NCBI GenBank assembly: GCA_903905455.1
Contig: CAIVGN010000127.1
Coordinates: forward strand, 1-64,000
Source: an uncultured Archangium sp.
Lineage (GTDB): Bacteria; Myxococcota; Myxococcia; Myxococcales; Myxococcaceae
Direction: 5' to 3'
Length of the DNA: 64,000 nucleotides
The position numbers and the translations under genes were made by a program. Shown here in pieces: positions 1 through 64,000 of the stretch (position 1 is the first letter of the stretch; the number at the start of each line of letters is the position of its first letter). The notes beneath the pieces were generated by a model. The model was not told the DNA's origin and did no database searches. It saw only the letters and a program-made list of their open reading frames with translations.

Positions 1-282
1 GCGCGTCTGGCTGTTGGTCGAACCGAGGTGGTACGAGTAGCGGTTACCACGCTCCGGGATGTAGCCGATCTGGTTGAACGCCGACGAGTACGAGTCCTTC
101 TCGGCGAAGTACGACTTCTGGGCCTGGAAGATGCCCTTGAGCCCGGTCTTCGCTTCCGACTGCTTCGACTTCGCCTGGAACTTGATGAAGTTCGGGATGG
201 CGATGGCGGCGAGGATGCCGATGATCGCGACGACGATCATCAGTTCAACGAGGGTGAATCCCTGCCGGTTCGGGGTCTTCAT
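1..282 (-). CDS. pilA: Type IV prepilin PilA (3' end outside window)
   Basis: Major subunit of type IV pili, assembled in the inner membrane and extended for twitching (S) motility. The first 94 residues are visible. A short basic leader ends in Gly before FTLVELMIVVAIIGILAAIA, which is the class III prepilin cleavage site and the hydrophobic assembly helix, with Glu at mature position 5. The following stretch (NFIKFQAKSKQSEAK, then PERGNRY) closely resembles Myxococcus PilA. The start ATG lies at 280-282. The gene reads leftward and is cut by the window edge, so the C-terminal D-region is not seen. A sigma-54 promoter match lies about 55 bases upstream. Family identity is very sure; that it is the major pilin rather than a minor one is inferred. 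Confidence 0.95.
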   Translation of the reverse strand, partial: MKTPNRQGFTLVELMIVVAIIGILAAIAIPNFIKFQAKSKQSEAKTGLKGIFQAQKSYFAEKDSYSSAFNQIGYIPERGNRYSYHLGSTNSQTR

Positions 283-334
283 GGGGGGCTCTCTGATTGT
301 GGGGGTATGGTAATCCTGCAACCAAGCTACCCCA

Positions 335-350
335 AGCAAGAGTGGGACCA
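335..350 (-). promoter_or_regulatory. Sigma-54 (-24/-12) promoter of pilA
   Basis: Read on the minus strand, TGGTCC, five bases, then TTGCT gives GG and GC dinucleotides at the exact -24/-12 spacing of RpoN promoters (consensus TGGCAC-N5-TTGCW). It lies 53-68 bases upstream of the pilA ATG and predicts a leader of roughly 40 nt. Myxococcus pilA is known to use RpoN with the PilS/PilR two-component system, so context and motif agree. Confidence 0.75.
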
Positions 351-424
351 GTACCCGGGAGCCGCCGCAGTTGCTGTCCTTTCAACGATTTGGGGAAAAC
401 AACCCCGCGCGCCTGCCTGAGTCA

Positions 425-455
425 TTTGTCAGCGAGTGACGACAAGTTTTGTCAC
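425..455. promoter_or_regulatory. Cluster of TTGTCA half-sites, possible operator
   Basis: Three half-sites lie in 31 bases: TTTGTCA (425-431), its reverse form TGACGACAA (437-445), and TTTTGTCAC (447-455). The last two form a near-palindrome at 436-455. It sits between the pilA promoter and the truncated SDR, in a spot where a repressor could act on either. The protein that might bind is unknown. Confidence 0.35.
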
Positions 456-972
456 CACGGCGGTATCGCCGGGAGCCCAACGGATCAAACCTCCGCGCAT
501 GTCGAACCTCCAACGGAAGGTCGCGGTCAACCTCACCGGCGTCTTCCTCTGCGCCAAGCACGCCTTCCGCGCGATGAAGGGCAGCGGCGGGGGCACCATC
601 CTCACCATGAGCTCCGTCGCCGGGTTGCAGGGCACGATGATGCTCGGCGGCTACGGGCCCTCGAAGGCGGCGGTGGTGCAGCTGACGCAGACGCTGGCGC
701 TCGAGGGTGCGCGGTTCAACATCCGCAGCAACGCGCTCGCCCCGGTGTGGACGGAGTCGCCCATGGTCGACCAGTTCATCCAGGGCCTGCGCGCCGGCCC
801 CGACGAGGGCCTCAAGCGGCTGACCGCGGACATCCCGCTGGGGCGCCTGGGCAAGGCCGAAGAGGTCGCCGCGGCCGCCGCGTTCCTCGCCTCGGACGAA
901 GCGAGCTTCATCTCCGGTGTCGTTCTCCCGCTCGACGGCGGTCACCTCGCAGGTCGGATCCCCCACGCATGA
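436..972 (+). pseudogene. 5'-truncated short-chain dehydrogenase/reductase
   Basis: The reading frame encodes the second half of a classical SDR: VNLTGVFLCAKHAF, the catalytic Ser region (LTMSSVAG), the YGPSK active-site motif (YxxxK) and the C-terminal LPLDGGH. The N-terminal Rossmann half with the TGxxxGxG NAD(P)-binding motif is absent. Family similarity begins near base 505, and the 20-odd codons before it look unrelated. The GTG at 436 and the ATG at 499 are the possible starts. Without the cofactor motif it is unlikely to be an active SDR, so it is called a decaying fragment. Its stop overlaps the start of the next, intact SDR (ATGA at 969-972), as in a real operon, so the truncation is probably recent. 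Confidence 0.6.
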
Positions 973-1736
973 ACCTCTTTTCCCTGCAGGACCAGGTCGC
1001 CCTCGTCACCGGCGCCAGCCGCGGCATCGGGGAGGCCATCGCGCTGCGGCTGGCCGAGCACGGCGCCGCGGTGGTGCTCGTGGCGCGCAAGCCCGACGCG
1101 CTGCACGCGCTCGCAGCCCGCATCACCGCCAGCGGCGGCCGCGCCCTCGCGTTGCCCGCGCACACCGGCAAGCCCGAAGACGTGAAGGCCGTGGTGGCGA
1201 AGGCCATCGAGCACTTCGGCAAGCTCGACGTGCTGGTCAACAACGCGGCGGCGAACCCCTACTTCGGGCCCATGCTCGGCATCGAGGACGGCGCCTGGGA
1301 CAAGACCTTCGAGGTCAACGTGAAGGGCTACTTCGCGATGCTGCGCGAGGTGGCGGAACACCTGCAGGCGCGCAACGCGCCGGGCTCGCTGATCAACGTG
1401 GCGAGCATCGCCGGGCTCCGGTCGGCGCCGTTCCAGGGCGTGTACGGCATGACCAAGGCGGCGGTGATCTCCATGACCCAGACGCTGGCGCAGGAGCTGG
1501 GCGCCTCGAACATCCGGGTCAACGCCATCGCCCCGGGCCTGGTGGAGACGAAGTTCGCCTCGGCCATCGTCGCCGACGAGGGCCTGCGCCAGCACGTGGT
1601 GGAGCGCACCGCGCTGGGCCGTCACGCGCAGCCCGACGAGATCGCCGGGGCCGCGGTGTTCCTCGCCTCGCAGGCGTCGTCGTACGTCACCGGCCAGGTG
1701 CTCGTCGTCGACGGTGGCACCATCATCACCACCTGA
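969..1736 (+). CDS. SDR family NAD(P)-dependent oxidoreductase
   Basis: Cytoplasmic classical short-chain dehydrogenase of 255 residues, the usual family length. It has the cofactor motif TGASRGIG near residue 14, NNAA in the middle, catalytic Ser (NVASIAG), YGMTK (YxxxK) and a C-terminal VVDGG. The substrate is not evident; beta-ketoacyl reductases and sugar or steroid alcohol dehydrogenases share this pattern. The ATG overlaps the stop of the truncated SDR before it, which points to translational coupling. The two are paralogous (shared KAAV...TQTLA block), so the pair probably arose by duplication. It ends 4 bases before the likely GTG start of polB. Confidence 0.9.
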   Translation: MNLFSLQDQVALVTGASRGIGEAIALRLAEHGAAVVLVARKPDALHALAARITASGGRALALPAHTGKPEDVKAVVAKAIEHFGKLDVLVNNAAANPYFGPMLGIEDGAWDKTFEVNVKGYFAMLREVAEHLQARNAPGSLINVASIAGLRSAPFQGVYGMTKAAVISMTQTLAQELGASNIRVNAIAPGLVETKFASAIVADEGLRQHVVERTALGRHAQPDEIAGAAVFLASQASSYVTGQVLVVDGGTIITT

Positions 1737-1740
1737 GCGC

Positions 1741-4065
1741 GTGGTCCCGACGCCCCCTCAGCTCCGCGAAATCGACGCCTTCCTCCTCTCGGTGGAGTGG
1801 CGGGACACGGGCCGCGGGCTCGAGCTGACGCTCTGGGGCTCCTCGCCCACCGACGGGCCGATCCGCGCCACCCTCACCCGCCAGGAAGCGGTGATGTTCG
1901 TGCCGCGCTACGCCGAGACGCAGTCGGGTCGCCGGGTGCCCCGCGCGCTGCGCACCCGCGAAGGCGCCGACGTGGACGCGCTCTACTTCACCACCCAACG
2001 CGCGCTGCTGCAGGAGCGCGACCGCTTGCGCGCCGAGGGCCCCAGGCCGCTGGAGTCAGACCTCAAGCCGACCAACCGCTTCCTGATGGAGCGCTTCATC
2101 AACGGTGGCGTGCGCCTGCGCGGCACCCCGACCCTCGAAGACGGCGTGCTGCGGCTGCGCGACCCCCACGTGCGCGCGGCCGAGGTGACGCCGCGGCTGC
2201 GCACGCTCTCGCTGGACATCGAGACCGACGGCTGGGACGGACCGGTGCTCTCGCTGGCCCTCGCGGGCGCGGGGCTGGAGCACGTCTTCGTGGCGCGCGA
2301 AGGCGTCGACGCCCCGGGCCTCACCTTCCACCACACCGAGGCCGCGACGCTCGAGGCGATGTTCGCGGCCCTGCGGGCCTTCGACCCGGACGCGCTGCTG
2401 GGGTGGAACGTGGTCGACTTCGATCTCCGGGTGCTCGAGGTGCGCTGCCTCGCCGTGGGCATCCCCTTCTGCATCGGGCGCTGCGGGGAGGCGGCGCGGG
2501 TGCTGGTGGGTGACGCGCAGTCGGTGTCCATCGCCCGGGTGCCGGGCCGCGTGGTGCTCGACGGGGTGGCCACGCTGCGCAACGCCTCGTGGGCCTTCGA
2601 GCGCTACAGCCTCGAGCACGTCTCGCAGAAGCTGCTGGGCCGGGGAAAGAAGCGGGCCTCGGGCGTCGACGCGCTCACCGAGATCCGCCGCATGTACCGC
2701 GACGACCCCACGGCGCTCGCGGCCTACAACCTCGAAGACGCGCGCCTCGCGCTGGAGATCTTCGAGAAGGCCGAGCTGGTCGAGTTCGTCGTCGCGCGCG
2801 CGAAGCTGACCGGGCTGTTGCTCGACCGCCAGGGAGGCTCGGTCGCCGCCTTCGATCACCTCTACCTGCCGCGGCTGCACCGGCGCGGGGTGGTCGCGCC
2901 CGACGTGGGCACCAACCCGCCGATGGCCTCGCCGGGCGGCCACGTGCTCGACAGCGTGCCGGGCCTGTACACCCACGTCGCGTCGTTCGACTTCCGCTCG
3001 CTGTACCCGAGCATCATCCGCACCTTCCAGGTCGACCCGCTGGGCCTGTGGAAGCCAGGCGTCGACCCGGTGCAGGGCTTCGACGGCGCCACCTTCGCCC
3101 GCACCGGCGCCATTCTCCCCGAGCTCATCACCCACCTGCACGACGAGCGCACGAAGGCCCGCGACGCCCACAACGCGACCCTCTCGCAGGCCATCAAGAT
3201 CCTCATGAACTCGTTCTACGGCGTGCTCGGCACCCCGGGCTGCCGCGTGTTCGACCCGCGCCTCGCGTCGTCCATCACCCGCCGCGGCCACGAGATCATC
3301 GAGCGCTCGCGCACCTTCTTCGAGGGCCAGGGCCTGCAGGTGCTCTACGGCGACACCGACTCGCTCTTCGTGCGCCTCGACCCGAAGCTCGACGAGGCCG
3401 CCGCGCTCGCCGAGGGCCAACGCCTCGCCGACGCCATCAACACCTTCTGGCGCGAGCGCATCGCCCAGGAGCACCGCCTCGAGAGCTTCCTCGAGATGCG
3501 CTTCGACGCGCTGTACCTCCGGTTCCTCATGCCCACGGTGCGCGGCTCGGAGAAGGGCTCGAAGAAGAAGTACGCCGGGCTGACCCGAGGCGCCGACGGG
3601 AAGACGCAGCTGGTCATCCGCGGGCTCGAGGCCGTGCGCACCGACTGGACCCCGCTGGCCCGCGAAGCCCAGCGCGAGCTGCTGGGGCGCGTCTTCGCGG
3701 ACCAGCCGTGGGAGGCGTGGCTCCTCGACCTGCGCCAGCGCGTGCTGGGCGGGCAACTCGACGAGCAGCTCGTGTACCGCAAGCGCCTGCGCCGCGACGT
3801 GGGCGACTACGCGGGCGCGGCGCCGCCCCACGTGAGGGCCGCGCGGCTCCAGGCCGAGTCCGAGGAAGGGGACCACGAGCCCGCCGCAGACGTGGAGTAC
3901 CTCATGACCGCGAAGGGTCCCGAGCCGCGCTCACACCTCACCGCGCCCATCGACTACGGGCACTACCTCGACAAGCAGCTCGCCCCGGCCGTGGACGTGG
4001 TGCTCGGGCTGCTGGGCACCTCGTTCCAGCGCATCGCCGGCAGTCAGCTCGAGCTGTTCGACTGA
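1741..4065 (+). CDS. polB: Family B DNA polymerase (Pol II type)
   Basis: DNA polymerase II-like enzyme with proofreading, probably for repair or restart synthesis. The exonuclease domain shows Exo I (LDIETDG, Asp159/Glu161), Exo II (GWNVVDFDL) and Exo III (YNLEDARL). The polymerase domain shows DFRSLYPSII (motif A), KILMNSFYGVLG (motif B) and YGDTDS (motif C, Asp538 and Asp540). Length is 774 residues from the GTG at 1741, close to E. coli Pol II (783). An earlier in-frame ATG at 1714 lies inside the upstream SDR and is less likely. All catalytic acids are present. Its 3' end overlaps the opposing pentapeptide gene by 22 bases. Confidence 0.93.
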   Translation: MVPTPPQLREIDAFLLSVEWRDTGRGLELTLWGSSPTDGPIRATLTRQEAVMFVPRYAETQSGRRVPRALRTREGADVDALYFTTQRALLQERDRLRAEGPRPLESDLKPTNRFLMERFINGGVRLRGTPTLEDGVLRLRDPHVRAAEVTPRLRTLSLDIETDGWDGPVLSLALAGAGLEHVFVAREGVDAPGLTFHHTEAATLEAMFAALRAFDPDALLGWNVVDFDLRVLEVRCLAVGIPFCIGRCGEAARVLVGDAQSVSIARVPGRVVLDGVATLRNASWAFERYSLEHVSQKLLGRGKKRASGVDALTEIRRMYRDDPTALAAYNLEDARLALEIFEKAELVEFVVARAKLTGLLLDRQGGSVAAFDHLYLPRLHRRGVVAPDVGTNPPMASPGGHVLDSVPGLYTHVASFDFRSLYPSIIRTFQVDPLGLWKPGVDPVQGFDGATFARTGAILPELITHLHDERTKARDAHNATLSQAIKILMNSFYGVLGTPGCRVFDPRLASSITRRGHEIIERSRTFFEGQGLQVLYGDTDSLFVRLDPKLDEAAALAEGQRLADAINTFWRERIAQEHRLESFLEMRFDALYLRFLMPTVRGSEKGSKKKYAGLTRGADGKTQLVIRGLEAVRTDWTPLAREAQRELLGRVFADQPWEAWLLDLRQRVLGGQLDEQLVYRKRLRRDVGDYAGAAPPHVRAARLQAESEEGDHEPAADVEYLMTAKGPEPRSHLTAPIDYGHYLDKQLAPAVDVVLGLLGTSFQRIAGSQLELFD

Positions 4066-4751
4066 GGCCGCACCTGCGTGCCGCGCTCCCGGGCCAGGGG
4101 CTCGGCCTTGCGCGCGCGCTTCTTCTTCGCCGTGGGCCGCTCGCCCTCGCCCGACGCGCCCTCGACGCGCAGCCCCAGCGCCAGGGCCAGCGCGATGGTG
4201 GTCTCCACGGGCACCCAGGTGTCCTTGAGCTTGTTGCGCGAAGGCTCGAAGAAGAGCCCGGTGCTCGAGCGGAAGTCGGCCCGGCTCAGGTCGCAGCCGC
4301 GCAGCGTGGCGCCGTCGAAGCGTGAGCTCTCGAACTCCGCGTCGCACAGCTCCACGTCGATGAAGTTCGACTCCTGCAGGTCGCAGCGTCGAAACGGCGT
4401 GCAGTGCAGGCTCGCGCCGACGAACGAGCCGTAGCGCAGGTTGCAGTCTTCGAACACCAGCTCCGGGGAGTGCCCGGCCTGGCTCCAGTCGACGCCCATC
4501 AGCTTGCAGCCCACGAAGCGCACCCCGCGCAGCTGCGCGCGCACCCACTGCGAGCGCGTCAGCTCGCAGCCCTCGAACACGCAGTCCTCGAACAGGCAGC
4601 CCTCCCAGCGGCTGCCGGCGAGCTTGCAGTTGCGAAAGGTGCAGGCGCTGAACTCGGTGCCGTCGACCTCCAGCGCGTCGAGCGCGAAGTCCGCGAAGAG
4701 CGTGTCGTGGAAGTACGGCTGCGACGCGAAGGGGTGCGACGAACTCGGCAT
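4044..4751 (-). CDS. Pentapeptide-repeat protein (Qnr/McbG-like fold)
   Basis: A protein of 235 residues made largely of A(D/N)LXX-type pentapeptides (for example CTFRN CKLAG SRWEG CLFED CVFEG), forming a right-handed quadrilateral beta-helix. Residues about 25-185 carry the repeats. The C-terminal tail is Lys/Arg-rich (KKKRARK). There is no signal peptide, so it is cytoplasmic. The spacing of a short first and longer second solenoid with a terminal helix resembles Qnr/McbG proteins, which mimic DNA and protect gyrase, but the sequence does not prove that role. The start was set at ATG 4751 because upstream codons lack repeats. Confidence 0.8.
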   Translation of the reverse strand: MPSSSHPFASQPYFHDTLFADFALDALEVDGTEFSACTFRNCKLAGSRWEGCLFEDCVFEGCELTRSQWVRAQLRGVRFVGCKLMGVDWSQAGHSPELVFEDCNLRYGSFVGASLHCTPFRRCDLQESNFIDVELCDAEFESSRFDGATLRGCDLSRADFRSSTGLFFEPSRNKLKDTWVPVETTIALALALGLRVEGASGEGERPTAKKKRARKAEPLARERGTQVRPQSNSSS

Positions 4752-4883
4752 GGCGCCTTCTGTCACAGCTCGGAAACAGCGCCACCGCGGGCCGCCTCGC
4801 CGGAAGTCTGGGTTGACTTCACGGCCCCGGCGGCTGATGGACGGGAACACGTAACGCCGTGCGTTACAGCCAAGGAAGAACTC

Positions 4884-6410
4884 GTGTCACTCCCGTCCCT
4901 GCTCGTCACCGGCGCCTCTGGGTTCATCGGCCGCCACGTGGTGGCCGCGCTGCAGCGCACCTACCGCATCCACGCGCTGGCCCGCCGCACCCCCACCGAG
5001 GCGCGCGCCCCTGAAGGCACCAACATCACCTGGCACCAGGTCGACCTCGGCGACGACAAGTCGATGGACGCGGTGTTCGCCCGCATCACCGAGGCCGGGG
5101 GCGTGGACTTCGTGCTGCACCTCGCCGCCTATTACGACTTCGCGGGCAAGGCCGACCCCGAGTACGACCGCACCAACGTCAAGGGCCTGCGCGCGGTGCT
5201 CGAGCGCTGCCGGGCGCTCAAGCCCAAGCACTTCTTGTTCGCCAGCTCGCTGGCCGCCTGCAGCTTTCCCCCGCCGGGTACGGTGCTCAGCGAGCGCAGC
5301 CCGGTGGACGGCACGCACCCCTATGCCCGCTCGAAGCGCGCCGGCGAAGAGATGCTCGCCGAGTTCGCCGGCGACTTCCCGTCGCTGATCATCCGCCTCG
5401 GGGCCGTGTACTCGGACTGGTGCGAATTCACCCCGCTCTACACGCTGATGCGCACGTGGTTCTCGAGCTCGTGGCGCCAGAAGATCCTCGCGGGCCAGGG
5501 CACGGCCGCGCTCCCGTACATTCACGTGCGTGACGTGGTGGCCTTCTTCGCGCGGGTGCTCGAGCGCTCGGCCGCCCTGGGCAACGGCGAGGTGCTCATC
5601 GCCAGCCCCGACCAGGCCGCCTCGCACCGGCAGCTCTTCGAGGCCGCGATGGAGTCCTTCGCGGGCACGGCGCCCGAGCCGTTCCTCATGCCCAGGCTCC
5701 TCATCCGGCCGGGCCTCCATGGCCTGGGGCTGCTCGGCCTGCTGCTCGGCGAGGCCCCCTTCGAACAGCCGTGGATGGCGGACTACGTCGACCGCGCCAT
5801 GCCCGTCGACGCCAGCCAGACGCGGCAACGGCTCGGGTGGGAACCCAGCCCCCGCTTCGGCGTGCTGCGGCGCATGCCCTTCCTGGTGGAGAACCAGAAG
5901 ACCCAGTCGCAGGAATGGAACCGGCGCAACGTCGCGGCCATGAAGCAGGTGCAGCTGCCCAACCACCTGCACGTGTTCCACCTCATCGAGGAACACGAGC
6001 CCGAGCTGGTGCGCGAGTCCGTCGAGCTGTGCACCTCCCCCGAGACGCGCGCCCGGTTCCCCAACTACCAGGAGCTGTCGCGGGAAGAGCTCACCCTCTC
6101 GGCGCAGCAGACCTTCGCGCACCTCAAGAACGCCATCCGCACCCGCGAGAAGGCGCTCTTCCAGACGCACTGCGAGGCCCTCGCCGCGCGGCGCCACGCG
6201 AAGGGCTTCTCGGTCGGCGAGGTCGTCGACATCAACGAGGCCAAGCGCGACGCCTGCCTGCGCCTGCTGCTCAAGGACCCGCGGGCCCGGGGCCTCGAGG
6301 CGCCGCTGATCGAGGCGATCAACGGCACCTTCCGCATGGGCATCGACCAGATCCACGACAGCTTCGAGGCGCTCTCCGGCGGCTTCGTGCCCGTCGAGCC
6401 TCCGGGGTAG
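4884..6410 (+). CDS. Extended SDR (NAD-dependent epimerase/dehydratase) with extra C-terminal domain
   Basis: The N-terminal 330 residues are an atypical/extended SDR: TGASGFIG nucleotide-binding motif, HLAAYYD, a catalytic Ser/Thr stretch (FASSLAAC) and YARSK (YxxxK). Residues about 340-508 form an additional, mostly helical region with no motif I recognise, rich in charged residues. The GTG at 4884 is preceded by AAGGAAG at good spacing. Substrates of such enzymes range from nucleotide sugars to 3-keto-lipids; an extended SDR acts as ceramide reductase in Caulobacter, so a link to the lipid operon 12 kb away is conceivable but unproven. It is a single gene flanked by different transcription units. 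Confidence 0.85.
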   Translation: MSLPSLLVTGASGFIGRHVVAALQRTYRIHALARRTPTEARAPEGTNITWHQVDLGDDKSMDAVFARITEAGGVDFVLHLAAYYDFAGKADPEYDRTNVKGLRAVLERCRALKPKHFLFASSLAACSFPPPGTVLSERSPVDGTHPYARSKRAGEEMLAEFAGDFPSLIIRLGAVYSDWCEFTPLYTLMRTWFSSSWRQKILAGQGTAALPYIHVRDVVAFFARVLERSAALGNGEVLIASPDQAASHRQLFEAAMESFAGTAPEPFLMPRLLIRPGLHGLGLLGLLLGEAPFEQPWMADYVDRAMPVDASQTRQRLGWEPSPRFGVLRRMPFLVENQKTQSQEWNRRNVAAMKQVQLPNHLHVFHLIEEHEPELVRESVELCTSPETRARFPNYQELSREELTLSAQQTFAHLKNAIRTREKALFQTHCEALAARRHAKGFSVGEVVDINEAKRDACLRLLLKDPRARGLEAPLIEAINGTFRMGIDQIHDSFEALSGGFVPVEPPG

Positions 6411-6468
6411 GCTCGCGCGCCGTCGTCATCGCGCCACGAAGCGCCTGAAAGGCGCGTAGGTTCCGCCC

Positions 6469-6975
6469 ATGGATCTCCCCGCGCTCAAGAAGAAGTACGG
6501 CAAGGCCGTCGCGAAGATGGACGTCGCGGCGCCCGTCGATCTCGAGTTCATGTTCCACGCGGGCGTGATCGAGCTGAAGACGATCGACGACAAGAAGGCG
6601 CGGCTCGCCGACGAGCGCGGGGTCTACGTGGCGGGGGACGTGACCTGCGACTCGCTCACGCTCGAGGGCCAGGCGCTCTTCGTCGCCGGCAACGTGACGG
6701 TGAAGACGCTGCGCCTCGAGGGCACCGTGGTGGTGATGGGGGACCTCACCGCCAACGAGGTGCGCGGCACCGGCGAGCCCTTCACCCTCACCGTGATGGG
6801 CAAGAGCACCATCAGCCTCGCGGTGATGGAGCACGAGTACATCATGCAGTTCCTCGGCACCGGCCACGTGAAGCGGCTCATCGACACCGAGGGCGGCGCC
6901 GACGAGCTCGTCGAGCTGTGGCAGGAGGCCGGCAGCAAGGTCACCGTCCAGAACGCCTCCGACGAAGAGGAGTGA
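6469..6975 (+). CDS. Conserved hypothetical, beta-solenoid-like protein
   Basis: A 168-residue soluble protein. Residues 45-105 are built of repeating hydrophobic beta-strand units of about 20 residues (VYVAGDVTCDSLTLEG, LFVAGNVTVKTLRLEG, VVVMGDLTANEV), a pattern seen in beta-solenoids and bactofilin-like polymers. The N-terminus is basic and helical and the C-terminus acidic (ASDEEE). No signal peptide and no catalytic motif. The gene ends 7 bases before the diguanylate cyclase gene, so the two are probably co-transcribed. Function is not assigned. Confidence 0.75.
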   Translation: MDLPALKKKYGKAVAKMDVAAPVDLEFMFHAGVIELKTIDDKKARLADERGVYVAGDVTCDSLTLEGQALFVAGNVTVKTLRLEGTVVVMGDLTANEVRGTGEPFTLTVMGKSTISLAVMEHEYIMQFLGTGHVKRLIDTEGGADELVELWQEAGSKVTVQNASDEEE

Positions 6976-6982
6976 AGAGAGC

Positions 6983-8146
6983 GTGGACCCGTCCACCCCG
7001 GCCGACGTCGAGCGACTCGAGCGTGAGAACGCGACGCTCCGCCACGCCGTCGGGCTGCTCCACGAGGTCAGCAAGCTGCTCCACCGCTCGCTGGAGTTCG
7101 AGGCCGCCTGCTACGCGGTGCTCACCGGCGTCACTGCCGGCGTGGGCCTGGGCTTCAACCGCGCGATGCTCTTCCTCGCCAGCCGCAGCGACCGCGCCTT
7201 CCTCGAGGGCAAGATGGCCGTGGGGCCCGCCGACGAGGCCGAGGCCGATCGCGTCTGGCGGCAGATCGAAGCGGGTGATGCCGACCTCCACACGCTCTAC
7301 GAGGCCGGCCTCGCCGCCCGCAGCGCGCACGCGTCCATCGACCGCCAGGTGCGCTCCATTCGCGTGCCCGTCGGCGGGGACTCCCTGGTGGCCCGCGCGC
7401 TGCGCGAGGGCACCGTGGTGCGCGGCGAGCCGGGCGGGGACGACCACGAGGGCCTGCTCGATCTCTCGACGGGCATCGCCGCGCCGCTGACCGCCGCCGG
7501 GGGCATCGCCGGGGTGCTCTACGCCGACAACCGCTTCACCGGCCGCCCCTGTGGCCCGGTCATCGAGCACGTCTTCTCGCTCGTCGCCGACCAGGCCGGC
7601 CGCGCCGTGGAGAACGCCCGGCGCTTCGAACGGGAGGCCCGCGCCGCGCGCACCGACGCGCTCACCGGCCTGGGTCACCACGGCGCGTTGATGGAGCGGC
7701 TCGCCGAGGAGCTCATCACCGCGCGAGAAGGCGCCCGGCCCCTCTCGCTGGTGATGCTCGATCTCGACAACTTCAAGAGCGTCAACGATCGCCTCGGCCA
7801 CCTCGCAGGCGACGCGCTGCTCGCCGGCCTCGCCCAACGCCTGCGCGCGCAGCTGCGCGGCGGGGAAGGCGCCTACCGCTACGGCGGCGAGGAGTTCGCG
7901 CTGGTGCTCCCCGGCGCCGAGGCCACCACCGCCGAGGCGGTCGCCGAGCGGGTGCGCCGGGCCATCGCCGACGAGACCTTCGCCGTCTCGCAAGAACACT
8001 CGCTGCGCGTGACCTGCAGCCTGGGGGTGGTGACGCTGGTGCCCGGCATGGGCGTGCTCGCGCTCGTCGACGCGGCCGACCAGGCGCTGCTCGAGGCGAA
8101 GTCGAACGGGAAGAACCGCGTGGTGCGCGCCCACCCCGGGGCCTGA
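6983..8146 (+). CDS. GAF-GGDEF diguanylate cyclase
   Basis: Makes cyclic di-GMP from GTP. A short N-terminal coiled coil (VERLERENATLRHAV) leads into a GAF sensor domain at about residues 25-205 and a GGDEF domain at 220-387. The active-site loop is GGEEF (301-305), which is catalytically competent. MLDLDNFKSVND and LTGLGHHGAL are typical. The inhibitory I-site (RxxD) is degenerate: RGGE at 292-295, so product feedback may be weak. No transmembrane segment, hence cytosolic. Start is GTG at 6983. It faces the convergent histidine kinase gene with only 4 bases between stops. c-di-GMP could be read by the PilZ protein encoded at 31.95 kb. Confidence 0.92.
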   Translation: MDPSTPADVERLERENATLRHAVGLLHEVSKLLHRSLEFEAACYAVLTGVTAGVGLGFNRAMLFLASRSDRAFLEGKMAVGPADEAEADRVWRQIEAGDADLHTLYEAGLAARSAHASIDRQVRSIRVPVGGDSLVARALREGTVVRGEPGGDDHEGLLDLSTGIAAPLTAAGGIAGVLYADNRFTGRPCGPVIEHVFSLVADQAGRAVENARRFEREARAARTDALTGLGHHGALMERLAEELITAREGARPLSLVMLDLDNFKSVNDRLGHLAGDALLAGLAQRLRAQLRGGEGAYRYGGEEFALVLPGAEATTAEAVAERVRRAIADETFAVSQEHSLRVTCSLGVVTLVPGMGVLALVDAADQALLEAKSNGKNRVVRAHPGA

Positions 8147-8150
8147 GACT

Positions 8151-9257
8151 TCAGCGCAGCGGCAGTCGCACGGTGAAGGTGCTGCCTTCGCCCGGCGCGC
8201 TGACCGCGTTCACCTGGCCTCCGTGGGCGAGCACGATCATCCGCGTGATGGCCAGGCCCAGCCCGATGCTGCGCTCTGCGTGGGTGCGCTTCGCGTCACC
8301 GTGCACGTAGGCGGCGTACAGCCCCTTCATCAGCTCGACGGAGATGCCGGCGCCACGGTCGCTGACCTCGAGCACCACGTCGGGCCCCTCGTGTCGCACG
8401 GCCACCAGCACCTCGGCGCCGTCGGGGGAGTGCTGCACGGCATTGTTCACGAGGTTGATGATCACCTGCTGCAGCTTCGACTTGTCGACCATCGCCCGTG
8501 GGAGCCCGGGGCCCAGCTCCAGCTGCACGCGCATGGAGCGGCGCCGCACCAACGACTCCACCATCGCCACCGCGCGAGCCACCGCGTCGCCCAGGTCCAC
8601 CGACGCGAGGTCGAGTCGCAGTTGGCCCGCCTCGATCAACGCCGTGTCGAGGAAGGACTCGATGAGGTCGCGCATCAGGTCGGCCGCCTCGCAAATGCCG
8701 CGCAGCGAATCGGCGCTCTCTTCCTGGAGCGTCGGCCCGAGCGCTTCCTGGAGGAACAGGGCATTGGCCGCGATGGCCGTCAGCGGCGAGCGGAGATCGT
8801 GCGCGGCCATGCCCAGGAACTGGTCCTTGAGTCGCCCCAGGCGCGCGAGCTCGGCGAGCGACTGCTGGAGCGCCCGCTCCCGGGTCGAGAGTTCCTGGTT
8901 GAGCGTCAGCAACTCGCGTCGCAGCGTCTCCTGGTCGACCGGGTCGATGCTCCCGAACACCACGGTCCCCGCGGCGATGGGCAGGAACGAGGCGCGGTAC
9001 GTCTGCGGGAGCCCGGTGAACGCCATGACGTTGATGTTCCGCGAGGCGAAGCTGCGCGCGAGCACCGTCGCGTTCAGCTCGCGCTCGAAGGTCGCCAGCA
9101 ACGTCGAGAACACCACCCCCTGGAGCGGCCGGCCGAACAGCACCTGGGTGTGCACGTTGGATTCCACCACGCGGTCGGCGTCGTCGAGCAGCAGGTACAG
9201 CGCCGGCGCGTCGCCTCGCACCACCGACGCCAGGACCCGGTCGAGTTCGTCATTCAT
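8151..9257 (-). CDS. Soluble PAS-like sensor histidine kinase
   Basis: Autophosphorylating kinase of 368 residues with no transmembrane segment. Residues 15-100 look like a PAS-type sensor (YLLLDDADRVVESN), residues 105-145 a coiled-coil linker, then the HisKA H-box (MAAHDLRSPLT, His153), and a HATPase_c domain with N-box (NLVNNAVQHSP), DRGAGIS and GLGLAI. The ATG at 9257 is one base after the stop of the B12-binding protein gene, so both are translated from one mRNA. No response regulator is adjacent. It is probably the output partner of the cobalamin protein; light or B12 status would be the input (inference). Confidence 0.9.
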   Translation of the reverse strand: MNDELDRVLASVVRGDAPALYLLLDDADRVVESNVHTQVLFGRPLQGVVFSTLLATFERELNATVLARSFASRNINVMAFTGLPQTYRASFLPIAAGTVVFGSIDPVDQETLRRELLTLNQELSTRERALQQSLAELARLGRLKDQFLGMAAHDLRSPLTAIAANALFLQEALGPTLQEESADSLRGICEAADLMRDLIESFLDTALIEAGQLRLDLASVDLGDAVARAVAMVESLVRRRSMRVQLELGPGLPRAMVDKSKLQQVIINLVNNAVQHSPDGAEVLVAVRHEGPDVVLEVSDRGAGISVELMKGLYAAYVHGDAKRTHAERSIGLGLAITRMIVLAHGGQVNAVSAPGEGSTFTVRLPLR

Positions 9258-9258
9258 C

Positions 9259-9900
9259 TCAGGGCTCCCAACGAGCAACGAGGGCATCGAGCTCCGCGAG
9301 CGACGACACGCGCTGGACCCCGGGCACGGCCAGGAAGTCCGCCGCCCGGCCGTCCGAGAGCGCTTGCCCACCGACGATGATGCGCAGCTTCGGCAGGGCG
9401 GCGCGGGCCTGCCGCACCGCACGCAGCGCCGCGGGGAGGTTGTCGACGATGGTCACGGAGATCGCCACCAGGTCCGGAGGCTGCGCCGCGAGCATCGAGG
9501 CCAGCGCGTCAGCAGGCGTGTTGGCGCCCAGGAAATGGACCGCCCAGCCCGCGGCCTCGAGCGTGTCGGCGACGATGCGGCCACCGACCTGGTGGTACTC
9601 CTCGGCGGCGCACGAGACGATCGCGCGGCGCCCGTTGGGCTCACGCTCCAGCACCCGGGGAAACACGAGCCGCAGCATGTCCTCGGTGATCAAGGTGGCG
9701 AGGTGCTCCACGGCCACCGAGAGTTCACCCGAATGCCAGCGGTCACCGACCCTGTACAGGCATGCCTGGAAGAGCTGCTCGTACAATTCCCGCAGCGTCG
9801 CGCCCCCGTCGAGCAGGCGCTGGACGTCGTCGCGACAGGCCCGGCGATCGCCCCCGATGAGGTGCGCCAGGTACTCCTCCACGGCGCGGGGAGCGATCAC
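9259..9900 (-). CDS. Stand-alone photosensory-type B12-binding protein (CarH-like)
   Basis: A 213-residue protein made of a helical cap and a Rossmann cobalamin-binding domain, without the MerR DNA-binding domain of CarH. The cap has W55 followed by nine residues and E65-H66, the Wx9EH signature of adenosylcobalamin photoreceptors. The B12 motif is ExHxxG (E101, H103, G106), then exactly 41 residues to SxT, then 26 to GG, matching the MerR-type B12 signature rather than the DxHxxG form of B12-dependent enzymes. His103 would ligate cobalt. Start GTG at 9900, 21 bases after the upstream lipoprotein stop. The next gene is a histidine kinase, suggesting light- or B12-gated kinase control. Confidence 0.88.
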   Translation of the reverse strand: MIAPRAVEEYLAHLIGGDRRACRDDVQRLLDGGATLRELYEQLFQACLYRVGDRWHSGELSVAVEHLATLITEDMLRLVFPRVLEREPNGRRAIVSCAAEEYHQVGGRIVADTLEAAGWAVHFLGANTPADALASMLAAQPPDLVAISVTIVDNLPAALRAVRQARAALPKLRIIVGGQALSDGRAADFLAVPGVQRVSSLAELDALVARWEP

Positions 9901-9921
9901 CGTGGGGACCGTAGCAGGTCC

Positions 9922-11409
9922 TCAGGGGCAAACCGACTTGCGCACCGGGACCCGCGTGCGTTCGTGGTGTCGGAGCTCCGAGCCACTACTGGAAGCGTTC
10001 ACGTTGAGCGTGTGCAGCGCGGTGCCGTCGGGCCGTGAGAGGAACGCCAACCCCTCCTGCTCGCCGGTGGTGGCGATGGCAAAGAGCCGCAGCACGGTCC
10101 CGGTCTCGAGGTTCACCTTGAACAGCGACTTCGTGGCGTCATCGCTCGCGAGGTAGAGGGCGCCTTCGTAGATCTTTCCGCCCTGGATGCGGCCGACCAT
10201 CACCCCCGGCGCAGGGTGTAGCGGCAGACTCGCGGCGAGAGTGACAGCTGGCAGCGAGAAGAGGTTGAGCTGCGTGGTGGGGTCCCACTCGGCGAAGATG
10301 GCCTGGGAAGCGGGGCCGTTGATCGCCACCCACGGTACGCCCTTGGTCTGCAGGGCCTGGGGAAGCGCGTACTCGCTGCCCGACGAGAGCGACTGCGGGT
10401 CGAAGAGCACCAGCTTCGGGCTCAGGTACCCCTGGCGACCGTCCTCGAGGGGCGCGTAGAGCTTGCCGTTCCACACGTCGATGTCGCCGATGTGGTCGCT
10501 GCCGCCGAGCGCGAGGAGCGTGGGGATCGCAAAGTTGCTCACCTGCTGCCGCGCGAAAGAGAGGTCGGTGCGCTCGAGGCTCACGGTGCCGCTGAAGAAC
10601 CAGCTGGTGCCATCGCTCGCCACGCCTTGCCCCCGGGTCAACGCGGCGGTCCCGGCGAAGGCGTCGAGGCTGCGCTCGACCCACGCCTCGTCGTCGACCT
10701 GGCGGATGAAGCGGTCGACCGCGTCGTCGACGGTCAACGGCGTGCGCCCGGGGAGGAGCTGGGTCACCACCGCGCGCACCTCGTTGAGCGACACGGAGCT
10801 GAGCGCCCGCGTCGCCGTCGCCACCGGGTAGGCCGGGAGCGAAGTGCCGTTGCCGGGCACCGCGTCGGCGTCGAGCGAGAGCAACAACACCAGCGCCTTC
10901 TCGAGCTCCGCGGAGTGGGTGCAGGTGCCGGGCGTCACCAACTGCCAGGGCGAGAGCCGCGGCGCGCCGGGCACCGGGCGGAAGGTGAGGTCGGCGACGA
11001 CGAAGGTGAGCTGCTCGCCGGCGACGTAGGTGAAGCCACCGGTGGCGTCGGTGAGACCGCTGCGCAGGGAGCTCGTGTAGCGAACGCCCGCGAGCCCGCC
11101 GGGAAGCGGACCTTCGCCGCCGATCAACACGCCGTGGAGCAGCGTGCCGGCGTCGGCGATCGTTCCCGCGTCGGCGATCGTTCCCGCGTCGGTGATCGTA
11201 CCCGCGTCGGTGATCATTCCTGCGTCGGTGATCATTCCTGCGTCGGTGATCATTCCTGCGTCGATGGACGATCCTGCGTCGGCGAGCGTGCCCCCGTCGA
11301 GCGCGACCGATCCATCCGGTGCACCCTCGCCCGCGTCGCCGACCGCAGAGACCTCGGGCCCACACGCACTGAGCAGCAACACGAACCCGGCGATCAAAGA
11401 ACGCGACAT
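9922..11409 (-). CDS. Lipoprotein with Asp-Ala-Gly repeats and a beta-propeller-like C-terminus
   Basis: A 495-residue predicted outer-membrane lipoprotein. The signal peptide ends LLLSACGP (lipobox Cys16). Residues 40-90 are a low-complexity linker of six-residue units (T-D-A-G-M-I and variants) encoded by an 18-bp tandem array. Residues 95-150 resemble a carboxypeptidase-regulatory-like/Big fold. The rest contains repeated beta-strand motifs with W and D residues (GDIDVWNGKLYAPLED) suggestive of a beta-propeller. No enzyme motif is visible. It lies upstream of the B12 protein on the same strand with 21 bases between, so a shared transcript is possible. Confidence 0.75.
   Translation of the reverse strand: MSRSLIAGFVLLLSACGPEVSAVGDAGEGAPDGSVALDGGTLADAGSSIDAGMITDAGMITDAGMITDAGTITDAGTIADAGTIADAGTLLHGVLIGGEGPLPGGLAGVRYTSSLRSGLTDATGGFTYVAGEQLTFVVADLTFRPVPGAPRLSPWQLVTPGTCTHSAELEKALVLLLSLDADAVPGNGTSLPAYPVATATRALSSVSLNEVRAVVTQLLPGRTPLTVDDAVDRFIRQVDDEAWVERSLDAFAGTAALTRGQGVASDGTSWFFSGTVSLERTDLSFARQQVSNFAIPTLLALGGSDHIGDIDVWNGKLYAPLEDGRQGYLSPKLVLFDPQSLSSGSEYALPQALQTKGVPWVAINGPASQAIFAEWDPTTQLNLFSLPAVTLAASLPLHPAPGVMVGRIQGGKIYEGALYLASDDATKSLFKVNLETGTVLRLFAIATTGEQEGLAFLSRPDGTALHTLNVNASSSGSELRHHERTRVPVRKSVCP
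11150..11293. repeat. 18-bp tandem repeat inside lipoprotein gene
   Basis: Eight adjacent 18-base units based on GCGTCGGTGATCATTCCT, the last two degenerate. Three central units (11204-11257) are identical. The array is in frame and encodes the DAG-rich linker, so copy-number change would lengthen or shorten the linker without a frameshift. Confidence 0.9.
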
Positions 11410-11751
11410 GGGTTGCCTTTAGCGTGAACGGGCGCGTCGCCGCCCCTTCGCGTGCGAACTTCCCAGGGGCGACGGGCGAACAGTGCCGCGCGGCCTCGCG
11501 GGGCCAGGCGTGCCTCTCACTCCGGGCGCGCCGTGACGCGGCCATGCAGGCTTCGTGAAGGGTGCTGCACACTGACGGACTTTCGGCGCATGGGGACAGC
11601 ACCAGAAGTCCGTCAGTGTGCTCGAAGCCTGCAACCGTGAGTCAAGGAGCGGTGGCGCCGAGGCGCTGCTCGACGAGGCCTCGGTGCAGGCCCCTCGCGC
11701 CCCCACCCACCCCAGGGCCGTTCAGGCGGCGTCTGTGCTACGCGCGGCGCC
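11410..11751. other. Intergenic region between divergent genes, holds a hairpin element
   Basis: About 340 bases without a credible gene; the frames that are open lack family signal. It separates the leftward lipoprotein gene from the rightward thioesterase gene and so should contain both promoters, although no convincing -35/-10 pair was recognised. Its main structure is the inverted repeat at 11546-11632. Confidence 0.6.
11546..11632. repeat. Large nested inverted repeat (copy 1 of a hairpin family)
   Basis: Outer arms GCAGGCTTCG (11546-11555) and CGAAGCCTGC (11623-11632) are perfect. Inner arms CACACTGACGGACTT (11568-11582) and AAGTCCGTCAGTGTG (11606-11620) are also perfect, around a 23-base loop containing GGGGACAGCACC. 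There is no T-tract, so it is not a plain terminator. The inner arm core recurs at 42337-42381. Confidence 0.85.
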
Positions 11752-12264
11752 ATGTCTGCCTGGGACGACGTCACCTCGCACCTCGAACACCGCGTCACCT
11801 TCTCGGAGACCGACGGCCTGGGCTACGTGCACCACCGCTGCGCGGCCGTGTGGTTCGAGCAATCGCGCGAGGCGTTCTTCCGCCGCTTCGGCGTCTCTGC
11901 CCTCGAGCTCTACAAGCGCGGCTGGTACCTCGCGCTGCGCCAGCTCAACGTGCGCTTCGACAACTTCATCGGCTACGACGACCAGCTCTCGGTGCGGTGC
12001 GCGTTGACCAAGCTCGGCCGCGTCGCCGTGGACTTCCACTACCGGGTCGACAACCTCACCACCGGGAAGCTCGCCATCCGCGGGCACACCAACATGGTCG
12101 CCGTCGAGGCCACGGCCCCCGGCGCGCTGCCCACGCTGGGGCGCATCCGCTTCGATCGCGCCCCCTTCCAGAAGCTGGTGGTGCGCGTCGACGACCTCTA
12201 CGACGCGCCGCAGGGCGCCTGGCATCCCCCCCGGTGGGAACCGGAAGGCCTCTCAGAAACCTGA
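11752..12264 (+). CDS. Acyl-CoA thioesterase, hotdog fold (4-hydroxybenzoyl-CoA thioesterase family)
   Basis: A 170-residue cytoplasmic enzyme predicted to hydrolyse acyl-CoA or acyl-ACP thioesters. The N-terminal motif (VTFSETDGLGYVHH) matches the family pattern with the catalytic Asp, and WFEQSREAFF corresponds to the long central helix of the hotdog fold. Strands with FDNFIGYDDQLSV and DFHYRV follow. Substrate cannot be read from sequence. It starts about 120 bases after the hairpin element and is followed by a lipoprotein gene 74 bases on. Confidence 0.85.
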   Translation: MSAWDDVTSHLEHRVTFSETDGLGYVHHRCAAVWFEQSREAFFRRFGVSALELYKRGWYLALRQLNVRFDNFIGYDDQLSVRCALTKLGRVAVDFHYRVDNLTTGKLAIRGHTNMVAVEATAPGALPTLGRIRFDRAPFQKLVVRVDDLYDAPQGAWHPPRWEPEGLSET

Positions 12265-12338
12265 GAGCCCGGGCCCGCGAGACGCCCGCAACCGCACGCG
12301 CGCGTCCCGGCACGGTTGCTGCTCACCCCGGCCCACCC

Positions 12339-13319
12339 ATGCGTCTCCGCGCCGGAATCCTGATGTGCCTCGCCTTCGCCGCGTGCGGCGGTCCGCTGCC
12401 TGGCACCGCCACCACCGAAGACACGCTCGACGCCGGCCCCACCCGCCCCTCGGGTTGCGGCGGCGACGTCGACTGCCCCACGGGCATGCTCTGCGAGGCC
12501 TGCGCCGACGGCTTCGCCAGCTGCGTGCCCGGCTGCCGCACCGACGCGCAGTGCGGCACCAACCGGCTGTGCATGCACGACATCCAGTGTCTCTCGTGCC
12601 CGTGCCCCTCGGGGTGGTGCGACCTCGATCCCTGCCGCGACGTCGACGGCGACGGCTGGGCCGCGGCGCTGACCGGCACCTGCCCCGGCAAGCAGGTCGG
12701 AGACTGCGACGACTCCGTGACCACCGTGCACCCCGGCGGCGTCGAGCGCTGCGCCAACGGCCGCGATGACGACTGCGATGGCCGCCGCGACGCCCTCGAC
12801 GACGAGTGCCAGGACAGCTGCCCCGGCTCGTACTTCTGCGCCACGTCGATCAACTGCGCAGACCAGCACCAGTGCGACCGGGGCTGTTGCGCCCCGTGTG
12901 CCGTGCCCGTCGACCCTTCCTGCCCCGCCGATCAATGCCTGCTGCCCGGAGGCCTCGACGTGCAGGGCTGCCGCGCGCCGGCCGTGTGCGGCCCGTGCCT
13001 CAACTGCTCCACCTCGCCCGCGCCGGTATGCGGGAAGAACTTCGCGACCTACACCAACGCCTGCTTCGCCACCGCCGCGGGCACCACCGTGCTGCACGAC
13101 GGAGACTGCGCGCGCGGCGAAGGCGCCGAGTGCTTCGGCCCGGGTGATTGTTACTTCGAGCAGGTGTGCCGGCAGGTGAACGGCACCCTGCGCTGCGCCC
13201 GCCTCGGCACCTGCACCGTCGACGCGGACTGCGCGGGGGTCACCCAGGTGAGCACCTGCGACGCCGGCCTCGCTGACTGGGTATGCCGCGCCGAGCGCTG
13301 CGCAGCCCGCTGCCCCTGA
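12339..13319 (+). CDS. Cys-rich lipoprotein with MopE-type and Kazal-like motifs
   Basis: A 326-residue secreted lipoprotein: signal peptide ends LAFAACGG. The mature chain is extremely Cys-rich. Residues about 110-150 carry a MopE-type motif (DVDGDGW ... GDCDD ... CANGRDDDCDGRRD), thought to bind Ca2+ or another metal. Near residues 230-260, PVCGKNFATYTNACF followed by HDGDC resembles a Kazal-type protease-inhibitor domain. Probably displayed on the cell surface and disulfide-stabilised. Its convergent neighbour carries the same CDG-type motif, so the two may work together. Confidence 0.8.
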   Translation: MRLRAGILMCLAFAACGGPLPGTATTEDTLDAGPTRPSGCGGDVDCPTGMLCEACADGFASCVPGCRTDAQCGTNRLCMHDIQCLSCPCPSGWCDLDPCRDVDGDGWAAALTGTCPGKQVGDCDDSVTTVHPGGVERCANGRDDDCDGRRDALDDECQDSCPGSYFCATSINCADQHQCDRGCCAPCAVPVDPSCPADQCLLPGGLDVQGCRAPAVCGPCLNCSTSPAPVCGKNFATYTNACFATAAGTTVLHDGDCARGEGAECFGPGDCYFEQVCRQVNGTLRCARLGTCTVDADCAGVTQVSTCDAGLADWVCRAERCAARCP

Positions 13320-13486
13320 GCGCCGGTGATGAAACCGCCTCCCGTCGCGGAGAACGCCGATCCGTGTCTCCGGCTGGCGTCCCCCCCCTCGGCGCAGCAG
13401 GAACTGCGCCTTCGGGTCTGACCCGTGGGCGGCTCGCGCCGGGCGGTTCCCGCTCCGTCCGGCGCCCCCCTCACGGGCGCTGAGCC

Positions 13487-15028
13487 TCAGGGAGGACAGA
13501 CGAGGGCGGCCTGCACCGAGGTGGGCTCGGCCAGCGAGCGGTAGAACACCGCGAGCAACCGGCTGCCCTGGGCGGCGCCGAACTCGAAGTCGGCCACCAT
13601 GCCCGTCGACTGCAGCACCCGCGAGCGCACCTGCTTCACCGTGGGCAGCGCCGTGCCGAAATTGAGCGCCCCGGCCTCGAGCCACCCCACCACCATGTCG
13701 TCCTGCAGGCGCCGCGCGGTGCCGTGGCTGACGCGCTCGTGGTCCTGCACGCGGCTGAAGACGGTGCACACCGCGTTGGCCTGCCACACGTCGTCGCAAT
13801 AGATGACCCCCGACTCGTTGATGGCGTTGGGGGACGCGAGGGGCAGGTAGTTGGAGAACGTCAGGAAGACCTGCAGCCGGCCCGGCGTGGGCACCATCAC
13901 GTACCGGCCCAGCCCGCTGGTGGCGACCGCGCGCCCGCCGTCGAGCGACTCCACGCCACCCACGCTGACCGGCGAGCCTCCGTCCTTCGGGTCGACGTCA
14001 CCACCCCACGAGAGCACCGTCCCGTCGCTGGTGAGCGAGACCCCGGTCACCACGTCGACGGGGAAGCGCGTCGTGTACCCCGTCACCGTGGCGCTCTGCG
14101 AGCCCGGGGCCCAGGCGGCGAGCACCAGCCCGCCGTCGCGCTCGAAGGCCGCCTGCACCTGTCCGTCGTCGAGCACCGAGACCGACCAGGTCGTGGGCGG
14201 CACGCTGCCGGGGCGCTCGAGGGTGACTGGCGTCGGCTCGCTCGTCGTCACCCGCAGGAGGCCCATCGATCCGTCCACGCGGACGAAGCCCACCACCACC
14301 GTGCCGTTCGCGCTCGCGTGACCCTGGAAGCGGGCCAGCGCGACCCCCACGTCGACGGTGGTGATGGGGCCGCGCGGCTTGAGCAGGTCGTCGTACTGCT
14401 GCGCCGCGACCGTCGACGAACCGGCCGGAGCGGTGAAGAGCACATAGCCGCCGGGCACGGTCTCCACCGCCCAGGCATTGACGTCCTGGGCCAGGCGCAC
14501 CGAAGGCCGCGCGTCGGTCGCCCCGTCGCAGTCGTTGTCCAGGCCGTCGCAGGTCTGCTCGATGGCCTCGTAGCTCGGCCCGTAGGCCGCGGGGCCACAG
14601 GTGGCCGCGAAGCCCCCGTCGACACAGGACCGCGTGGTGTTGGCGCAGACGCCCAGGGTGAGGGCGCAGGCCGGCGCGGTGCTCACCTCCTCGTCGACGG
14701 TGCCGTCACAGTCGTCGTCCTTGCCGTTGCACTGCTCGGTCGAGGGCTTCACCTCGCCGAGGCACGGGCCCCAGATGCGGCTGTCGAGGCACAGCCGCAG
14801 GCCCGCCTTGCACTCGCCCTGCCCGCCGCCGCAGACCTCCGAGCTGCCCACCGCGCAGTCGCAGGCGCCGCTGAAGCCCTCGGGCCGGCAGAACCCCTCG
14901 TTGCAGGTCGTGCCGCCAGGGCAGGTGCCCGTCTCGCTGCAGTGCACCGTGCAGTCACGCAAGGTGGGCGCGTACACCGAGCACGTCGAGGCGCCCACGA
15001 ACACCACCAGGACCAGCAACTGCTTCAC
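13487..15028 (-). CDS. Secreted protein with MopE-like metal-binding motifs
   Basis: A 513-residue exported protein. After a signal peptide (LLVLVVFVGASTC) come Cys-rich modules, including two copies of the C-(N/D)-G-x-D-(D/N)-D-C-D-G motif (CNGKDDDCDGTVDE and CDGLDNDCDGATD) at about residues 95-165. The rest is a low-Cys, beta-rich region without a recognised domain. The GTG at 15028 overlaps the upstream gene's stop by 4 bases (GTGA), the usual coupling in this genome; a GTG one codon earlier is the alternative. It follows the TPR-PEGA protein in an operon. Confidence 0.78.
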   Translation of the reverse strand: MKQLLVLVVFVGASTCSVYAPTLRDCTVHCSETGTCPGGTTCNEGFCRPEGFSGACDCAVGSSEVCGGGQGECKAGLRLCLDSRIWGPCLGEVKPSTEQCNGKDDDCDGTVDEEVSTAPACALTLGVCANTTRSCVDGGFAATCGPAAYGPSYEAIEQTCDGLDNDCDGATDARPSVRLAQDVNAWAVETVPGGYVLFTAPAGSSTVAAQQYDDLLKPRGPITTVDVGVALARFQGHASANGTVVVGFVRVDGSMGLLRVTTSEPTPVTLERPGSVPPTTWSVSVLDDGQVQAAFERDGGLVLAAWAPGSQSATVTGYTTRFPVDVVTGVSLTSDGTVLSWGGDVDPKDGGSPVSVGGVESLDGGRAVATSGLGRYVMVPTPGRLQVFLTFSNYLPLASPNAINESGVIYCDDVWQANAVCTVFSRVQDHERVSHGTARRLQDDMVVGWLEAGALNFGTALPTVKQVRSRVLQSTGMVADFEFGAAQGSRLLAVFYRSLAEPTSVQAALVCPP

Positions 15029-16161
15029 CACGTCGTCCTCCAGGCGGCCCCGAGGCCCTGGCCACCCGGGGCAAAGAACAGGCTCACCTCGGGCTCATGG
15101 CCCAGCAACTCGGTGAGCACGAGGATGGCGCCGGTGGTGAGCGCCGCGCCCCCCGCCAGGCCGAAGACCCACGAGAGCGCGCTGGCCGTGTGCCCAGTGG
15201 CGTCGATGCGCTGCGCGTTGGCGTCGAAGGTGCCGCCCTGGTCGAAGAGCGTGCTGGTCTGCTTCGCCGCGCCCTGGGCCTGGAAGTGGAAGGCCACCGC
15301 GCCGCCGATGAGCGCCAGGCCCGCACCCGACACGATGAGCCCCACCACCGGCACCGCCTTCGGCCCGGCGCTGGTGCTGACGCCGCCCTCGAAGGCCGAG
15401 CCCGGGGTGAGCTTGATGGTGACGCTGCGCGCCTGGCCCGGCGTCACCGCCACCTCCAGGCTCGCGGTGAGGTGGCCGTCGCGGTCGGCGGTGATGGTGT
15501 GCGCGCCGACGCCGACCACGACCACCACCGGCGTCTCGCCCTGGAGCGTGCCGTCGATGGAGACGAGGGCGTTGGGCGGATCGGAGTTGATGATCAGCTT
15601 GCCCTCGGCGCGCTTCGGCTCGAGCGTCACGGTGACCGCGCTGCCGGTGAGCAGGGCCGTGGTCTCCGAGGCGGTCTCCTCGCCGCGGGTCGCGGTGATC
15701 ACCCGCTTGCCGGGGCGCAGCAGCAGCGGCTCCTGGAGCGGGGTCTTGCCCACCTCTTCGCCATCGACGGTGATGGTGGCCTCGCCCTCGCCGCTGATCA
15801 CCAGCGTCACCGCGGCGGTCAGGGCGCGGATCTCGTCGAGTTCCTTGCGCACCAGCTCGCGGCGCAGCGGGGTGATCTTCTTGCCGCCCTCGACCAGGTA
15901 GTCGTTGAGCGACTTCACCGCGGGCCCGTACTGGTAGAGGCGCCGCTGGGTGAGCCCGAGGTTGTAGAGGACCTCGAAGATCGGCGCGAGGCGGTAGGCC
16001 TGCCGGAACTCCGTGAGCGCCGCCTCGAAGTCACCGTCCTTGTAGAGGCCCACGCCCCGCTGAAAGCGCGCGGCGGCCTCCTTTTCGTCGGGGGTCGCGG
16101 CGAAGGAGGAGAGGCTCGTGAGAAGGGAGAGCAGCGCGAGCCACCGGAACCGTCGGGACAT
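15025..16161 (-). CDS. TPR and PEGA-domain exported membrane protein
   Basis: A 378-residue envelope protein. Signal peptide residues 1-22, then TPR-like helices (FQRGVGLYKDGDFEAALTEFRQAYRLAP) at 30-100, two PEGA-type beta domains (ITVDGEEVGKTPL and LVSIDGTLQGETPV) at about 115-260, and two C-terminal hydrophobic segments near 270-290 and 330-350. PEGA domains are common on myxobacterial surface proteins. It is the first gene of a two-gene unit with the MopE-like protein and probably helps anchor or assemble it. No enzymatic motif. Confidence 0.85.
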   Translation of the reverse strand: MSRRFRWLALLSLLTSLSSFAATPDEKEAAARFQRGVGLYKDGDFEAALTEFRQAYRLAPIFEVLYNLGLTQRRLYQYGPAVKSLNDYLVEGGKKITPLRRELVRKELDEIRALTAAVTLVISGEGEATITVDGEEVGKTPLQEPLLLRPGKRVITATRGEETASETTALLTGSAVTVTLEPKRAEGKLIINSDPPNALVSIDGTLQGETPVVVVVGVGAHTITADRDGHLTASLEVAVTPGQARSVTIKLTPGSAFEGGVSTSAGPKAVPVVGLIVSGAGLALIGGAVAFHFQAQGAAKQTSTLFDQGGTFDANAQRIDATGHTASALSWVFGLAGGAALTTGAILVLTELLGHEPEVSLFFAPGGQGLGAAWRTTW

Positions 16162-16224
16162 GGCCCGCGAGCATACCCCGCACTGCGCGGCGCAGGGGTC
16201 GGTCTCGGGGGGTGCGAGCCAGGG

Positions 16225-16869
16225 TCAGTGCGTGTCGGGCCTGACGTGCTCGGTGGCGGTGTCGATGACCAGCTCTTTGACCAGCAGCTCGCCGGCGGCG
16301 ATCTTCGCGGCGATGTCCGGGCGGGCGAGGAACTCCTTCACCCGCTGCTCGCGCTCGTCGACGCTCTTGACGAGGGCCGGGTACTTCTCGCGGGCCGCCG
16401 GGTCCTTGGCGGCCTTCTCGGCGGCGCAGTCGGAGTGCCGCGTCAGCACCACCACCTTCACCCCGTTGGTGACCGCGAGGTCGAGCATGTCGCCCTCTTC
16501 GGGGCCGATGACCGAGCCGGCCGTGCGCACGATGTAATAGTTGCGGCGCGTGTCGCCGGTCAGCTCGCTGGTGTCGATGCGCGCGTCCATGCACACCAGC
16601 AGCGCCACCAGCGGGTGCCGGGTGGAGCGCGGGAACGTGTCGCGCACCGAGGCCGCCATCTCGTTCTGCTTCATGAACTCGTCCCACACCTGCGTGGGGG
16701 TGATGTCCTCGTGGTGCTCGAGGTCGTACTCGTGCAGGTGGTCCTGGAAGCGGTACCCGATGTTCACCATCGCGCCGCCCATCACGAACTGCACCCGGGG
16801 GATCATCATCACCGCCACCAGCGCGGCGACGACGACGCCAGCCACGATCAGCCACTTGCGATTCTTCAT
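16225..16869 (-). CDS. Membrane-anchored beta-carbonic anhydrase-like protein
   Basis: A 214-residue protein with an N-terminal transmembrane segment (residues 6-24) and a beta-class carbonic anhydrase-like domain. The zinc signature is complete: CxDxR (CMDAR, near residue 93) and HxxC (HSDC). Conserved RTAGSVIG lies between them. Beta-CAs interconvert CO2 and bicarbonate; those with such short chains include quorum- or stress-related homologues of unknown substrate. The anchor predicts a periplasmic domain, unusual for this family. The gene is alone between two other leftward units. Confidence 0.85.
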
Positions 16870-16984
16870 GGGCGCGAATGTGCCCGCGTGCCCTGAGACT
16901 GCAACGAAGGATTCAATTCGTTTTTGTGCACGATTGGATTCCCGCGACTCACGGGCGCCCGGCGGGGCAACGAGCCCCGGCTGC

Positions 16985-18166
16985 TCACAGCGGCCGCTCG
17001 TACACCCGGAAGGTCTTCACGTGCTTGCCGCCCGCGGCCTGGAGCATGCGGTTGACCAGGGTGTCGTCCTCCATGGCCCAGCCCAGCTCGCCGGCCTGGT
17101 AGCCCAGGGCGATGGCCTGGGTGAAGGTCTCGGAGGCGAGCAGCGCGTCGATGCCGCGGCGCCGCCAGCCGTCCTTGATGCCGAAGAGCAGGCCGCGCAG
17201 GCGCACGATGCTCCGGGCCTTCCACAACATCTTCGCCAGCCCGAACGGGAAGAGGTACCCGCCGGCCTCCTTCTGCGCGAGGTGCGTGTCGGGCACGGTG
17301 ATGGAGAAGCCCACCGCCTCCCCGTTGACCTCGGCGATGAGCGAGAACTCGGGCCGCAGCAGCACCAGCGGGCGCAGCCGGTTGACGATGCTCATGAACT
17401 CCGCGTGGCTCATGGGGGCGAAGCCGAAGCCCGGCTTGAGCATGGTGTGGAAGATGGCCTGGATCTTCGCGAGGTCGCTCTCGGGGTTGGCCAGGTCGAG
17501 GCGGCGGATGCGCACCGTGCCCGACTGCTTGACCCGCTCGGCCAGCCGCCGCACCCGCTCGGGGATGCCGTCCAGGGCGATGACCTCGTAGCTGTAGAGG
17601 TCCTTCAACTTGGTGAAGCCGTTGGCCTCGAAGAGCACTTCGTAGAACGGCGGGTTGTACGGCATCATCATCGCCGGGAAGCGCTCGTGCCCGTGCACCT
17701 GCAGCCCCACGTCGTGGTGGAAGGCGGGGTTCACCGGGCCGATGCAGCGCCGCGCCCCCTCGCGCTTGAGCCAGCTCAAGGCCGCCTCGAACAGCGCCGC
17801 CGCCAACCCCGGGTCGTTCTGCGACTCGAAGAGCCCCACGAAGCCATCGTGGGTGCCGTGAAAGCGGTTGTACCGGTGGTCGAGAATGGCGGCCACCCGG
17901 CCCACCACCTTGCCGTGCCGCCGCGCCAGGAAGAAGGCCGCCTTCGCCTCTTCGAAGAAGGGGTTCTGCTTCGGGTCGAGGAACTCGCGCCGCTCCGCCA
18001 CGATGGGCGGCACGAAGAGCTCGTCGCCCGCGTAGTGGTCGAGCTGGAAGCGGATGAACTCGTCTTTCGCCCGGGCCCCGGCCACCTCCTCGACCTGCAC
18101 GTCGGGCGCCCGCACCGCGAACCGCGACACCGGGACCTGGGCTGGGCGCGCGCGCGTGGGTGCCAT
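16985..18166 (-). CDS. GNAT-fold N-acyltransferase, candidate ceramide-synthase-like enzyme
   Basis: A 393-residue cytosolic protein with a GNAT-like N-terminal half ([23 protein letters not shown]) and a second GNAT-like half ([20 protein letters not shown]). It belongs to a bacterial family usually annotated as hypothetical or N-acetyltransferase. It lies divergently from the FAAL-ACP-PKS-AOS operon across a 361-base shared region. As I recall, the Caulobacter ceramide synthase was described as GNAT-like and is encoded beside acyl-activating enzyme, ACP and serine palmitoyltransferase, so N-acylation of the operon's amino product is a reasonable inference. No direct sequence evidence for lipid substrate. 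Confidence 0.72.
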
Positions 18167-18310
18167 GGAGGCGCGGCTTGTACGGGAACCCGCTTTTCGC
18201 AGTCAAACTGAGCCATTTCATGCTCGAAACTTCACGCCGCAGTTACAGGCGGTTGGATCCGTGTCGTTTGGACCCACAGGGCGCCCGGAAGGACTCCAGG
18301 GGCCCGATTT

Positions 18311-18346
18311 CCTCATTTTTGAGCAACCGGATGCTCACATATGAGG
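18311..18346. repeat. Two-tier hairpin upstream of FAAL operon
   Basis: Outer stem CCTCAT/ATGAGG and inner stem GAGCA/TGCTC are separated by a TTTT/ACAT internal loop, with a six-base apical loop. Could be a dyad operator or an RNA fold; no family match recognised. Confidence 0.55.
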
Positions 18347-18467
18347 ACTTCGGAGGCTCCGTGGTGCCCCGTAAAAATAACCTATCCGTATGAAAGCCCT
18401 GCGTCATTTGACCTGCGAAGCGCCCCTCGCAGTGGGCTCCGGGGCCGTTGTGGGAGGGGCCAATCGC

Positions 18468-18497
18468 TTGACCCGCCTCGGAGCACACACGTATTCA
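18468..18497 (+). promoter_or_regulatory. Candidate sigma-70 promoter of FAAL-PKS operon
   Basis: TTGACC, 18 bases, then TATTCA, about 30 bases upstream of the FAAL ATG. Best match in the region, but the spacer is one base longer than ideal. Confidence 0.4.
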
Positions 18498-18527
18498 GCG
18501 CGCGCTCTTCCGATAGGGGTTTCGCCC

Positions 18528-20420
18528 ATGCCGCAGATCTTCGACTACCCGAATCTCGTCGCCGCCCTCGATGCCGGCCAGGGCATGACCACCAAGGGCT
18601 ACACGTTCCTCGACCGGGACACCGAGGGGAACTTCTACAGCTTCGAGAAGCTCCGCGAGGAGGCCATGCGCCGCGCCGCGCACTTCCGCTCGTACGGGCT
18701 GAAGAAGGGCGACCGCCTGGCGATGATCGTGCCCGAGGGCGAAGACTTCGTGCCCACCTTCCTCGCCGCGGTCTGGGCGGGCATCGTGCCGGTGCCCCTC
18801 TACCCGCCGCTGTCCATGGGCAAGCTCGACGCCTACGTCGACACCCTGGTCGCGATCATGACCAAGGCCAAGCCCACCTACGTGGTGACCAGCACCAAGG
18901 TGCAGGCGGTCATCTGGGGCGGCGTCTCGAAGGTGGCCTCCATCAAGGGCGTGATCACCACCGAGGAGCTCAAGGGCCCGGCGCCCGAGGGCTTCACCGG
19001 CGAGAAGGCCGACGTCACCGACGACGACCTGTGCTTCCTGCAGTTCACCTCGGGCTCGACCTCGACCCCCAAGGGCGTCGCGGTCACCCACGCGAACCTG
19101 CGGGCCAACGCCTGGGCCATCATGCGGGACGGCCTGCAGACGGACACCGAGGTCGACCACGGCGTCTCGTGGCTGCCGCTCTACCACGACATGGGGCTCA
19201 TCGGCTTCGTCATCGCCCCCATGTTCCACCGCGTCTCGGTGACCTTCATCCCCACCATGACGTTCGTGCGCAACGCCACCATCTGGCTGCGCACCATTCA
19301 CCGCGTGAAGGGCACCATCACCTTCGCGCCGAACTTCGCCTACGCGCTGACCGTCAAGCGCGCCAAGCCTGATCAGATCGCCTCCCTCGACCTCTCGTCC
19401 ATGCGGCACTTCGGCTGCGGCGCCGAGCCCATCAACCCCGCGACCATGCGCTCGTTCGTGGAGACCTTCTCGAAGGCGGGCCTCAAGCCCCACGCGCTCC
19501 TGCCCTCGTACGGCATGGCCGAGGCGACGCTGGCCATCAGCTTCATCGGGGTCGAAGAGGAGCTCTCGACCGACGTCATCGACGTGGACGCCTACCAGCA
19601 GGACCGCAAGGCCGAGCCGGTGGCCGTGGAGCACCTCGCCTCCGGCCGCGCCCAGGAATTCGTCTCCTGCGGCAAGGCCTTCCCCCGGCACGAGCTGGGC
19701 GTGTTCGACGACGCCGGCAAGCGGCTCCACGACCGTCAAATCGGCGAGCTGTGGGTGCGCGGCCCGTCCATCGCCAAGGGCTACTACGAAGACGGCGAGG
19801 CCACGGACCGCACCTTCGGCAACGGGTGGCTCAAGACGGGTGACTACGGCTACCTCGTCTCCGGAAACGCGTACATCACGGGTCGCAAGAAGGACATCAT
19901 CATCATCAACGGGCGCAACTACGACCCGCAGCGCATGGAGTGGATCGTCGACGAGCTCCCCGAGGTCCGCAAGGGCTCGACCGTCGCCTTCTCGCGCCCC
20001 GGCGCGCAGAGCGAAGAGCTGGTCATCGTGCTCGAGTCGCGCAGCCCGAAGCCGGAAGAGCTCAAGGAGCTCGTGAAGCAGAAGATCAACGAGAACCTCC
20101 AGCTGATGCCCGTGGACGTGGTCATCGCCCCGGTGGGCTCGCTGCCCAAGACCTCCAGCGGCAAGCTCCAGCGCGCCAAGACGCGCCTGCAGTACCTCGC
20201 CGGCACCGTGGGCACCGAGGGCAACCGCTCGCTGGGTGGCAACGGCGAGAAGCTGGTGGTCGCCAAGCACGTCGCCCAGTCGCTGCTGGGCCGCGCCCAG
20301 GTGCGCGCCCGCCGGGTGGTGGAACACACCCTGGAGATCCGCTCCGTCGCCGACGCGATGGACAAGTTCAAGCTGGCCTCTTCCTACGCCCAGAAGCGCG
20401 TCACGCGCCTGCTGGGCTGA
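18528..20420 (+). CDS. Fatty acyl-AMP ligase (FAAL) loading an ACP
   Basis: Adenylate-forming enzyme of 630 residues that activates a fatty acid as acyl-AMP and passes it to an ACP. Core motifs: FTSGSTSTPKG (P-loop), WLPLYHDMGLIG, which is characteristic of FAALs rather than acyl-CoA ligases, YGMAEATL, the GDYGYL motif and C-terminal KTSSGKLQRAK with the catalytic Lys. A C-terminal extension of about 60 residues follows. ATG 18528 was chosen because homology starts there; upstream codons are non-conserved. First gene of the operon, 38 bases before the ACP gene, consistent with loading of that ACP or the PKS. Confidence 0.9.
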   Translation: MPQIFDYPNLVAALDAGQGMTTKGYTFLDRDTEGNFYSFEKLREEAMRRAAHFRSYGLKKGDRLAMIVPEGEDFVPTFLAAVWAGIVPVPLYPPLSMGKLDAYVDTLVAIMTKAKPTYVVTSTKVQAVIWGGVSKVASIKGVITTEELKGPAPEGFTGEKADVTDDDLCFLQFTSGSTSTPKGVAVTHANLRANAWAIMRDGLQTDTEVDHGVSWLPLYHDMGLIGFVIAPMFHRVSVTFIPTMTFVRNATIWLRTIHRVKGTITFAPNFAYALTVKRAKPDQIASLDLSSMRHFGCGAEPINPATMRSFVETFSKAGLKPHALLPSYGMAEATLAISFIGVEEELSTDVIDVDAYQQDRKAEPVAVEHLASGRAQEFVSCGKAFPRHELGVFDDAGKRLHDRQIGELWVRGPSIAKGYYEDGEATDRTFGNGWLKTGDYGYLVSGNAYITGRKKDIIIINGRNYDPQRMEWIVDELPEVRKGSTVAFSRPGAQSEELVIVLESRSPKPEELKELVKQKINENLQLMPVDVVIAPVGSLPKTSSGKLQRAKTRLQYLAGTVGTEGNRSLGGNGEKLVVAKHVAQSLLGRAQVRARRVVEHTLEIRSVADAMDKFKLASSYAQKRVTRLLG

Positions 20421-20458
20421 TCAACCAACGCCTCACCGTCAACGAAGGACCTACACAC

Positions 20459-20719
20459 ATGGCTACCGTCAACGTTCTCCAGCTGTTCGCCCAGGCCGCT
20501 CTCGAAGTGAACGGCAAGAAGCTCGAGGGGCTCACCAGGGAAACCGTCATCAGCAAGCTCGGCCTCGACTCGGTCGCGGTGATGGAGCTCGTCAGCTTCC
20601 TCGAAGAGAAGCTCAACATCCGCATGCCGGACGAGGACCTCGCGAAGGTCCAGACGCTGGGTGACCTCGGCGAGGTCGTCAAGCGCCTGGTGCCCGCGGG
20701 CACCGACGTCACCGTCTAA
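20459..20719 (+). CDS. Stand-alone acyl carrier protein
   Basis: An 86-residue ACP. The phosphopantetheine attachment site is Ser38 in LGLDSVAVMEL; helix II and the acidic helix III (RMPDEDLAKVQTLGDL) follow the family pattern. Preceded by AAGGAC, 11 bases before the ATG. Sandwiched between FAAL and the PKS-oxoamine synthase, it most likely carries the activated starter acyl chain to the ketosynthase. It is too unlike housekeeping AcpP (GADSLD site) to be the fatty-acid-synthesis ACP. Confidence 0.92.
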   Translation: MATVNVLQLFAQAALEVNGKKLEGLTRETVISKLGLDSVAVMELVSFLEEKLNIRMPDEDLAKVQTLGDLGEVVKRLVPAGTDVTV

Positions 20720-20763
20720 AGTCGCAGTCAGTCCTTCTTGTTGGGGGAGTTCGGGAGTCTTCG

Positions 20764-23700
20764 TTGAGTTCACAGAAGAACGAGCACCGTGAAGCCATCG
20801 CCGTCGTCGGCATGGGCTGTCGTTTCCCCCACGCGAAGGACCTGCCGGCGCTCTGGCGCCTCGTCTCCACGGGCGAGGTGGCCTTCGAAGACATCGACGA
20901 CTCGCGGTGGAAGCACTCCGCGTTCTTCGACCCCAACGACGTGCGCGCGGTGGACAAGACCTACGTGCGCAAGGGCGCCTTCATCGACGGCGTCGAGGAG
21001 TTCGCGGCGCTGCACTACGGGCTGGCCCCGCGCCGCGTGCAGGTGATGGACCCGCAGCACCGCATCGTCATCGAGGCCACGCGCCAGGCGCTGCAGGACG
21101 CGGGCTACGAGGCGAAGCCCTTCGATCGCGCCCGCACCGGCGTGTTCATCGGCGCCTCGGTCAGCGAGTACAAGGACCTGATGACCGCGCGGCACCGCGC
21201 GCAGCAGGCGATCAACGGCGAGTTCGGTGACGCCCTGAACGCCACCGAGGCCGAGGCGCTCAAGGCGTCGGTGGCCGACGTGGCCCCGGCCCGCGCCTTC
21301 ACCATCGCCGGCTCGCTGCTCAACATGATCGCCTGCTCGGTCGCGCAGACCTTCGACCTGAACGGGCCCGCGCTGTCCATCGACGCGGCGTGCAGCTCGG
21401 CGCTGGTGGCGATTCACGAGGCGGTGATCAACCTGCGCGCGCGGCAGTGCAACGTGGCGCTCGCCGGCGGCGTGTACCTGAACCTGAACCCCGACAACCT
21501 CATCGGCTTCTCGCGCATCGGCGCCATCTCGCCCTCGGGCGCGTGCCGCCCCTTCGACGCCAAGGCCGACGGCTTCGTGATGGGCGAGGGCGTGGGCATC
21601 GTGGTGCTCAAGCGCCTCGACGACGCGCTGCGCGACGGGGACCGGGTGTACGCCGTGCTCAAGGGCACTGGCTGCAACAACGACGGCCGCGGCGAAGGGC
21701 CGATGACGCCCCGCCCCGAGGGCCAGCGCGAGGCCATGTGGCGCGCGCACTCCGAGGTCGACTTCCCCGTCGAGAGCATCTCCTACGTCGAGACCCACGG
21801 CACCGCGACCACCGTCGGTGACCAGGTCGAGGTCGGCGCCCTCAAGCACTTCTTCAACGAGCGCGCGGGCAAGGCCCTCGAGGCGCCGTTCTGCAACTTA
21901 GGCAGCATCAAGGGCAACATCGGCCACACCATGTCGGCCGCCGGCGCCGCGGGCTTCATCAAGACCTGCCTCATGCTGCACCACGGCATCATCCCCCCGC
22001 AGCCGGGCGTCGAAGAGCTGAACCCCAAGCTCGACCTGCCCCACTCGCCCTTCGTGGTCGCCCGCGAAGCCCGCGCGTGGAACGTGCCCCTGCGGCGCGC
22101 GGCCGTCTCGTCGTTCGGCTTCGGCGGCACCAACGCCCACGTGCTCCTCGAGCAGTCGCCCTTGTCGGTCCGCGGGGTCGAGCACCTCGGCGAGGCCCGG
22201 CCCACGCTGTTCCTCCTCTCGGCGCCGAACCACGAGCTGCTCAAGCTCCACGCCTCCGAGATCTCGAGCCAGGTCACCACGCACCACCTGCAGGTCGCCG
22301 ACGTGGCCCGCACCCTGGCCGCGCGCCAGGCCTTCGACACCCGCATCGCCTTCCTCGCGGCCTCGCGCGACGAGCTGGTCGAGAAGCTGGCCCAGGTCAC
22401 CGCCGGTGACTTGAACCCCTCGACGCCGGTGCCCGCCGACCAGCGCAAGTTGGGCTTCCTCTTCGCCGGCCAGGGCGCCCAGCGCGTCGGCCTGCTGCAG
22501 GACCTCGTGGCGCGCTTCCCCGCGCTGCGCGCCAGGCTCGAGCACTACGACGCCGCCGTGAAGGCCGAGGCCGGCTTCTCGCTGCTCAACGCGCTCTACC
22601 CGCCCGCGGGCACCGACCCCGTCGCGGCCCAGGCGCACCTCACCAAGACCGAGATCTGCCAGCCGGCCATGGCCGCCCTGGGCATCGCCATGGGCGAGCT
22701 GCTGCGCGAGTGCAACGTCATCCCGGCCGTGACCCTCGGCCACTCGCTGGGTGAGTTCGCGGCCGCGGCCATCGCCGGCATGTTGCCGGGCGCCGAGGCG
22801 GTGAAGCTGGTCGCCGAGCGCGGGCAGCTGATGAACGAGCTCCAGCTCACCGACCCGGGCGCGATGCTCGCGGTGATGGCCGAGCGCGCCGTGGTCGAGC
22901 GGCACCTCGCGGCCCTGCCCGGCGTGGTGGTGGCCAACCACAACCACCCCACCCAGGTGGTGCTCTCGGGCCCCACGAAGGGCATCGAGGTCGCGCAGGC
23001 GGCGATGACCTCCGCGGGCCTCAAGAGCACCCGCCTCGAGGTGAGCCACGCCTTCCACTCGCCGCTGATGGCGGGCATGGACGTGAAGATGAGCGGCGTG
23101 GTCGCCGCCGTCGCGCTGCAGGACCCGAAGCTCACCGTCGTCTCGTGCATCACCGGCCGCGCCTACGCCTCGGCCGCCGAGGCGAAGGAGATCTGGGTTC
23201 GCCACGCGACCTCGCCCGTCAACTTCGTCGAGGCGCTGCAGACCTGCGTCGACGAGGGCGTCACCCAGTTCCTCCAGGTCGGCGCCGGTGGCGCGCTGCT
23301 CTCGTTCGCCCGCGGCGTCGCGCCGACGGCGAACATGGTGCCGCTGGCTCCCAACGAGGGCCAGGACGCCGGCGCGATGCTGCTGGGCGCGCTCGGCCAG
23401 CTGTGGACCCGCGGCGTGCCCGTCAATGCAGCGCCGCTGCTGGCCGGCGCGGTGCTCGTCACCCTGCCCCCCACGCCGCTCGAGACGCAGAAGTACTGGG
23501 CCATGGAGCACACGCCCCGCGCCCCGCGTCAGCCGCTGGTCAAGGCCAGCGAGGCCCGCTTCAACAGCGCCTCCCAGGTCTTCTCTCCTTCTTCTTCTTC
23601 GCAACCCCGCCTCACGAAGGGACCCGTCGCCATGGACAACCTGATTGCCCTCTTCCAGCAGCAGATGACGTTGCTCCAGAGCCAGGCGGACATCGTCAAG

Positions 23701-26700
23701 GCGCAGGCCCAGGCCATCCAGGCCATGGCCGGCGGCGACACCACGGCGATGACCACCGTCACCCAGCACCTGCAGATGCCGACGGTCGGCGGCGGCACCG
23801 CGGTGACCATGCAGTCGTCGGTGATGCCCACCATCGCCAAGCCGCCCGACTTCTCGAACCTCGTCGGCAAGAAGGGCCAGGACCAGGTCGTCGGCGCCCA
23901 GACCGCCGCGCCTTCGCCGGCGCCCGTGGCGAAGAAGGAAGAGCCGAAGGTCGACCCGCGCCCCGAGGTGAAGAGCCGGGTGCTCGAGGCCGTGGCGCGC
24001 ATCAGCGCCTTCCCCCTGCAGACCCTCAAGCTCGAGCAGACCCTCATCGGGGAGCTCGGCTTCGACTCGCTGATGCTCGTCGAGCTCGACCAGGCCGTCG
24101 CCAAGGCCTTCCCCTCGCTCGGTGGCCTGCCCCGCGAGCTGTTCAGCAAGACCACCACCAGCGCCACCATCATCGAGCACATCGTCGGCGCCCTGGAGAA
24201 GGGCCCCGCGGCGAAGGCCGAGGCCTCGGCCGTGGTCAGCCCCGTGGAGCGCTACGTGCCGGTGGCCGTGCCCGCGCCGCTGGCCGCGCTGTCCGAGACG
24301 GTGACCTCCTTCGACAAGCCGCTGCTGGTGACGAAGGACTCGCGCGGCGTGGCCGACGCGGTCGTCGCCCGGCTCAAGGCCCACGGCGTGAGCGCGGTCA
24401 TCGGTGACGCCTCGACCCCGGGCGACTTCGCCGGCGTCATCAACCTCGTCAGCGACGCCGCCGACTACCGCTCTGCCTCGCGCTACGCGCTGGGCCTGGC
24501 GCGGAAGCTCGGCGCCGAGAAGGCGCAGCTGTTCCTGTCGGTCACCGCGCTGGGCGGCTCGTTCGGGCTCGGCGGCGTGGGCCGCGAAGTGCTCGGCCAG
24601 GTCGGCGCGCTGGGCTTCACCAAGGCGCTGGCCCAGGAGTGGCCCGACGCGCTGGTCAAGGCCCTCGACTTCGACGGCGCGCTGGGCGCCGAGGCCATCG
24701 CGCAGCACGTGGTGGAAGAGCTGCTCTCGGGTGACCGCACGGTGGAGGTCGGCTTCGGCAAACACGGCCGCACCGCCGTCGCCATTCGCGCGCAGGCCGC
24801 GAGCGCCACGCTGTCCACCCTCTCGGCAGGCTCGGTGGTGGTCATCACCGGCGGCGCCAGGGGCCTGGGCTTCAAGTTCGCGAAGGGGCTCGCCAAGACC
24901 TACGGCTGCACCATCGCGCTGACCGGCCGCTCGGCGATGAACGAGGAGCTCTCGAAGGCCGTGGCGCAGGTGAAGGCGGCCGGCGCGAAGACGGCGAGCT
25001 ACCACCCGATGAACGTGCGTGATGCGGGCAGCGTGAAGACCGCCATCGACGCCATCCGCGCGCAGCACGGCAAGGTCGACGTCATCGTCCACAACGCGGG
25101 CCTGCTGGCCGACGCGCTGGTGGAGAAGAAAGACGTGGCGCAGCTCGACTCGGTGCTCGAGACCAAGGTCGGCGGCGCGCTGGCGCTGCTCGACGCGACG
25201 AAGGGCGACGCGCTGTCGCTGCTGGTGCTCATCGGCTCGTGGGCCGGGCGCTTCGGCAATGCGGCCCAGACCGACTACTCGGCAGCCAACGAGATGATGG
25301 CCCGCCTGGTGGGTGAGAAGCGCAGCGGCCTGCGCACCCTGGCCATCGACTTCCCGCCCTGGGAAGAGTCGGAGATGGTCAAGAAGATCCCCGGCTTCAA
25401 GAAGGCCGAGCTCAAGGCCGAGGGCGTGACCTTCCTGACGGACGACGAAGGCGTCGCCGCGTTCCTCGCCGAGGTGAAGGGCGGCGAGGGCGAAGTGCTG
25501 GTGGGCCGCGCGATGCCCGAGCGCACCGTGCTGCACACCGCGAGCTTCCCCGTCTCGCGCCTCAACCACGTCTACCTGAACGACCACACCATGGCCGGCC
25601 AGCGGGTCATTCCCTTCGCGGCGGCCCTCGACCACGTGGCGGCCGCGGCCGTGGAATCGGCGGGCGGCAACGTGCCCGGCCAGTTCACGCCCTTCACCGT
25701 GACCGACTTCAAGCTGCAGCGCGCGCTGCTGGTGCCCGACACCATCTGGCTGGAGGCCTCGGTCAAGCGCGCGGTGCGCCACGGCAAGACCAACGCGCTC
25801 GACGTCGCGCTGAGCCAGGGCCGGGCCACCTCGTACACCGGCACCGTCACCCTGGGCGCCGACACCTCGGTCATCCCCGCGGTGAAGATCTTCGCCCCGA
25901 CGCCGACGCTGCCGCTCTCGCTCAAGGACTTCTACGCGGGCTTCACCTTCCACGGGCCGCGGCTCCAGGGCGTCACCGCCATCGACGCGCTGGGCGAAGA
26001 CGGCGTGGTGGGCTGGGTCAAGGGCTGCCGCCCCTCGGACTGGATCAAGGAGCCGCTGCGCGCCGAGTGGACGGTGGACCCGCTGGTGCTCGACGCATCG
26101 TTCCAGCTCGCGGGCTACTGGGCGTGGGTCAAGCACCAGCGCGCGGGCTTCCCCCTGAGCCTCGGCCGCTTCGTGCAGCTCTCGCCCTTCGGACTGGGGC
26201 CGCTCAAGGTCACCGTGACCTTCGAGACCGCCGCGGAGGACACCTTCACCGGCACCCTCGTGTGGCAGAACGAGCAGGGCCAGGTGGTGGCGTACCTCAC
26301 CGGCATGTCGGCCGAGTTCAAGAAGCGAGACCCGCAGTTCAACGTCAAGCCGGTGCCCACGCCGGTGGCCGCGGAGAGCGCGCCGGTGGTGGTCGCGGAG
26401 GCCGAAGAGGTCGCCGCCGCGCCCGGCCCCGTCGAGGAGTCGTCGTGGAACCCGGCCAAGTTCCCCGAGTACGAGGACCTGAAGGAGCGCATCTCGATGG
26501 CCGAGGCCTTCGGCCTGCAGAACCCGTACTTCTCGGTGCACGAGGCCCTGTGCGGCGACACCACGGTCGTCAACGGCAAGCAGATGATCAACTTCTCCTC
26601 GTACAACTACGTGGGGAACTCCGGCGACCCGGTGGTGAGCAAGGCCGCCCAGGACGCCATCACGAAGTACGGCACCTCGGTCTCGGCCAGCCGCGTGGCC

Positions 26701-27669
26701 TCGGGTGAGAAGCCGCTGACCCTGGAACTGGAGAAGGCGCTCGCCGACTTCTTCGGCACCGAGGACAGCATCGTGCTCGTGTCCGGTCACGCCACCAACG
26801 TCACCGTCATCGGCCACATCACCGGCCCCGGCGACCTCGTGGTGCACGACGCGCTGGCCCACGACTCCATCATCCAGGGCGCGAAGCTCTCGGGTGCCAA
26901 GCGCCGGCCCTTCCCCCACAACGACTGGGAAGCGCTCGACCGCATGCTCACCAACCTGAGGCCGCACTACCGCCGGGTGCTCATCGCCATCGAGGGCACC
27001 TACTCCATGGACGGCGACATCCCCGAGCTGCCGAAGTTCATCGAGGTGAAGAAGAAGCACAAGGCGCTGCTCCTCGTGGACGAGGCGCACTCGGCCGGCG
27101 TGGTGGGCCCCACCGGCCGCGGCGTGGGCGAGTACTTCGACGTCAACCGCGCCGACGTGGACATGTGGATGGGCACCCTGAGCAAGTCGTTCGCCTCGTG
27201 CGGCGGCTACATCGCCGGCAGCAAGGCGCTGGTGGAGTACCTCAAGTACACCACGCCCGGCTTCGTGTACTCGGTGGGCATCCCGCCTCCGAACGCGGCC
27301 GCGGCGCTGGCCGCCACGCAGCAGATGCTCGCCCACCCCGAGCGCTCGAAGAAGGCGAAGGACAACGCCGCCTACTTCGTGAAGCTGCTCAAGGAGCGCG
27401 GCATCAACACCGGCATGACCAAGGACACCGCCGTGGTGCCCGCCATCATCGGCAACTCGGTGCTCTGCCTCCAGGTGTCCGACGCGCTGAAGAAGCGCGG
27501 CATCAACGTGCAGCCCATCCTCTACCCCGCCGTCGAAGAAGATCAGGCCCGCCTGCGCTTCTTCCTCTCCTCGCTGCACCAGGAGAGCCAGCTCCTCCTC
27601 ACCGCGAACGTGCTCAAGGAAGAGCTCGAGCGCCTCACCCGTGAAATGAACGGCGACGCCGTCGCCTGA
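20764..27669 (+). CDS. PKS-alpha-oxoamine synthase fusion: KS-AT-ACP-KR-DH-AOS
   Basis: A 2301-residue multienzyme. KS (about 10-430): Cys210, His345, His388. AT (560-880): GHSLG with Ser661 and HAFH (762-765), indicating malonyl-CoA. After a Gln-rich linker, ACP (1070-1145) with Ser1102 in GFDSLM. KR (1350-1560): TGGARGLG, Ser in GSWAG, YSAAN. DH (1598-1830): HxxxGxxxxP with His1608 and DxxxQ (Asp1777, Gln1781). C-terminal PLP domain (1890-2290) of the serine palmitoyltransferase/KBL family with DEAHSAG and the PLP Lys2141 in TLSKS. No ER or thioesterase, so release is by decarboxylative condensation with an amino acid. Domain order matches PUFA synthase PfaA rather than modular PKS. TTG start at 20764, seven bases after GGGAG. 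Confidence 0.92.
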   Translation: MSSQKNEHREAIAVVGMGCRFPHAKDLPALWRLVSTGEVAFEDIDDSRWKHSAFFDPNDVRAVDKTYVRKGAFIDGVEEFAALHYGLAPRRVQVMDPQHRIVIEATRQALQDAGYEAKPFDRARTGVFIGASVSEYKDLMTARHRAQQAINGEFGDALNATEAEALKASVADVAPARAFTIAGSLLNMIACSVAQTFDLNGPALSIDAACSSALVAIHEAVINLRARQCNVALAGGVYLNLNPDNLIGFSRIGAISPSGACRPFDAKADGFVMGEGVGIVVLKRLDDALRDGDRVYAVLKGTGCNNDGRGEGPMTPRPEGQREAMWRAHSEVDFPVESISYVETHGTATTVGDQVEVGALKHFFNERAGKALEAPFCNLGSIKGNIGHTMSAAGAAGFIKTCLMLHHGIIPPQPGVEELNPKLDLPHSPFVVAREARAWNVPLRRAAVSSFGFGGTNAHVLLEQSPLSVRGVEHLGEARPTLFLLSAPNHELLKLHASEISSQVTTHHLQVADVARTLAARQAFDTRIAFLAASRDELVEKLAQVTAGDLNPSTPVPADQRKLGFLFAGQGAQRVGLLQDLVARFPALRARLEHYDAAVKAEAGFSLLNALYPPAGTDPVAAQAHLTKTEICQPAMAALGIAMGELLRECNVIPAVTLGHSLGEFAAAAIAGMLPGAEAVKLVAERGQLMNELQLTDPGAMLAVMAERAVVERHLAALPGVVVANHNHPTQVVLSGPTKGIEVAQAAMTSAGLKSTRLEVSHAFHSPLMAGMDVKMSGVVAAVALQDPKLTVVSCITGRAYASAAEAKEIWVRHATSPVNFVEALQTCVDEGVTQFLQVGAGGALLSFARGVAPTANMVPLAPNEGQDAGAMLLGALGQLWTRGVPVNAAPLLAGAVLVTLPPTPLETQKYWAMEHTPRAPRQPLVKASEARFNSASQVFSPSSSSQPRLTKGPVAMDNLIALFQQQMTLLQSQADIVKAQAQAIQAMAGGDTTAMTTVTQHLQMPTVGGGTAVTMQSSVMPTIAKPPDFSNLVGKKGQDQVVGAQTAAPSPAPVAKKEEPKVDPRPEVKSRVLEAVARISAFPLQTLKLEQTLIGELGFDSLMLVELDQAVAKAFPSLGGLPRELFSKTTTSATIIEHIVGALEKGPAAKAEASAVVSPVERYVPVAVPAPLAALSETVTSFDKPLLVTKDSRGVADAVVARLKAHGVSAVIGDASTPGDFAGVINLVSDAADYRSASRYALGLARKLGAEKAQLFLSVTALGGSFGLGGVGREVLGQVGALGFTKALAQEWPDALVKALDFDGALGAEAIAQHVVEELLSGDRTVEVGFGKHGRTAVAIRAQAASATLSTLSAGSVVVITGGARGLGFKFAKGLAKTYGCTIALTGRSAMNEELSKAVAQVKAAGAKTASYHPMNVRDAGSVKTAIDAIRAQHGKVDVIVHNAGLLADALVEKKDVAQLDSVLETKVGGALALLDATKGDALSLLVLIGSWAGRFGNAAQTDYSAANEMMARLVGEKRSGLRTLAIDFPPWEESEMVKKIPGFKKAELKAEGVTFLTDDEGVAAFLAEVKGGEGEVLVGRAMPERTVLHTASFPVSRLNHVYLNDHTMAGQRVIPFAAALDHVAAAAVESAGGNVPGQFTPFTVTDFKLQRALLVPDTIWLEASVKRAVRHGKTNALDVALSQGRATSYTGTVTLGADTSVIPAVKIFAPTPTLPLSLKDFYAGFTFHGPRLQGVTAIDALGEDGVVGWVKGCRPSDWIKEPLRAEWTVDPLVLDASFQLAGYWAWVKHQRAGFPLSLGRFVQLSPFGLGPLKVTVTFETAAEDTFTGTLVWQNEQGQVVAYLTGMSAEFKKRDPQFNVKPVPTPVAAESAPVVVAEAEEVAAAPGPVEESSWNPAKFPEYEDLKERISMAEAFGLQNPYFSVHEALCGDTTVVNGKQMINFSSYNYVGNSGDPVVSKAAQDAITKYGTSVSASRVASGEKPLTLELEKALADFFGTEDSIVLVSGHATNVTVIGHITGPGDLVVHDALAHDSIIQGAKLSGAKRRPFPHNDWEALDRMLTNLRPHYRRVLIAIEGTYSMDGDIPELPKFIEVKKKHKALLLVDEAHSAGVVGPTGRGVGEYFDVNRADVDMWMGTLSKSFASCGGYIAGSKALVEYLKYTTPGFVYSVGIPPPNAAAALAATQQMLAHPERSKKAKDNAAYFVKLLKERGINTGMTKDTAVVPAIIGNSVLCLQVSDALKKRGINVQPILYPAVEEDQARLRFFLSSLHQESQLLLTANVLKEELERLTREMNGDAVA

Positions 27670-27698
27670 AGTTCCGATCCCTTAAAGACCCAACGACC

Positions 27699-28577
27699 AT
27701 GACCTCCACTCAAGAAGAAGTTGAAATCGGTTACGACATCTCGAACGAGTTCTTCCGCCTCTGGCTCGACGAGCGGATGCACTACACGAGCGCCGTCTTC
27801 GACGAGGCCCACACCACCCTCGAGCAGGCGCAGCGCAACAAGAGCCGCTGGCTGGCGGACTTCGCGGAAATCACCCCCAAGTCGCTGGTGATGGACATCG
27901 GCTGCGGCTGGGGCGCGAACCTCGAGTACCTGGTGCTCGAGCGGAAGGTCGAGCGCGCGCACGGCATCACCCTGTCGCGTTCGCAGGCCGACGAGATCAC
28001 CAAGCGCCAGCTGCCGGGCGTGACCATGTGGGTCTCGGACTACAAGGACTTCACGCCGCCCGAGAAGTACGACGCGCTGGTCAGCATCGAGATGATCGAC
28101 CACCTCGTGTCGCCGGCCCAGCAGCAGCAGGGCCTCGCCATCCCCATCTACCGCGAGTACTTCAACAAGACCGCGAAGTGGGTGAAGCCCGGCGCGTGCT
28201 TCGGCTTCCAGGCCATCCTGCGCGACCGCGTGCCGCGCAAGCGTGAGGACCTGGCGGACCTGAAGTTCACCGCCGACGTCATCTTCCCCGGTGGGCTCAA
28301 CCCCCGCCTGGAGGAGCTCGTCGCCGCCGCCGGCCAGTCGTGGGAGATCATCCAGCTCAACACCCGCCGCGTGGACTACGGCAAGACCACCGCCGAGTGG
28401 CTGCGCCGCTTCCGCCTGAACAAGGAGAAGATCATGGCCAGCGGCTGGGGCAGCAAGCTGATGAGCAACGGCGAGACGGTGTGGAACAACTACGACCGCT
28501 ACCTCGCCACCTGCGTGAAGGCCTTCGACAACCACTGGTCGAGCGACGTGCAGATGAAGCTCCGCCTCAAGGACTGA
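27699..28577 (+). CDS. CFA-synthase-like SAM-dependent methyltransferase
   Basis: A 292-residue class I methyltransferase with SAM motif I VMDIGCGWG, HGITLSRSQ (motif II region) and YDALVSIEMIDHL, the pattern of cyclopropane-fatty-acid synthases and related lipid methyltransferases. It lacks the long N-terminal domain of true CFA synthases. Last gene of the operon, 29 bases after the PKS-AOS stop, followed at once by a terminator. Likely methylates a double bond or carbon of the lipid product. Fungal sphingolipid C9-methyltransferases belong to this same CFA-like group, which makes a sphingoid substrate plausible (inference). Confidence 0.88.
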   Translation: MTSTQEEVEIGYDISNEFFRLWLDERMHYTSAVFDEAHTTLEQAQRNKSRWLADFAEITPKSLVMDIGCGWGANLEYLVLERKVERAHGITLSRSQADEITKRQLPGVTMWVSDYKDFTPPEKYDALVSIEMIDHLVSPAQQQQGLAIPIYREYFNKTAKWVKPGACFGFQAILRDRVPRKREDLADLKFTADVIFPGGLNPRLEELVAAAGQSWEIIQLNTRRVDYGKTTAEWLRRFRLNKEKIMASGWGSKLMSNGETVWNNYDRYLATCVKAFDNHWSSDVQMKLRLKD

Positions 28578-28611
28578 AGCTCCGGGGTGAGGGGCCGAAC
28601 CTCCCCCCACG

Positions 28612-28651
28612 AGCCGCGCGTGACCTCTCCTTGAGGCGCGCGCGGCTTTTT
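28612..28651 (+). terminator. Rho-independent terminator of lipid operon
   Basis: Stem AGCCGCGCG (28612-28620) with CGCGCGGCT (28639-28647), 18-base loop and a run of five T. It sits 35 bases after the methyltransferase stop and between convergent genes. Confidence 0.85.
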
Positions 28652-28658
28652 CGTGCGC

Positions 28659-29171
28659 TCAATGCGGCGGGTCGGCGAGCAGCTCGCGCAGCCGGGGCAC
28701 CAGGTCGCCCACCGCCGCGCCGCCCTTCACCGAGCCTTCGATCTTCCGGCCCACTGCGCGCCCGTCGACCCCGGGCACGGCGAAGGCGGGGATGTACTGC
28801 GACTCGTAGCCCGACATCAGCAGCCGCTCGGCGTCGCGGTCACCGTCGAAGGCGAGCAGGTCCAGGGCGCCCAGCTTGCCGGTGAGCTCGCCGCGGTCGA
28901 CGGCCTCGTGGAACACGCGGCACGGCTCGCACCACGGCGCGCTCACGTAGAGCAGCACCCGCCGGTGCTCGGCCTGCGAGCGCGCGGCCTGGGCCACCAC
29001 CAGCGGCGCCACGTCCCCCTCTCCGGCCACCACGAAGCGCACGGTCGCGGCGGGGTCGAGGGCGGGCTTCGCGTCTTTCGCGCAGCCCAGCGAGGTGGTG
29101 AGGGCGACGAGCAGGCAGGGCAAGAGGGTCCGCAAGGGGCGAACCCTGCTGAACTTTCGGCGCGGGTTCAA
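28659..29171 (-). CDS. Thioredoxin-like lipoprotein
   Basis: A 170-residue envelope lipoprotein. Signal peptide ends LTTSLGC. The mature part is a thioredoxin fold with the WCEPC redox pair and the cis-Pro region (YIPAFAVPGVDG). It probably reduces or oxidises periplasmic disulfides, or serves cytochrome maturation. Together with the downstream-facing gene on the same strand it may form a small unit; 13 bases separate it from the preceding secreted-protein gene. Convergent with the lipid operon and shares the terminator region. Confidence 0.85.
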   Translation of the reverse strand: MNPRRKFSRVRPLRTLLPCLLVALTTSLGCAKDAKPALDPAATVRFVVAGEGDVAPLVVAQAARSQAEHRRVLLYVSAPWCEPCRVFHEAVDRGELTGKLGALDLLAFDGDRDAERLLMSGYESQYIPAFAVPGVDGRAVGRKIEGSVKGGAAVGDLVPRLRELLADPPH

Positions 29172-29184
29172 CTGCCGGCCGACG

Positions 29185-30087
29185 TCACTTCTTCTGGAAG
29201 CCGGTGGCGACCACCTGGTTGCCGAAGCGCTCGTAGTTCGCCAGCCAGGCCGCGGCGTTCATCACGTAGCGCCCGGTGCCGGCCGAGTCCCACTTGTTCG
29301 AGAGCCGGGTGAAGCCGCCGTCCACGATGAGCCGCTTGCCGTGCGCCTCGAAGGCCGCGGTGACCAGGTTGCCGGCCGAGCCGTAGATGACCGGGGTCAT
29401 GGCGCCCGCGGGCTGGACGGTGGCCACGGTGATGCCCTCGTAGATGTTCTCCACGCCGGTGCTCAGCAGGTGCTCCCGGGCCACGCCCGCCTTGCCCGCG
29501 CCCTCGGACCGGCCCACCACCTGGTCGCCGTAGAGATCGCCCTTCACCCGGGCGTCGATGAGCATGGTGGCCAGCGAGTCGGCGTCGGCGTTGCACGGGT
29601 CGTTGTCCCCCCACAGGTACACGCCGTGGCCGGCGTCGAAGAACTTCTTCACCGCGGCCTGGTGCGCCTTCGAGAGGTGCACCGAGTCGTCGCAGCTGGC
29701 GATGATCCAGAACTGGTTGGACTTGGCGAGGCCCGCCTCGAACTGGGCGAGCGGCGGCACGTCCGAGTAGCGCACCACCGAGAAGCCCTTCTTGCGGATG
29801 GCCTCGGTCGCGCGGCTGAAGTCCTGGCGGTAGAGGTCGACCACCATCACCGTCTGCCCGTCGAAGGCGCCGTCGACGGCGAGATCGTACTGGGCGCCGG
29901 CGGCGTTGCCGTAGCCGTCCTTCTTCGGGGCGACCTGCACCGTGTCGTACGAGACCTCGCCGGTCTTCGAGCGCCGCTCGACCTTCTCCATCACCGGCGC
30001 CGGGGCGTTGTGGCCGGCCCCCGCGTTGTACTGGGCGAAGGCGTTGAGGGAGCAGCACAGGGTCATCAGCAGCGCGGAGAGTCGCAT
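29185..30087 (-). CDS. Secreted protein of unknown function
   Basis: A 300-residue exported protein with a signal peptide (MRLSALLMTLCCSLNAFAQ). It contains TVMVVDLYRQDFSRATEAIRKKGF, WIIASCDDSVHLS, YLWGDNDPCNADAD and LIVDGGFTRLSN, resembling proteins of a flavodoxin-like or glutamine-amidotransferase-like Rossmann fold (DUF4350-type) but without a clear catalytic triad. The start was placed at ATG 30087, which gives a good signal peptide. Upstream lies a divergent gene encoding a repeat protein. Function is not assigned. Confidence 0.75.
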   Translation of the reverse strand: MRLSALLMTLCCSLNAFAQYNAGAGHNAPAPVMEKVERRSKTGEVSYDTVQVAPKKDGYGNAAGAQYDLAVDGAFDGQTVMVVDLYRQDFSRATEAIRKKGFSVVRYSDVPPLAQFEAGLAKSNQFWIIASCDDSVHLSKAHQAAVKKFFDAGHGVYLWGDNDPCNADADSLATMLIDARVKGDLYGDQVVGRSEGAGKAGVAREHLLSTGVENIYEGITVATVQPAGAMTPVIYGSAGNLVTAAFEAHGKRLIVDGGFTRLSNKWDSAGTGRYVMNAAAWLANYERFGNQVVATGFQKK

Positions 30088-30198
30088 GAAGGAATTCCTC
30101 GAAAGCGGGGGTGCGCCATCAACGCCTGAGCTGCGCGGGCGATCTACGGGGCGGCGTTTCCCCTGCGGCGCCAACCTCAGCTAGCGTGGTGCCTCGCG

Positions 30199-30774
30199 AT
30201 GTCGAAAGACCCGAAAGCCCCAGCGTCGGCCCCGTCGGTGCGCTTTCCGTCCGACGAGATGTCCACCGGCGAGACGTCGTCCATGCTGCGCCGGGCGCAC
30301 ACCCTGACCGGCGCGCCCGACCGCCCGCAGCCCCCGGCCGACGCGACGCTCAAGCCCATGACCGGCGCCCAGCTCGCCTTCCGCCCCAGCGCGCCGCCGC
30401 GGCCGGCCACCGGCGCCCAGCCCGCGTACAAGCCGAAGACCGGCACCCAGCCCGCCTTCAAGCCCACCACCGGCGCCCAGCCCGCCTTCAAGCCCACCAC
30501 CGGGCCACACGCGGCCTTCCGGCCCTCCCCGTCGGCGCCGACCCCGGCCGAGCCCTCGGAGCTGGAAGGCGAGCCCCCGGTCTTCGACGCCGAGCGGCTC
30601 CAGGCGCAGATTCGCGCCCTGTCGATGACCGACTCGGCGCTCGGCCGCGCGGCGAAGGCGCAGAAGCCCCTCAAGTCCCCCACCAGCGCCGCCGAAGACA
30701 CCTTCGTGAAGGCACGCATGAAACAGGCCGAAGCCAAGGTGCCGGACTTCGACCTCGACGAAGACCTGGGCTGA
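30199..30774 (+). CDS. Disordered Pro/Thr-rich repeat protein
   Basis: A 191-residue hypothetical without a signal peptide. Residues 71-110 are four tandem 10-residue units (TGAQPAFKPT and variants), flanked by Ala/Pro-rich sequence; the C-terminal 60 residues are helical and end in an acidic DFDLDEDLG. The composition suggests an intrinsically disordered cytoplasmic linker or scaffold. Divergent from the secreted-protein gene. No recognised domain; coding is supported by low stop frequency, wobble GC bias and in-frame repeats. Confidence 0.65.
   Translation: MSKDPKAPASAPSVRFPSDEMSTGETSSMLRRAHTLTGAPDRPQPPADATLKPMTGAQLAFRPSAPPRPATGAQPAYKPKTGTQPAFKPTTGAQPAFKPTTGPHAAFRPSPSAPTPAEPSELEGEPPVFDAERLQAQIRALSMTDSALGRAAKAQKPLKSPTSAAEDTFVKARMKQAEAKVPDFDLDEDLG
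30409..30528. repeat. 30-bp tandem repeat, four units
   Basis: Four in-frame 30-base units starting ACCGGCRCCCAGCCCGC; units 2 and 3 differ by only two bases or so. They encode the TGAQPAFKP repeats of the surrounding gene. Confidence 0.8.
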
Positions 30775-30874
30775 GCACGTAGGTCGTCGAAGTGGTGGCG
30801 TCGGCTGACGCTCGTTGGTAGATGAAATCCACCTCTGGACGAAGTCTAAAGTCCGGCTACCAAGGAGCACTTCG

Positions 30875-31897
30875 ATGCGCGCGATGATGTTGACGGCGAT
30901 GACGATGGCGAGCCTGGCTTCGGCCGCGGAACCCACCCTGCTCGAGAAGTCGAAGGCGATCTTCAAGCCCCTCTCGAAGCAGTTCGACTCGACGGCCAAC
31001 CCCATCACCAGGGAGAAGGTCGAGCTGGGCCGGCAGCTGTACTTCGAGAAGCGCATGTCCAAGAGCCAGGAGCTCTCCTGCAACTCGTGCCACCTGCTCT
31101 CGAAGTACGGCGTGGACGGCGAGCCCACGTCGCCGGGCCACAAGAAGCAGCGCGGCGATCGCAACTCGCCCACGGTGTTCAACGCGGGCCTCCACGTCGC
31201 CCAGTTCTGGGACGGCCGCGCGGCCACCCTCGAGGACCAGGCCAAGGGCCCGGTGCTCAACCCCGTGGAGATGGCCATGCCCGACGCCGCGGTGGTCGAG
31301 AAGACCATCAAGTCGATCCCCGGCTACGCGCCGCTGTTCAAGAAGGCCTTCCCCGCGGACAAGGAACCCATCACCTACGACAACATCGCCCGGGCCATCG
31401 GCGCCTTCGAGCGCACCCTCGCCACGCCCTCGCGCTTCGACGCGTACCTGGGCGGTGACGAGAAGGCCCTGACCGACGCGGAGAAGAAGGGCCTCGAGAC
31501 GTACCTCGCGACGGGCTGCACCGCCTGCCACATGGGCGAGGGCCTGGGCGGCGGCATGTACCAGAAGCTCGGCCTGGTGAAGCCCGTGGCCGGCCTCAAG
31601 GACGAGGGGCGCTTCAACGCCACCAAGAAGGACGCCGACAAGTTCTTCTTCAAGGTGCCCAGCCTGCGCAACGTGGAGAAGACGGCCCCCTACCTCCACG
31701 ACGGCAGCAAGGCGTCGCTCGAAGAGACCGTGAGCTTCATGGGCGAGTACCAGCTGGGCAAGAAGCTCGGCACCCCCGAGGTCCTCTCCATCGTCACCTT
31801 CCTCAAGGCGCTGACGGCGGACATCCCCGCGGACATGATGGTCGAGCCCAAGGCGCTGCCGGGCAGCAAGTCGACCCCCAAGCCCGACCTCAAGTAA
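30875..31897 (+). CDS. Di-heme cytochrome c peroxidase (CcpA/MauG family)
   Basis: A 340-residue periplasmic enzyme that reduces H2O2 with electrons from cytochrome c. Signal peptide residues 1-18 (ending ASAAEP). Two c-type heme sites: CNSCH (69-73) in the N-terminal peroxidatic domain and CTACH (215-219) in the electron-transfer domain. [13 protein letters not shown] and the C-terminal PSLRNV...PYLHDG stretch are family hallmarks. AAGGAG lies 7 bases before the ATG at 30875. Probably transcribed alone. Confidence 0.93.
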
Positions 31898-31950
31898 TCC
31901 AGTCGGGCCGGAAACTGGACGGCCTAAGACCCTGTGGCACCGTGTTGCGC

Positions 31951-32289
31951 ATGACGACGCGCCGCAACACGCTCCGCCGCACGCTGCGCCTCCCGGTGTC
32001 CCTGGGTCGCCGCCTCCCCGCGCTGTCGGCTGACGTCAGCCGGGGTGGTTTCCAGGCCGAGCTACCGCAGGTCTTCCTGCCCGGCTCGAAGGTGCACGGC
32101 TTCTTCCTCGTAGACCAGGCCGAGGTCGCCTTCCGCGGCACGGTGGCCTGGGCCGAGGCCGGTAACCCGCAGCTCTCCATCTACAGCCGCATTGGCGTGG
32201 CCTTCGACGCGCTGCCCGAGCGGATCGAGGCGTTGCTCAGCGCGCAGGACCGCCGCCCCAAGAAGCTCAAGGCGCGCGCGAAGAAGTGA
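31951..32289 (+). CDS. PilZ-domain c-di-GMP receptor candidate
   Basis: A 112-residue single-domain protein. It carries the PilZ signature: an Arg-rich N-terminal loop (RRNTLRRTLR) followed by DVSRGG (DxSxxG) and beta strands (VAWAE, IGVAFD). The C-terminal tail is Lys/Arg-rich. Such proteins bind c-di-GMP and regulate motility or other targets. The start may be ATG 31951 or the in-frame GTG at 31942. Overlaps the next gene by 4 bases. A diguanylate cyclase is encoded 24 kb upstream, but a link is only circumstantial. Confidence 0.75.
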   Translation: MTTRRNTLRRTLRLPVSLGRRLPALSADVSRGGFQAELPQVFLPGSKVHGFFLVDQAEVAFRGTVAWAEAGNPQLSIYSRIGVAFDALPERIEALLSAQDRRPKKLKARAKK

Positions 32290-33152
32290 CGCCCCCGCGC
32301 AAGGACGACCGCGCGCGGCGGCTGCAGGCGTTGAGCCTGGCCCTGACCATCGCCCTGGCGGTGGCCCTGGGAGGCATCACCTGGCTGTCGGTCACCAGCC
32401 TCCCCTACCTCGCCGCGTCGCCCTCCACGGACCCCACCTTCGGGGCGCTCAACGCGTGCCTGCTGACCGCCGTGCCGGCGCGCGTGGGCTTCGCGGTGAG
32501 CCGTGATGCGACGCGGGCCAGCGCCTGGTCGACCTCGAAGTTCGTCGAGTGCAGCGGCGCGCCGCCCAGCCCCGCCGAGCACGCGCTGACCGGGGTGACG
32601 CTCGCGGCCTACGACGGCACCGGGGCCCTGTGGGTCGCCGCGACGGCCACCGACGGGGGCGCCCACGGCCTGCTGCGCCAGGAGCACGGGGCCTTCGTCG
32701 AGCGGGGCTCGTTCGCGCCCTCGGCCCTGGTGGGCACGGCCACGGGGGTGCTGGCGCTCGAGCCCCAGGGCCAGCTCATCGCCCTGGGCACCGACGGGTC
32801 CGTCTCGGCCACGCGCACCCTGCCCGTGCAGCGCGAGGTGCACCTGGTGGCGAACACCGAGGGTACGCTGGTGGCGCTCTTTGGCGGCGGCCGCTTCGCG
32901 GTGGTCAACGCGGCGACGCTCGAGTCGACGCCTGCGGAGGTGCCCTGCCCGGTGACCTGGGCGTGGTGGCGCCCCTCGATCCCCGTGCTGTTGGTGGAGT
33001 GCGTGGACCTCTCGCTGGAGGTCAACGCCCTGGACTCGACGAGCGCCCTGGTGGACCCGCGGCGCCGCAGCAGCTCGGTGCTGCTCGGGCCCAGCGGGGT
33101 CTACGTGCAGAGCTGCGACGTGTTGCCGTGCAGCGCCGAAGCGCCGCGGTAG
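32286..33152 (+). CDS. Membrane-anchored hypothetical protein
   Basis: A 288-residue protein with one N-terminal transmembrane segment (residues 16-40) and a large periplasmic region of repeated beta-strand pattern (GALWVAATATDG, VLALEPQGQLIALGTDG, LVALFGGGRFAVVN) resembling a beta-propeller or quinoprotein-like fold. Several Cys suggest disulfides. The GTG start overlaps the PilZ gene stop (GTGA), so the two are likely co-translated. Function unknown. Confidence 0.7.
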   Translation: MTPPRKDDRARRLQALSLALTIALAVALGGITWLSVTSLPYLAASPSTDPTFGALNACLLTAVPARVGFAVSRDATRASAWSTSKFVECSGAPPSPAEHALTGVTLAAYDGTGALWVAATATDGGAHGLLRQEHGAFVERGSFAPSALVGTATGVLALEPQGQLIALGTDGSVSATRTLPVQREVHLVANTEGTLVALFGGGRFAVVNAATLESTPAEVPCPVTWAWWRPSIPVLLVECVDLSLEVNALDSTSALVDPRRRSSSVLLGPSGVYVQSCDVLPCSAEAPR

Positions 33153-33153
33153 C

Positions 33154-33582
33154 TCACGGGGCCTGCTTCGACCACTCGACGATGAGCGTCTTCTCGGCGT
33201 CGGTGAGCTTCGCCTCGGGGTGCAGCGGCGGGTAGATGGCCATGGGCATCTCGCCTTCGCCCACCTCTTCGCCGATCTCCTTCAACTTCTTGAGCTTTCG
33301 GCCCGGCTCGGAGCCCTCCCAGGCGGAGAAGTTGAGCTCCTTGCGGCCCTCGTTGACGTCCCGGGTGACCAGCCACGAGACCGGGGCCACCTGGGCGTAC
33401 CAGGGCCACTTCGTCTCGTTGGAGTGGCAGTCGTAGCAGGCCTTTCGGAGCACCCGCATCACCTCGGGAGGCGCCTTCAGATCGCCCGTCACCGGCGGGT
33501 TCGTCTGCGCGGGGCGGATCACCTGGATCAGCACGAAGGCCGCGACGAGGCCGAGGCCGATTTTCGGAAGGAGCTTCTTCAT
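33154..33582 (-). CDS. Membrane-anchored haem-binding (CxxCH) protein
   Basis: A 142-residue protein with an N-terminal membrane anchor or signal (residues 5-22) and one c-type heme site CYDCH followed by NETKWPWYAQVAPVSWLVTRDV. This matches the small haem-binding domain family (often annotated haem_bd). ATG 33582 gives the proper signal. Function is unknown; electron transfer in the periplasm is likely. Divergent from the atp operon and convergent with the previous gene, two bases apart. Confidence 0.85.
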   Translation of the reverse strand: MKKLLPKIGLGLVAAFVLIQVIRPAQTNPPVTGDLKAPPEVMRVLRKACYDCHSNETKWPWYAQVAPVSWLVTRDVNEGRKELNFSAWEGSEPGRKLKKLKEIGEEVGEGEMPMAIYPPLHPEAKLTDAEKTLIVEWSKQAP

Positions 33583-33654
33583 GGCCGACGGCGTAGGCCA
33601 CCCGGTGCGCAAAATCGAGGTCGGTCCTGATCGGCAAAACCGTGGTCCAGAAGG

Positions 33655-33993
33655 GTGCCTCATGGGGGCCCGGGCGGCATCAGCTTTTGCGTTGTGCCCC
33701 TGTGGACCCTCTGGTACGCGGCGCGCGCCTTGAAGGACCCCGAAGATGGGTTGTCACCGCTCGCCAAGTCGACACGAGCGGCAGCACCGTGGTTGAGCGC
33801 GGTGTGGCAATTCACCGGCTCGGTGCTCTTCCTGGTGGCAGTGGGGTACGGGTTGGACCAGTACGTGGGGACAGGGCCGTGGGGCCTCATCGTCGGCGGA
33901 ATGGTGGGTAGCGGCGTCGGCTTCTACGCATTCATCCGGTCGGCCAACAGGTTGATGAAGCAAGAGCAGGACGAGAAGAAGACCAGACCGTGA
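33655..33993 (+). CDS. atpZ: AtpZ/ATPase gene 1 family protein
   Basis: A protein of up to 112 residues with two transmembrane helices. The segment SVLFLVAVGYGLDQYVGTGPWGLIVGGMVGSGVGFY fits AtpZ, which helps assemble the c-ring or regulates Mg2+ uptake for the F-ATPase. Start is uncertain: GTG 33655 or the later in-frame GTG 33694. Overlaps the next gene by 4 bases and heads the F0 operon, which supports the call. Confidence 0.75.
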   Translation: MPHGGPGGISFCVVPLWTLWYAARALKDPEDGLSPLAKSTRAAAPWLSAVWQFTGSVLFLVAVGYGLDQYVGTGPWGLIVGGMVGSGVGFYAFIRSANRLMKQEQDEKKTRP

Positions 33994-34397
33994 AGAAGCT
34001 GACCTCCATGATCCCGCTGACGATCCTCCTGGGTGGCCTCGTGGCCGCGCTGGTGGGCGTGCTCCCGCTCGATGAAGCGGGCAAGACCTCATGGCTGCTC
34101 GGCGCGCTGGTCTCCTCGTTGCTCGGCGTCCTCACCCTCGTGCTCAAGACGCAGCTCTCGGTGCCCGGGCTGACCGGCGCCGCCGCCCTCAAGGCGCTGC
34201 TCGCCGCGCAGGGCCTCGCCTTCATGCTGCGCCTCATCGCCGTGGGTGTCGGGGCCGTGGCCGTCAACCAGGCCGCCCTCTCCCCGGTGGCCTTCGTCAT
34301 CGCGTTCTTCGTCGTCTCTCTCGCGCAGCAGGTGCTCGAAACCAAGAGCCTGTTGACTGCGCTCAACCCGGTGAAGTCGTCCGAGGTCATCTCATGA
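33990..34397 (+). CDS. atpI: ATP synthase subunit I
   Basis: A 135-residue membrane protein with four hydrophobic segments (about 8-26, 35-53, 67-86, 98-118). Size and the position between atpZ and atpB identify AtpI, a non-structural assembly factor for the c-ring. GTG start overlaps atpZ; its own stop overlaps atpB (ATGA). Sequence conservation of AtpI is low in general, so context carries much of the assignment. Confidence 0.75.
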   Translation: MKKLTSMIPLTILLGGLVAALVGVLPLDEAGKTSWLLGALVSSLLGVLTLVLKTQLSVPGLTGAAALKALLAAQGLAFMLRLIAVGVGAVAVNQAALSPVAFVIAFFVVSLAQQVLETKSLLTALNPVKSSEVIS

Positions 34398-35422
34398 AGC
34401 GGCTGGTTCTCGTTCTCCTGGCGCTGTTCGCTGTCCCCGCGTTCGCCTCGCATGAAGAGCACGAAGACGGGAAGACTCCTGACAAGAACCAGGAGACCGC
34501 GGAGTTCATCCTCCACCACGTCGCCGACGACGTGGAGTTCGAGTACGAGATCCCCTTCCCCCCGTACCACCTGCCCGCGATCCACATCGCCGAGGCCTTC
34601 TCGTTCCTCAAGTTCGAGAGCGTGGCGGGCGCCTGTGACGGCCACGCGCCGGCGGGCTTCGAGAGCTTCCCCTCGCTGGGGCTGTTCCTCCACGGCTGCT
34701 ACGACCTGCGCCCCACCAAGGCCATCCTGATGATGTGGATCGCCACGGCGATCCTCTTCGGGCTGCTCTTCTTCGGCCGCGGCCGGGACCAGAACGGCGT
34801 GCCCAGGGGCTTCCTGGCGCACATCATCGAAGTGCTGGCCCTGTTCGTGCGCGACGAGATCGCGGTGCCCAACCTCGGGAAGGAAGAGGCCAAGCGCTAC
34901 ACCCCGTACCTCGCGTCGCTCTTCTTCTTCATCCTCGCCATCAACTGGCTGGGCCTGTTCCCCGGCATGTTCACCGGCACGGGCGTGATCACCGTGACCA
35001 CGGCGCTGGCGCTCTTCACCTTCGTGCTGACCCAGGTCGCGGGCATTCGCGCCGCGGGCCTCGGCGGGTACCTCGCCCACCTCACCGGCGGCGTGCCCCC
35101 GTTCCTGTGGATCATCATGGTGCCGGTGGAGATCATCGGCCTCTTCACCAAGCCCTTCGCCCTGCTGGTTCGTCTCTTCGCCAACATGCTCGGCGGCCAC
35201 CTGGTGGTCTTCTTCCTGCTCTCGCTCATCTTCGTGTGGAGCGTGGGCGCGGCGGCGGTCTCGGTGCCCCTGGCCATCGCCATCTACTGCCTCGAGATCT
35301 TCGTGGGCATCCTGCAGGCGTACCTGTTCACGCTGCTCACCAGCCTCTTCATTGGCCAGGGCGTGGCCATGGGCCACCACGCGCACGCCGAGGGCGAGCA
35401 CGGGCACGAGGCGCACCACTGA
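34394..35422 (+). CDS. atpB: ATP synthase F0 subunit a
   Basis: Proton-channel subunit of 342 residues. The membrane part has the essential Arg in LLVRLFANMLGGH and polar residues in the last helices (AIAIYCLEIFVGILQAYLF). It has an N-terminal extension with a signal-like sequence and a soluble region of about 90 residues before the first conserved helix, and a His-rich tail (GHHAHAEGEHGHEAHH). The extension is longer than in E. coli. Translation overlaps atpI. Confidence 0.95.
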   Translation: MKRLVLVLLALFAVPAFASHEEHEDGKTPDKNQETAEFILHHVADDVEFEYEIPFPPYHLPAIHIAEAFSFLKFESVAGACDGHAPAGFESFPSLGLFLHGCYDLRPTKAILMMWIATAILFGLLFFGRGRDQNGVPRGFLAHIIEVLALFVRDEIAVPNLGKEEAKRYTPYLASLFFFILAINWLGLFPGMFTGTGVITVTTALALFTFVLTQVAGIRAAGLGGYLAHLTGGVPPFLWIIMVPVEIIGLFTKPFALLVRLFANMLGGHLVVFFLLSLIFVWSVGAAAVSVPLAIAIYCLEIFVGILQAYLFTLLTSLFIGQGVAMGHHAHAEGEHGHEAHH

Positions 35423-35533
35423 TTTTGTAAGGAACCCCGCGGAGCCGTCTGGCCGCGCTGGAGGTAGTACCCGAAGGGCCAGTTCAACGACCCCCCCGAG
35501 AAGTGGGTCACACCAGAAGAAAGCAGAAACACC

Positions 35534-35770
35534 ATGAACCTCACCTCTGCAGCACTTGCGTACCTCGCGGCCGGCTTCGGCGCGGGCCTGGCCATCATCG
35601 GCGCCGGCAACGGCATCGGTAAGCTCGCCTCTTCGGCCATGGACGGCATCGCCCGTCAGCCGTCCGCTGGCGGCGACATCCGCGGCGCGATGATCGTTGC
35701 CGCCGGCCTCATCGAAGGCGCGACGTTCTTCGCCCTCGTGATCTGCATCCTCCTCGCCCTCAAGGCGTAA
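35534..35770 (+). CDS. atpE: ATP synthase F0 subunit c
   Basis: A 78-residue hairpin of two helices that forms the rotor ring. Helix 1 carries the GxGxGxG-type motif (GFGAGLAIIGAGNGIG), the polar loop is ARQP, and helix 2 has the ion-binding Glu in GLIEGATFFAL. The sequence is typical of proton-binding c subunits; the residues of known Na+ binders (Gln, Ser-Thr pairs) are not clearly present. Separated from atpB by 111 bases. Confidence 0.95.
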   Translation: MNLTSAALAYLAAGFGAGLAIIGAGNGIGKLASSAMDGIARQPSAGGDIRGAMIVAAGLIEGATFFALVICILLALKA

Positions 35771-35787
35771 GGCGCAGCACGCTCTCT

Positions 35788-35813
35788 CCCTCTCCTCTCG
35801 TCAGGGGAGAGGG
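35788..35813. repeat. Inverted repeat between atpE and atpF
   Basis: CCCTCTCC (35788-35795) and GGAGAGGG (35806-35813) with a 10-base loop. Similar GGGAGAGGG-type dyads recur in intergenic DNA of many proteobacteria. No T-tract; it might adjust relative expression of atpE and atpF or stabilise the mRNA. Confidence 0.7.
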
Positions 35814-35880
35814 GCAGCACCGCAGCACCGACTTCAAGCCGTACCAGCACCCGTACCCGAACACCGGAAAACGAAAACCC

Positions 35881-36411
35881 ATGAACTTCCTGCTCCTCGC
35901 CTCGAACTCCTTCACCGACGTGAAGCCGGGCCTCATCATCTGGACGTGGATCACCTTCATCATCGTGGCCATCCTCCTGCGGAAGTTCGCCTGGGGCCCG
36001 TTGCTGTCGGCGGTCGAGGGTCGCGAGAAGAACATCACCAACGCCATCGAGAGCGCGAAGCGTGAGCGCGCCGAGGCGGAGAAGCTGCTGGGCGAGCAGA
36101 AGACGGCCATCGCCGCCGCCCGCCAGGAGGCCGCCGACGCGGTCCGCAAGACCCAGGCCGAGATGGAGAAGTTCCGCGAGGAGCTGATGAACAAGGCCCG
36201 CAAGGAAGCCGACTCGCTCAAGCTCGACGCGCAGCGCGCCATCGTCGAAGAGCGCACCAAGGCCATCGCGGAGATCAAGGGCGAGGCCGTGAAGCTGTCC
36301 ATCGCCATCGCCGAGAAGCTGCTCGGCGCGAACCTCGACGACGCGAAGCAGACGGCGTTGGCGCAGCAGTTCGTGCAGGACCTCGGCAAGAAGCAGACGC
36401 CCTCGGCCTGA
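35881..36411 (+). CDS. atpF: ATP synthase F0 subunit b
   Basis: Peripheral-stalk subunit of 176 residues. One N-terminal transmembrane helix (residues 19-36) followed by a long amphipathic, charged helix (REKNITNAIESAKRERAEAEKLL ...), the standard b-subunit layout. It ends the F0 operon; a strong terminator follows and the F1 genes (delta, alpha, gamma, beta, epsilon) are absent here, so they must be elsewhere. Confidence 0.93.
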   Translation: MNFLLLASNSFTDVKPGLIIWTWITFIIVAILLRKFAWGPLLSAVEGREKNITNAIESAKRERAEAEKLLGEQKTAIAAARQEAADAVRKTQAEMEKFREELMNKARKEADSLKLDAQRAIVEERTKAIAEIKGEAVKLSIAIAEKLLGANLDDAKQTALAQQFVQDLGKKQTPSA

Positions 36412-36442
36412 TCAGCCGGCCCCCACGCAGTGCCAGTCGATG

Positions 36443-36474
36443 ACGGCGTGACCTCCCGAAGGTCGCGCCGTTTT
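36443..36474 (+). terminator. Rho-independent terminator of F0 operon
   Basis: Stem ACGGCGTGACCT (36443-36454) and AGGTCGCGCCGT (36460-36471), with one G-T pair, five-base loop, then TTTTCGTTTC. Placed 31 bases after the atpF stop. Confidence 0.9.
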
Positions 36475-36596
36475 CGTTTCTGCGCAGGTCGGCGCTGACC
36501 ACGGCGGTCGCTGACGCCCGAGGGCGGCCGGCTCCAGGCGCCCGCATTCGTTCGCGCCGCGGCGTGGCACAGGCAGTGCTCACCTGGGCCCTCGAG

Positions 36597-37154
36597 ATGT
36601 CGCACGCCTCCCCCATCGCCGAAGACCGGCCGCCCCGGGCCTTGCGGGGCTACACCCTGTTGCCGCGGTACTACGACCGGGTGACGAAGGCGTGGACGGC
36701 GCAGATCATCGCCGGCCAGCTGTACGTGAGCGGGGCCGACGAGCAGATCACCACCGTGCTCGGCTCGTGTGTGGCGGTGTGCATGCGCGACCCGCGCGCG
36801 GGCCTGGGCGGAATGAATCACTTCCTCTTGCCCGGTGAAGACCCGGAGCGGCACGGCGACGAGCTGCGCTATGGACGCCACGCCATCGAGCACCTCATCG
36901 CCGAGCTCGAGAAGAACGGGGGCCAGCGCCAGCGCTTCGAGACCCAGCTCTTCGGCGGCGGCCGGGTCATCGGGGGCACCGGGGCCATCGACATCGGCGC
37001 GGCGAACATCGAGTTCGCGCGGCGGTTCCTGAAGCAGCAGCGGCTGGCGGTGAGCAACGAGAGCCTCGGCGGCGGATACTCGCGCCGCGTGCGCTTTCAC
37101 CCGCTGACCGGCGAGGCCCACGTGAAGCTGCTGGGCATGGGCGCAAACCGCTGA
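36597..37154 (+). CDS. cheD: Chemoreceptor glutamine deamidase CheD
   Basis: Converts specific receptor Gln residues to Glu and modulates chemotaxis. A 185-residue CheD fold: TTVLGSCVAVCMRDP with catalytic Cys58 (GSC), GGMNHFLLP with His75, and the conserved Thr/Gly stretch (IDIGAANIEF). No other chemotaxis gene is nearby, so it is an orphan here. ATG 36597 is preferred; a GTG at 36564 would add 11 residues. Upstream lies the atp terminator. Confidence 0.92.
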   Translation: MSHASPIAEDRPPRALRGYTLLPRYYDRVTKAWTAQIIAGQLYVSGADEQITTVLGSCVAVCMRDPRAGLGGMNHFLLPGEDPERHGDELRYGRHAIEHLIAELEKNGGQRQRFETQLFGGGRVIGGTGAIDIGAANIEFARRFLKQQRLAVSNESLGGGYSRRVRFHPLTGEAHVKLLGMGANR

Positions 37155-37239
37155 AATCCGAGCATTCTTCGGGCCCGGTGCTCACTTTGACCAGCCGCCT
37201 CACACAAGGGGGCCGTGACCTGTCTCCTCGGTGCGCCCG

Positions 37240-37779
37240 ATGTCTGAGCCCGAACCAAGCCAGGTCGTGCTGCGGGCGCAACGGGGAGACCGGGACGCGG
37301 TCGAGGCGTTGGTGCGCCGGTACCTGAGGCCGGCATACCTGGTGGCGTTGTCGGTGGTGCGCGTGCCGGTGGACGCGGAAGACGTGGCGCAGGAGGCGGT
37401 CGCGATGGCGATGCAACAACTCGAGTCGTGCCGCGAGCCGGCCCGCTTCCCCGCGTGGCTGATGGCCAACGTGCGCAACCGGGCCCTCAACAAGCTGGCC
37501 GCCACCAAGGTGCGCGCGCGCTACGCCGACACGGTGCTGCGCGAAGAGGGCGTGGCCAACGACAGCGAGCGACTGCTGCTGCGCGAGGCGCTGCTGGCGG
37601 CCCTCGAGGTGCTCACGCCCCAGCAACGCGAGGTGGTGCTGCTGCACGACCTCGAGGGGTGGACGCACCCGGAGATTGCCCTCGCCCTGGGGCTCTCGGA
37701 GGCCAACTCGCGCCAGGTGCTGTCGGTCTCGCGCCGGGCGCTGCGCGTCGCGCTGCAACGGACCGAGGAGGTCTCATGA
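37240..37779 (+). CDS. ECF RNA polymerase sigma factor
   Basis: A 179-residue sigma-70 family (ECF) factor. Region 2 covers residues about 8-75 (RRYLRPAYLVALSVVRVPVDAEDVAQEA) and region 4 about 115-170 (LTPQQREVVLLHDLEGWTHPEIALALGLSEANSRQVLSVSRRALR), with the helix-turn-helix. Followed by a small single-TM protein overlapping by 4 bases and a CnrX/Spy-like protein, an arrangement like the cnrYXH metal-sensing system. It probably drives envelope-stress or metal-stress genes. Confidence 0.9.
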   Translation: MSEPEPSQVVLRAQRGDRDAVEALVRRYLRPAYLVALSVVRVPVDAEDVAQEAVAMAMQQLESCREPARFPAWLMANVRNRALNKLAATKVRARYADTVLREEGVANDSERLLLREALLAALEVLTPQQREVVLLHDLEGWTHPEIALALGLSEANSRQVLSVSRRALRVALQRTEEVS

Positions 37780-38078
37780 ACGACGAACGCATCGACCTGT
37801 CGGCCCTCGACCCCACCTGGCGCCCGCGTCGCTGGGAGGCGCTGGTGCAGCGCACCCTCGTCGCGGCCCGGCCCGAGCCGCTGTGGCTCGCCGTGAGCCG
37901 CCGCCGCTCCCTCGTCGCCGCGCTGGCGGCCGTCGCCCTGCTCTCGTGGCTGCCGGCGGTGCTCACCCGCGAGTCGCCGGTCGAACCCGCGAAGACCACG
38001 GACCCGGCGCTGGCGCTGCTCGAGTATTCCCGCTCGGGCGACGTGCTGGCAGTGCTGGAGTCGACCCATGGTCGCTGA
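37776..38078 (+). CDS. Small membrane protein, candidate anti-sigma factor (CnrY-like)
   Basis: A 100-residue protein with a cytoplasmic N-terminus (about 40 residues, Trp- and Arg-rich: DPTWRPRRWEALVQR), one transmembrane helix (about 46-62) and a short periplasmic tail. This is the topology of CnrY-type anti-sigma factors, which hold the ECF sigma at the membrane. Start ATG overlaps the sigma gene stop. No classical anti-sigma zinc motif. Assignment rests on size, topology and neighbours. Confidence 0.6.
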   Translation: MNDERIDLSALDPTWRPRRWEALVQRTLVAARPEPLWLAVSRRRSLVAALAAVALLSWLPAVLTRESPVEPAKTTDPALALLEYSRSGDVLAVLESTHGR

Positions 38079-38448
38079 TTCCCCCCGCCGCAAGCGCGCC
38101 GCCTCGCTGGTGCTGGTGCTCACCTTCCTCGCTGGCGGCGCCACCGGGGCCGGGCTCTTCGCCTCGCTCACGCGCCACGGCCCGCCGCCCCACGGTCCCG
38201 GCCGCCTCCCCCCGCCCTTCGAGCAGCTCGACCTCCAGCCCGAGCAGCGGCGCCAGGTCGAGGCGGTGTTCGAGAAGCACCGCGGACGGTTCGAGGCGCT
38301 CCTCGACGAGCGCCGGCCGAAGCTCGAGGCGCTGCGCGACGCGATGGACGCCGAGTTGATGCCCATGCTCACCGACGCCCAACGCGTGCGCTTCGAGGCC
38401 CTGAAGAAGGACCACCCGCAGCTGCCCCCGGGCTTCGGGCCTCCCTGA
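38068..38448 (+). CDS. Periplasmic CpxP/Spy/CnrX-like metal-resistance protein
   Basis: A 126-residue protein with a transmembrane or signal segment (residues 10-30), a His/Pro-rich spacer (HGPPPHGPG) and a helical hook domain (LDLQPEQRRQVEAVFEKHRGRFEALLDERRPKLEALRDAMDAEL). The pattern fits the heavy-metal resistance family that includes CnrX, ZraP and Spy. Probably the periplasmic sensor that relieves the anti-sigma. Overlaps the previous gene by 11 bases. Confidence 0.78.
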   Translation: MVADSPRRKRAASLVLVLTFLAGGATGAGLFASLTRHGPPPHGPGRLPPPFEQLDLQPEQRRQVEAVFEKHRGRFEALLDERRPKLEALRDAMDAELMPMLTDAQRVRFEALKKDHPQLPPGFGPP

Positions 38449-38498
38449 CTCCCTCACACTCTTCGAACCACGGCTGTCTCGAATTGCAGGAGCCACCG

Positions 38499-39050
38499 AT
38501 GCGAACCCTGAACCTGACCGCTGCCGCCTTCGTCGTCCTCACCACCTCCGCCGCCTTCGCCCAGCAGGGCCCCCCGCGCGGCCCGCCGCCCGAGGCGCTC
38601 ACCGCCTGCCAGGGCCTGTCGAGCGGCGCCGCCTGCGCCTTCACCCACGGGCCGCGCAACGTCACCGGCACCTGCCGCGCCGGCCCCACCGGCGAGGGGC
38701 TCGCCTGCGCGCCGTCCGACATGGGGCCCGGCGGTCCGTCGAAGGGACACCACGGTCCGCCCCCGGAGGCGCTCAGCGCCTGCAGCGGCAAGGCCTCCGG
38801 CGTGACCTGCAGCGTGACCTTCGACGGGCGGACGCTCACGGGCACCTGCCGCAGCGGCCCCAACGGCGAGGCCCTGGCGTGCATGCCCGAGGGCGGTCAC
38901 CACGGCCCGCCCCCCGAGGCGCTCAGCGCGTGCGCGTCGTCGACGGCCGGCGCGAGCTGCTCGGTGTCGTTTGAAGGCAAGGCGCTGACCGGCACCTGCG
39001 TCGCCGGGCCCGACGGCGCGGCGCTGGCGTGTCTCCCGCCGCGGCCCTGA
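38499..39050 (+). CDS. Secreted protein with three Cys-rich tandem repeats
   Basis: A 183-residue exported protein: signal peptide ends AAFAQQG. Three repeats of about 45 residues follow (starting near 27, 83 and 130), each with GPPPEALSAC, a central C-S-V-(S/T)-F, TGTC and a final G-x-A-L-A-C, so four Cys per unit. No known domain. RBS AGGAG precedes ATG 38499. It is 50 bases after the sensor gene and may be a target or part of the ECF sigma unit. Confidence 0.75.
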   Translation: MRTLNLTAAAFVVLTTSAAFAQQGPPRGPPPEALTACQGLSSGAACAFTHGPRNVTGTCRAGPTGEGLACAPSDMGPGGPSKGHHGPPPEALSACSGKASGVTCSVTFDGRTLTGTCRSGPNGEALACMPEGGHHGPPPEALSACASSTAGASCSVSFEGKALTGTCVAGPDGAALACLPPRP

Positions 39051-39134
39051 CTCGAACTCCCTCCTGCCCGTCACCGTGACGAGGCGGGGTGCGCCCGCGG
39101 CCCCACTCACTTCCCACCGCTTCGGTCGCACCTG

Positions 39135-39177
39135 GAACGACGTGCACGACTCCCTGCGTGCGCGTCGTTCGTCTTTT
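39135..39177. terminator. Terminator between convergent genes
   Basis: Stem GAACGACGTGCACG (39135-39148) and CGTGCGCGTCGTTC (39157-39170), one mismatch, eight-base loop, then GTCTTTT. It lies between the convergent repeat-protein and lipoprotein genes. Confidence 0.8.
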
Positions 39178-39874
39178 CAGTCGATGGTCTGCAGCGCGTA
39201 CTGCACCCGCACCTGCCCGCGTGTGCGGTGGAAGGTGAGGGTCGCGCCGTCGGCGCCGAGCAGCACGATGGTCTCGTCGTCGGGCGCCACCACTTCGCCC
39301 GCGTCGGTCCACTGGGGCATGAAGCCGTCGACCACCCACTGGCCGTTGGACAGCAGGAGCATCACCGCCTGGCGCACCAGTTCGCGGCACCTCCAGGGGG
39401 CCGAGGCGTAGTGCACGTCGAAGGTGAAGCGCTCCGAGCCCACGGGCAACTCGCGCGGCAGGTACATCGACAGCTCCATCGAGTTGAGCCCGGTGGGGGT
39501 GATGTACAGGTGCGAGAGGCGATCGGCGTCGTACGAGACGTCCACCGAGAGCGTGTCGGGCGCGGGCTGCGAGAGGTGGAAGGCGTTGAGCTCCCAGCCG
39601 CCGTCGTCGGCCTTCTCGTAGTTGAGCTGGCGCAGGGCCTGGTTGCGCTGTGCGGGCGTCAGCCCGGGAATGACGCGCGTCACGCGGGCGGTGACGTCGA
39701 GCACCGCCGTGTCGCGGTACTCCGGGTAGGCGGCGATGAGCGCGGTGCGGAACTCGATGCTGTGGCGCTGGCGCTCGGCCGCGCCGGCGTCGAACCCTGC
39801 GTCGACCGGGGCGGGCGCGCCGCTGCCCTTGCTGCACGCCGCGGCGAACACCACGGCGAGAAGACCTGGCCACC

Positions 39875-39878
<4 letters not shown>
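39177..39878 (-). CDS. Hypothetical lipoprotein
   Basis: A 233-residue predicted lipoprotein: signal peptide ends VFAAACSK. After an Ala/Asp-rich linker (PAPVDAGFDAG) comes a beta-rich region without recognised motif (DTLSVDVSYDADRL, SMELSMYLPREL, FTFDVHYASAPW). The start overlaps the glycerol kinase stop by 4 bases (ATGA), so it is co-transcribed with glpK; whether it has any role in glycerol use is unknown. Confidence 0.75.
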
Positions 39879-41359
<1,481 letters not shown>

Positions 41360-41417
41360 GGGTGTTCCTCCTCGAAGAGGACGGGAAGGTACGCGCAACC
41401 GCGTTATGGAGTCCCGA

Positions 41418-42221
41418 ATGAAGTCGCGCGCGAAGGCGAGCCTCGGGTTGGTCCTCCTTGCCGCGTGTGGGACGGTTCCGTTGCCGACACCCGATGCGGG
41501 CCCGGTACGGGTGGACGCCGGGGTGACGCGCGATGCCGGCGCGGCGCTCGATGCGGGTGGCACCGTGGACGCCGGGCCTCCCGAGCCCACCTTCTCGAGC
41601 GCGGTGCTCTTCCGCGACGACTTCGAGCGCTACGCCGACGGGCAGGGCCTGCGCGCGGCGTACCCCGAGCTGCTCGAGGTCGGCGGCGCCATCGCGCTCG
41701 AGCGTGACGGGGGCCAGGCGCTGCGCCTCGACTACACCGGGCAGGCGGGCTGTGCCGCGGCCGACGTGCACGTGGGGAAGGTCGTCCAGGGCGACGTGCC
41801 GACCGTCCTGGTGACGTGGCGCTCGCTGATGCCGGGCTCCTTCGCCAATTGCGGCGACGCGGGCGTGGTCGACTTCGTGCTCACCCGCGGGGGGACGCAG
41901 ACGCGCTTCGAGCGCGCGGGGGGCCGGTGGCTGCTGCGCGTGGGCAGCGTGGAGTTCGCGCAACACCTGGCGCTGGGAACGCACGCGCCGACGGTGCTGG
42001 CCCGCGACGCGTGGCACCGGGTGACGCTGCTGCTGACCCGCGAGAGCGGCGTCGGCCAGGGTGATGGCGTGGTGCAGGCCTGGGTCGACGGCGCGCTGGT
42101 CATCGACCGGGTGGGCGCGACGGGCCCGGCGGCGTTCTCGCTCGCGACGTGGCCCGGCGAGGTGTTCGGCCAGGCGGCGCAGGCGCGGTGGGTCGACGAC
42201 CTGGCGATCTCCACGCCCTGA
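41418..42221 (+). CDS. Lipoprotein with a concanavalin/LamG-like domain
   Basis: A 267-residue predicted lipoprotein; signal peptide ends VLLAACGT. Residues 20-50 form a DAG-rich linker; the remainder, FRDDFERYADG to VDDLAIS, follows the polysaccharide-lyase/LamG jelly-roll style (FSSAVLFRDDFERY ... WHRVTLLL ... VQAWVDGALV). Probably a surface carbohydrate- or adhesion-related protein. An ATG at 41406 is the alternative start. Divergent from glpK. Confidence 0.75.
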   Translation: MKSRAKASLGLVLLAACGTVPLPTPDAGPVRVDAGVTRDAGAALDAGGTVDAGPPEPTFSSAVLFRDDFERYADGQGLRAAYPELLEVGGAIALERDGGQALRLDYTGQAGCAAADVHVGKVVQGDVPTVLVTWRSLMPGSFANCGDAGVVDFVLTRGGTQTRFERAGGRWLLRVGSVEFAQHLALGTHAPTVLARDAWHRVTLLLTRESGVGQGDGVVQAWVDGALVIDRVGATGPAAFSLATWPGEVFGQAAQARWVDDLAISTP

Positions 42222-42336
42222 ACAGCACAAGCTGGGGGCGGCGATGGGGGTCAGGGTTGCGTACGCCCAGCCACGGCGCGGCAGCCCCTGGGCTCGAGCG
42301 CGGGGTGACGAGGGCCATTCATTCTTCGGGCAGTGG

Positions 42337-42381
42337 ACTGACGGACTCCGTGGGGGTGGGCACCACCACCGAGTCCGTCAG
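42337..42381. repeat. Inverted repeat (copy 2 of the hairpin family)
   Basis: CTGACGGACTC (42338-42348) and GAGTCCGTCAG (42371-42381) are perfect arms around a 22-base loop with GGGG and CACCACC. The arms share the core of the 11546-11632 element and the loop resembles its GGGGACAGCACC. Lies in the 270-base gap between a lipoprotein gene and a LEA-like gene; no protein-coding signal was seen in that gap. Confidence 0.85.
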
Positions 42382-42493
42382 AGTTCCATTCAACGAGACG
42401 TCGCGCCCTCGCGGGGCCCGCCAGCCAGGGGCACGGCGCCGGCCTGACCTGACGACCGCGACCCCCTGAGCCGTTTCGGGCGCGCCCTTCGCT

Positions 42494-43330
42494 TCAGCGA
42501 ATGAAGTTCACCAACTGGTCGACCTTGAGGGGCAGCGTCTGTCCGCCCGACTGCAGCTGCGCGTTGAAGGTCACCTGCGAGTTGCCGCCGCGGATCGCGT
42601 TGACCACCGCGCCGGCCGCGGACGTGAAGCTCACGGTCAACGGCAACGAGACGTCCTTCTCACCCTTGCCGCTCATGTCGCCGAAGCTCCCGGTGGAGAG
42701 GCTGCCCACGTTGCTCCCGGCGATGGCCAGGTTGCCCGTCAGCCCGCCGATGGGCAGCGCGTAGGTGTTCTTGTTGGTCACCTTGATGGGGAACTCGATG
42801 GTGGCGCCGGCGAAGGTGACGTTGGTCACGCGCGGGTTGCCGAAGACCACCGCGGGGATCTTGGGCACCTCGAAGAGGCCCTCCTTGGCGATGGGCAGGC
42901 GAATCACGCCCACCGGCGTCTGCACGCCCAGGCCACCCTCGGCGCGCCACGAGGCGTTGTCCTTGGTGAGGAAGGTCTCCACCACGGCCACCAGGTCGGC
43001 GAACTTGATGCCCGCGGGGAAGTGCAGCTTGCTCGCGCCCTGGGCGCCGATCTGCAGCCCGCTGGGCGGAGCACCGGCCACCACCTGCTTGTTCTCGACG
43101 AAGAGCGCGTAGTCGATGGTCGCCAGCGAGATGGCCACGTTGTTGGGGTTGTCGAGCTCCCACACGGTGTCGAGGTTCAGCCCGCCCAGCGAGATGTCGG
43201 TGAGCGACACGTCGATGAACCGGAAGCCCGGCTGCTGGAACGACTTGGAGGCGAGGTTGAGCAGGTCCTTGAGGATCGCGCAGCCCGAGAGAACGGTGAG
43301 GGCACAAGCAGTGAGGATGATTCGTTTCAT
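42494..43330 (-). CDS. LEA type 2 (WHy-domain) lipoprotein
   Basis: A 278-residue lipoprotein; signal peptide ends LTVLSGCA. It contains a LEA14/WHy-type immunoglobulin-like beta-sandwich (FRFIDVSLTDISLGGLNLDTVWELDNPNNVAISL) and a second related half (VTNVTFAGATIEFPIKVTNKNTYALPIGGL). Such proteins are linked to desiccation and stress tolerance. Start is ATG 43330. Divergent, 32 bases, from the small gene on the other strand. Confidence 0.85.
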   Translation of the reverse strand: MKRIILTACALTVLSGCAILKDLLNLASKSFQQPGFRFIDVSLTDISLGGLNLDTVWELDNPNNVAISLATIDYALFVENKQVVAGAPPSGLQIGAQGASKLHFPAGIKFADLVAVVETFLTKDNASWRAEGGLGVQTPVGVIRLPIAKEGLFEVPKIPAVVFGNPRVTNVTFAGATIEFPIKVTNKNTYALPIGGLTGNLAIAGSNVGSLSTGSFGDMSGKGEKDVSLPLTVSFTSAAGAVVNAIRGGNSQVTFNAQLQSGGQTLPLKVDQLVNFIR

Positions 43331-43362
43331 GGCAGTCTCCGGCGCCTTCAAGGAGGTGTCCC

Positions 43363-43590
43363 GTGACGCGCTGGTGCCGGAAAGATGCAACGAGCGGGTG
43401 CTTCCCGCTCCTCAAATCTCTGCTGGGTCGGCGCGGCGTGCAGGTCGAGCTCGTCGGCGGCATGTCCTTTATCGATGAAGTCGTGAGCCTGGAGGGCCCG
43501 ACCGGCGCGGAGATAGCCGTATTCAGCACCCGCCGTCGTGTCGCAGTTCGCGACATCGAGCTGGTGCAGTGGGTGCCCGACCTGAGCTGA
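43363..43590 (+). CDS. Small conserved-looking hypothetical protein
   Basis: A 75-residue basic protein with GTG start; a perfect Shine-Dalgarno AAGGAGG (43350-43356) sits six bases upstream, which is strong support for a real gene. The C-terminal 45 residues read as a five-strand beta pattern (VQVELVGGMSFIDEVVSLEGPTG ... RRRVAVRDIELVQWV), somewhat like LSm or SH3 barrels. No domain recognised. Flanked by convergent cysK. Confidence 0.6.
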   Translation: MTRWCRKDATSGCFPLLKSLLGRRGVQVELVGGMSFIDEVVSLEGPTGAEIAVFSTRRRVAVRDIELVQWVPDLS

Positions 43591-43608
43591 GCACCCCGCC
43601 CTGCCTGC

Positions 43609-44523
43609 TTACGGCAGGAAGCCTTCGACCGAGAGGTAGCGCTCGCCGGTGTCGTAGCAGAACGTCAACACCCGGCTCCCGGGGGCCAGCTCGGGCAGCT
43701 TCTGCTTCACCGCCTGCAGCGACGCGCCCGACGACACGCCGACGAGGATGCCCTCTTCCTTCGCCGCGCGGCGCGCCATCTCGTAGGCGTCGAGGTGGTC
43801 GACCTGCACCACGCCGTCGAGCAGCTCCTTCTTCAGGTTCGCGGGGATGAAGCCGGCGCCGATGCCCTGGATGGGGTGCGGCCCGGGGGCGCCCCCGGAG
43901 ATGACCGGCGACTTCGTCGGCTCCACGGCGAACACCTTGAGCTGGGGCCACTTCGGCTTGAGCACCTCGGCCAGCGCGCTGATGTGACCGCCGGTGCCCA
44001 CGCCGGTGATGATCGCGTCGAGGCCCTCGGGGAAGTCGCGCAGCACCTCCTGCGCGGTGGTCTTGCGGTGCGCCTCGAGGTTCGCCGGGTTCTCGAACTG
44101 CTGGGGGATCCACGCGTGGGGCGTCACGGCCGCCAGCTCCTGGGCGCGGGCGATGGCGCCCTTCATGCCCTTCTCGCGCGGGGTGAGATCGAACTTCGCC
44201 CCGTAGGCCGCCATCAAGCGACGACGCTCGAGCGACATCGACTCGGGCATCACCAGGATGAGCTGGTACCCCTTCACCGCGGCCACCATCGCCAGGCCGA
44301 TGCCGGTGTTGCCCGACGTCGGCTCGATGATCACCGAGTCCTTCGTGAGCAGGCCCTTGCTCTCGGCGTCTTCGATCATCGCCAGGGCGATGCGGTCCTT
44401 GATGCTCGCGCCGGGGTTCGCGCGCTCGAGCTTGATCCACACCTCGTGGCTCGTGCCGAACAGCCGGTTCAACTTCACGTGCGGCGTGTTGCCGATGGTC
44501 TCGAGGATCGAATTGGCGCGCAT
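43609..44523 (-). CDS. cysK: Cysteine synthase (O-acetylserine sulfhydrylase)
   Basis: PLP enzyme that makes cysteine from O-acetylserine and sulfide. A 304-residue chain: PLP lysine K42 in GASIKDR, substrate loop SGNTGIG, glycine-rich phosphate site GVGTGGH, and C-terminal GVSSGAS. Starts with ATG 44523 after AAGGACG. Second gene of a unit with cysE, 63 bases downstream of it, completing the pathway from serine. Confidence 0.95.
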
Positions 44524-44586
44524 GACGTCCTTGTCCGTTGGGGTGGATTTACATCCGTCTTAGTGGACGGCGCCCAGCCCGGCAAC

Positions 44587-45432
44587 TCAGATCACCCAGT
44601 CGAGCTCTTCGAAGGCCCCGCCCGGCTGGCGGGGGCGCACTTCGCTGCGGCGGCTGACCACGGAGTTGGGCGGCACCGACTGCGTGAGCCACGCGTTGCC
44701 CGCGACGATGGAGTGGTGCCCGACCACGGTGTTCCCCCCGAGGATGGTGGCGCCGGCGTAGATCACCACCTCGTCTTCGATGGTGGGGTGGCGCTTGCTG
44801 TCGGCCAGCGCCTTCTCGACGGTGAGCGCGCCCAGGGTGACGCCCTGGTAGAGCTTCACGCCGTCGCCGATGTGCGTGGTCTCGCCGATGACCACCCCGG
44901 TGCCGTGGTCGATGCAGAAGCGGCGGCCGATGGTGGCGCCGGGGTGAATGTCGATGCCCGTCTTCTCATGGGCGAACTCCGTGAGCAGGCGCGGGAGCAG
45001 CGGCAGGCCCAGCTGCCACAGCAGGTGCGCCACCCGGTAGACGGCGATGGCGTAGAAGCCGGGGTAGGTGAGCACCACCTCGTCGTAGCTGCGCGCCGCG
45101 GGGTCGCCCTCGAGAATGGCCCGCGCGTCGGCTTCCAGCGTCTGCAGCACGTCGGGCAGCTGGGTGAGGAAGCGCTGCACCAGCTTCTCGGGCATCTTCT
45201 CGTGCAGCGTGCCGATGGCCCGGTCGAGGCGCGCGAGCGTCTGCGCCATGAGCAGCACCTCTTCCTCCACCGCGTCTTCGCTGCACACCACGTTCGAAGA
45301 GAAGTGGGGGAAGAGCACGCCGAGCACCAGGGGCCCGAACTGGAGCGCCAGCGGCCGCAACTGCCCCGGCAAGGCGTACTGGCGACGGGTCAGGAGGAGT
45401 CGCTCGAGGAGGGCGTGCGGGACCGTGGGCAT
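44587..45432 (-). CDS. cysE: Serine O-acetyltransferase
   Basis: Acetylates serine with acetyl-CoA to O-acetylserine, the CysK substrate. A 281-residue protein: an N-terminal helical domain (to about residue 150) and a left-handed beta-helix with hexapeptide repeats (IDIHPGATIGRRFCIDHGTGVVIGETTHIGD, with the catalytic Asp/His). C-terminus ends DWVI; Ile at the end is the feature by which such enzymes bind the CysK active site to form the synthase complex. Start ATG 45432. Confidence 0.93.
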   Translation of the reverse strand: MPTVPHALLERLLLTRRQYALPGQLRPLALQFGPLVLGVLFPHFSSNVVCSEDAVEEEVLLMAQTLARLDRAIGTLHEKMPEKLVQRFLTQLPDVLQTLEADARAILEGDPAARSYDEVVLTYPGFYAIAVYRVAHLLWQLGLPLLPRLLTEFAHEKTGIDIHPGATIGRRFCIDHGTGVVIGETTHIGDGVKLYQGVTLGALTVEKALADSKRHPTIEDEVVIYAGATILGGNTVVGHHSIVAGNAWLTQSVPPNSVVSRRSEVRPRQPGGAFEELDWVI

Positions 45433-45499
45433 GGGCGGTGGTTCACCACCGAGCGCCCACGCTGGCAACCCCGGCGTAGAGTGGCCCTCGAGGCTCCCG

Positions 45500-45721
45500 A
45501 TGCACACCTGGCTCGCGTCACTCACCATGGGCTTCCTCACCGCGCTGCGCTTCGTGGCGTTGCCTTCGTTCGCCGGCCTGGTGCTCCTGAGCCTCGGTTG
45601 GCGGTGGAAGACCCGCGCCTGGCTCCCCCTGTGGAAGCTGGCCGTGGCGCTCCTGGGCCTCACCGCGCTGGGCACGCTGGGCTTCGCGATCGCGTGGCAG
45701 TCGGCCCAGGGCCGGCTGTAG
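45500..45721 (+). CDS. Small membrane protein
   Basis: A 73-residue protein with two hydrophobic helices (about 14-34 and 43-64) and a positively charged loop (RWKTRAW), an inner-membrane hairpin topology. Divergent from cysE (67 bases). No family recognised. Start ATG 45500 with a weak GAGG upstream. Confidence 0.55.
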   Translation: MHTWLASLTMGFLTALRFVALPSFAGLVLLSLGWRWKTRAWLPLWKLAVALLGLTALGTLGFAIAWQSAQGRL

Positions 45722-45794
45722 TTCCCGCCCTCACATGGCGCGGGGCGCAACCGGCGCACTACCGTTTTGCCTTTTTCACCATCAGGGGGGATGC

Positions 45795-47630
45795 ATGCGT
45801 TCACTGTTGATCGCCGGGGCGTTGCTGGGCGCGATGGGCTGCAACCAGGCCGTGGAGGCCACCACGACGGCGCGGCCCCAGGGCCCGAGCGCCGGGACCC
45901 CGGTCTCGACCGCGCGCGCGGCCCTCGCTCCCTTTCGCCCGGTGGTGGGTGGCCAGCTCACCCTGAGCGCCGACCGGCGCCGCGTGGCGCTCGCCGACGC
46001 CGAGGGCGACGTGCTGCGCGTGTACGATCTCACGCAGAACACCCTCGCCTTCGAGGTCGAGCTCCCCCTGCACGCCTGGCCGACGCGAGCGCTGGAGGGT
46101 GAGAACGGCGACTGGTTCGTGCTCCTGCGCGGCCTGGGGGCGCTGGCCACCGTGACCCCCGACCCCGTCGCGCCGGGGCGCTTCACGGTCTCGCAGCTCG
46201 CCGTGTGCCCCGAGCCCCGAGCGCTGGCGCTGAACCCGGAGCACCAGCTCCTGGTGGCCTGCGCCGGCGGCGAGCTGGTGCGCGTGGCCCAGGGACAGGT
46301 GCTCGAGACCACGGCGACCAGCGTGGAATGGCGCGACCTGGCGATCACCGGCGGGGTGATCACCGGCACCTCGTTCCGGTCGGCGCAGCGCTTCACCATC
46401 GCCACGCCCGGCGCGGCACCGGTGGGCCAACGCGCGCCGCCGCAGCGCCTCGTCACCAACCCTCTCGACGTGACGCTGCACGAGCCGCAGGTGGCCTGGC
46501 GCACGGTGCCGGGCCCCGGGGGCACGTCCTTCATGGTGCACCAGCTCCACGCGGATCTGCTCCGCGTCGACACCGCGGTGCCTGGCGCCCCCGACGCGGG
46601 CCCGGTGGGCACCTCGAACAGCCCCTACGGCACCAGCCGCCCGCCGCCGATCCCCGGCCAACCGCCGGTCTGCAGCAGCTCCGCGGTGGTCACCGGCATC
46701 ACCACCTTCGGCCCCGGCGGGCTCATCACGGTGCACGAGACCAACGACGTGCTCCCCGTCGACGCGGCGCTCTCGCCCGACGGCGCGCAGCTCGCGGTGG
46801 CCGGCGCGGGCGGCACGGGCCTGAGCGTGTACCCCACGGCGATGCTCAGCCAATCGGCGCCCTGCGTGGCGCCAGCCGGGGGCGTCGCGGGCATGTCGTT
46901 CACCAGCGTGGCCTGGGTCTCGAACTCCATGGTGGTGGTGCTCGAGACGCTGCACCGCACCCCGCTGCTCCTCGACCTGAACACCGGGCGCATGCGCAGC
47001 CTGGGCAACGACACGGGCCACGCCTCGGCGGCCCACGCGCTCTTCCACGAGGCCCCGCGGGGCGGCGCCGCGCTCGCCTGCGCGTCGTGTCACCCCGAGG
47101 GCGGCGAAGACGGCCACCTGTGGATCATCGACGGCAAGCCGCGGCGCACGCAGACGCTCTCCGGCGGGGTGATGGCCCGCGCCCCCTTTCACTGGAAGGG
47201 CGATCTCCCCACCCTCGACGGGCTGATGAGCGACACCTTCGTGCGGCGCATGGGCGCCGTGCCCGTGTCCGGCACCGAGGTGCGCGCGCTGGCTTCCTGG
47301 CTGGACACCCTTCCCGCGCCCGCCGCGTCGCGGGTGTTGAGCCCCGAGCAACGGGCCGCGGGGCTGGCGCTGTTCCAGAAGGCGCGCTGCGCGGCCTGCC
47401 ACCTCGAGGGCGGCACCATCGAGGGGCCCCTGGCCGACGTCGGCACCGGCGAGGCGCTGCGTTCGCCCAACCTGCGCGGCCTGCACGCCCGCGCGCCCTA
47501 CCTGCACACCGGGGCCCTGTTTGACATCCGCAGCCGCGTGATGGGCCCGGCCGACACGCGCCACGGCGACCTCGCGGCGCTGACCGACAGCGAAAAGGAA
47601 ACGCTCGTCGCCTATCTCGAGTCGCTCTGA
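45795..47630 (+). CDS. Di-heme c-type lipoprotein with N-terminal beta-propeller
   Basis: A 611-residue predicted lipoprotein (signal peptide LLGAMGCN). Residues about 50-410 carry a YncE-like beta-propeller pattern (LTLSADRRRVALADAEGDVLRVYDL, LALNPEHQLLVACAGGELVRV). The C-terminal third has two c-type heme sites, CASCH and CAACH, in cytochrome-peroxidase-like context (AHALFHEAP, RSPNLRGLHARAPYLHTG). Possibly a periplasmic or surface electron-transfer protein. GGGGGG-rich leader provides the RBS at 45785. Single-gene unit. Confidence 0.82.
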   Translation: MRSLLIAGALLGAMGCNQAVEATTTARPQGPSAGTPVSTARAALAPFRPVVGGQLTLSADRRRVALADAEGDVLRVYDLTQNTLAFEVELPLHAWPTRALEGENGDWFVLLRGLGALATVTPDPVAPGRFTVSQLAVCPEPRALALNPEHQLLVACAGGELVRVAQGQVLETTATSVEWRDLAITGGVITGTSFRSAQRFTIATPGAAPVGQRAPPQRLVTNPLDVTLHEPQVAWRTVPGPGGTSFMVHQLHADLLRVDTAVPGAPDAGPVGTSNSPYGTSRPPPIPGQPPVCSSSAVVTGITTFGPGGLITVHETNDVLPVDAALSPDGAQLAVAGAGGTGLSVYPTAMLSQSAPCVAPAGGVAGMSFTSVAWVSNSMVVVLETLHRTPLLLDLNTGRMRSLGNDTGHASAAHALFHEAPRGGAALACASCHPEGGEDGHLWIIDGKPRRTQTLSGGVMARAPFHWKGDLPTLDGLMSDTFVRRMGAVPVSGTEVRALASWLDTLPAPAASRVLSPEQRAAGLALFQKARCAACHLEGGTIEGPLADVGTGEALRSPNLRGLHARAPYLHTGALFDIRSRVMGPADTRHGDLAALTDSEKETLVAYLESL

Positions 47631-47662
47631 CGGCGCCGCGCCGGCGCGGTAGAACGAAGGCC

Positions 47663-48571
47663 ATGCGCACCGTGCTCCTCGCCGGCTCGTCTCACCCCCA
47701 ACTCGCCCAGGAACTCAGCGTTGCTCTCGGCGTGCCCCTGGGCCCGTGCCGCATCGAGCGCTTCCCAGACGGGGAACTCGACGTCTCGCTCGAGGCCGAC
47801 GTGCGCGGGGCCGAGGTCTTCGTGGTGCAGTCGCTCCACGCACCGGTGGGCGAACACCTGCTCGAGCTGGCCTTGATCGCCGACGTCTGCCAGCGCTCGG
47901 GCGCGGCGTCGGTGACCGCGGTGATTCCGTACCTCGGCTACGCCCGGCAGGACCGCCGGGTCTCGGGCCGGGAACCGCTGGGCGCGCGGGTGGTGGCCGA
48001 GCTGATCACCGCGGGCCGCGTCGATCGCGTGGTGTGCCTCGATCTCCACAGCCGCGCGGTCGAGGGCTGCTTCCCCCGCCCCATGGAGCACGCCGACGCG
48101 GTGCCCCTGCTCGTCGAGCACGTGCGCGCCACGCTCACCCTGCCCGCCGTGGTCGTCTCGCCGGACCTGGGCGCGGTGAAGCGGGCCGAGGCCTTCGCGC
48201 GGCCGCTGGGGCTCCCGGTGGCGGTGGTGCACAAGCAGCGGCTCTCGGGCGAGGAGGTCAAGGCGCAGGCGGTGGTGGGCGACGTCGCCGGGCGCCACGT
48301 GGTGGTGGTCGACGACATGATCTCCACCGGCGGCACCCTGGTCGCGGCCGTCGAGACGGTGCTCGCTCACGGGGCGAAGGGCCCGGTCACGGTGGTCGCC
48401 TCGCACGGGCTGTTCGTCGGCCCGGCCCGCGAACGCCTCGCGCGGCTGCCCCTGGCGCGCCTGGTGGTGACCGACTCGGTGCCCTTCCACGGCGACGCCG
48501 GCTTTCCCCTGGAGCGGGTGCACGCCGCGCCGGCGCTGGCCGCGGCGATTCGGCGGCTGCGCGTCGAGTAG
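47663..48571 (+). CDS. Ribose-phosphate pyrophosphokinase (PRPP synthetase family)
   Basis: Makes 5-phosphoribosyl-1-pyrophosphate from ribose-5-phosphate and ATP. A 302-residue enzyme with the family motifs FPDGELDV, PYLGYARQDR (ATP site) and VVVVDDMISTGGTL (PRPP-binding loop). It is slightly shorter than typical bacterial Prs (310-320), and the FSGH region is altered, so it may be a second, specialised paralogue. Followed 12 bases later by a small membrane-protein gene. Confidence 0.88.
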   Translation: MRTVLLAGSSHPQLAQELSVALGVPLGPCRIERFPDGELDVSLEADVRGAEVFVVQSLHAPVGEHLLELALIADVCQRSGAASVTAVIPYLGYARQDRRVSGREPLGARVVAELITAGRVDRVVCLDLHSRAVEGCFPRPMEHADAVPLLVEHVRATLTLPAVVVSPDLGAVKRAEAFARPLGLPVAVVHKQRLSGEEVKAQAVVGDVAGRHVVVVDDMISTGGTLVAAVETVLAHGAKGPVTVVASHGLFVGPARERLARLPLARLVVTDSVPFHGDAGFPLERVHAAPALAAAIRRLRVE

Positions 48572-48583
48572 GCTTCCGGCTCC

Positions 48584-48940
48584 ATGGACATCAAGGGCAT
48601 CGAGGGGCTCACCGTCGGCGACGTGCAGGACCAGGTGCGGCGCGGCGCGAAGTTCGTGGTCTTCGGCTACTGCATGTCGTTCTTGATCATCACCCTGCGC
48701 CGCTCGAGCGACGTGCAGTTCGTGCGCGAAGGCGAGAGCCCGCTGGTCAAGGGCCTTCCGTACACGCTGCTCTCGCTGTTCATCGGCTGGTGGGGTTTCC
48801 CCTGGGGGCTGATCTACACGCCGGTGGTGATCATCCAGAACCTGAGCGGCGGCAAGGACGTCACCGCGGCCGTCATGGACTCGCTGGCCCCCGGAATGCC
48901 ACAGCGCGCGCAGGGCCTTCCCGAGGTCCAGGTGAAATAG
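48584..48940 (+). CDS. Conserved membrane protein of unknown function
   Basis: A 118-residue protein with two hydrophobic segments: YCMSFLIITL (about 29-40) and YTLLSLFIGWWGFPWGLIYTPVVIIQNL (about 62-88). The WGFPWG motif in the second is distinctive of a small bacterial family of unknown role. Translated 12 bases after the PRPP synthetase gene. No signal for enzymatic activity. Confidence 0.7.
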   Translation: MDIKGIEGLTVGDVQDQVRRGAKFVVFGYCMSFLIITLRRSSDVQFVREGESPLVKGLPYTLLSLFIGWWGFPWGLIYTPVVIIQNLSGGKDVTAAVMDSLAPGMPQRAQGLPEVQVK

Positions 48941-48979
48941 TTCCGACTTCTGCAGCTCGGGGTTCGTATTGAAGCCACC

Positions 48980-49375
48980 ATGAGAAACCTGCTCCTCGCC
49001 GCTGCGCTCGTCGCCTTCCCTGCCGCTGCCCAGGTGCAGATCAGCGTGCAGCTCCCGAGCATCTTCTTTCCCGCGCCGCCGCAACTGGTGGTGGTGCAGC
49101 CCGGGGTGCAGGTCGTCGAGAACAACTCCGAAGAGGTGTTCGTCGTCGACGACGTCTACTGGGTGCGCCGCAGCGACCGCTGGTACCGGGCCAACGATCA
49201 CCGGGGCGGCTGGGTGTACGTCGACGGGCCGCGCGTGCCGCCGTCGCTGGTGCGCCTCTCCCCGGGCGCCTACCGCCACTACAAGCACGAGCAGCGCGAA
49301 GAGCGCCGCGAGGATCGCCGGGAAGACCGCCGCGACGAGGGCAAGGGCAACAAGCACGGCAAGGGCAAGCACTGA
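48980..49375 (+). CDS. Secreted hypothetical protein with a basic tail
   Basis: A 131-residue exported protein: signal peptide ends FPAAAQVQ. Residues 55-90 (VFVVDDVYWVRRSDRWYRANDHRGGWVYVDG) resemble the aromatic-rich surface proteins of Proteobacteria. The C-terminus is a tandem of REERREDRR units followed by GKGNKHGKGKH, strongly basic. Possibly binds polyanions such as LPS or DNA. No known domain. Confidence 0.7.
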   Translation: MRNLLLAAALVAFPAAAQVQISVQLPSIFFPAPPQLVVVQPGVQVVENNSEEVFVVDDVYWVRRSDRWYRANDHRGGWVYVDGPRVPPSLVRLSPGAYRHYKHEQREERREDRREDRRDEGKGNKHGKGKH

Positions 49376-49382
49376 CCCGCGG

Positions 49383-49413
49383 TTGACGCATGGTTGTAGT
49401 GCGTATGTAGTGC
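49383..49413 (+). promoter_or_regulatory. Promoter and operator of toxin-antitoxin pair
   Basis: TTGACG (49383-49388), 17 bases, then TGTAGT (49406-49411) form a sigma-70-type promoter. Two direct GTAGTGC repeats (49396-49402, 49407-49413) are 11 bases apart, one DNA turn, fitting an autoregulatory ribbon-helix-helix antitoxin. Only seven bases separate the -10 box from the ATG, so the mRNA may be leaderless. Confidence 0.55.
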
Positions 49414-49417
49414 ACGC

Positions 49418-49678
49418 ATGAAGACCGCCCTGCTCCCCGCCACCCGCGTCGCCCCGGCGCTCCGAAAGCGAGTCGAGGCGCTGCTCGCTGAGGGCGAGAC
49501 GGTCTCCAGCTTCATCGAGGCCGCCGTCACGCAGCACGCAGACGCGCGCGCCGCCCAGCGTGACTTCGTGCAGCGCGGCCTGGCGGCGGAGGCGGACGGC
49601 CAATGGGTCAGCGCCGAGCGCGTCTACCGCACGGTCAAGAAGGCCGCGCTTCGGGCCCGCGGCAAGTCGAAGGCATGA
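49418..49678 (+). CDS. Antitoxin, YlcI/YnfO-like ribbon-helix-helix protein
   Basis: An 86-residue protein with a ribbon-helix-helix-like N-terminus (ALLPATRVAPALRKRVEALLAEGETVSSFIEAAVTQHADARAAQ), which would bind the operator and, through its C-terminus, the toxin. Ends overlapping the toxin start (ATGA). The pairing with a ParE-like partner supports the role. Possible leaderless translation, since no SD site is seen before ATG 49418. Confidence 0.78.
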   Translation: MKTALLPATRVAPALRKRVEALLAEGETVSSFIEAAVTQHADARAAQRDFVQRGLAAEADGQWVSAERVYRTVKKAALRARGKSKA

Positions 49679-49980
49679 AGCGGTACCGCGTTCGTTTTGC
49701 CCGGGCGGCGCTCGACGATCTCGAGCGGCTCACGGCGTTCCTGGTCGGCCAGGATTCCGACCGCGCCGCGGACATGGAGCCCACCGTTCGCAACGCGGTC
49801 GAGGTCCTGATGCGGCTGCCCTTCGTGGGGCGGCCCGCCCGACAGCAGCAAGACCTGACGCTCCGGGAGCTCCTCGTTCCCTTCGGCGCCACCGGCTACA
49901 TCCTGCTGTACCGGGTCGGCCCCGGCTCGACGGTCAGCGTGCTCGCCGCCCGCCACCAGCTCGAGGAGCGCTTTCACTGA
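49675..49980 (+). CDS. ParE/RelE-superfamily toxin
   Basis: A 101-residue protein of the ParE/RelE fold: basic start (MKRYRVRFARAALDDLERL), central helix (RAADMEPTVRNAVEVL), FVGRPARQQ and terminal strands with YILLYRV and VLAARHQ. ParE proteins inhibit gyrase and RelE ones cleave mRNA; the pattern is closer to ParE. Overlaps the antitoxin by 4 bases, a standard type II module. Confidence 0.85.
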   Translation: MKRYRVRFARAALDDLERLTAFLVGQDSDRAADMEPTVRNAVEVLMRLPFVGRPARQQQDLTLRELLVPFGATGYILLYRVGPGSTVSVLAARHQLEERFH

Positions 49981-49995
49981 CCTGCGCCAGCCCCG

Positions 49996-50760
49996 TCACT
50001 GCAGCGGGCGCGGCGCGGCGACCTCGAGGGTGGCCTTCTCCTTCGAGCGGTTCCCCGCGGCGTCGAAGAGCTCGAAGGTGAGCTTGTAGGCCCGGCCGTC
50101 ATCGAAGCCGAAGTTCCCGCTGCACGCGTCGTGGCCGATGGTGAGCGTCTCGCCGTCGAGCGGCACCGGGTACTGCTGCTGCGCCGAGCCACCGCGGGCG
50201 CGCTGCATCGACACCAGCACCCAGGCGGCGCCGGCCTCTTCGACCACCGCGTGGAGCTTGAGCTGCCGGCGCAGGCCCTGCGCGCCCTGCACGTAGAACC
50301 CCTCGGACGACGCGGGCCGCTGCTTGTACTTCGGCGCCTTCTTGTCGGGCCCCCCGCCGGCCAGCCAGCGCAGCGAGCCGTCGCCGAGGCGATCGTTGAG
50401 CAGGCGCACCCCGGCCAGTTCCTTGGGCAGCGCCAGCGAGTACTCGACGTTGGGCAACAGCGCCTTGAGCGGCCGCAGGCGCACCGCGACGCGCGACATC
50501 TGCGAGACGAAGCCCTTCTCGGCCTTCACCGCGATGGGCTCCTGCCCCTCGGAGACGAGCGCCAGGGCCTCGTTGCCCAGCAGGCCTTGCACCAGCACCT
50601 GGGCGGTGCCCGTGCCTTCGATGATCAGCTGCGCGTTGGTGGGCACCACCGAACCCGGCGCGGGGAAGAGCAGCACCCCGTCTTTCACGCAGGTCTCGGC
50701 GGCGAACGCGCGGGGCGGGGCGAGCAGCACCACCCAGGCCACCAGCAACAGGCGCTTCAC
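49996..50760 (-). CDS. Secreted hypothetical protein
   Basis: A 254-residue exported protein: signal peptide residues 1-20 (ending RAFAAET). The mature part looks like two immunoglobulin-like beta domains (VLLFPAPGSVVPTNAQLIIEG; YKLTFELFDAAGNRSKEKATLEV), the second resembling an Ig-like domain with FDAAGNRS. Typical of cell-surface proteins in this phylum, but no specific family was recognised. Two bases separate it from the preceding DUF3467 gene, so the two share a transcript. Confidence 0.72.
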   Translation of the reverse strand: MKRLLLVAWVVLLAPPRAFAAETCVKDGVLLFPAPGSVVPTNAQLIIEGTGTAQVLVQGLLGNEALALVSEGQEPIAVKAEKGFVSQMSRVAVRLRPLKALLPNVEYSLALPKELAGVRLLNDRLGDGSLRWLAGGGPDKKAPKYKQRPASSEGFYVQGAQGLRRQLKLHAVVEEAGAAWVLVSMQRARGGSAQQQYPVPLDGETLTIGHDACSGNFGFDDGRAYKLTFELFDAAGNRSKEKATLEVAAPRPLQ

Positions 50761-50762
50761 CG

Positions 50763-51050
50763 TCAGTGGACCGGGGTGCCGGGGTCGGTCACCTCGATGG
50801 GCCCGAACTTCTGCTCGAACTTCGCCACGTTGTCCTGCATGGCCATCATCAAGCGCTTCATGTGCTTGGGGTTGGTGATGATGCGCGAGAGCACCTTGGC
50901 GCGCGGCTGCTGGGGCTGCACGTAGATGAAGTCGAGCGTGAACTCGGTCTCGGTGTGGTTCACGAGGGCCATGTTCACGTACTGGCCGTTGGCGATGGCG
51001 TCATCGAGCTGAATCTGGAGCTGCACCTCGGGAGGCTTCGTGTCGGACAT
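50763..51050 (-). CDS. DUF3467 family protein
   Basis: A 95-residue cytosolic protein with the DUF3467 pattern: YVNMALVNHTETEFTLDFIYVQP, KVLSRIITNPKHMKRLMMAMQDNVAKFEQKFG. Function of the family is unknown. It may be the first gene of a unit with the secreted protein, from which it is separated by two bases. Confidence 0.88.
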   Translation of the reverse strand: MSDTKPPEVQLQIQLDDAIANGQYVNMALVNHTETEFTLDFIYVQPQQPRAKVLSRIITNPKHMKRLMMAMQDNVAKFEQKFGPIEVTDPGTPVH

Positions 51051-51072
51051 GAAGCCTCACCTACTACAACGT

Positions 51073-51243
51073 TCACGGCATCGGCGCGGCACCTGACAGG
51101 TTGTCCATGCGGTTGGCGGCGTTGGCCCCCGGGGTCCTGGTGGGGTCGTTGATCGGCGCGGGCTCGGCGGCCCGGCCCGACTGGTACTTCTTCCAGCCGA
51201 AGTAGCCACCAGCGACGAGGACGATGAGGAGCACGGAGCGCAT
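51073..51243 (-). CDS. Small single-pass membrane protein
   Basis: A 56-residue protein with one N-terminal transmembrane segment (LLIVLVAGGYFGWKKY) and a soluble tail rich in Pro and Asn. An ATG at 51252 would add three residues. Located in the leftward unit 22 bases upstream of the DUF3467 gene. No family recognised; coding probability is moderate because it is short. Confidence 0.5.
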   Translation of the reverse strand: MRSVLLIVLVAGGYFGWKKYQSGRAAEPAPINDPTRTPGANAANRMDNLSGAAPMP

Positions 51244-51313
51244 GGCCGGCATCGTGCGCCTGCAATTCGGTTTAGGGGAAGCGTGGGCGCACGAATAGGC
51301 TGCCGCAGACCCC

Positions 51314-52099
51314 ATGGCGGCGCAGCCCCTCGACGACGAGAAGACGGCGGCGTTCACGCTGGGGCCCCCGCTCGCCGGGGCCGACCTCGCGGTGCTCCTG
51401 CTCCACGGCTTCACCGGCAGCCCGTGGGAAGTGCGCCCGCTGGGTGAGGCGCTGGCGGCCCGGGGCGCCCACGTGGTGTGCCCGCGACTGCCGGGCCACG
51501 GCACCACGCCCGAGGCGATGTTGTGGGCCGGCCACCGCGAGTGGTTGCGCGCGGCCCAGGCGGCGCTCGACGGGCTCTCTGGCGCGAAGAAGGTGGTGCT
51601 CGGGGGGCTGTCGATGGGCGCCCTGCTGGCGATGGTGCTCGCCGCGCGGCGCACGCGGCGGGTCGACGGGCTGGTGCTGATGGCCCCGGTGCTGCGGGTC
51701 AAGTCGCGCCAGGCCAGGGCCCTGCGCCGCGCCCGCTTCCTGCCGCTCTTCGACCTGGGCGAGCGGTGGATCCAGAAGAAGACCACGGACATCGCGGACG
51801 ACGAGATCCGCGCCACGGCGCCTTTGCTCCCCCGCTTCCCGCTGGCCCGCATGTTCGACCTCTTCGCCCTGCAGGACCTCGCGCGCGACGCGGAAACGCG
51901 GCTGACCTGTCCCTCGCTGATCATCGGCGCGGTGCACGACCACGTGGTCGAGACGAACGAGGTGCTGGCGCTCGCCGACCGGCTGCCCTTCTCGAAGAAG
52001 GTGCTCCTGCAGCGGGGCAACCACATCATTCCCCGCGACCTCGATCGCGCCGTGGCCTTCGCGGAGATCGCCCACTTCCTGGACGCGGTGGCACGGTGA
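51314..52099 (+). CDS. Alpha/beta-hydrolase (monoacylglycerol lipase/esterase-like)
   Basis: A 261-residue hydrolase with LLLHGFTGSPWE (oxyanion HG), nucleophile elbow GLSMGA (Ser), catalytic Asp near IIGAVHDHVV and His in GNHIIPRD. Resembles carboxylesterases of the Est30/YvaK type that act on short acyl esters. Its stop overlaps the GTG of the kinase gene (GTGA), so the two are translationally coupled, an unusual pairing. Confidence 0.9.
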   Translation: MAAQPLDDEKTAAFTLGPPLAGADLAVLLLHGFTGSPWEVRPLGEALAARGAHVVCPRLPGHGTTPEAMLWAGHREWLRAAQAALDGLSGAKKVVLGGLSMGALLAMVLAARRTRRVDGLVLMAPVLRVKSRQARALRRARFLPLFDLGERWIQKKTTDIADDEIRATAPLLPRFPLARMFDLFALQDLARDAETRLTCPSLIIGAVHDHVVETNEVLALADRLPFSKKVLLQRGNHIIPRDLDRAVAFAEIAHFLDAVAR

Positions 52100-55000
52100 C
52101 CATCTTCGGGGGCCGCTTCACGCTCGAGCAGAAGCTGGCGTCGGGCGGCATGGCCGAGGTGTTCCTCGCGCGGCAGGCGGGCATCGACGGGTTCGAGAAG
52201 CTGGTGGTGCTCAAGCGCATCCTGCCGCACCAGTCGGACAACCCCGAGTTCGTGCGCATGTTCCTCGACGAGGCGCGCATCGCCGCCGACTTGAGCCACC
52301 CCAACGTGGTGAACATCTTCGACGCCGGCCAGGCAGACGGGCAGTACTTCATCACCATGGAGTACCTGCGCGGCCGCGACGTGGCCTCGGTGTTCCACGA
52401 GACCAGCCGCCGGCACGAGCCGCTCGCCCTGGGCGTCACCCTGCACTGCCTCATCGACGCGGCGCGCGGGCTCCACGCGGCGCACACCAAGCAAGACCTC
52501 GCGGGCCGGGCGCTGCGCATCGTGCACCGCGACATCTCGCCGCCGAACCTCTTCGTCACCTGGGACGGCGTGACCAAGGTGCTCGACTTCGGCATCGCCC
52601 ACGCCGCGACGCGCAGCACCAGGACCGAGGTGGGGGTGGTCAAGGGCAAGCTCGCCTACCTCTCGCCCGAGCAGCTCGAGGCCCAGGAGCTCGACGGCCG
52701 CTCCGACCAATTTGCCCTGGGCATCGTCGCCTGGGAGCTGCTGACCGGGCACCGGCTCTTCCAGAAGCCGTCCGACGCGGAGGCCCTGCGCGCCATCCTC
52801 GAGCACCGCATCCCCGACCCCAGCACGCTGGTGCCCGAGCTCCCGAAGGGCGTCGAGGCCATCGTGCTCAAGATGCTCTGCGCCGAGCGCGACGCGCGCT
52901 ACCCCGACTGCGCGGCCGTGGCCGACGCGCTCGAGGCCTGGCTCGACGAGCACACCCAGGCCCACTCGGCCAACCGGGTGGCGCTGGCGCTCAAGGCCCT
53001 CTTCCCCGACCCCACGCTGACCCCCACCAGCGGGCCCGCGTTGCAGCCGACGAAGGAGACGGTGCTGCCCAAGCGCGCGCCCGACCCGACGACGAGGTCC
53101 ACGCGCAAGCGCCCGCCGCTCCCGCAGGAAGACGTGTTCCTCGCGGCGGTCTCGGAGTTCCTCAACGAGCGGCCGGGGCGCACCAACCTCCTGCCGCCCG
53201 CGGGGCCCTTCGTGGGGCGCGAGGTCGACCTCTCAGCGCTCGAGGCCGCGCTCACCGAAGAGCACACCCGGCTGGTGACGGTGGTGGGCTTTGGCGGCGT
53301 GGGCAAGACGCGGCTGGTGCGCGAGCTGGCGTGGCGGCTGCGCGAGCGCTGGGCGAAGCAGGGCGGCACCTGGTTCATCGACCTCGCCGACGCGCGCTCG
53401 GCCGACGACGTGTGCAAGGCCATGGCGCACGCGCTGGCGGTGGACGTGCCCCTCGACGCCACCGCCGACACCGTCACCCAGACCGGGCGCACCCTGCGCA
53501 GCCTGGGGCCGGCGCTGGTGGTGCTCGACAACTTCGAGCAGGTCATCGACGCCGCGCCGCGCACGCTCGGGGCGTGGCTCGACTTCGCCCCCGACATCCG
53601 CTTCGTGGTCACCAGCCGCGAGTCGCTGCGGTTGCCAGGCGAGCAGGTGCACCCGCTCACCGCGCTGGCCACCTCGGGCGGCAGCGCGTCGGAGGCGGTG
53701 CAGCTCTTCATCGCCCGGGCGCAGCTGGTCGGCGCCCGGCCCACGGCGGCCGACCTCGGCACCATCGCCGCCATCTGCGAGCGCCTCGAGGGCCACGCGC
53801 TGGCCATCGAGCTGGCCGCGGCCCAGCTGCACACGCTCACCGCGCAGGCGCTCTTCGACCGGCTGTCGGCGCGCTTCGAGGTGCTCCAGCTGGGCGCCGG
53901 CACCGGCCGCCACGACACGCTGTGGAACACCATCGACTGGAGCTGGCAGCTGCTCACGCCGGTGGAGCAGTCGGCCCTGGCGCAGCTCTCGGTCTTCCGT
54001 GGGGGCTTCACGCCCGAGAGCGCGGTCGAGGTGCTCGACCTCACCGGCTTCACCATCGCGCCGCTGCGCCTCGAGGTGGTGGCCGCGCTGCACCGCAAGT
54101 CGTTGCTCACGCACACCGTGGCCGCCGAGCTGCCCGACGCGCTGCGCCTGGGGATGCTGGAGAGCGTGCACGAGTTCGCCACCCTGAAGCTCGAGGGGCT
54201 GGGGGGCACCGCCGGCGCCCGCTCGCGCCACGCCGCGCACCTGCTCACCCTGGGCCAGGCGTCGCTCGCGAAGCTGGGCACCGAGCGTACCGAAGAGGGC
54301 ATGAGCGAGCTCTTCGTCGAGCGCCAGAACCTCACCGAGGTCTTCGAGCGGGCCCTCTCGACGCTGCCCCCGACGAAGGAGAGCGCCCACGCCGCCCTGC
54401 GCGCGCTCAACGTGCTGGAGCCCATCATCGTGCGCACCGGGCCCTACGGCTCGCACCTCGCGCTGCTCGACGACGCGCTGCGCGTGGGCCGCTCGGTGGG
54501 CGTGGACGCCGAGAGCCTGGCCATCGGGCTGCGGCAGCGCGGCAACGCCTGGCGCGTGCGCGGCCGCCTGGCCCCGGCGGTGGAAGAGCTGACCCAGGCG
54601 CTCACCCTGGCGCGCACCACGCAGAGCGGCGCGTTGCTGGCCCGCGTGCTGACCGACCTCGCGGTGGCGCGCTTCGTCTCGGGCAACGTGGACACCGCCC
54701 TCGAGGGCCTCGAGGAGGCGATGCACGTGGCCCGCGCCGCCGACGACAAGGCGACGCTCATCGAGACCCTGGCCTACGCGGGCATCGTGCGCGTGGCGCG
54801 GCACGAGCCGACCGAGGCCATCATCTGCTGCGACGAGGCGCTGCCCCTGGCCCGCGAGCTGGGGGACCGGCTCAACGAGGCCCGCATTCTCGGCACCATG
54901 GGCAGCATCTTCCAGGACCAGGGTCGGCTCGAGCTGGCCCACGCCTTCTTGAAGGACGCCGTGGCGCGCTGCCGGGCCATCCGCGAGGTGCGGCTCCAGG

Positions 55001-55422
55001 GCTTCTTCCTGGGCAAGCTCTCGCACCTGCAGCTGGAGCGCGGCGAGCTGACGAAGTCACACGCCACGGTGCTCGAGGCCCTGGGGCTGCTCAGCGACGT
55101 GGGTGACGTGCGGCACGAGGGGCTCTTCCTCACCTACCTCGCGTCGCTCGAGGCGGTGAACGGCCACACCGACGCGGCCCGCAGCGCCCTGGGCTCGGCG
55201 AAGGTGCGGCTCGACAGCGTGAAGGACCCGCTGCTCCTCACCGCGCTGGCCCTGCGCAACATGATGGTCGAGTTCAAGGCCGCCAACGCCAGCCGCACCG
55301 AGGCCCAGGCGCTGCTCGACGACGTGAAGGCGCCCCGCGGCAACCGGCGCGCGCGCGTCGACCAGAGCGAAGAGGTGCGCCTGGCCGCGCGCATGCTCGA
55401 GCGCTTCCTGCGCGCCCCCTGA
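52096..55422 (+). CDS. Ser/Thr protein kinase fused to NB-ARC-like ATPase and TPR domains
   Basis: A 1108-residue cytosolic regulator. The N-terminal Hanks-type kinase has Lys40 (VVLKR), HRD with Asp146 and DFG with Asp164, so it should be active. Residues 290-385 are a Pro/Thr linker. An AAA-like NB-ARC ATPase follows: P-loop GFGGVGKT (398-405), Walker B LVVLDNFEQV, and RFVVTSRES. The last 400 residues carry helical repeats of TPR type (GNAWRVRGRLAPAVEELTQAL). This resembles signal-transduction ATPases (STAND). Partner and substrate are unknown; possibly regulates the coupled hydrolase. Confidence 0.9.
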   Translation: MTIFGGRFTLEQKLASGGMAEVFLARQAGIDGFEKLVVLKRILPHQSDNPEFVRMFLDEARIAADLSHPNVVNIFDAGQADGQYFITMEYLRGRDVASVFHETSRRHEPLALGVTLHCLIDAARGLHAAHTKQDLAGRALRIVHRDISPPNLFVTWDGVTKVLDFGIAHAATRSTRTEVGVVKGKLAYLSPEQLEAQELDGRSDQFALGIVAWELLTGHRLFQKPSDAEALRAILEHRIPDPSTLVPELPKGVEAIVLKMLCAERDARYPDCAAVADALEAWLDEHTQAHSANRVALALKALFPDPTLTPTSGPALQPTKETVLPKRAPDPTTRSTRKRPPLPQEDVFLAAVSEFLNERPGRTNLLPPAGPFVGREVDLSALEAALTEEHTRLVTVVGFGGVGKTRLVRELAWRLRERWAKQGGTWFIDLADARSADDVCKAMAHALAVDVPLDATADTVTQTGRTLRSLGPALVVLDNFEQVIDAAPRTLGAWLDFAPDIRFVVTSRESLRLPGEQVHPLTALATSGGSASEAVQLFIARAQLVGARPTAADLGTIAAICERLEGHALAIELAAAQLHTLTAQALFDRLSARFEVLQLGAGTGRHDTLWNTIDWSWQLLTPVEQSALAQLSVFRGGFTPESAVEVLDLTGFTIAPLRLEVVAALHRKSLLTHTVAAELPDALRLGMLESVHEFATLKLEGLGGTAGARSRHAAHLLTLGQASLAKLGTERTEEGMSELFVERQNLTEVFERALSTLPPTKESAHAALRALNVLEPIIVRTGPYGSHLALLDDALRVGRSVGVDAESLAIGLRQRGNAWRVRGRLAPAVEELTQALTLARTTQSGALLARVLTDLAVARFVSGNVDTALEGLEEAMHVARAADDKATLIETLAYAGIVRVARHEPTEAIICCDEALPLARELGDRLNEARILGTMGSIFQDQGRLELAHAFLKDAVARCRAIREVRLQGFFLGKLSHLQLERGELTKSHATVLEALGLLSDVGDVRHEGLFLTYLASLEAVNGHTDAARSALGSAKVRLDSVKDPLLLTALALRNMMVEFKAANASRTEAQALLDDVKAPRGNRRARVDQSEEVRLAARMLERFLRAP

Positions 55423-55431
55423 AGAACGGCC

Positions 55432-55947
55432 TCAGCGCGTCAGGCGACCGACGTGCAGGCCCTGCGTCGGGGCGTGCACCGCGAACTGGTGGCCGTCGCT
55501 CAGTGCCACCAGCGCGCTGCCGATCCCCAGCCCGAGATCTCCCGGGCGCCCCGAGAGCTTGACCACGCCCTTCGCCTTTCCGGTGCCGTCGGTGAACTCG
55601 ACGGTGACCTCGGTGCGCGTCCCGTCGTGGCCGTCACCCGAGACCTTCAGCTCGGTGACCCGCGCCCACGTCGCCTGTCCCGACACGAAGAGCGACATCG
55701 CCCGCCCCTGCACGGACAAGCGGCCGAGACCGAGCAACACCGCCCCCGCGCCGACGATGCCGGGCAGCACCAGCCACCAGTCCTTGACGCTGCGCAGCTC
55801 GAGCCGCGCCCACAGCACCATCGCCGCCAGCAGCCCCAGCCCCACGAAGACGAGGTTCCACGCGCGGCGCTTGCCCCGGGCGAGGAAGGGCTCGGCCCGG
55901 TACGGGTCTCGCGGGGGAGGCGCGCTCAGCTCGGGCGGCATGTCCAT
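55432..55947 (-). CDS. Membrane protein, DUF3592-like
   Basis: A 171-residue protein with two transmembrane helices (about residues 30-46 and 55-75), then a beta-rich cytosolic or periplasmic domain (ATWARVTELKVSGDGHDGTRTEVTVEFTDGTGKAKGVVKLSG), the layout of DUF3592 proteins. ATG 55947 chosen; an upstream GTG would add 16 residues. Convergent with the kinase gene and divergent from tetR. Confidence 0.7.
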   Translation of the reverse strand: MDMPPELSAPPPRDPYRAEPFLARGKRRAWNLVFVGLGLLAAMVLWARLELRSVKDWWLVLPGIVGAGAVLLGLGRLSVQGRAMSLFVSGQATWARVTELKVSGDGHDGTRTEVTVEFTDGTGKAKGVVKLSGRPGDLGLGIGSALVALSDGHQFAVHAPTQGLHVGRLTR

Positions 55948-56015
55948 GGGCGCCCGGAGCCTACTCGCCCCGGGTGAAGGAAGATCTTGCGCCACGCGCC
56001 GCGCCGGTTACTTAT

Positions 56016-56029
56016 TGACCATCTGGTCA
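56016..56029. promoter_or_regulatory. Perfect palindromic TetR operator
   Basis: TGACCA-TC-TGGTCA, a 14-base perfect dyad 15 bases before the TetR-family gene's ATG. Similar TTGACC...GGTCA dyads are seen with TetR regulators of YhgE-type genes, so autoregulation and control of the next gene are likely. Confidence 0.7.
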
Positions 56030-56044
56030 GTACTGGAGCACGCC

Positions 56045-56638
56045 ATGACGGGTCTACGCAAGAGCAGTGACGAGCGCCGCGCGCAGTTGTTGGAGGCCGC
56101 GCGGGCCGTGGCCATCGCCGAGGGCCTGGAGAACGTGACCGGCCGCAAGGTGGCGGCGAAGGCCGGGCTCTCGAGCGGGCTGGTGTTCTTTCACTTCAAG
56201 GGTCGCGACGCGCTGCTCGAGGCCCTGCTCGACACGCTGCTCGAGGACATCTTCGGCGCCATGGAGGTGCCGCCCGGCGACGGCTCCCCGGAAGAGCGCT
56301 TCATGCACTTCCTGGCCAGCCGCATCGACCGCGTGCGCCGCGAGCGCCGCCAGATGGAGCTCTTCATCGACTTCTGGGTCTTAGGCGTGCACGAGCCGGC
56401 CATTCGCAAGCGCATCCGCGAGGGGCTCGAGCAGTACCGCGCCAAGGTGCGCACCCTGTCGACCGAGCTGGCCGAGCGCCGCGGGCACCTCACCGGTGAC
56501 GGGCTGGCCACGGTGGCCGTGAGCTTCATCCTGGGGCACGCGCTCCAGGTGGTGATGGACAGTGGCCGCGTGGACACCGCGGAATACCTCGAGACGGTGC
56601 ACGAGCTGCTCGCGCCGAAGAAGACGGTGCGCGCGTGA
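56045..56638 (+). CDS. TetR-family transcriptional regulator
   Basis: A 197-residue repressor. N-terminal helix-turn-helix: LLEAARAVAIAEGLENVTGRKVAAKAGLSSGLVFFHFKGRDALLEALL, matching TetR. The C-terminal ligand domain is variable. It overlaps the YhgE/Pip gene (GTGA) and a palindromic operator lies just upstream, so it probably represses the pair. Ligand unknown. Confidence 0.9.
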   Translation: MTGLRKSSDERRAQLLEAARAVAIAEGLENVTGRKVAAKAGLSSGLVFFHFKGRDALLEALLDTLLEDIFGAMEVPPGDGSPEERFMHFLASRIDRVRRERRQMELFIDFWVLGVHEPAIRKRIREGLEQYRAKVRTLSTELAERRGHLTGDGLATVAVSFILGHALQVVMDSGRVDTAEYLETVHELLAPKKTVRA

Positions 56639-58650
56639 AGCTCCTGGACGACGTGAAGAAGGTGCTGCGCTTCGATCTCGCCTTGTTCCACGGGCGGCCG
56701 CGGCTGCTCTTGGCGTGCCTCGGGGTGATGCTGGTGCCGGCGCTGTATTCGTCGATCTACCTGAGCTCGACGTGGGACCCGTACTCGCACATGGACCAGT
56801 TGACCGTGGCGGTGGTGAACCTCGACCAGGGGGCCGACGTGCGCGGGCGCCACGTGGTCATCGGCGATTCCATCGTCGAGCGGCTCGAGCAGAAGCACAC
56901 CTTCCAGCTGCGCACGTTGCGCGACGAGACGGCCGCGCGGGCCCTGGTGCGCTCGGGCGAGGCGGCCTTCGCGGTCATCGTGCCCGAGGCCATGAGCCAG
57001 AACGCCATGCGCGCGGCGGCGGCGAGCCCGGCCCGGGTGCGCATCGTGTTCTCCGAGGGCAACAACTTCATGACCGGCACCGTGGCCAGGCGCTTCGCCG
57101 ACGAGCTGACGCGCAACACCAACGAGGTGCTCAACACCGAGCGGTGGACGGTGGTGCTCGATACGGTCGACGCCTCGCGGGGCAACATCGAGAAGTTGAA
57201 GGACGGCGTGGGCAAGCTGAAGGACGGCGCGGCGCTGCTCGACGAAGGGCTGCTGCGCGCGAAGGACGGCGCGACGAAGCTGGCCGCGGGCTCGGAGCGC
57301 GCGAAGAACGGCGCGGCGCAGCTCGACGACGGCGCGCACCAGGTGGCCGACGGTACGCAGGCGCTGACGAGGGGCGTGGCGCAGCTCGGCGGAGGCCTGC
57401 GCCAACTCCGCGATGCGCTGCCGGCGCAGGAGAAGCTCGACGCGCTCTCGGGTGGTGCACGGCAGGTGGCGGCGGGCGAGGCGCAGCTCAGCGCGGGGCT
57501 CGAGAAGCTCGCCGACGGCACGACCAGGGCGAAGGACGGCGCGACGAAGCTCAAGGAGGGCACGGCGGGCATTCCCCTCGTGGGCGCTCGCGTGTCGGCC
57601 GGTGCAGGGAAGCTCGAGGCGGGGCTCGCCCAGCTCGAGACCGGCGCGCGCGCGGCGAAGGAGGGCAGCGTGAAGTTGGCCGACGGCAGCGCGAAGGTGG
57701 CTGACGGTGTCGACGCGTTGACCTCCGGGGTCACCAAGGTGACCGCGGGCGTGCGCACCATGACTGACAAGCTGCCCACCGACGCGAAGCTCGAGCAGCT
57801 CGCGGAGGGCTCGCAGCGCGTGGCTGGGGGCGCGGGCTCGTTGCACGAAGGGCTGGGTACCTTGTCCAACGGAAGCCGGCAGCTCGAGGGCGGCATCACG
57901 CAGCTCTCGAATGGCGCGACGCGGTTGTCGGATGGGCTCGAGGCGTTGTCGAAGGCGCTGCCAGGCTCGGTGGACGGGCTCGAGGGTGACGCGCACGGGC
58001 TCGCGGCGACGGTGCAGCCCGAGCTCGAGTCGCTGACCACGGTGGGCGCCTACGGCAACTCGATGGTGCCGTACTTCCTGGGGCTCTCGCTGTGGGTGGG
58101 CGTGGTGATGATGGGCTTCATCTTCCAGCTGCGCTGGTTCCCCTCTCGGGTGCGCGACGCGCGGAGCCTGGCGCTGGTACTCGGGCGCCTCGCGGTGCCG
58201 ATGGTCTTCGTGCTGGGCCAGGCGACGCTGCTGACGTTGGCGCTGCGCTTCGTGGTGGGGGCGACGGTGCCGTCGTTGCTCACGCTGTGGCTCATCGCGC
58301 TGGTGACCTCGGCGGTGTTCCTCACCGTGCTGGTGATGTTGGTGGGGCTCTTCGGCGACATCGGCAAGGTCATCGCCCTGCTCTTCCTGGTGTTCCAGAT
58401 GGGCGCGAGCGGCGGCGTGTTTCCGCTCGCGTTGACCAGCGAGCTGTTCCGCAAGGTGCACCCGTGGGTGCCGTTCTCGTGGGTGGTGCGCTCGGCCCGC
58501 GCGGCGTTGTTCGGGGCCTACGACGGCGCGTGGTTCTCGGCGCTGGCGGTGCTCGCGCTGTTCGGCGTGGCGTCCATCGCCATCACGGCGATCGCGGCCC
58601 GGTGGAAGTTCGTGGCGCGGCACCGCTTCGCCCCGTTGATGGACGTCTGA
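56635..58650 (+). CDS. YhgE/Pip family membrane protein (ABC-2-type, phage infection protein-like)
   Basis: A 671-residue inner-membrane protein. One N-terminal TM helix (residues 22-40), a large extracytoplasmic region with repeating LxDGAxxL/GAxxLxDG coil repeats (about 180-460), and five C-terminal helices (about 480-650) of the ABC-2 type permease fold. In Gram-positives, Pip serves as a phage receptor or exporter; in proteobacteria a transport role is inferred. GTG start overlaps tetR, indicating one operon. Confidence 0.88.
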   Translation: MKLLDDVKKVLRFDLALFHGRPRLLLACLGVMLVPALYSSIYLSSTWDPYSHMDQLTVAVVNLDQGADVRGRHVVIGDSIVERLEQKHTFQLRTLRDETAARALVRSGEAAFAVIVPEAMSQNAMRAAAASPARVRIVFSEGNNFMTGTVARRFADELTRNTNEVLNTERWTVVLDTVDASRGNIEKLKDGVGKLKDGAALLDEGLLRAKDGATKLAAGSERAKNGAAQLDDGAHQVADGTQALTRGVAQLGGGLRQLRDALPAQEKLDALSGGARQVAAGEAQLSAGLEKLADGTTRAKDGATKLKEGTAGIPLVGARVSAGAGKLEAGLAQLETGARAAKEGSVKLADGSAKVADGVDALTSGVTKVTAGVRTMTDKLPTDAKLEQLAEGSQRVAGGAGSLHEGLGTLSNGSRQLEGGITQLSNGATRLSDGLEALSKALPGSVDGLEGDAHGLAATVQPELESLTTVGAYGNSMVPYFLGLSLWVGVVMMGFIFQLRWFPSRVRDARSLALVLGRLAVPMVFVLGQATLLTLALRFVVGATVPSLLTLWLIALVTSAVFLTVLVMLVGLFGDIGKVIALLFLVFQMGASGGVFPLALTSELFRKVHPWVPFSWVVRSARAALFGAYDGAWFSALAVLALFGVASIAITAIAARWKFVARHRFAPLMDV

Positions 58651-59161
58651 GCAGCCACACCACCGCTGCCGCGAGCGCCGTCTTGAGCACGGCGCCCGGC
58701 AGCAACCGCAGGAAGCCGGGCTCGAACGCGCCGCCGAGGCCGAGCTTCATCGACAACCGCAACACGCCAGGCACCAGCACCACCAGGTGCCCCAGGGCCA
58801 TCACCGCCAACAGTCCCGGGAAGCTGCGCGCGCGCGACGAGAGCGCACCGACCGCCGCCGCCGCGAGGAGAAAGCCCAGCAGGTAGCCGCCCGTGGGCCC
58901 GGTGAGCACCGCGATGCCCGACGCGCCACCGGCGAAGAACGGCGCCCCGAGCACCCCCTGCAGCAGGTACGCGGCCACGGCGGCGACAGCGATCCGCGCG
59001 CCTGCGAGCGCGGCGAAGATCAACAGCGCGAGGGTCTGACCGGTCACCGGCACCGGCCCCAGCGACAGTTCCACGCGGGCAAAGAGCGCGAGGACCCACG
59101 AGCCCAGAAGCACCAGGCCCATCGTGGAGAGGAACTTCGGCCACCGCATGGACGCGCTCAT
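58583..59161 (-). CDS. bioY: Biotin transporter BioY
   Basis: S-component of an ECF-type biotin uptake system; a 192-residue integral membrane protein with six hydrophobic segments and the BioY signatures LGPVPVTGQTLAL and GAPFFAGGASGIAVLTGPTGGYLLGF. Start placed at ATG 59161; ATG 59149 is possible. Its C-terminus runs antiparallel into the YhgE gene for 68 bases. No BioM/BioN energy module is adjacent, so it may act alone or share one. Confidence 0.88.
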   Translation of the reverse strand: MSASMRWPKFLSTMGLVLLGSWVLALFARVELSLGPVPVTGQTLALLIFAALAGARIAVAAVAAYLLQGVLGAPFFAGGASGIAVLTGPTGGYLLGFLLAAAAVGALSSRARSFPGLLAVMALGHLVVLVPGVLRLSMKLGLGGAFEPGFLRLLPGAVLKTALAAAVVWLLRRPSTGRSGAAPRTSTGPRSP

Positions 59162-59219
59162 GGCATCCCGTGGGCCTCGACGCACCGGAGTTCCCCTGTG
59201 GAGTAGTTTCGGTTCCGTC

Positions 59220-59780
59220 ATGGTGCCTCCCGCGCAGCGCCCTCCACTCGAGCCGTCACTCACCGCCGCGGAGTTGGTCGACGGAGCCTGGAGGGAGAAG
59301 CCGGCGCCTGACCGGAACCACGCCAACGCGCAGGCAGGAGCGACCACCGCGGTTCGCGGGCCCTTTCACCGCAAGAGTCAACCCGGCGGTCGCGGCGGGT
59401 GGTGGATTCTCACCGAGGCAGACGTGCGACTCGGCGCTGAAATCTTCCGACCCGACATCGCTGGTTGGCGCCGCGAACGCGTCCCCGTCCTCCCCGACGA
59501 ACGTCCGCTGACCGCCACGCCCGACTGGATCTGCGAGGTCATCTCCTCGTCCAACCGCGCGCATGACACCGTGCTCAAACAGCGCCGATACCATCAGGCG
59601 GGTGTGCCCTGGTACTGGCTCCTCGACCCTGAGGCGGGGACCCTGATCGTCCTGAAGCACGAGCCGCAGGGGTACCTCGAGTTGCTCGTGGCCGAGCGTC
59701 ACGAGGTCGTCCGACCCGAGCCTTTCGCCGCGGTGCAGGTGCGCGTTGGCCTGCTCCTGGGCGACGACCCCGAAGAGTGA
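59220..59780 (+). CDS. Uma2-family endonuclease-like protein (DUF820)
   Basis: A 186-residue PD-(D/E)xK-fold protein: EPSLTAAELVDGAW, then IFRPDIAGW (active-site Asp), CEVISSSNRAHDTVLKQRRYHQAGVPWYWLLDP (the E-V-x-S/T and K-xx-Y motifs). This is the Uma2 family, common in cyanobacteria and myxobacteria, of unknown biological role. Divergent from bioY by about 60 bases. Confidence 0.85.
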   Translation: MVPPAQRPPLEPSLTAAELVDGAWREKPAPDRNHANAQAGATTAVRGPFHRKSQPGGRGGWWILTEADVRLGAEIFRPDIAGWRRERVPVLPDERPLTATPDWICEVISSSNRAHDTVLKQRRYHQAGVPWYWLLDPEAGTLIVLKHEPQGYLELLVAERHEVVRPEPFAAVQVRVGLLLGDDPEE

Positions 59781-59844
59781 GCGGTGACGTCGCGCCGTTC
59801 GTGCTCCTCGTCCAGGAGCGCCCGGCTAGCGTCCCCTCCCGCAC

Positions 59845-60870
59845 ATGACGAACGCCACGACCGCGGGGACGAGCGCTGGGCTGCAGGTGTTGACGCAGGC
59901 GAATGCCGCGGCGTTGCTCGTCCAGGAGCGCCTGGTGGTGGTGGACTTCTGGGCGGCGTGGTGTGGCCCGTGCCGCCAGTTCGCGCCGGTGTTCGCGCAG
60001 GCCGCGAAGCAGTTCCCCGAGGTGGTGTTCCTCAAGTGCGACACCGAGGCGCAGGAAGCGCTCGCCGCGAAGCATGAGATCCGCAGCATCCCCACGCTGA
60101 TGGCCTTCCGCGGGGGCAAGGTGGTGCAACGCGACTCGGGCGCCATGGCCGCGCCGGCGCTGGCGCAGTTCATCGCGCGGGCCGCGAGCGTCAACCGGCA
60201 CTGGGTTTCGACTGACACGTCACCGTGGGCCTGGCTCGAGCGTCGCGAGGCCGTGGTGCGCTCCGACGACGACGAGGACGAAGCGGACACCGAGCCGGAC
60301 CTCTTCTCGTCGGTGATGACGCTCTCCGGCGCGATCCGACGCGGCCTCTACCGGGACCTCGCGGCCGCGCTCAACGGCCAGGAGGCCGAGCACGCCGCGG
60401 TCCTGGCCGAGCTCGCGCCGGCGTACCTGTGGCTGCTGGTGCAGGGGCACCCCGCGCTGAGCACGCTGACCGCGAACGCCGCGCAGCACCTGGTGACCCA
60501 GGGCGCCTTCGAGCCGGCGTGGGTTCTCTACGACGCGGTGGTGGAGACCGAGATGGACCCGGGCGTGGCCGCGAACCCGCTGTACGCGGTGCAGGACGAC
60601 AACCACCACCTCGGCGTCGACGCCCCGCGCGCGCGGCGCTACCTCGAGCGTTGCCTGCCCCACGCCCCGGCCAACCCGCCCATCTGGCTCAACGCGGCCT
60701 GCGTGCAGATGGAGCTGCGCGACCCCGATGGCGCGCTGGAGTCGCTCGCGTTGGCCAAGCAGCACGGCTGCGATCTCGGCCCCTACTTCGCAGAGAAGCT
60801 CTTCGTGCCGGTGAAGGCAGACCCGCGCTTCCTCGCGCTGCAGGGCAAGCCAGCGCCGCGGAAATGGTGA
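59845..60870 (+). CDS. Thioredoxin fused to TPR-like C-terminal domain
   Basis: A 341-residue cytosolic protein. The first 105 residues are a complete thioredoxin with WAAWCGPCRQF and cis-Pro (IRSIPTLMAF). The remaining 230 residues contain helical repeats (PAYLWLLVQGHPALSTL ... ALAKQHGC) resembling TPRs. Longer than typical TrxA (105-110). The extension may bind clients or target the reductase. ATG 59845. Confidence 0.88.
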   Translation: MTNATTAGTSAGLQVLTQANAAALLVQERLVVVDFWAAWCGPCRQFAPVFAQAAKQFPEVVFLKCDTEAQEALAAKHEIRSIPTLMAFRGGKVVQRDSGAMAAPALAQFIARAASVNRHWVSTDTSPWAWLERREAVVRSDDDEDEADTEPDLFSSVMTLSGAIRRGLYRDLAAALNGQEAEHAAVLAELAPAYLWLLVQGHPALSTLTANAAQHLVTQGAFEPAWVLYDAVVETEMDPGVAANPLYAVQDDNHHLGVDAPRARRYLERCLPHAPANPPIWLNAACVQMELRDPDGALESLALAKQHGCDLGPYFAEKLFVPVKADPRFLALQGKPAPRKW

Positions 60871-60940
60871 GGCCCAGAGGCGGTGCGCGAGGCGACGCTG
60901 ACTTGCAGGGCTTCCCGCCCCTCGTGCTACGAGTTCGCGC

Positions 60941-61774
60941 ATGTCGTACCGGCTCCTCGCGCTCGATCTCGACGGCACCCTCCTCCAGCGGGACGGAAGC
61001 GTTCACCCGAGGGACCTCGCGGCCATCGCGCGCATCCGCAAGGCCGGCGTCGAAGTCACCGTGTGCACCGGGCGCCTCTATTCCGGCTCGCGCCACGTCG
61101 CCGAGCGGCTCGGCCTCGAGGGCCCCATGGGTTGCGTGGATGGCAGCCAGGTGATGCTGCACTCGGGCACAGGCAGCAGCGCGCTCGAGTTGACGGCGCT
61201 CCACGGGCCGCAGGCGTTGCAGTTGCGCGAGCTGCTCGGTCGCAGGGAAACGGCGCGGTTCTTCGTCGCTGGAGATCGCATCGTTCATGACGGTGCCGGG
61301 GAGCTGTTCAAGCCCTTCATCGCCACCTGGACGGGCACCATGGAGGAGACGGCGGATCTCCACGCCCACCCCCTGTGGGAAGACGCGGCGGGCGTGATGG
61401 CCGCCATCGTGGTGGGCACGCTCGGCGACATCGATGCCACGGCCTCCGAGATCCGGTCCGAGCTCGGGCCGCACGCGCACCTCATCTCCTTCCCGCTGCC
61501 CCACCTGCCGGGCATGGGCGGCATGGTCATCCGCGGCCCGGGGCGCTCCAAGGGCACCGCGCTGCACGCCATCGGCGCGCACTACGGCATCCGCACCGAC
61601 GAGATGGTCGCGGTCGGCGACTGGCTCAACGACAAGCCGATGTTCGAGGTGGCCGGGCGTTCGTTCGCGATGAAGGGCGCCCCGGACGAGGTGCGCGCGC
61701 TCGCCACCGACCAGGTGCAGTGCACGCTGGCCGAGGGCGGAGTGGCCGAGGTGATCGAGCGCGCGTTCGGCTGA
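60941..61774 (+). CDS. HAD-superfamily phosphatase, Cof type
   Basis: A 277-residue HAD hydrolase: LALDLDGTLL with the nucleophile Asp (motif I), VCTGRLYSG (motif II), Lys in PGRSKGTALHAI (motif III) and GDWLNDKPMFEVAG (motif IV). The cap domain fits Cof-type sugar phosphatases. Substrate unclear. It is a separate transcription unit, 70 bases after the thioredoxin gene and convergent with the BrkB-like gene. Confidence 0.9.
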   Translation: MSYRLLALDLDGTLLQRDGSVHPRDLAAIARIRKAGVEVTVCTGRLYSGSRHVAERLGLEGPMGCVDGSQVMLHSGTGSSALELTALHGPQALQLRELLGRRETARFFVAGDRIVHDGAGELFKPFIATWTGTMEETADLHAHPLWEDAAGVMAAIVVGTLGDIDATASEIRSELGPHAHLISFPLPHLPGMGGMVIRGPGRSKGTALHAIGAHYGIRTDEMVAVGDWLNDKPMFEVAGRSFAMKGAPDEVRALATDQVQCTLAEGGVAEVIERAFG

Positions 61775-61780
61775 AGAGCC

Positions 61781-62650
61781 TCAGGGCTCCCTCCGCGCAC
61801 GCGCCCCCGGGAGCGCGGCGGTCACCTCGCCGCCCACGATGAAGGCGATGGCCGTCAGCCAGCTCCACAGCAGCAGCACCACCACGCCGGTCAGCGAGCC
61901 GTAGGTGGGGCCGAAGTCGGCGAAGCGCTCGGCGTAGAGAGAGAACAAGCGGCTGCTGGCCAGGAAGAGCACGGTGGCCACCGTTGCCCCCCACGCCGTC
62001 GCGCCGGCCCGGGGCCGCAGGTCGGGCAGCACCCGGTAGGCGAGCGCGGCGAGGGTCCCCAGGCTGGCGACGGCGACCGGCCAGCGGATGAGGCCCCAGG
62101 CCACGGCCTGCGCGCCCATCTCGACGCCCAGCGCGGCACCCACGCGTTCCACCAGGTCCGCCCCCACCACCGACGCCACCACGGACGCCAGCATCAGCGC
62201 GGCGCCCCCCACGGTGAAACCGATGGCGATCAATTGCTGGCGCAGGAACGAGCGCCCCTCTTCCATTCCGTGCGCCGAGTTGAGCGCGGTCCGCAAGGCG
62301 TTGGCCGCGCGCGAGGCGCTCCACAGCGCGGTGAGCAGCCCGACCGTGAACAGCGTCGCGCTGCGGCTGTCCACCACGTCGTGCACCACCCCGGAGACCT
62401 GGTGGAAGGCCTCGGCGGGCATGAGTCCTTCGGCCCGGCTCAGCAGCCGCTCGACGGCGCCCGCGCTGGGCACGAACCCGGCCAGCGAGGTGAGCACCAC
62501 CATGAAGGGCGCCAGCGACAACACGGCATAGAAGGCCAGTTGTGCGGAGCGGTCGAGCACCGGCCCCAGCACGACACGCTCGCCCACCCGCAGCAGCAGG
62601 GCACGGACGCCGGCAGGGGTGCCGGGGCGGAACGCAGGCGCATCACTCAT
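61781..62650 (-). CDS. YihY/virulence factor BrkB family membrane protein
   Basis: A 289-residue protein with six hydrophobic segments: GPVLDRSAQLAFYAVLSLAPFMVVL, ATLFTVGLLTALWSASRAANAL, IAIGFTVGGAALMLASVVASVV and LTGVVVLLLWSWLTAIAFIVGGEV. These are the signatures of the YihY/BrkB family, of unclear function (once called RNase BN). Start ATG 62650. Convergent with the HAD gene, six bases apart. Confidence 0.9.
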   Translation of the reverse strand: MSDAPAFRPGTPAGVRALLLRVGERVVLGPVLDRSAQLAFYAVLSLAPFMVVLTSLAGFVPSAGAVERLLSRAEGLMPAEAFHQVSGVVHDVVDSRSATLFTVGLLTALWSASRAANALRTALNSAHGMEEGRSFLRQQLIAIGFTVGGAALMLASVVASVVGADLVERVGAALGVEMGAQAVAWGLIRWPVAVASLGTLAALAYRVLPDLRPRAGATAWGATVATVLFLASSRLFSLYAERFADFGPTYGSLTGVVVLLLWSWLTAIAFIVGGEVTAALPGARARREP

Positions 62651-62700
62651 GGGACCATCATGGTCGGTCCTCGTCTGACAGGGGGCCGCGTCTGCCTCGC

Positions 62701-62917
62701 TCAGCCCTCGGGCTGAAACCGGCTCTCGGTGCCGGTGTCGTCGATCAACACCAGCGTGCGCCGGCCGTTCTCGTCGAGCAGCTGCGCGCGGAAATGGAGC
62801 GTGCGGGTCTTGCCCTCACCCACCTTCGCCGCGCCTCCACACGTGCTGGTGCGCACTTCTCCGTGGCTCAGCTCCACCGACCGCGGCGGCGATGAGGAGC
62901 CACGTCTTCTTCGTCAT
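62701..62917 (-). pseudogene. Short gene apparently split by a frameshift
   Basis: Reading leftward, an ATG at 62917 opens a frame coding for MTKKTWLLIAAAVGG that ends after 33 codons. In the next frame a run from the GTG at 62877 to the stop at 62701 codes for a protein-like 58 residues (VELSHGEVRTSTCGG ... LVLIDDTGTESRFQPEG). A one-base shift near 62870-62885 would join signal-like and mature parts into a protein of about 71 residues. Either an error in the sequence, a genuine decayed gene, or a short GTG-started gene. No family was recognised. Confidence 0.4.
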
Positions 62918-62962
62918 GGGGCGGCGCTTGTACCATCACCCTGTCGAGGGCCTCGCGGGACA

Positions 62963-64000
62963 TCACCGCGGCACGTGGCTCAACACGAGGTCCTGCCGCA
63001 GCGACAACCCGTCGCCCACCTCGAGCTGCACCACGCGCGGCTCGGCGAAGCCCGCCAGCACCACGAGGCACAGCGAGCCCCGGTACTCCATCGCGAACCC
63101 GCGCAGGGGCTCGTCCCAGACACCGGTGCGCCGCACCTCGAGCCAGACGTCCGGGAACAGGCGCACCATGGCCAGGCCGTAGATGCGCGTCTGGGCCCGG
63201 AGGCTCGCGCGCATCGCCGCGCGCAGCTGCTCGCGGGTGCAGGGCACCGTGGCGCGGCTATCGACGGCGGTGTGCTCGTAGGCTGCGGCGAAGTGGTCGC
63301 TGCGCAGCGCGGCGTCCTCGACAGGAGCGGGAGCGGGAGCGCGCGGCTCGGGGTGCGTGAGCCGCAGGGTATCGCAGGCGATGCGCTCGAGATCCTCGGC
63401 CGTGAAGAAGGGGAACACCGACGCCCCGTCGACCTCGGTGACCAGCAGCTCGCTGCCGTGCAGCCCCATGAGGGCCAGCTTGCCGCCGTCCTGGTGCGCC
63501 ACGTACCCAAAGCCCCCCTTGAGCAATTCGACGAGCCGCACGGACTGGGCCTCCGCGTGCAGCGAGCGCTTGAGCAGCACGTCGTGGGTCAGGAGTCGGG
63601 ACACGGTGCGTTGCGCCAGCTCGAGCAGCTTCGGCGAAGAAGTCGAGAGGGTCGAGACCTCCGGCGCTTCGGCCGGGTGCTTCTCGAAAGCGATGCGACA
63701 GGCCTCGGCGTTCTCGCCCAGCGTGTGCAGGCGCATCGAGGGCGCGACGTGCAGGTGGTCGCCGGTGTTCGCGTCCAGCCGCGTCGCGAGACGGGAAATC
63801 AGCTGCCACAGGCCTGCGCCGTTCTGCGCGTGGTCGACGAACTGGGTCCAGGCAGCTTCCCCCGCGGAGAAGGTGCACGAGAAGCCGGTGCCGTGGGCCT
63901 GGACGTGCGTGGAGCTGGTCGCCGAGCCGCTGCTCAGTTGCCCGTCGGGCAGGTGCACCACGAAGCCAAAAGGCGTGGTGTCGCCAGCCAGGCCAGCGCC
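62963..64000 (-). CDS. Hypothetical protein, 5' end outside window
   Basis: At least 345 residues, open to the right edge; the frame continues past the apparent GTG at 63961, and the last readable upstream residues are GLAGDTTPFGFVVHLP. Composition is charged, with His/Glu-rich stretches, no obvious membrane segment and no motif I recognise. Repetitive segments (VEVGDGLSLRQD, RLLTHDVLLKRSLHAEAQ) do not fit a known domain. Coding is likely on codon bias and length. Confidence 0.65.
   Translation of the reverse strand, partial: GAGLAGDTTPFGFVVHLPDGQLSSGSATSSTHVQAHGTGFSCTFSAGEAAWTQFVDHAQNGAGLWQLISRLATRLDANTGDHLHVAPSMRLHTLGENAEACRIAFEKHPAEAPEVSTLSTSSPKLLELAQRTVSRLLTHDVLLKRSLHAEAQSVRLVELLKGGFGYVAHQDGGKLALMGLHGSELLVTEVDGASVFPFFTAEDLERIACDTLRLTHPEPRAPAPAPVEDAALRSDHFAAAYEHTAVDSRATVPCTREQLRAAMRASLRAQTRIYGLAMVRLFPDVWLEVRRTGVWDEPLRGFAMEYRGSLCLVVLAGFAEPRVVQLEVGDGLSLRQDLVLSHVPR

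Follow-up and report, generated by a model that had tools for sequence, protein, structure and literature searches.

B12-dependent photosensors, sensors that combine a bilin with B12, and the genomic neighbourhood of B12-binding proteins and globins are already known. According to the available parts of the cited papers, light removes the adenosyl group in these relatives and alters their structure or assembly (PMC11796333, PMC10979010), and a photocobilin changes the activity of a separate enzyme domain in trans in a light-dependent manner (PMC10979010). The CarH-type B12 motif spans the range E/DxHx2Gx41SxTx22-27GG (PMC8156234, in part), and Wx9EH is given as a further CarH mark in the available text of PMC9304148. 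The SignatureFinder set for light-responsive cobalamin-binding domains (CBDs) consists of GxxW, EH, GxxH, and GxxxP (PMC11796333, in part). Clusters of a B12-binding protein, a globin, and a bilin reductase occur mostly in Myxococcales, and the RGMC motif marks the BBAG-2 globins; the accessible portion of the paper that describes both names no kinase partner of the BBAG-2 cluster (PMC10151467).

Our literature search, whose coverage did not extend to the photoglobin paper, found no pairing of a kinase with a B12 sensor protein. That paper reportedly discusses the signalling neighbours of photoglobin, and part of the cassette described below may be in print.

The P0001-P0002 locus

The window analysed here is a stretch of 64,000 nucleotides from an uncultured Archangium sp. 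(contig CAIVGN010000127.1). On its reverse strand, positions 9259..9900 encode P0001, a stand-alone CBD protein of 213 residues with a GTG start, in which Pfam finds B12-binding_2 (residues 8-73, E 2.3e-14) and B12-binding (residues 92-182, E 4.6e-18) and no other domain. The helix bundle carries W55-H56-x8-E65-H66, and the Rossmann part carries E101xH103xxG106, GANTP (125-129), SVT (148-150), and GG (177-178). The preliminary description had given a light-sensor motif with fixed spacing in a stand-alone protein, and a script reproduced it exactly: W55, E65-H66, E101-x-H103-x-x-G106, 41 residues to S148-V-T150, and 26 to G177G178, all inside the published ranges, with both the CarH-type motif and Wx9EH present. 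The reported lack of a DNA-binding domain also holds, as the stop-to-stop frame comprises 220 residues, the CBD helices already start near residue 8, and Pfam detects no HTH. Three of the four SignatureFinder elements are present (GDRW, EH, and GANTP), and EEYH stands at the place of GxxH. Because the glycine of GxxH is also absent from 14 of the 16 myxobacterial MerR-fused CarH/CarA rows whose motif was parsed, we do not count this failure as proof against light sensing; a strict SignatureFinder screen would miss P0001. An AlphaFold model of P0001 alone, from the single sequence, was poor (mean pLDDT 56.5) and was left out of the interpretation.

The window genome contains 15 places that match PF02310, two of which carry Wx9EH: P0001 and a MerR-fused CarH homologue on contig C65. 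This distribution bears on a different function, in which P0001 would signal to the kinase whether cobalamin is present or what its redox state is (adenosylcobalamin supply, oxygen) and light would be of minor importance in nature. The same anatomy would serve such a sensor, the genome has a cobalamin adenosyltransferase, and AerR-type B12 proteins are stand-alone co-regulators of a partner in the available text of PMC9144470. However, Wx9EH marks light-responsive CBDs in the literature (PMC11796333 and PMC9304148, both in part). Of the 15 B12-binding places, 13 lack it and, besides P0001, the CarH homologue alone carries it, so that we regard a cobalamin-state sensor as unlikely.

The CBD gene is followed by that of P0002 (8151..9257, reverse strand), a soluble histidine kinase of 368 residues; the junction reads TGA, one base, ATG. 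P0002 comprises a sensor-like region (residues ~1-112), a linker helix, HisKA (E 3.7e-12), and HATPase_c (E 1.8e-23), and the phosphoacceptor H153 and the N and G boxes of a two-component sensor kinase are all there. Hydropathy suggests no membrane helix. The earlier assignment of a soluble kinase one base away is thus borne out, while its 'PAS-like' label is still a guess: residues 1-112 give no Pfam match to a PAS domain at E 0.1. Among 195 genomes of the phylum this N-terminus matches only itself, and it has no match in plasmids. No response regulator was found beside the pair. Upstream of P0001, on the same strand, lies a gene for a putative secreted protein with DAG-rich repeats (9922-11409) that ends ~21 bases before the CBD start and whose product has no Pfam match; it might be co-transcribed with the CBD gene.

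The convergent diguanylate cyclase (DGC) noted before is P0003 (6983..8146, forward strand), a GAF-GGDEF protein with a GGEEF motif (GGDEF E 7.6e-39) whose gene ends 4 bases from the kinase stop. It could be P0003 that P0001 controls, instead of or besides the kinase, in the way of a photocobilin with its DGC. The gene lies only 4 bases beyond the kinase, AbPcob and SasPcob alter the activity of an isolated DGC domain in the accessible part of PMC10979010, and on Ilyobacter polytropus pILYOP01 (L068, 2527-4570) a CBD gene overlaps a GGDEF gene of the same orientation. P0003, however, is encoded on the opposite strand, and its 74% orthologue in the congener G069 stands without equivalents of the CBD and kinase genes, P0003 being the one part of the window locus with a counterpart in that stretch. 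Control of the cyclase is accordingly improbable in our estimate, and P0003 is probably not part of the P0001-P0002 pair.

Family placement of P0001

The best solved relatives of P0001 by sequence are SasPcob (8j2w/8j2x, E 4e-23), CtMerR (8jbs, E 4e-20), and AbPcob (8j2y, E 1e-17), with TtCarH (5c8a, E 2e-9) behind them. A response to light has been shown for these solved relatives (PMC10979010, PMC11796333). The best NCBIfam model is CarH (E 1.9e-16), at a score far below the cut-off (60 of 400 bits). Models of NCBIfam corrinoid families match as well (MtgC, E 3.5e-8), and with the shared layout of B12-binding_2 and B12-binding these matches would suit a corrinoid carrier of a methyltransferase system that lies beside a kinase by chance. 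Against this stand the better CarH match, the presence of Wx9EH, the lack of any methyltransferase family match in the four neighbouring gene products scanned, and the recurrence of kinase neighbours around such CBDs; a carrier role seems to us a very poor prospect.

With P0001 as the query, 86 of the 195 genomes of the phylum gave a match at or below E 1e-15, and the top matches, with 42-46% identity, were stand-alone proteins of ~220 residues from genomes of the same family. No close relative was found, the best identity being about 41-46%, and a scan of genome contigs from other phyla returned one weak match. The CBD-kinase pair was not found in five genomes of the same genus: G071 lacks any match, and in the remaining four the loci read, which are L054-L056 and L113 and cover every match except another one in G070, encode MerR-fused CarH types.

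A tree of 64 CBDs sets the MerR-fused proteins, together with one further row, L052, apart on one side (support 100/99), and the window CBD groups with the globin-linked CBDs. This latter grouping has support of 90/84 after removal of 17 rows, three of them CarA-like and the others long or unplaced. A grouping of P0001 with CarH is not the best tree; the AU test does not reject it (p 0.30 and 0.31), and the local P0001 motif GDRWHSGELSVAVEH reads CarH-like. Because of these two observations we grade the placement of P0001 on the photocobilin and BBAG-2-associated side, rather than with CarH, as probable and not settled. The former designation 'CarH-type' therefore survives as far as the light-sensor B12 signature goes, with three of four SignatureFinder elements and H56 at the bis-His position; the nearest family is that of the photocobilin/BBAG-2-associated CBDs, albeit with the AU values given above.

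The residue that follows the motif tryptophan differs between these groups. It is glutamine (WQ) in all 16 globin-paired CBDs and histidine (WH) in 13 of the 14 MerR-fused CBDs with the motif, and the direct CBD-kinase pairs that have no globin show WH in the window (H56) and WV in G155, a genome of the same order and another family. In TtCarH, H132 forms the bis-His light state, and the equivalent residues of CtMerR, SasPcob, and AbDPcob are R, Q, and Y, respectively (PMC11796333, in part). As H56 occupies this position, P0001 could use CarH-type light chemistry, judging by its sequence. WH is no rule for globin-free pairs since G155 has WV.

Kinase genes beside cobalamin-binding domains

We read the neighbourhoods of 66 loci, hand-picked from the matches together with the window and hence not a random sample, and removed L100 (the place of L040) and L107 (the place of L050) as duplicates before counting. 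A kinase domain lies within 1.6 kb of 19 of the 27 non-MerR CBD rows without a detected globin, compared with none of the 17 MerR-fused CarH/CarA rows (Fisher p 1.6e-6, with rows that are not independent, include many orthologues, and represent about five separate arrangements). In some of the 27 rows the CBD is preceded by an N-terminal extension, possibly a diverged globin. The 19 rows consist of 11 in one convergent arrangement, five in one divergent arrangement, the window, G155, and a locus of G156 (L048); the eight rows without a kinase neighbour are L041, L043, L047, L049, L052, L057, L068, and L106. The association of CBD and kinase thus recurs in other loci and is not seen around the CarH genes read, which agrees with the link between B12 protein and kinase that had been proposed for the window.

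Several arrangements were recorded in their own right. A second group of stand-alone CBDs converges on a kinase gene encoded on the other strand, in L045, L046, L083, L084, L085, L091, L092, and L094-L097, and the residue after their tryptophan varies (H, C, A). Another group lies head-to-head with a kinase gene and has no globin (L044, L074, L075, L076, L082). Paired MerR-fused CBDs, one with and one without Wx9EH, occur in L109, L110, and L111 as adjoining CarH and CarA-like genes. On a Streptomyces xanthophaeus plasmid (L066, 3358-6442) a photocobilin-like gene stands between PP2C phosphatase and STAS genes, in agreement with the neighbours in the photocobilin paper.

Four more plasmid-record CBDs have a detected globin in the same chain, and in one of these (L064) a kinase is next. 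On Azospirillum plasmids a globin-CBD fusion is followed directly by a kinase in all three loci read (L064, L118, L119; eight Azospirillum records matched), and the linker and core of these kinases are ~40% identical to the window kinase. A profile of the Azospirillum partner kinases ranks P0002 1st of 74 with the linker helix and 60th of 73 without it. We also compared the P0002 N-terminus with the PAS-like domain of the Myxococcaceae cassette kinases described below by hhalign, which gave a local probability of 46%, mostly in the linker. Both comparisons show a resemblance for the linker alone, and we do not claim homology of these two regions.

The cassette of the Myxococcaceae has the order CBD, bilin-type globin (BBAG-2), hybrid kinase, and second kinase; the family name is applied to these loci on account of their likeness to published Myxococcales systems. 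A kinase lies downstream of all 16 globin-paired CBDs read from this GTDB family, directly after the globin in 15 of them; in these 15 it carries a PAS-like stretch and a receiver domain, and a further kinase usually comes next. At the 16th locus, L040, a ferredoxin-dependent bilin reductase (PF05996, E 1.9e-30) is inserted between globin and kinase. This locus (G146 contig 612, 1280-6864) holds CBD, globin, bilin reductase, and two consecutive kinases, which makes it a bilin cluster of the pre-2 type with kinases of its own. The globin of L024 has the RGMC motif. In L078 (G119) and L079 (G130) a bilin-type globin is present, and the CBD profile finds no CBD in the stretch.

The preliminary description had called the window pair an unusual two-component photoreceptor. 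Given how common the CBD-globin-kinase cassette is in Myxococcaceae, that wording was too strong, and the unusual feature of the pair is its missing bilin arm. Profile lists of the 195 genomes show a globin in 61 and heme oxygenase in 71, with both in 60 of the 61 globin genomes, and neither in the window genome or its five congeners. Heme oxygenase (PF01126) and globin were not found in the window genome, nor a globin in the P0001 chain or next door; cobalamin adenosyltransferase (PF01923) is present. The window shares with the cassette a same-strand soluble kinase after the CBD, and its genome lacks the bilin globin and heme oxygenase.

A second such pair occurs in G155 (L039), where the gene of a 208-residue CBD runs in the same direction as that of a soluble kinase and overlaps its beginning; if the chosen GTG start holds, the overlap is 28 bases and the kinase has 380 residues. 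This CBD has, by eye, all four SignatureFinder elements (GERW, EH, GERH, and GSDTP), its kinase is 31% identical to P0002 over residues 22-365, and neither the globin list nor the heme oxygenase list of the 195 genomes has G155 among its positives. Two genomes, those of the window and G155, thus show a direct, bilin-free CBD-kinase pair. The two may share an origin, which the AU test does not reject (p 0.20).

Proposed mechanism

We think the chances somewhat better than even that P0001 and P0002 form a two-gene, B12-only light-sensing unit related to photocobilin-kinase systems, with cobalamin binding, light response, and the effect on the kinase all predicted. From its motif, P0001 would bind adenosylcobalamin base-off through H103 in the dark, with W55, E65, and H66 surrounding the adenosyl group. 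Green light would break the Co-C bond so that the adenosyl group leaves, and H56, at the position of the TtCarH bis-His adduct, or E65 could take the free cobalt face. By analogy with CarH and the photocobilins, the lit CBD is expected to change its shape or oligomer state. P0001 would then act in trans on P0002, most likely on the N-terminal region and linker helix, and set the autophosphorylation of H153, as gene coupling and the recurring CBD-kinase neighbours suggest. For P0001 we infer adenosylcobalamin binding, the light response, the contact with P0002, and the direction of the effect. The pair would be kin to the Myxococcaceae cassette of CBD, bilin globin, and kinase, stripped of the globin in a genome without heme oxygenase for the bilin.

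More tentatively, these loci may represent a class of two-component photoreceptors whose light-sensing chromophore, adenosylcobalamin, is bound by a small protein of its own acting on a soluble kinase, in the form of the full cassette and in a bilin-free form (window, G155). The histidine of the window at the bis-His position, as opposed to glutamine in every globin-paired CBD read, might then reflect a switch between B12 plus bilin and B12 alone within one sensor family; we hold this broader proposal to be possible rather than probable. If true, B12 light sensing would reach histidine kinases through a detachable sensor subunit, and the phosphorelay would join the known outputs, transcription and cyclic-di-GMP. 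A natural series with and without the globin lets the contribution of the bilin to B12 photochemistry be tested, and a two-protein green-light kinase switch would serve optogenetics.

Comparison with known systems

AerR/PpaA (SCHIC) co-regulators resemble P0001 as stand-alone B12-binding proteins that act on a partner, but the AerR partner in the available text of PMC9144470 is the regulator CrtJ and not a kinase. CarH (TtCarH, MxCarH) shares with P0001 E/DxHx2Gx41SxTx22-27GG, Wx9EH, and WH; P0001 differs in having no MerR DNA-binding domain and in falling on a separate branch in the best trees. The BBAG-2 or pre-2 clusters of Myxococcales pair the gene of a B12-binding protein with that of a bilin globin in genomes that also encode heme oxygenase (PMC10151467, in part), and kinases follow, as seen here. 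The window genome, by contrast, has neither globin nor heme oxygenase, and the kinase comes directly after the CBD. The photocobilins SasPcob and AbDPcob are the closest solved sequences, with a CBD that likewise has the W, EH, and His ligand, and their stand-alone forms act on partners in trans, which parallels the proposal for P0001 (PMC10979010, in part). Their chain also includes a biliverdin-binding globin, which P0001 does not have, and the position after the tryptophan, which is Q or Y in photocobilins according to the accessible part of PMC11796333, is H in P0001.

Follow-up and report, generated by a model that had tools for sequence, protein, structure and literature searches.

The window analysed here is a 64,000-nucleotide stretch of contig CAIVGN010000127.1 from an uncultured Archangium sp., and the locus under study comprises four plus-strand genes, a divergent gene upstream and a hairpin downstream:

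16985..18166, minus strand: GNAT-family N-acyltransferase of 393 aa, homologous to the dihydroceramide N-acyltransferases (aca/CerS) (Pfam Acetyltransf_1)
18167..18527, unstranded: divergent intergenic region of 361 bp between the GNAT and FAAL genes (from coordinates), with presumed promoters
18528..20420, plus strand: fatty acyl-AMP ligase (FAAL), AasR-like, predicted to load free fatty acid onto ACP (PF00501, AMP-binding)
20459..20719, plus strand: free acyl carrier protein (ACP), AcpR-like (PF00550, 4e-10; LGLDS motif)
20764..27669, plus strand: polyketide synthase-alpha-oxoamine synthase (PKS-AOS) megaenzyme, KS-AT-ACP-KR-DH-AOS, 2301 aa, TTG start (Pfam; active-site alignment of 18 orthologues)
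20791..22011, plus strand: ketosynthase (KS) domain (PF00109/PF02801; DAACSSA, HGTATTVGD and NIGHT conserved)
22456..23286, plus strand: acyltransferase (AT) domain, malonyl type (PF00698; GHSLGE and HAFH motifs)
23977..24207, plus strand: internal ACP, ELGFDSLMLVEL, with the phosphopantetheine Ser (LGFDSL invariant in 18 orthologues)
24835..25368, plus strand: ketoreductase (KR) domain (PF08659, 2.5e-32; Ser/Tyr/Asn and NADPH motif conserved)
25552..26310, plus strand: dehydratase (DH) domain (PF21089/PF14765, PS-DH/PKS_DH_N; HxxxGxxxxP and DxxxQ conserved)
26470..27627, plus strand: AOS domain (PF00155, Aminotran_1_2)
27699..28577, plus strand: SAM methyltransferase of the CFA/mycolic type (PF02353, CMAS, 3e-50)
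28608..28655, plus strand: intrinsic terminator-like hairpin (-34.1 kcal/mol, z -5.5, TTTTT run)

A preliminary description had placed the FAAL, the ACP, the KS-AT-ACP-KR-DH-AOS protein and the CFA-family methyltransferase on one strand, with gaps of 38, 44 and 29 bp between them and a terminator after the last gene. The ORF check and Pfam bear out the strand and gene content, the ORF coordinates give the same gaps, and the terminator is a strong hairpin with a T-run. No match to a sigma-70 consensus was found in the divergent region, and an Rfam search returned no match. The four-gene order, FAAL-ACP-PKS-AOS-MT, is not a product of chance, for it recurs in 12 or more further contigs from myxobacteria (uncultured Archangium/Myxococcaceae). 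The functional unit reaches further upstream than had been described, to the divergent GNAT gene, which was absent from the earlier reading and which we regard as the most telling gene of the locus. Adjoining the GNAT gene is one for a carbonic-anhydrase-like protein (PF00484; 16225-16869, minus strand), no counterpart of which was found near the PKS operon of relatives. An antisense open frame of 1893 aa (21898-27579, minus strand) spans most of the PKS gene; such frames are common at 70% GC, and this one shows no sign of being a gene.

The best PDB match of the predicted FAAL is the FAAL 3pbk (1e-100), and its top PDB matches are FAALs or FAAL-like proteins that stand well above CoA ligases, which places it in the FAAL class. 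It is 34% identical to AasR (ECD_02851) of E. coli BL21 and scores 520 bits with the NCBIfam model PRK09192, slightly below the cut-off of 600. A myxobacterial AasR was considered as its orthologue and rejected, as nothing in G062, an M. xanthus-like genome, matches it at more than 36%. The free ACP is weakly similar to E. coli AcpR (2e-7).

In the alignment of 18 orthologues the catalytic residues of the KS (Cys/His/His), AT, KR, DH and AOS domains are intact and conserved; the internal ACP lies below the Pfam threshold and is therefore uncalled by Pfam. Domain content, intact active sites and conservation are direct observations. No enoyl reductase (ER) domain was found in the megaenzyme by Pfam, where ADH_N and ADH_zinc_N are both without a match; the same type of search matches both to the SgaA-like PKS of Achromobacter. 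A KR and DH without an ER would leave a delta-4 double bond in the product, and the position arithmetic by which acyl C2=C3 becomes C4=C5 of the amino ketone, as set out in the preliminary description, is right. A delta-4 base made without a desaturase is plausible on these grounds, if only tentatively held. It is unlikely, at perhaps one chance among several, that the operon keeps an SPT-replacing role (SPT, serine palmitoyltransferase) and yields no delta-4 monoene, either through an iterative PKS that builds a longer, multiply unsaturated or processed chain, or through an ER that acts in trans. RedL-like FAAL-KS-AT-AOS enzymes carry out one extension, the window protein has a single internal ACP and no ER domain, and the FAAL and free ACP deliver a ready-made long acyl starter that de novo iteration would not need, all of which argues against iteration. 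On the other side, the KS-AT region also scores with NCBIfam models of the PUFA synthase PfaA, an iterative class, a trans-acting ER is conceivable, and SgaA is iterative and yields C24-C28 sphinganines (PMC12134224).

The nearest PDB chains of the AOS domain are LCB2/SPT, and the PLP Lys, stacking His, DE-H motif and Arg, the catalytic residues of SPT, are all conserved among the 18 orthologues. The best NCBIfam SPT model gives the PKS-AOS protein 284 bits, under its cut-off of 640, and in the AOS tree the window domain falls inside a clade of PKS- and FAAL-linked AOS domains that includes RedL-like (glycine) enzymes, outside the canonical SPT clade. Its motif, TSVSASR, corresponds to that of SgaB-like enzymes and to the GSR of canonical SPT, whereas glycine-type enzymes have V in KBL (SVR) or T in RedL-like proteins (SATP). 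The rule linking this motif residue to the amino acid is background knowledge and an indirect guide. Since TSVSASR agrees with SPT and SgaB and differs from the RedL-like and KBL motifs, serine is favoured over glycine and is the likely substrate. The use of alanine, glycine or another amino acid, giving a 1-deoxy-sphingoid, sulfonolipid-type or other headless base, we consider improbable: BioF, the alanine enzyme, has Ser at the same motif position and a cysteate acyltransferase is among the PDB matches, but the motif as a whole is of the SgaB-like and SPT kind, and SgaB, a PKS-linked AOS with proven serine-specific SPT activity, shows a strong preference for L-serine over alanine and glycine (PMC12134224).

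It is highly improbable that the operon works in the manner of RedL and yields, in place of a membrane lipid, a small natural product derived from an amino ketone, such as a pyrrole, a pyrrolinone or a pyrazine. Streptomyces FAAL-KS-AT-AOS proteins, which we take from their architecture to be RedL-like and of a prodiginine setting, belong to the same AOS clade (or superclade) and resemble the window system as FAAL-primed single PKS chains with AOS release; alpha-amino ketones, moreover, can cyclise or dimerise. Those proteins show no KR/DH match and carry SATP, whereas the window enzyme has its KR and DH intact and carries SASR, and neither the absence of reductive domains between KS and AOS nor the glycine-type motif of RedL-type pyrrolinone synthases is found in it. 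No other prodiginine-type genes were seen nearby, the conserved N-acyltransferase neighbours are of the SPT-operon kind, and in family after family the operon stands where SPT would be, which is not the patchy occurrence of a secondary metabolite.

The evidence for such a stand-in comes in part from the GNAT gene. Its product is 30% identical to YghO of E. coli BL21 over the full length (E=4e-54), and yghO/CC_1154 encodes the acyl-CoA N-acyltransferase for dihydroceramide (PMC9386255). Canonical myxobacterial SPT operons have the order SPT-GNAT1-(epimerase)-(GNAT2); in the GNAT tree the window protein groups with GNAT2, the second GNAT of these operons (branch support 100), and GNAT1 orthologues adjoin the PKS operon at L018, L019, L020 and L127. 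N-acyltransferase orthologues are thus common to the window locus and the canonical operon. GNAT2 stands alone beside the PKS operon in the window, and both GNATs are present in G046 (L018), G052 (L237) and G085 (L127). Within the family a GNAT flanks the operon in 11 genomes (G000, G009-G012, G046, G050, G052, G085, G087 and G088); it lies elsewhere in the genome in genus g26 and in G049. In all 64 genomes where a GNAT and the canonical SPT share a contig they are direct neighbours, as judged from two tables compared by eye; in 7 genomes the two are on different contigs. The PKS-AOS operon accordingly has beside it an N-acyltransferase of the CerS/aca kind, the association expected of the SPT class. 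The operons of families f2 and f10 have, in place of the GNAT, a CerR-like NAD-epimerase homologue. This epimerase was rejected as a constant operon partner, being absent beside the window operon, and the window genome yielded nothing closely orthologous to the epimerase of SPT operons. The simplest account is that a sphingolipid operon kept its N-acylation step while SPT and the PKS unit were exchanged, in one direction or the other.

The distribution of the two systems points the same way. Among 96 genomes of the window's family, canonical SPT is present in 71, the PKS-AOS operon in 22, neither in 3 and both in 0. Canonical SPT orthologues were called at E<1e-240, and 21 of the PKS-AOS carriers are at 71-100% identity; the 22nd, G052, was counted though its operon runs off the contig end, where GNAT2-GNAT1 are divergent from FAAL-ACP-KS. 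The named carriers in the family are MAGs. Among the genomes with neither, G093 is the near twin of one that carries the PKS operon, and a GNAT-epimerase pair of the SPT type is present in G080. A canonical SPT elsewhere in the window genome was sought and rejected, the remaining AOS proteins being only BioF-like and KBL-like. Canonical myxobacterial SPT, for its part, belongs to another AOS clade and is encoded as a separate protein of ~510 aa. G047 and G087, both carriers of the PKS operon, were likewise rejected as cases of co-occurrence, as the extra SPT-like proteins there are without the PLP lysine; these are degenerate paralogues (L180:868-3495 in G047, L179:1464-2951 in G087) that have also lost nearby active-site residues.

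At the class level, in 147 genomes, three more families (f2, f8 and f10) have the PKS operon, and SPT is present in f3, f6, f7 and f9; the only possible co-occurrence is in G138 (family f8), where PKS-AOS is found together with a divergent SPT-like AOS. Mapped on an RpoB tree, the PKS requires 6 changes of state and SPT 5, with the two in separate clades, and an independent-pairs test of their exclusivity had too few independent contrasts for significance. Because the tree holds few independent switches, the exclusivity amounts to a pattern that is consistent across a handful of events, and the 96 genomes do not count as independent observations. The exclusion of canonical SPT, as a pattern of this kind, and the linkage to SPT-operon N-acyltransferase orthologues were observed directly.

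Other AOS fusions also came to light. G007, which keeps the canonical SPT, encodes a PKS-AOS of another architecture, KS-KR-ACP-AOS (L121:9173-15933), and has genes for a CFA-like methyltransferase and a FAAL close to it; AOS genes of the L121 clade occur in G020, G024, G025, G036 and G038 as well. In G024 (L119:5141-10543) a single ORF has two consecutive AOS domains behind a KS. Pirellulaceae-type planctomycetes encode, at L038:7643-11290, L069:7730-11227 and some 25 further loci (L023-L046, L068, L072 and L073), a single FAAL-ACP-AOS fusion that has no PKS domain; Pfam confirmed the fusion in two of them. This fusion corresponds to the AasR-AcpR-SPT trio in one chain and is among the closest AOS relatives outside myxobacteria.

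The methyltransferase of the window is nearest to UmaA, CmaA2 and CFAS. In cyclopropane and mycolic acid synthases the bicarbonate-site residues are Cys, Glu, His, Ile and Tyr. Alignment with CmaA2 and CFAS shows Cys changed to Ser, Glu to Asp and His to Gln, with Tyr kept, so that the residue set of CFA/mycolic synthases is not present; the methyltransferases of families f2 and f10 retain Cys and Glu. Because these three bicarbonate-site residues are altered and the Ser, Asp and Gln are constant in 11 orthologues, the enzyme is unlikely to be an ordinary cyclopropane synthase. It may instead methylate another carbon, or nitrogen.

Two characterised systems offer points of comparison. E. coli BL21 has the genes aca (dihydroceramide N-acyltransferase), aasR, epi, acpR and spt, and 3-oxosphinganine formation by its AasR/AcpR/SPT has been shown (PMC9386255). 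In its layout yghO is divergent from FAAL-epimerase-ACP-SPT, and the window proteins are homologous to their BL21 counterparts. The rhodobacterial AasR-AcpR-SPT-epi-aca system of Caulobacter and E. coli BL21 is similar in its fatty acyl-ACP ligase, special ACP and AOS, and in BL21 in the divergent N-acyltransferase, but it has no PKS and no methyltransferase and passes acyl-ACP straight to SPT. Relative to BL21, the window operon is missing the epimerase, has KS-AT-ACP-KR-DH ahead of the AOS and has gained a methyltransferase. In Pseudomonas fluorescens MYb115, the PKS SgaA and the AOS SgaB (PfSgaAB) make C24-C28 sphinganines (Peters et al. 2025; PMC12134224). There, as proposed for the window, an AOS with SPT activity receives its acyl substrate from a type I PKS, and sphingoid bases are made without a canonical SPT. 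SgaA and SgaB are separate proteins, whereas the window PKS is fused to its AOS in one. The SgaA-like PKS of Achromobacter is KS-AT-DH-ER-KR-ACP with a separate AOS, and its ER, absent from the window PKS, fits the saturated products reported for PfSgaAB. For PfSgaAB, no FAAL, ACP or methyltransferase is described in the text consulted, and SgaC is a proposed reductase (PMC12134224); the window has FAAL priming. Of the SgaAB-type traits, then, the window has a PKS and AOS encoded together and lacks both an ER and a separate AOS gene.

The suggestion that the operon represents a novel route to sphingoid bases is not supported in that form and is in part pre-empted, since sphinganine synthesis by a PKS plus an AOS was shown for PfSgaAB in 2025 (PMC12134224), and this would not be the first PKS route. 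What remains novel is a FAAL-primed, ER-less, single-chain PKS-AOS and the lack of SPT throughout a clade; a dedicated methyltransferase is a further difference from PfSgaAB. No description of a myxobacterial PKS-AOS, and no paper on CqsA acting on enoyl-CoA, was found in the literature searched.

On the proposed pathway, the operon would take over from SPT the making of the first committed intermediate of sphingolipids. A free fatty acid would be activated by the FAAL and loaded on an ACP, and this acyl starter would be elongated by the KS with malonyl units, most simply once. The beta-keto group would be converted by the KR and DH to a trans-2-enoyl thioester, which the fused AOS would condense with an amino acid, most likely L-serine, to give CO2 and a 3-keto long-chain base. 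A single round of KR and DH action in the absence of an ER would make this base 3-ketosphingosine-like (delta-4). The divergent GNAT would then N-acylate the long-chain base, the ceramide synthase step, and the methyltransferase would modify the chain or the amine. Serine, the number of extensions, the double bond and the position of the methyl group are features that we infer.

The operon probably replaces SPT, with the first committed sphingolipid intermediate made by the PKS-AOS, and the genomic context is well supportive of this because the two do not co-occur in 96 genomes, the operon is linked to the GNAT of SPT operons, and it recurs in three further families. The preliminary proposal of a carrier-protein-fed AOS as an SPT substitute is supported by the same evidence (0/96 family genomes with both; SPT-operon N-acyltransferase orthologues adjacent). 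Against this reading weigh the few independent switches, the two AOS types of G138, the GNATs that lie elsewhere in g26 and G049, the grouping of the AOS domain outside canonical SPT, and the absence from the window genome of a close epimerase orthologue to which 3-keto reduction could be assigned. Somewhat less surely than not, a one-protein PKS-AOS may have taken the place of SPT, within the genomic surroundings of SPT itself, in several myxobacterial families; it would form a delta-4 (sphingosine-type) base directly, with no desaturase involved, and the methyltransferase would add a modification.

If the operon does replace SPT, what looks like a core gene would have been exchanged, and surveys keyed to SPT, which is treated as the sphingolipid gateway and as a genomic marker, would miss whole clades of producers. 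PKS-made sphingolipids could then be primary membrane lipids and not secondary metabolites, and the sphingosine-type double bond could come from dehydration before chain release, not from a desaturase.
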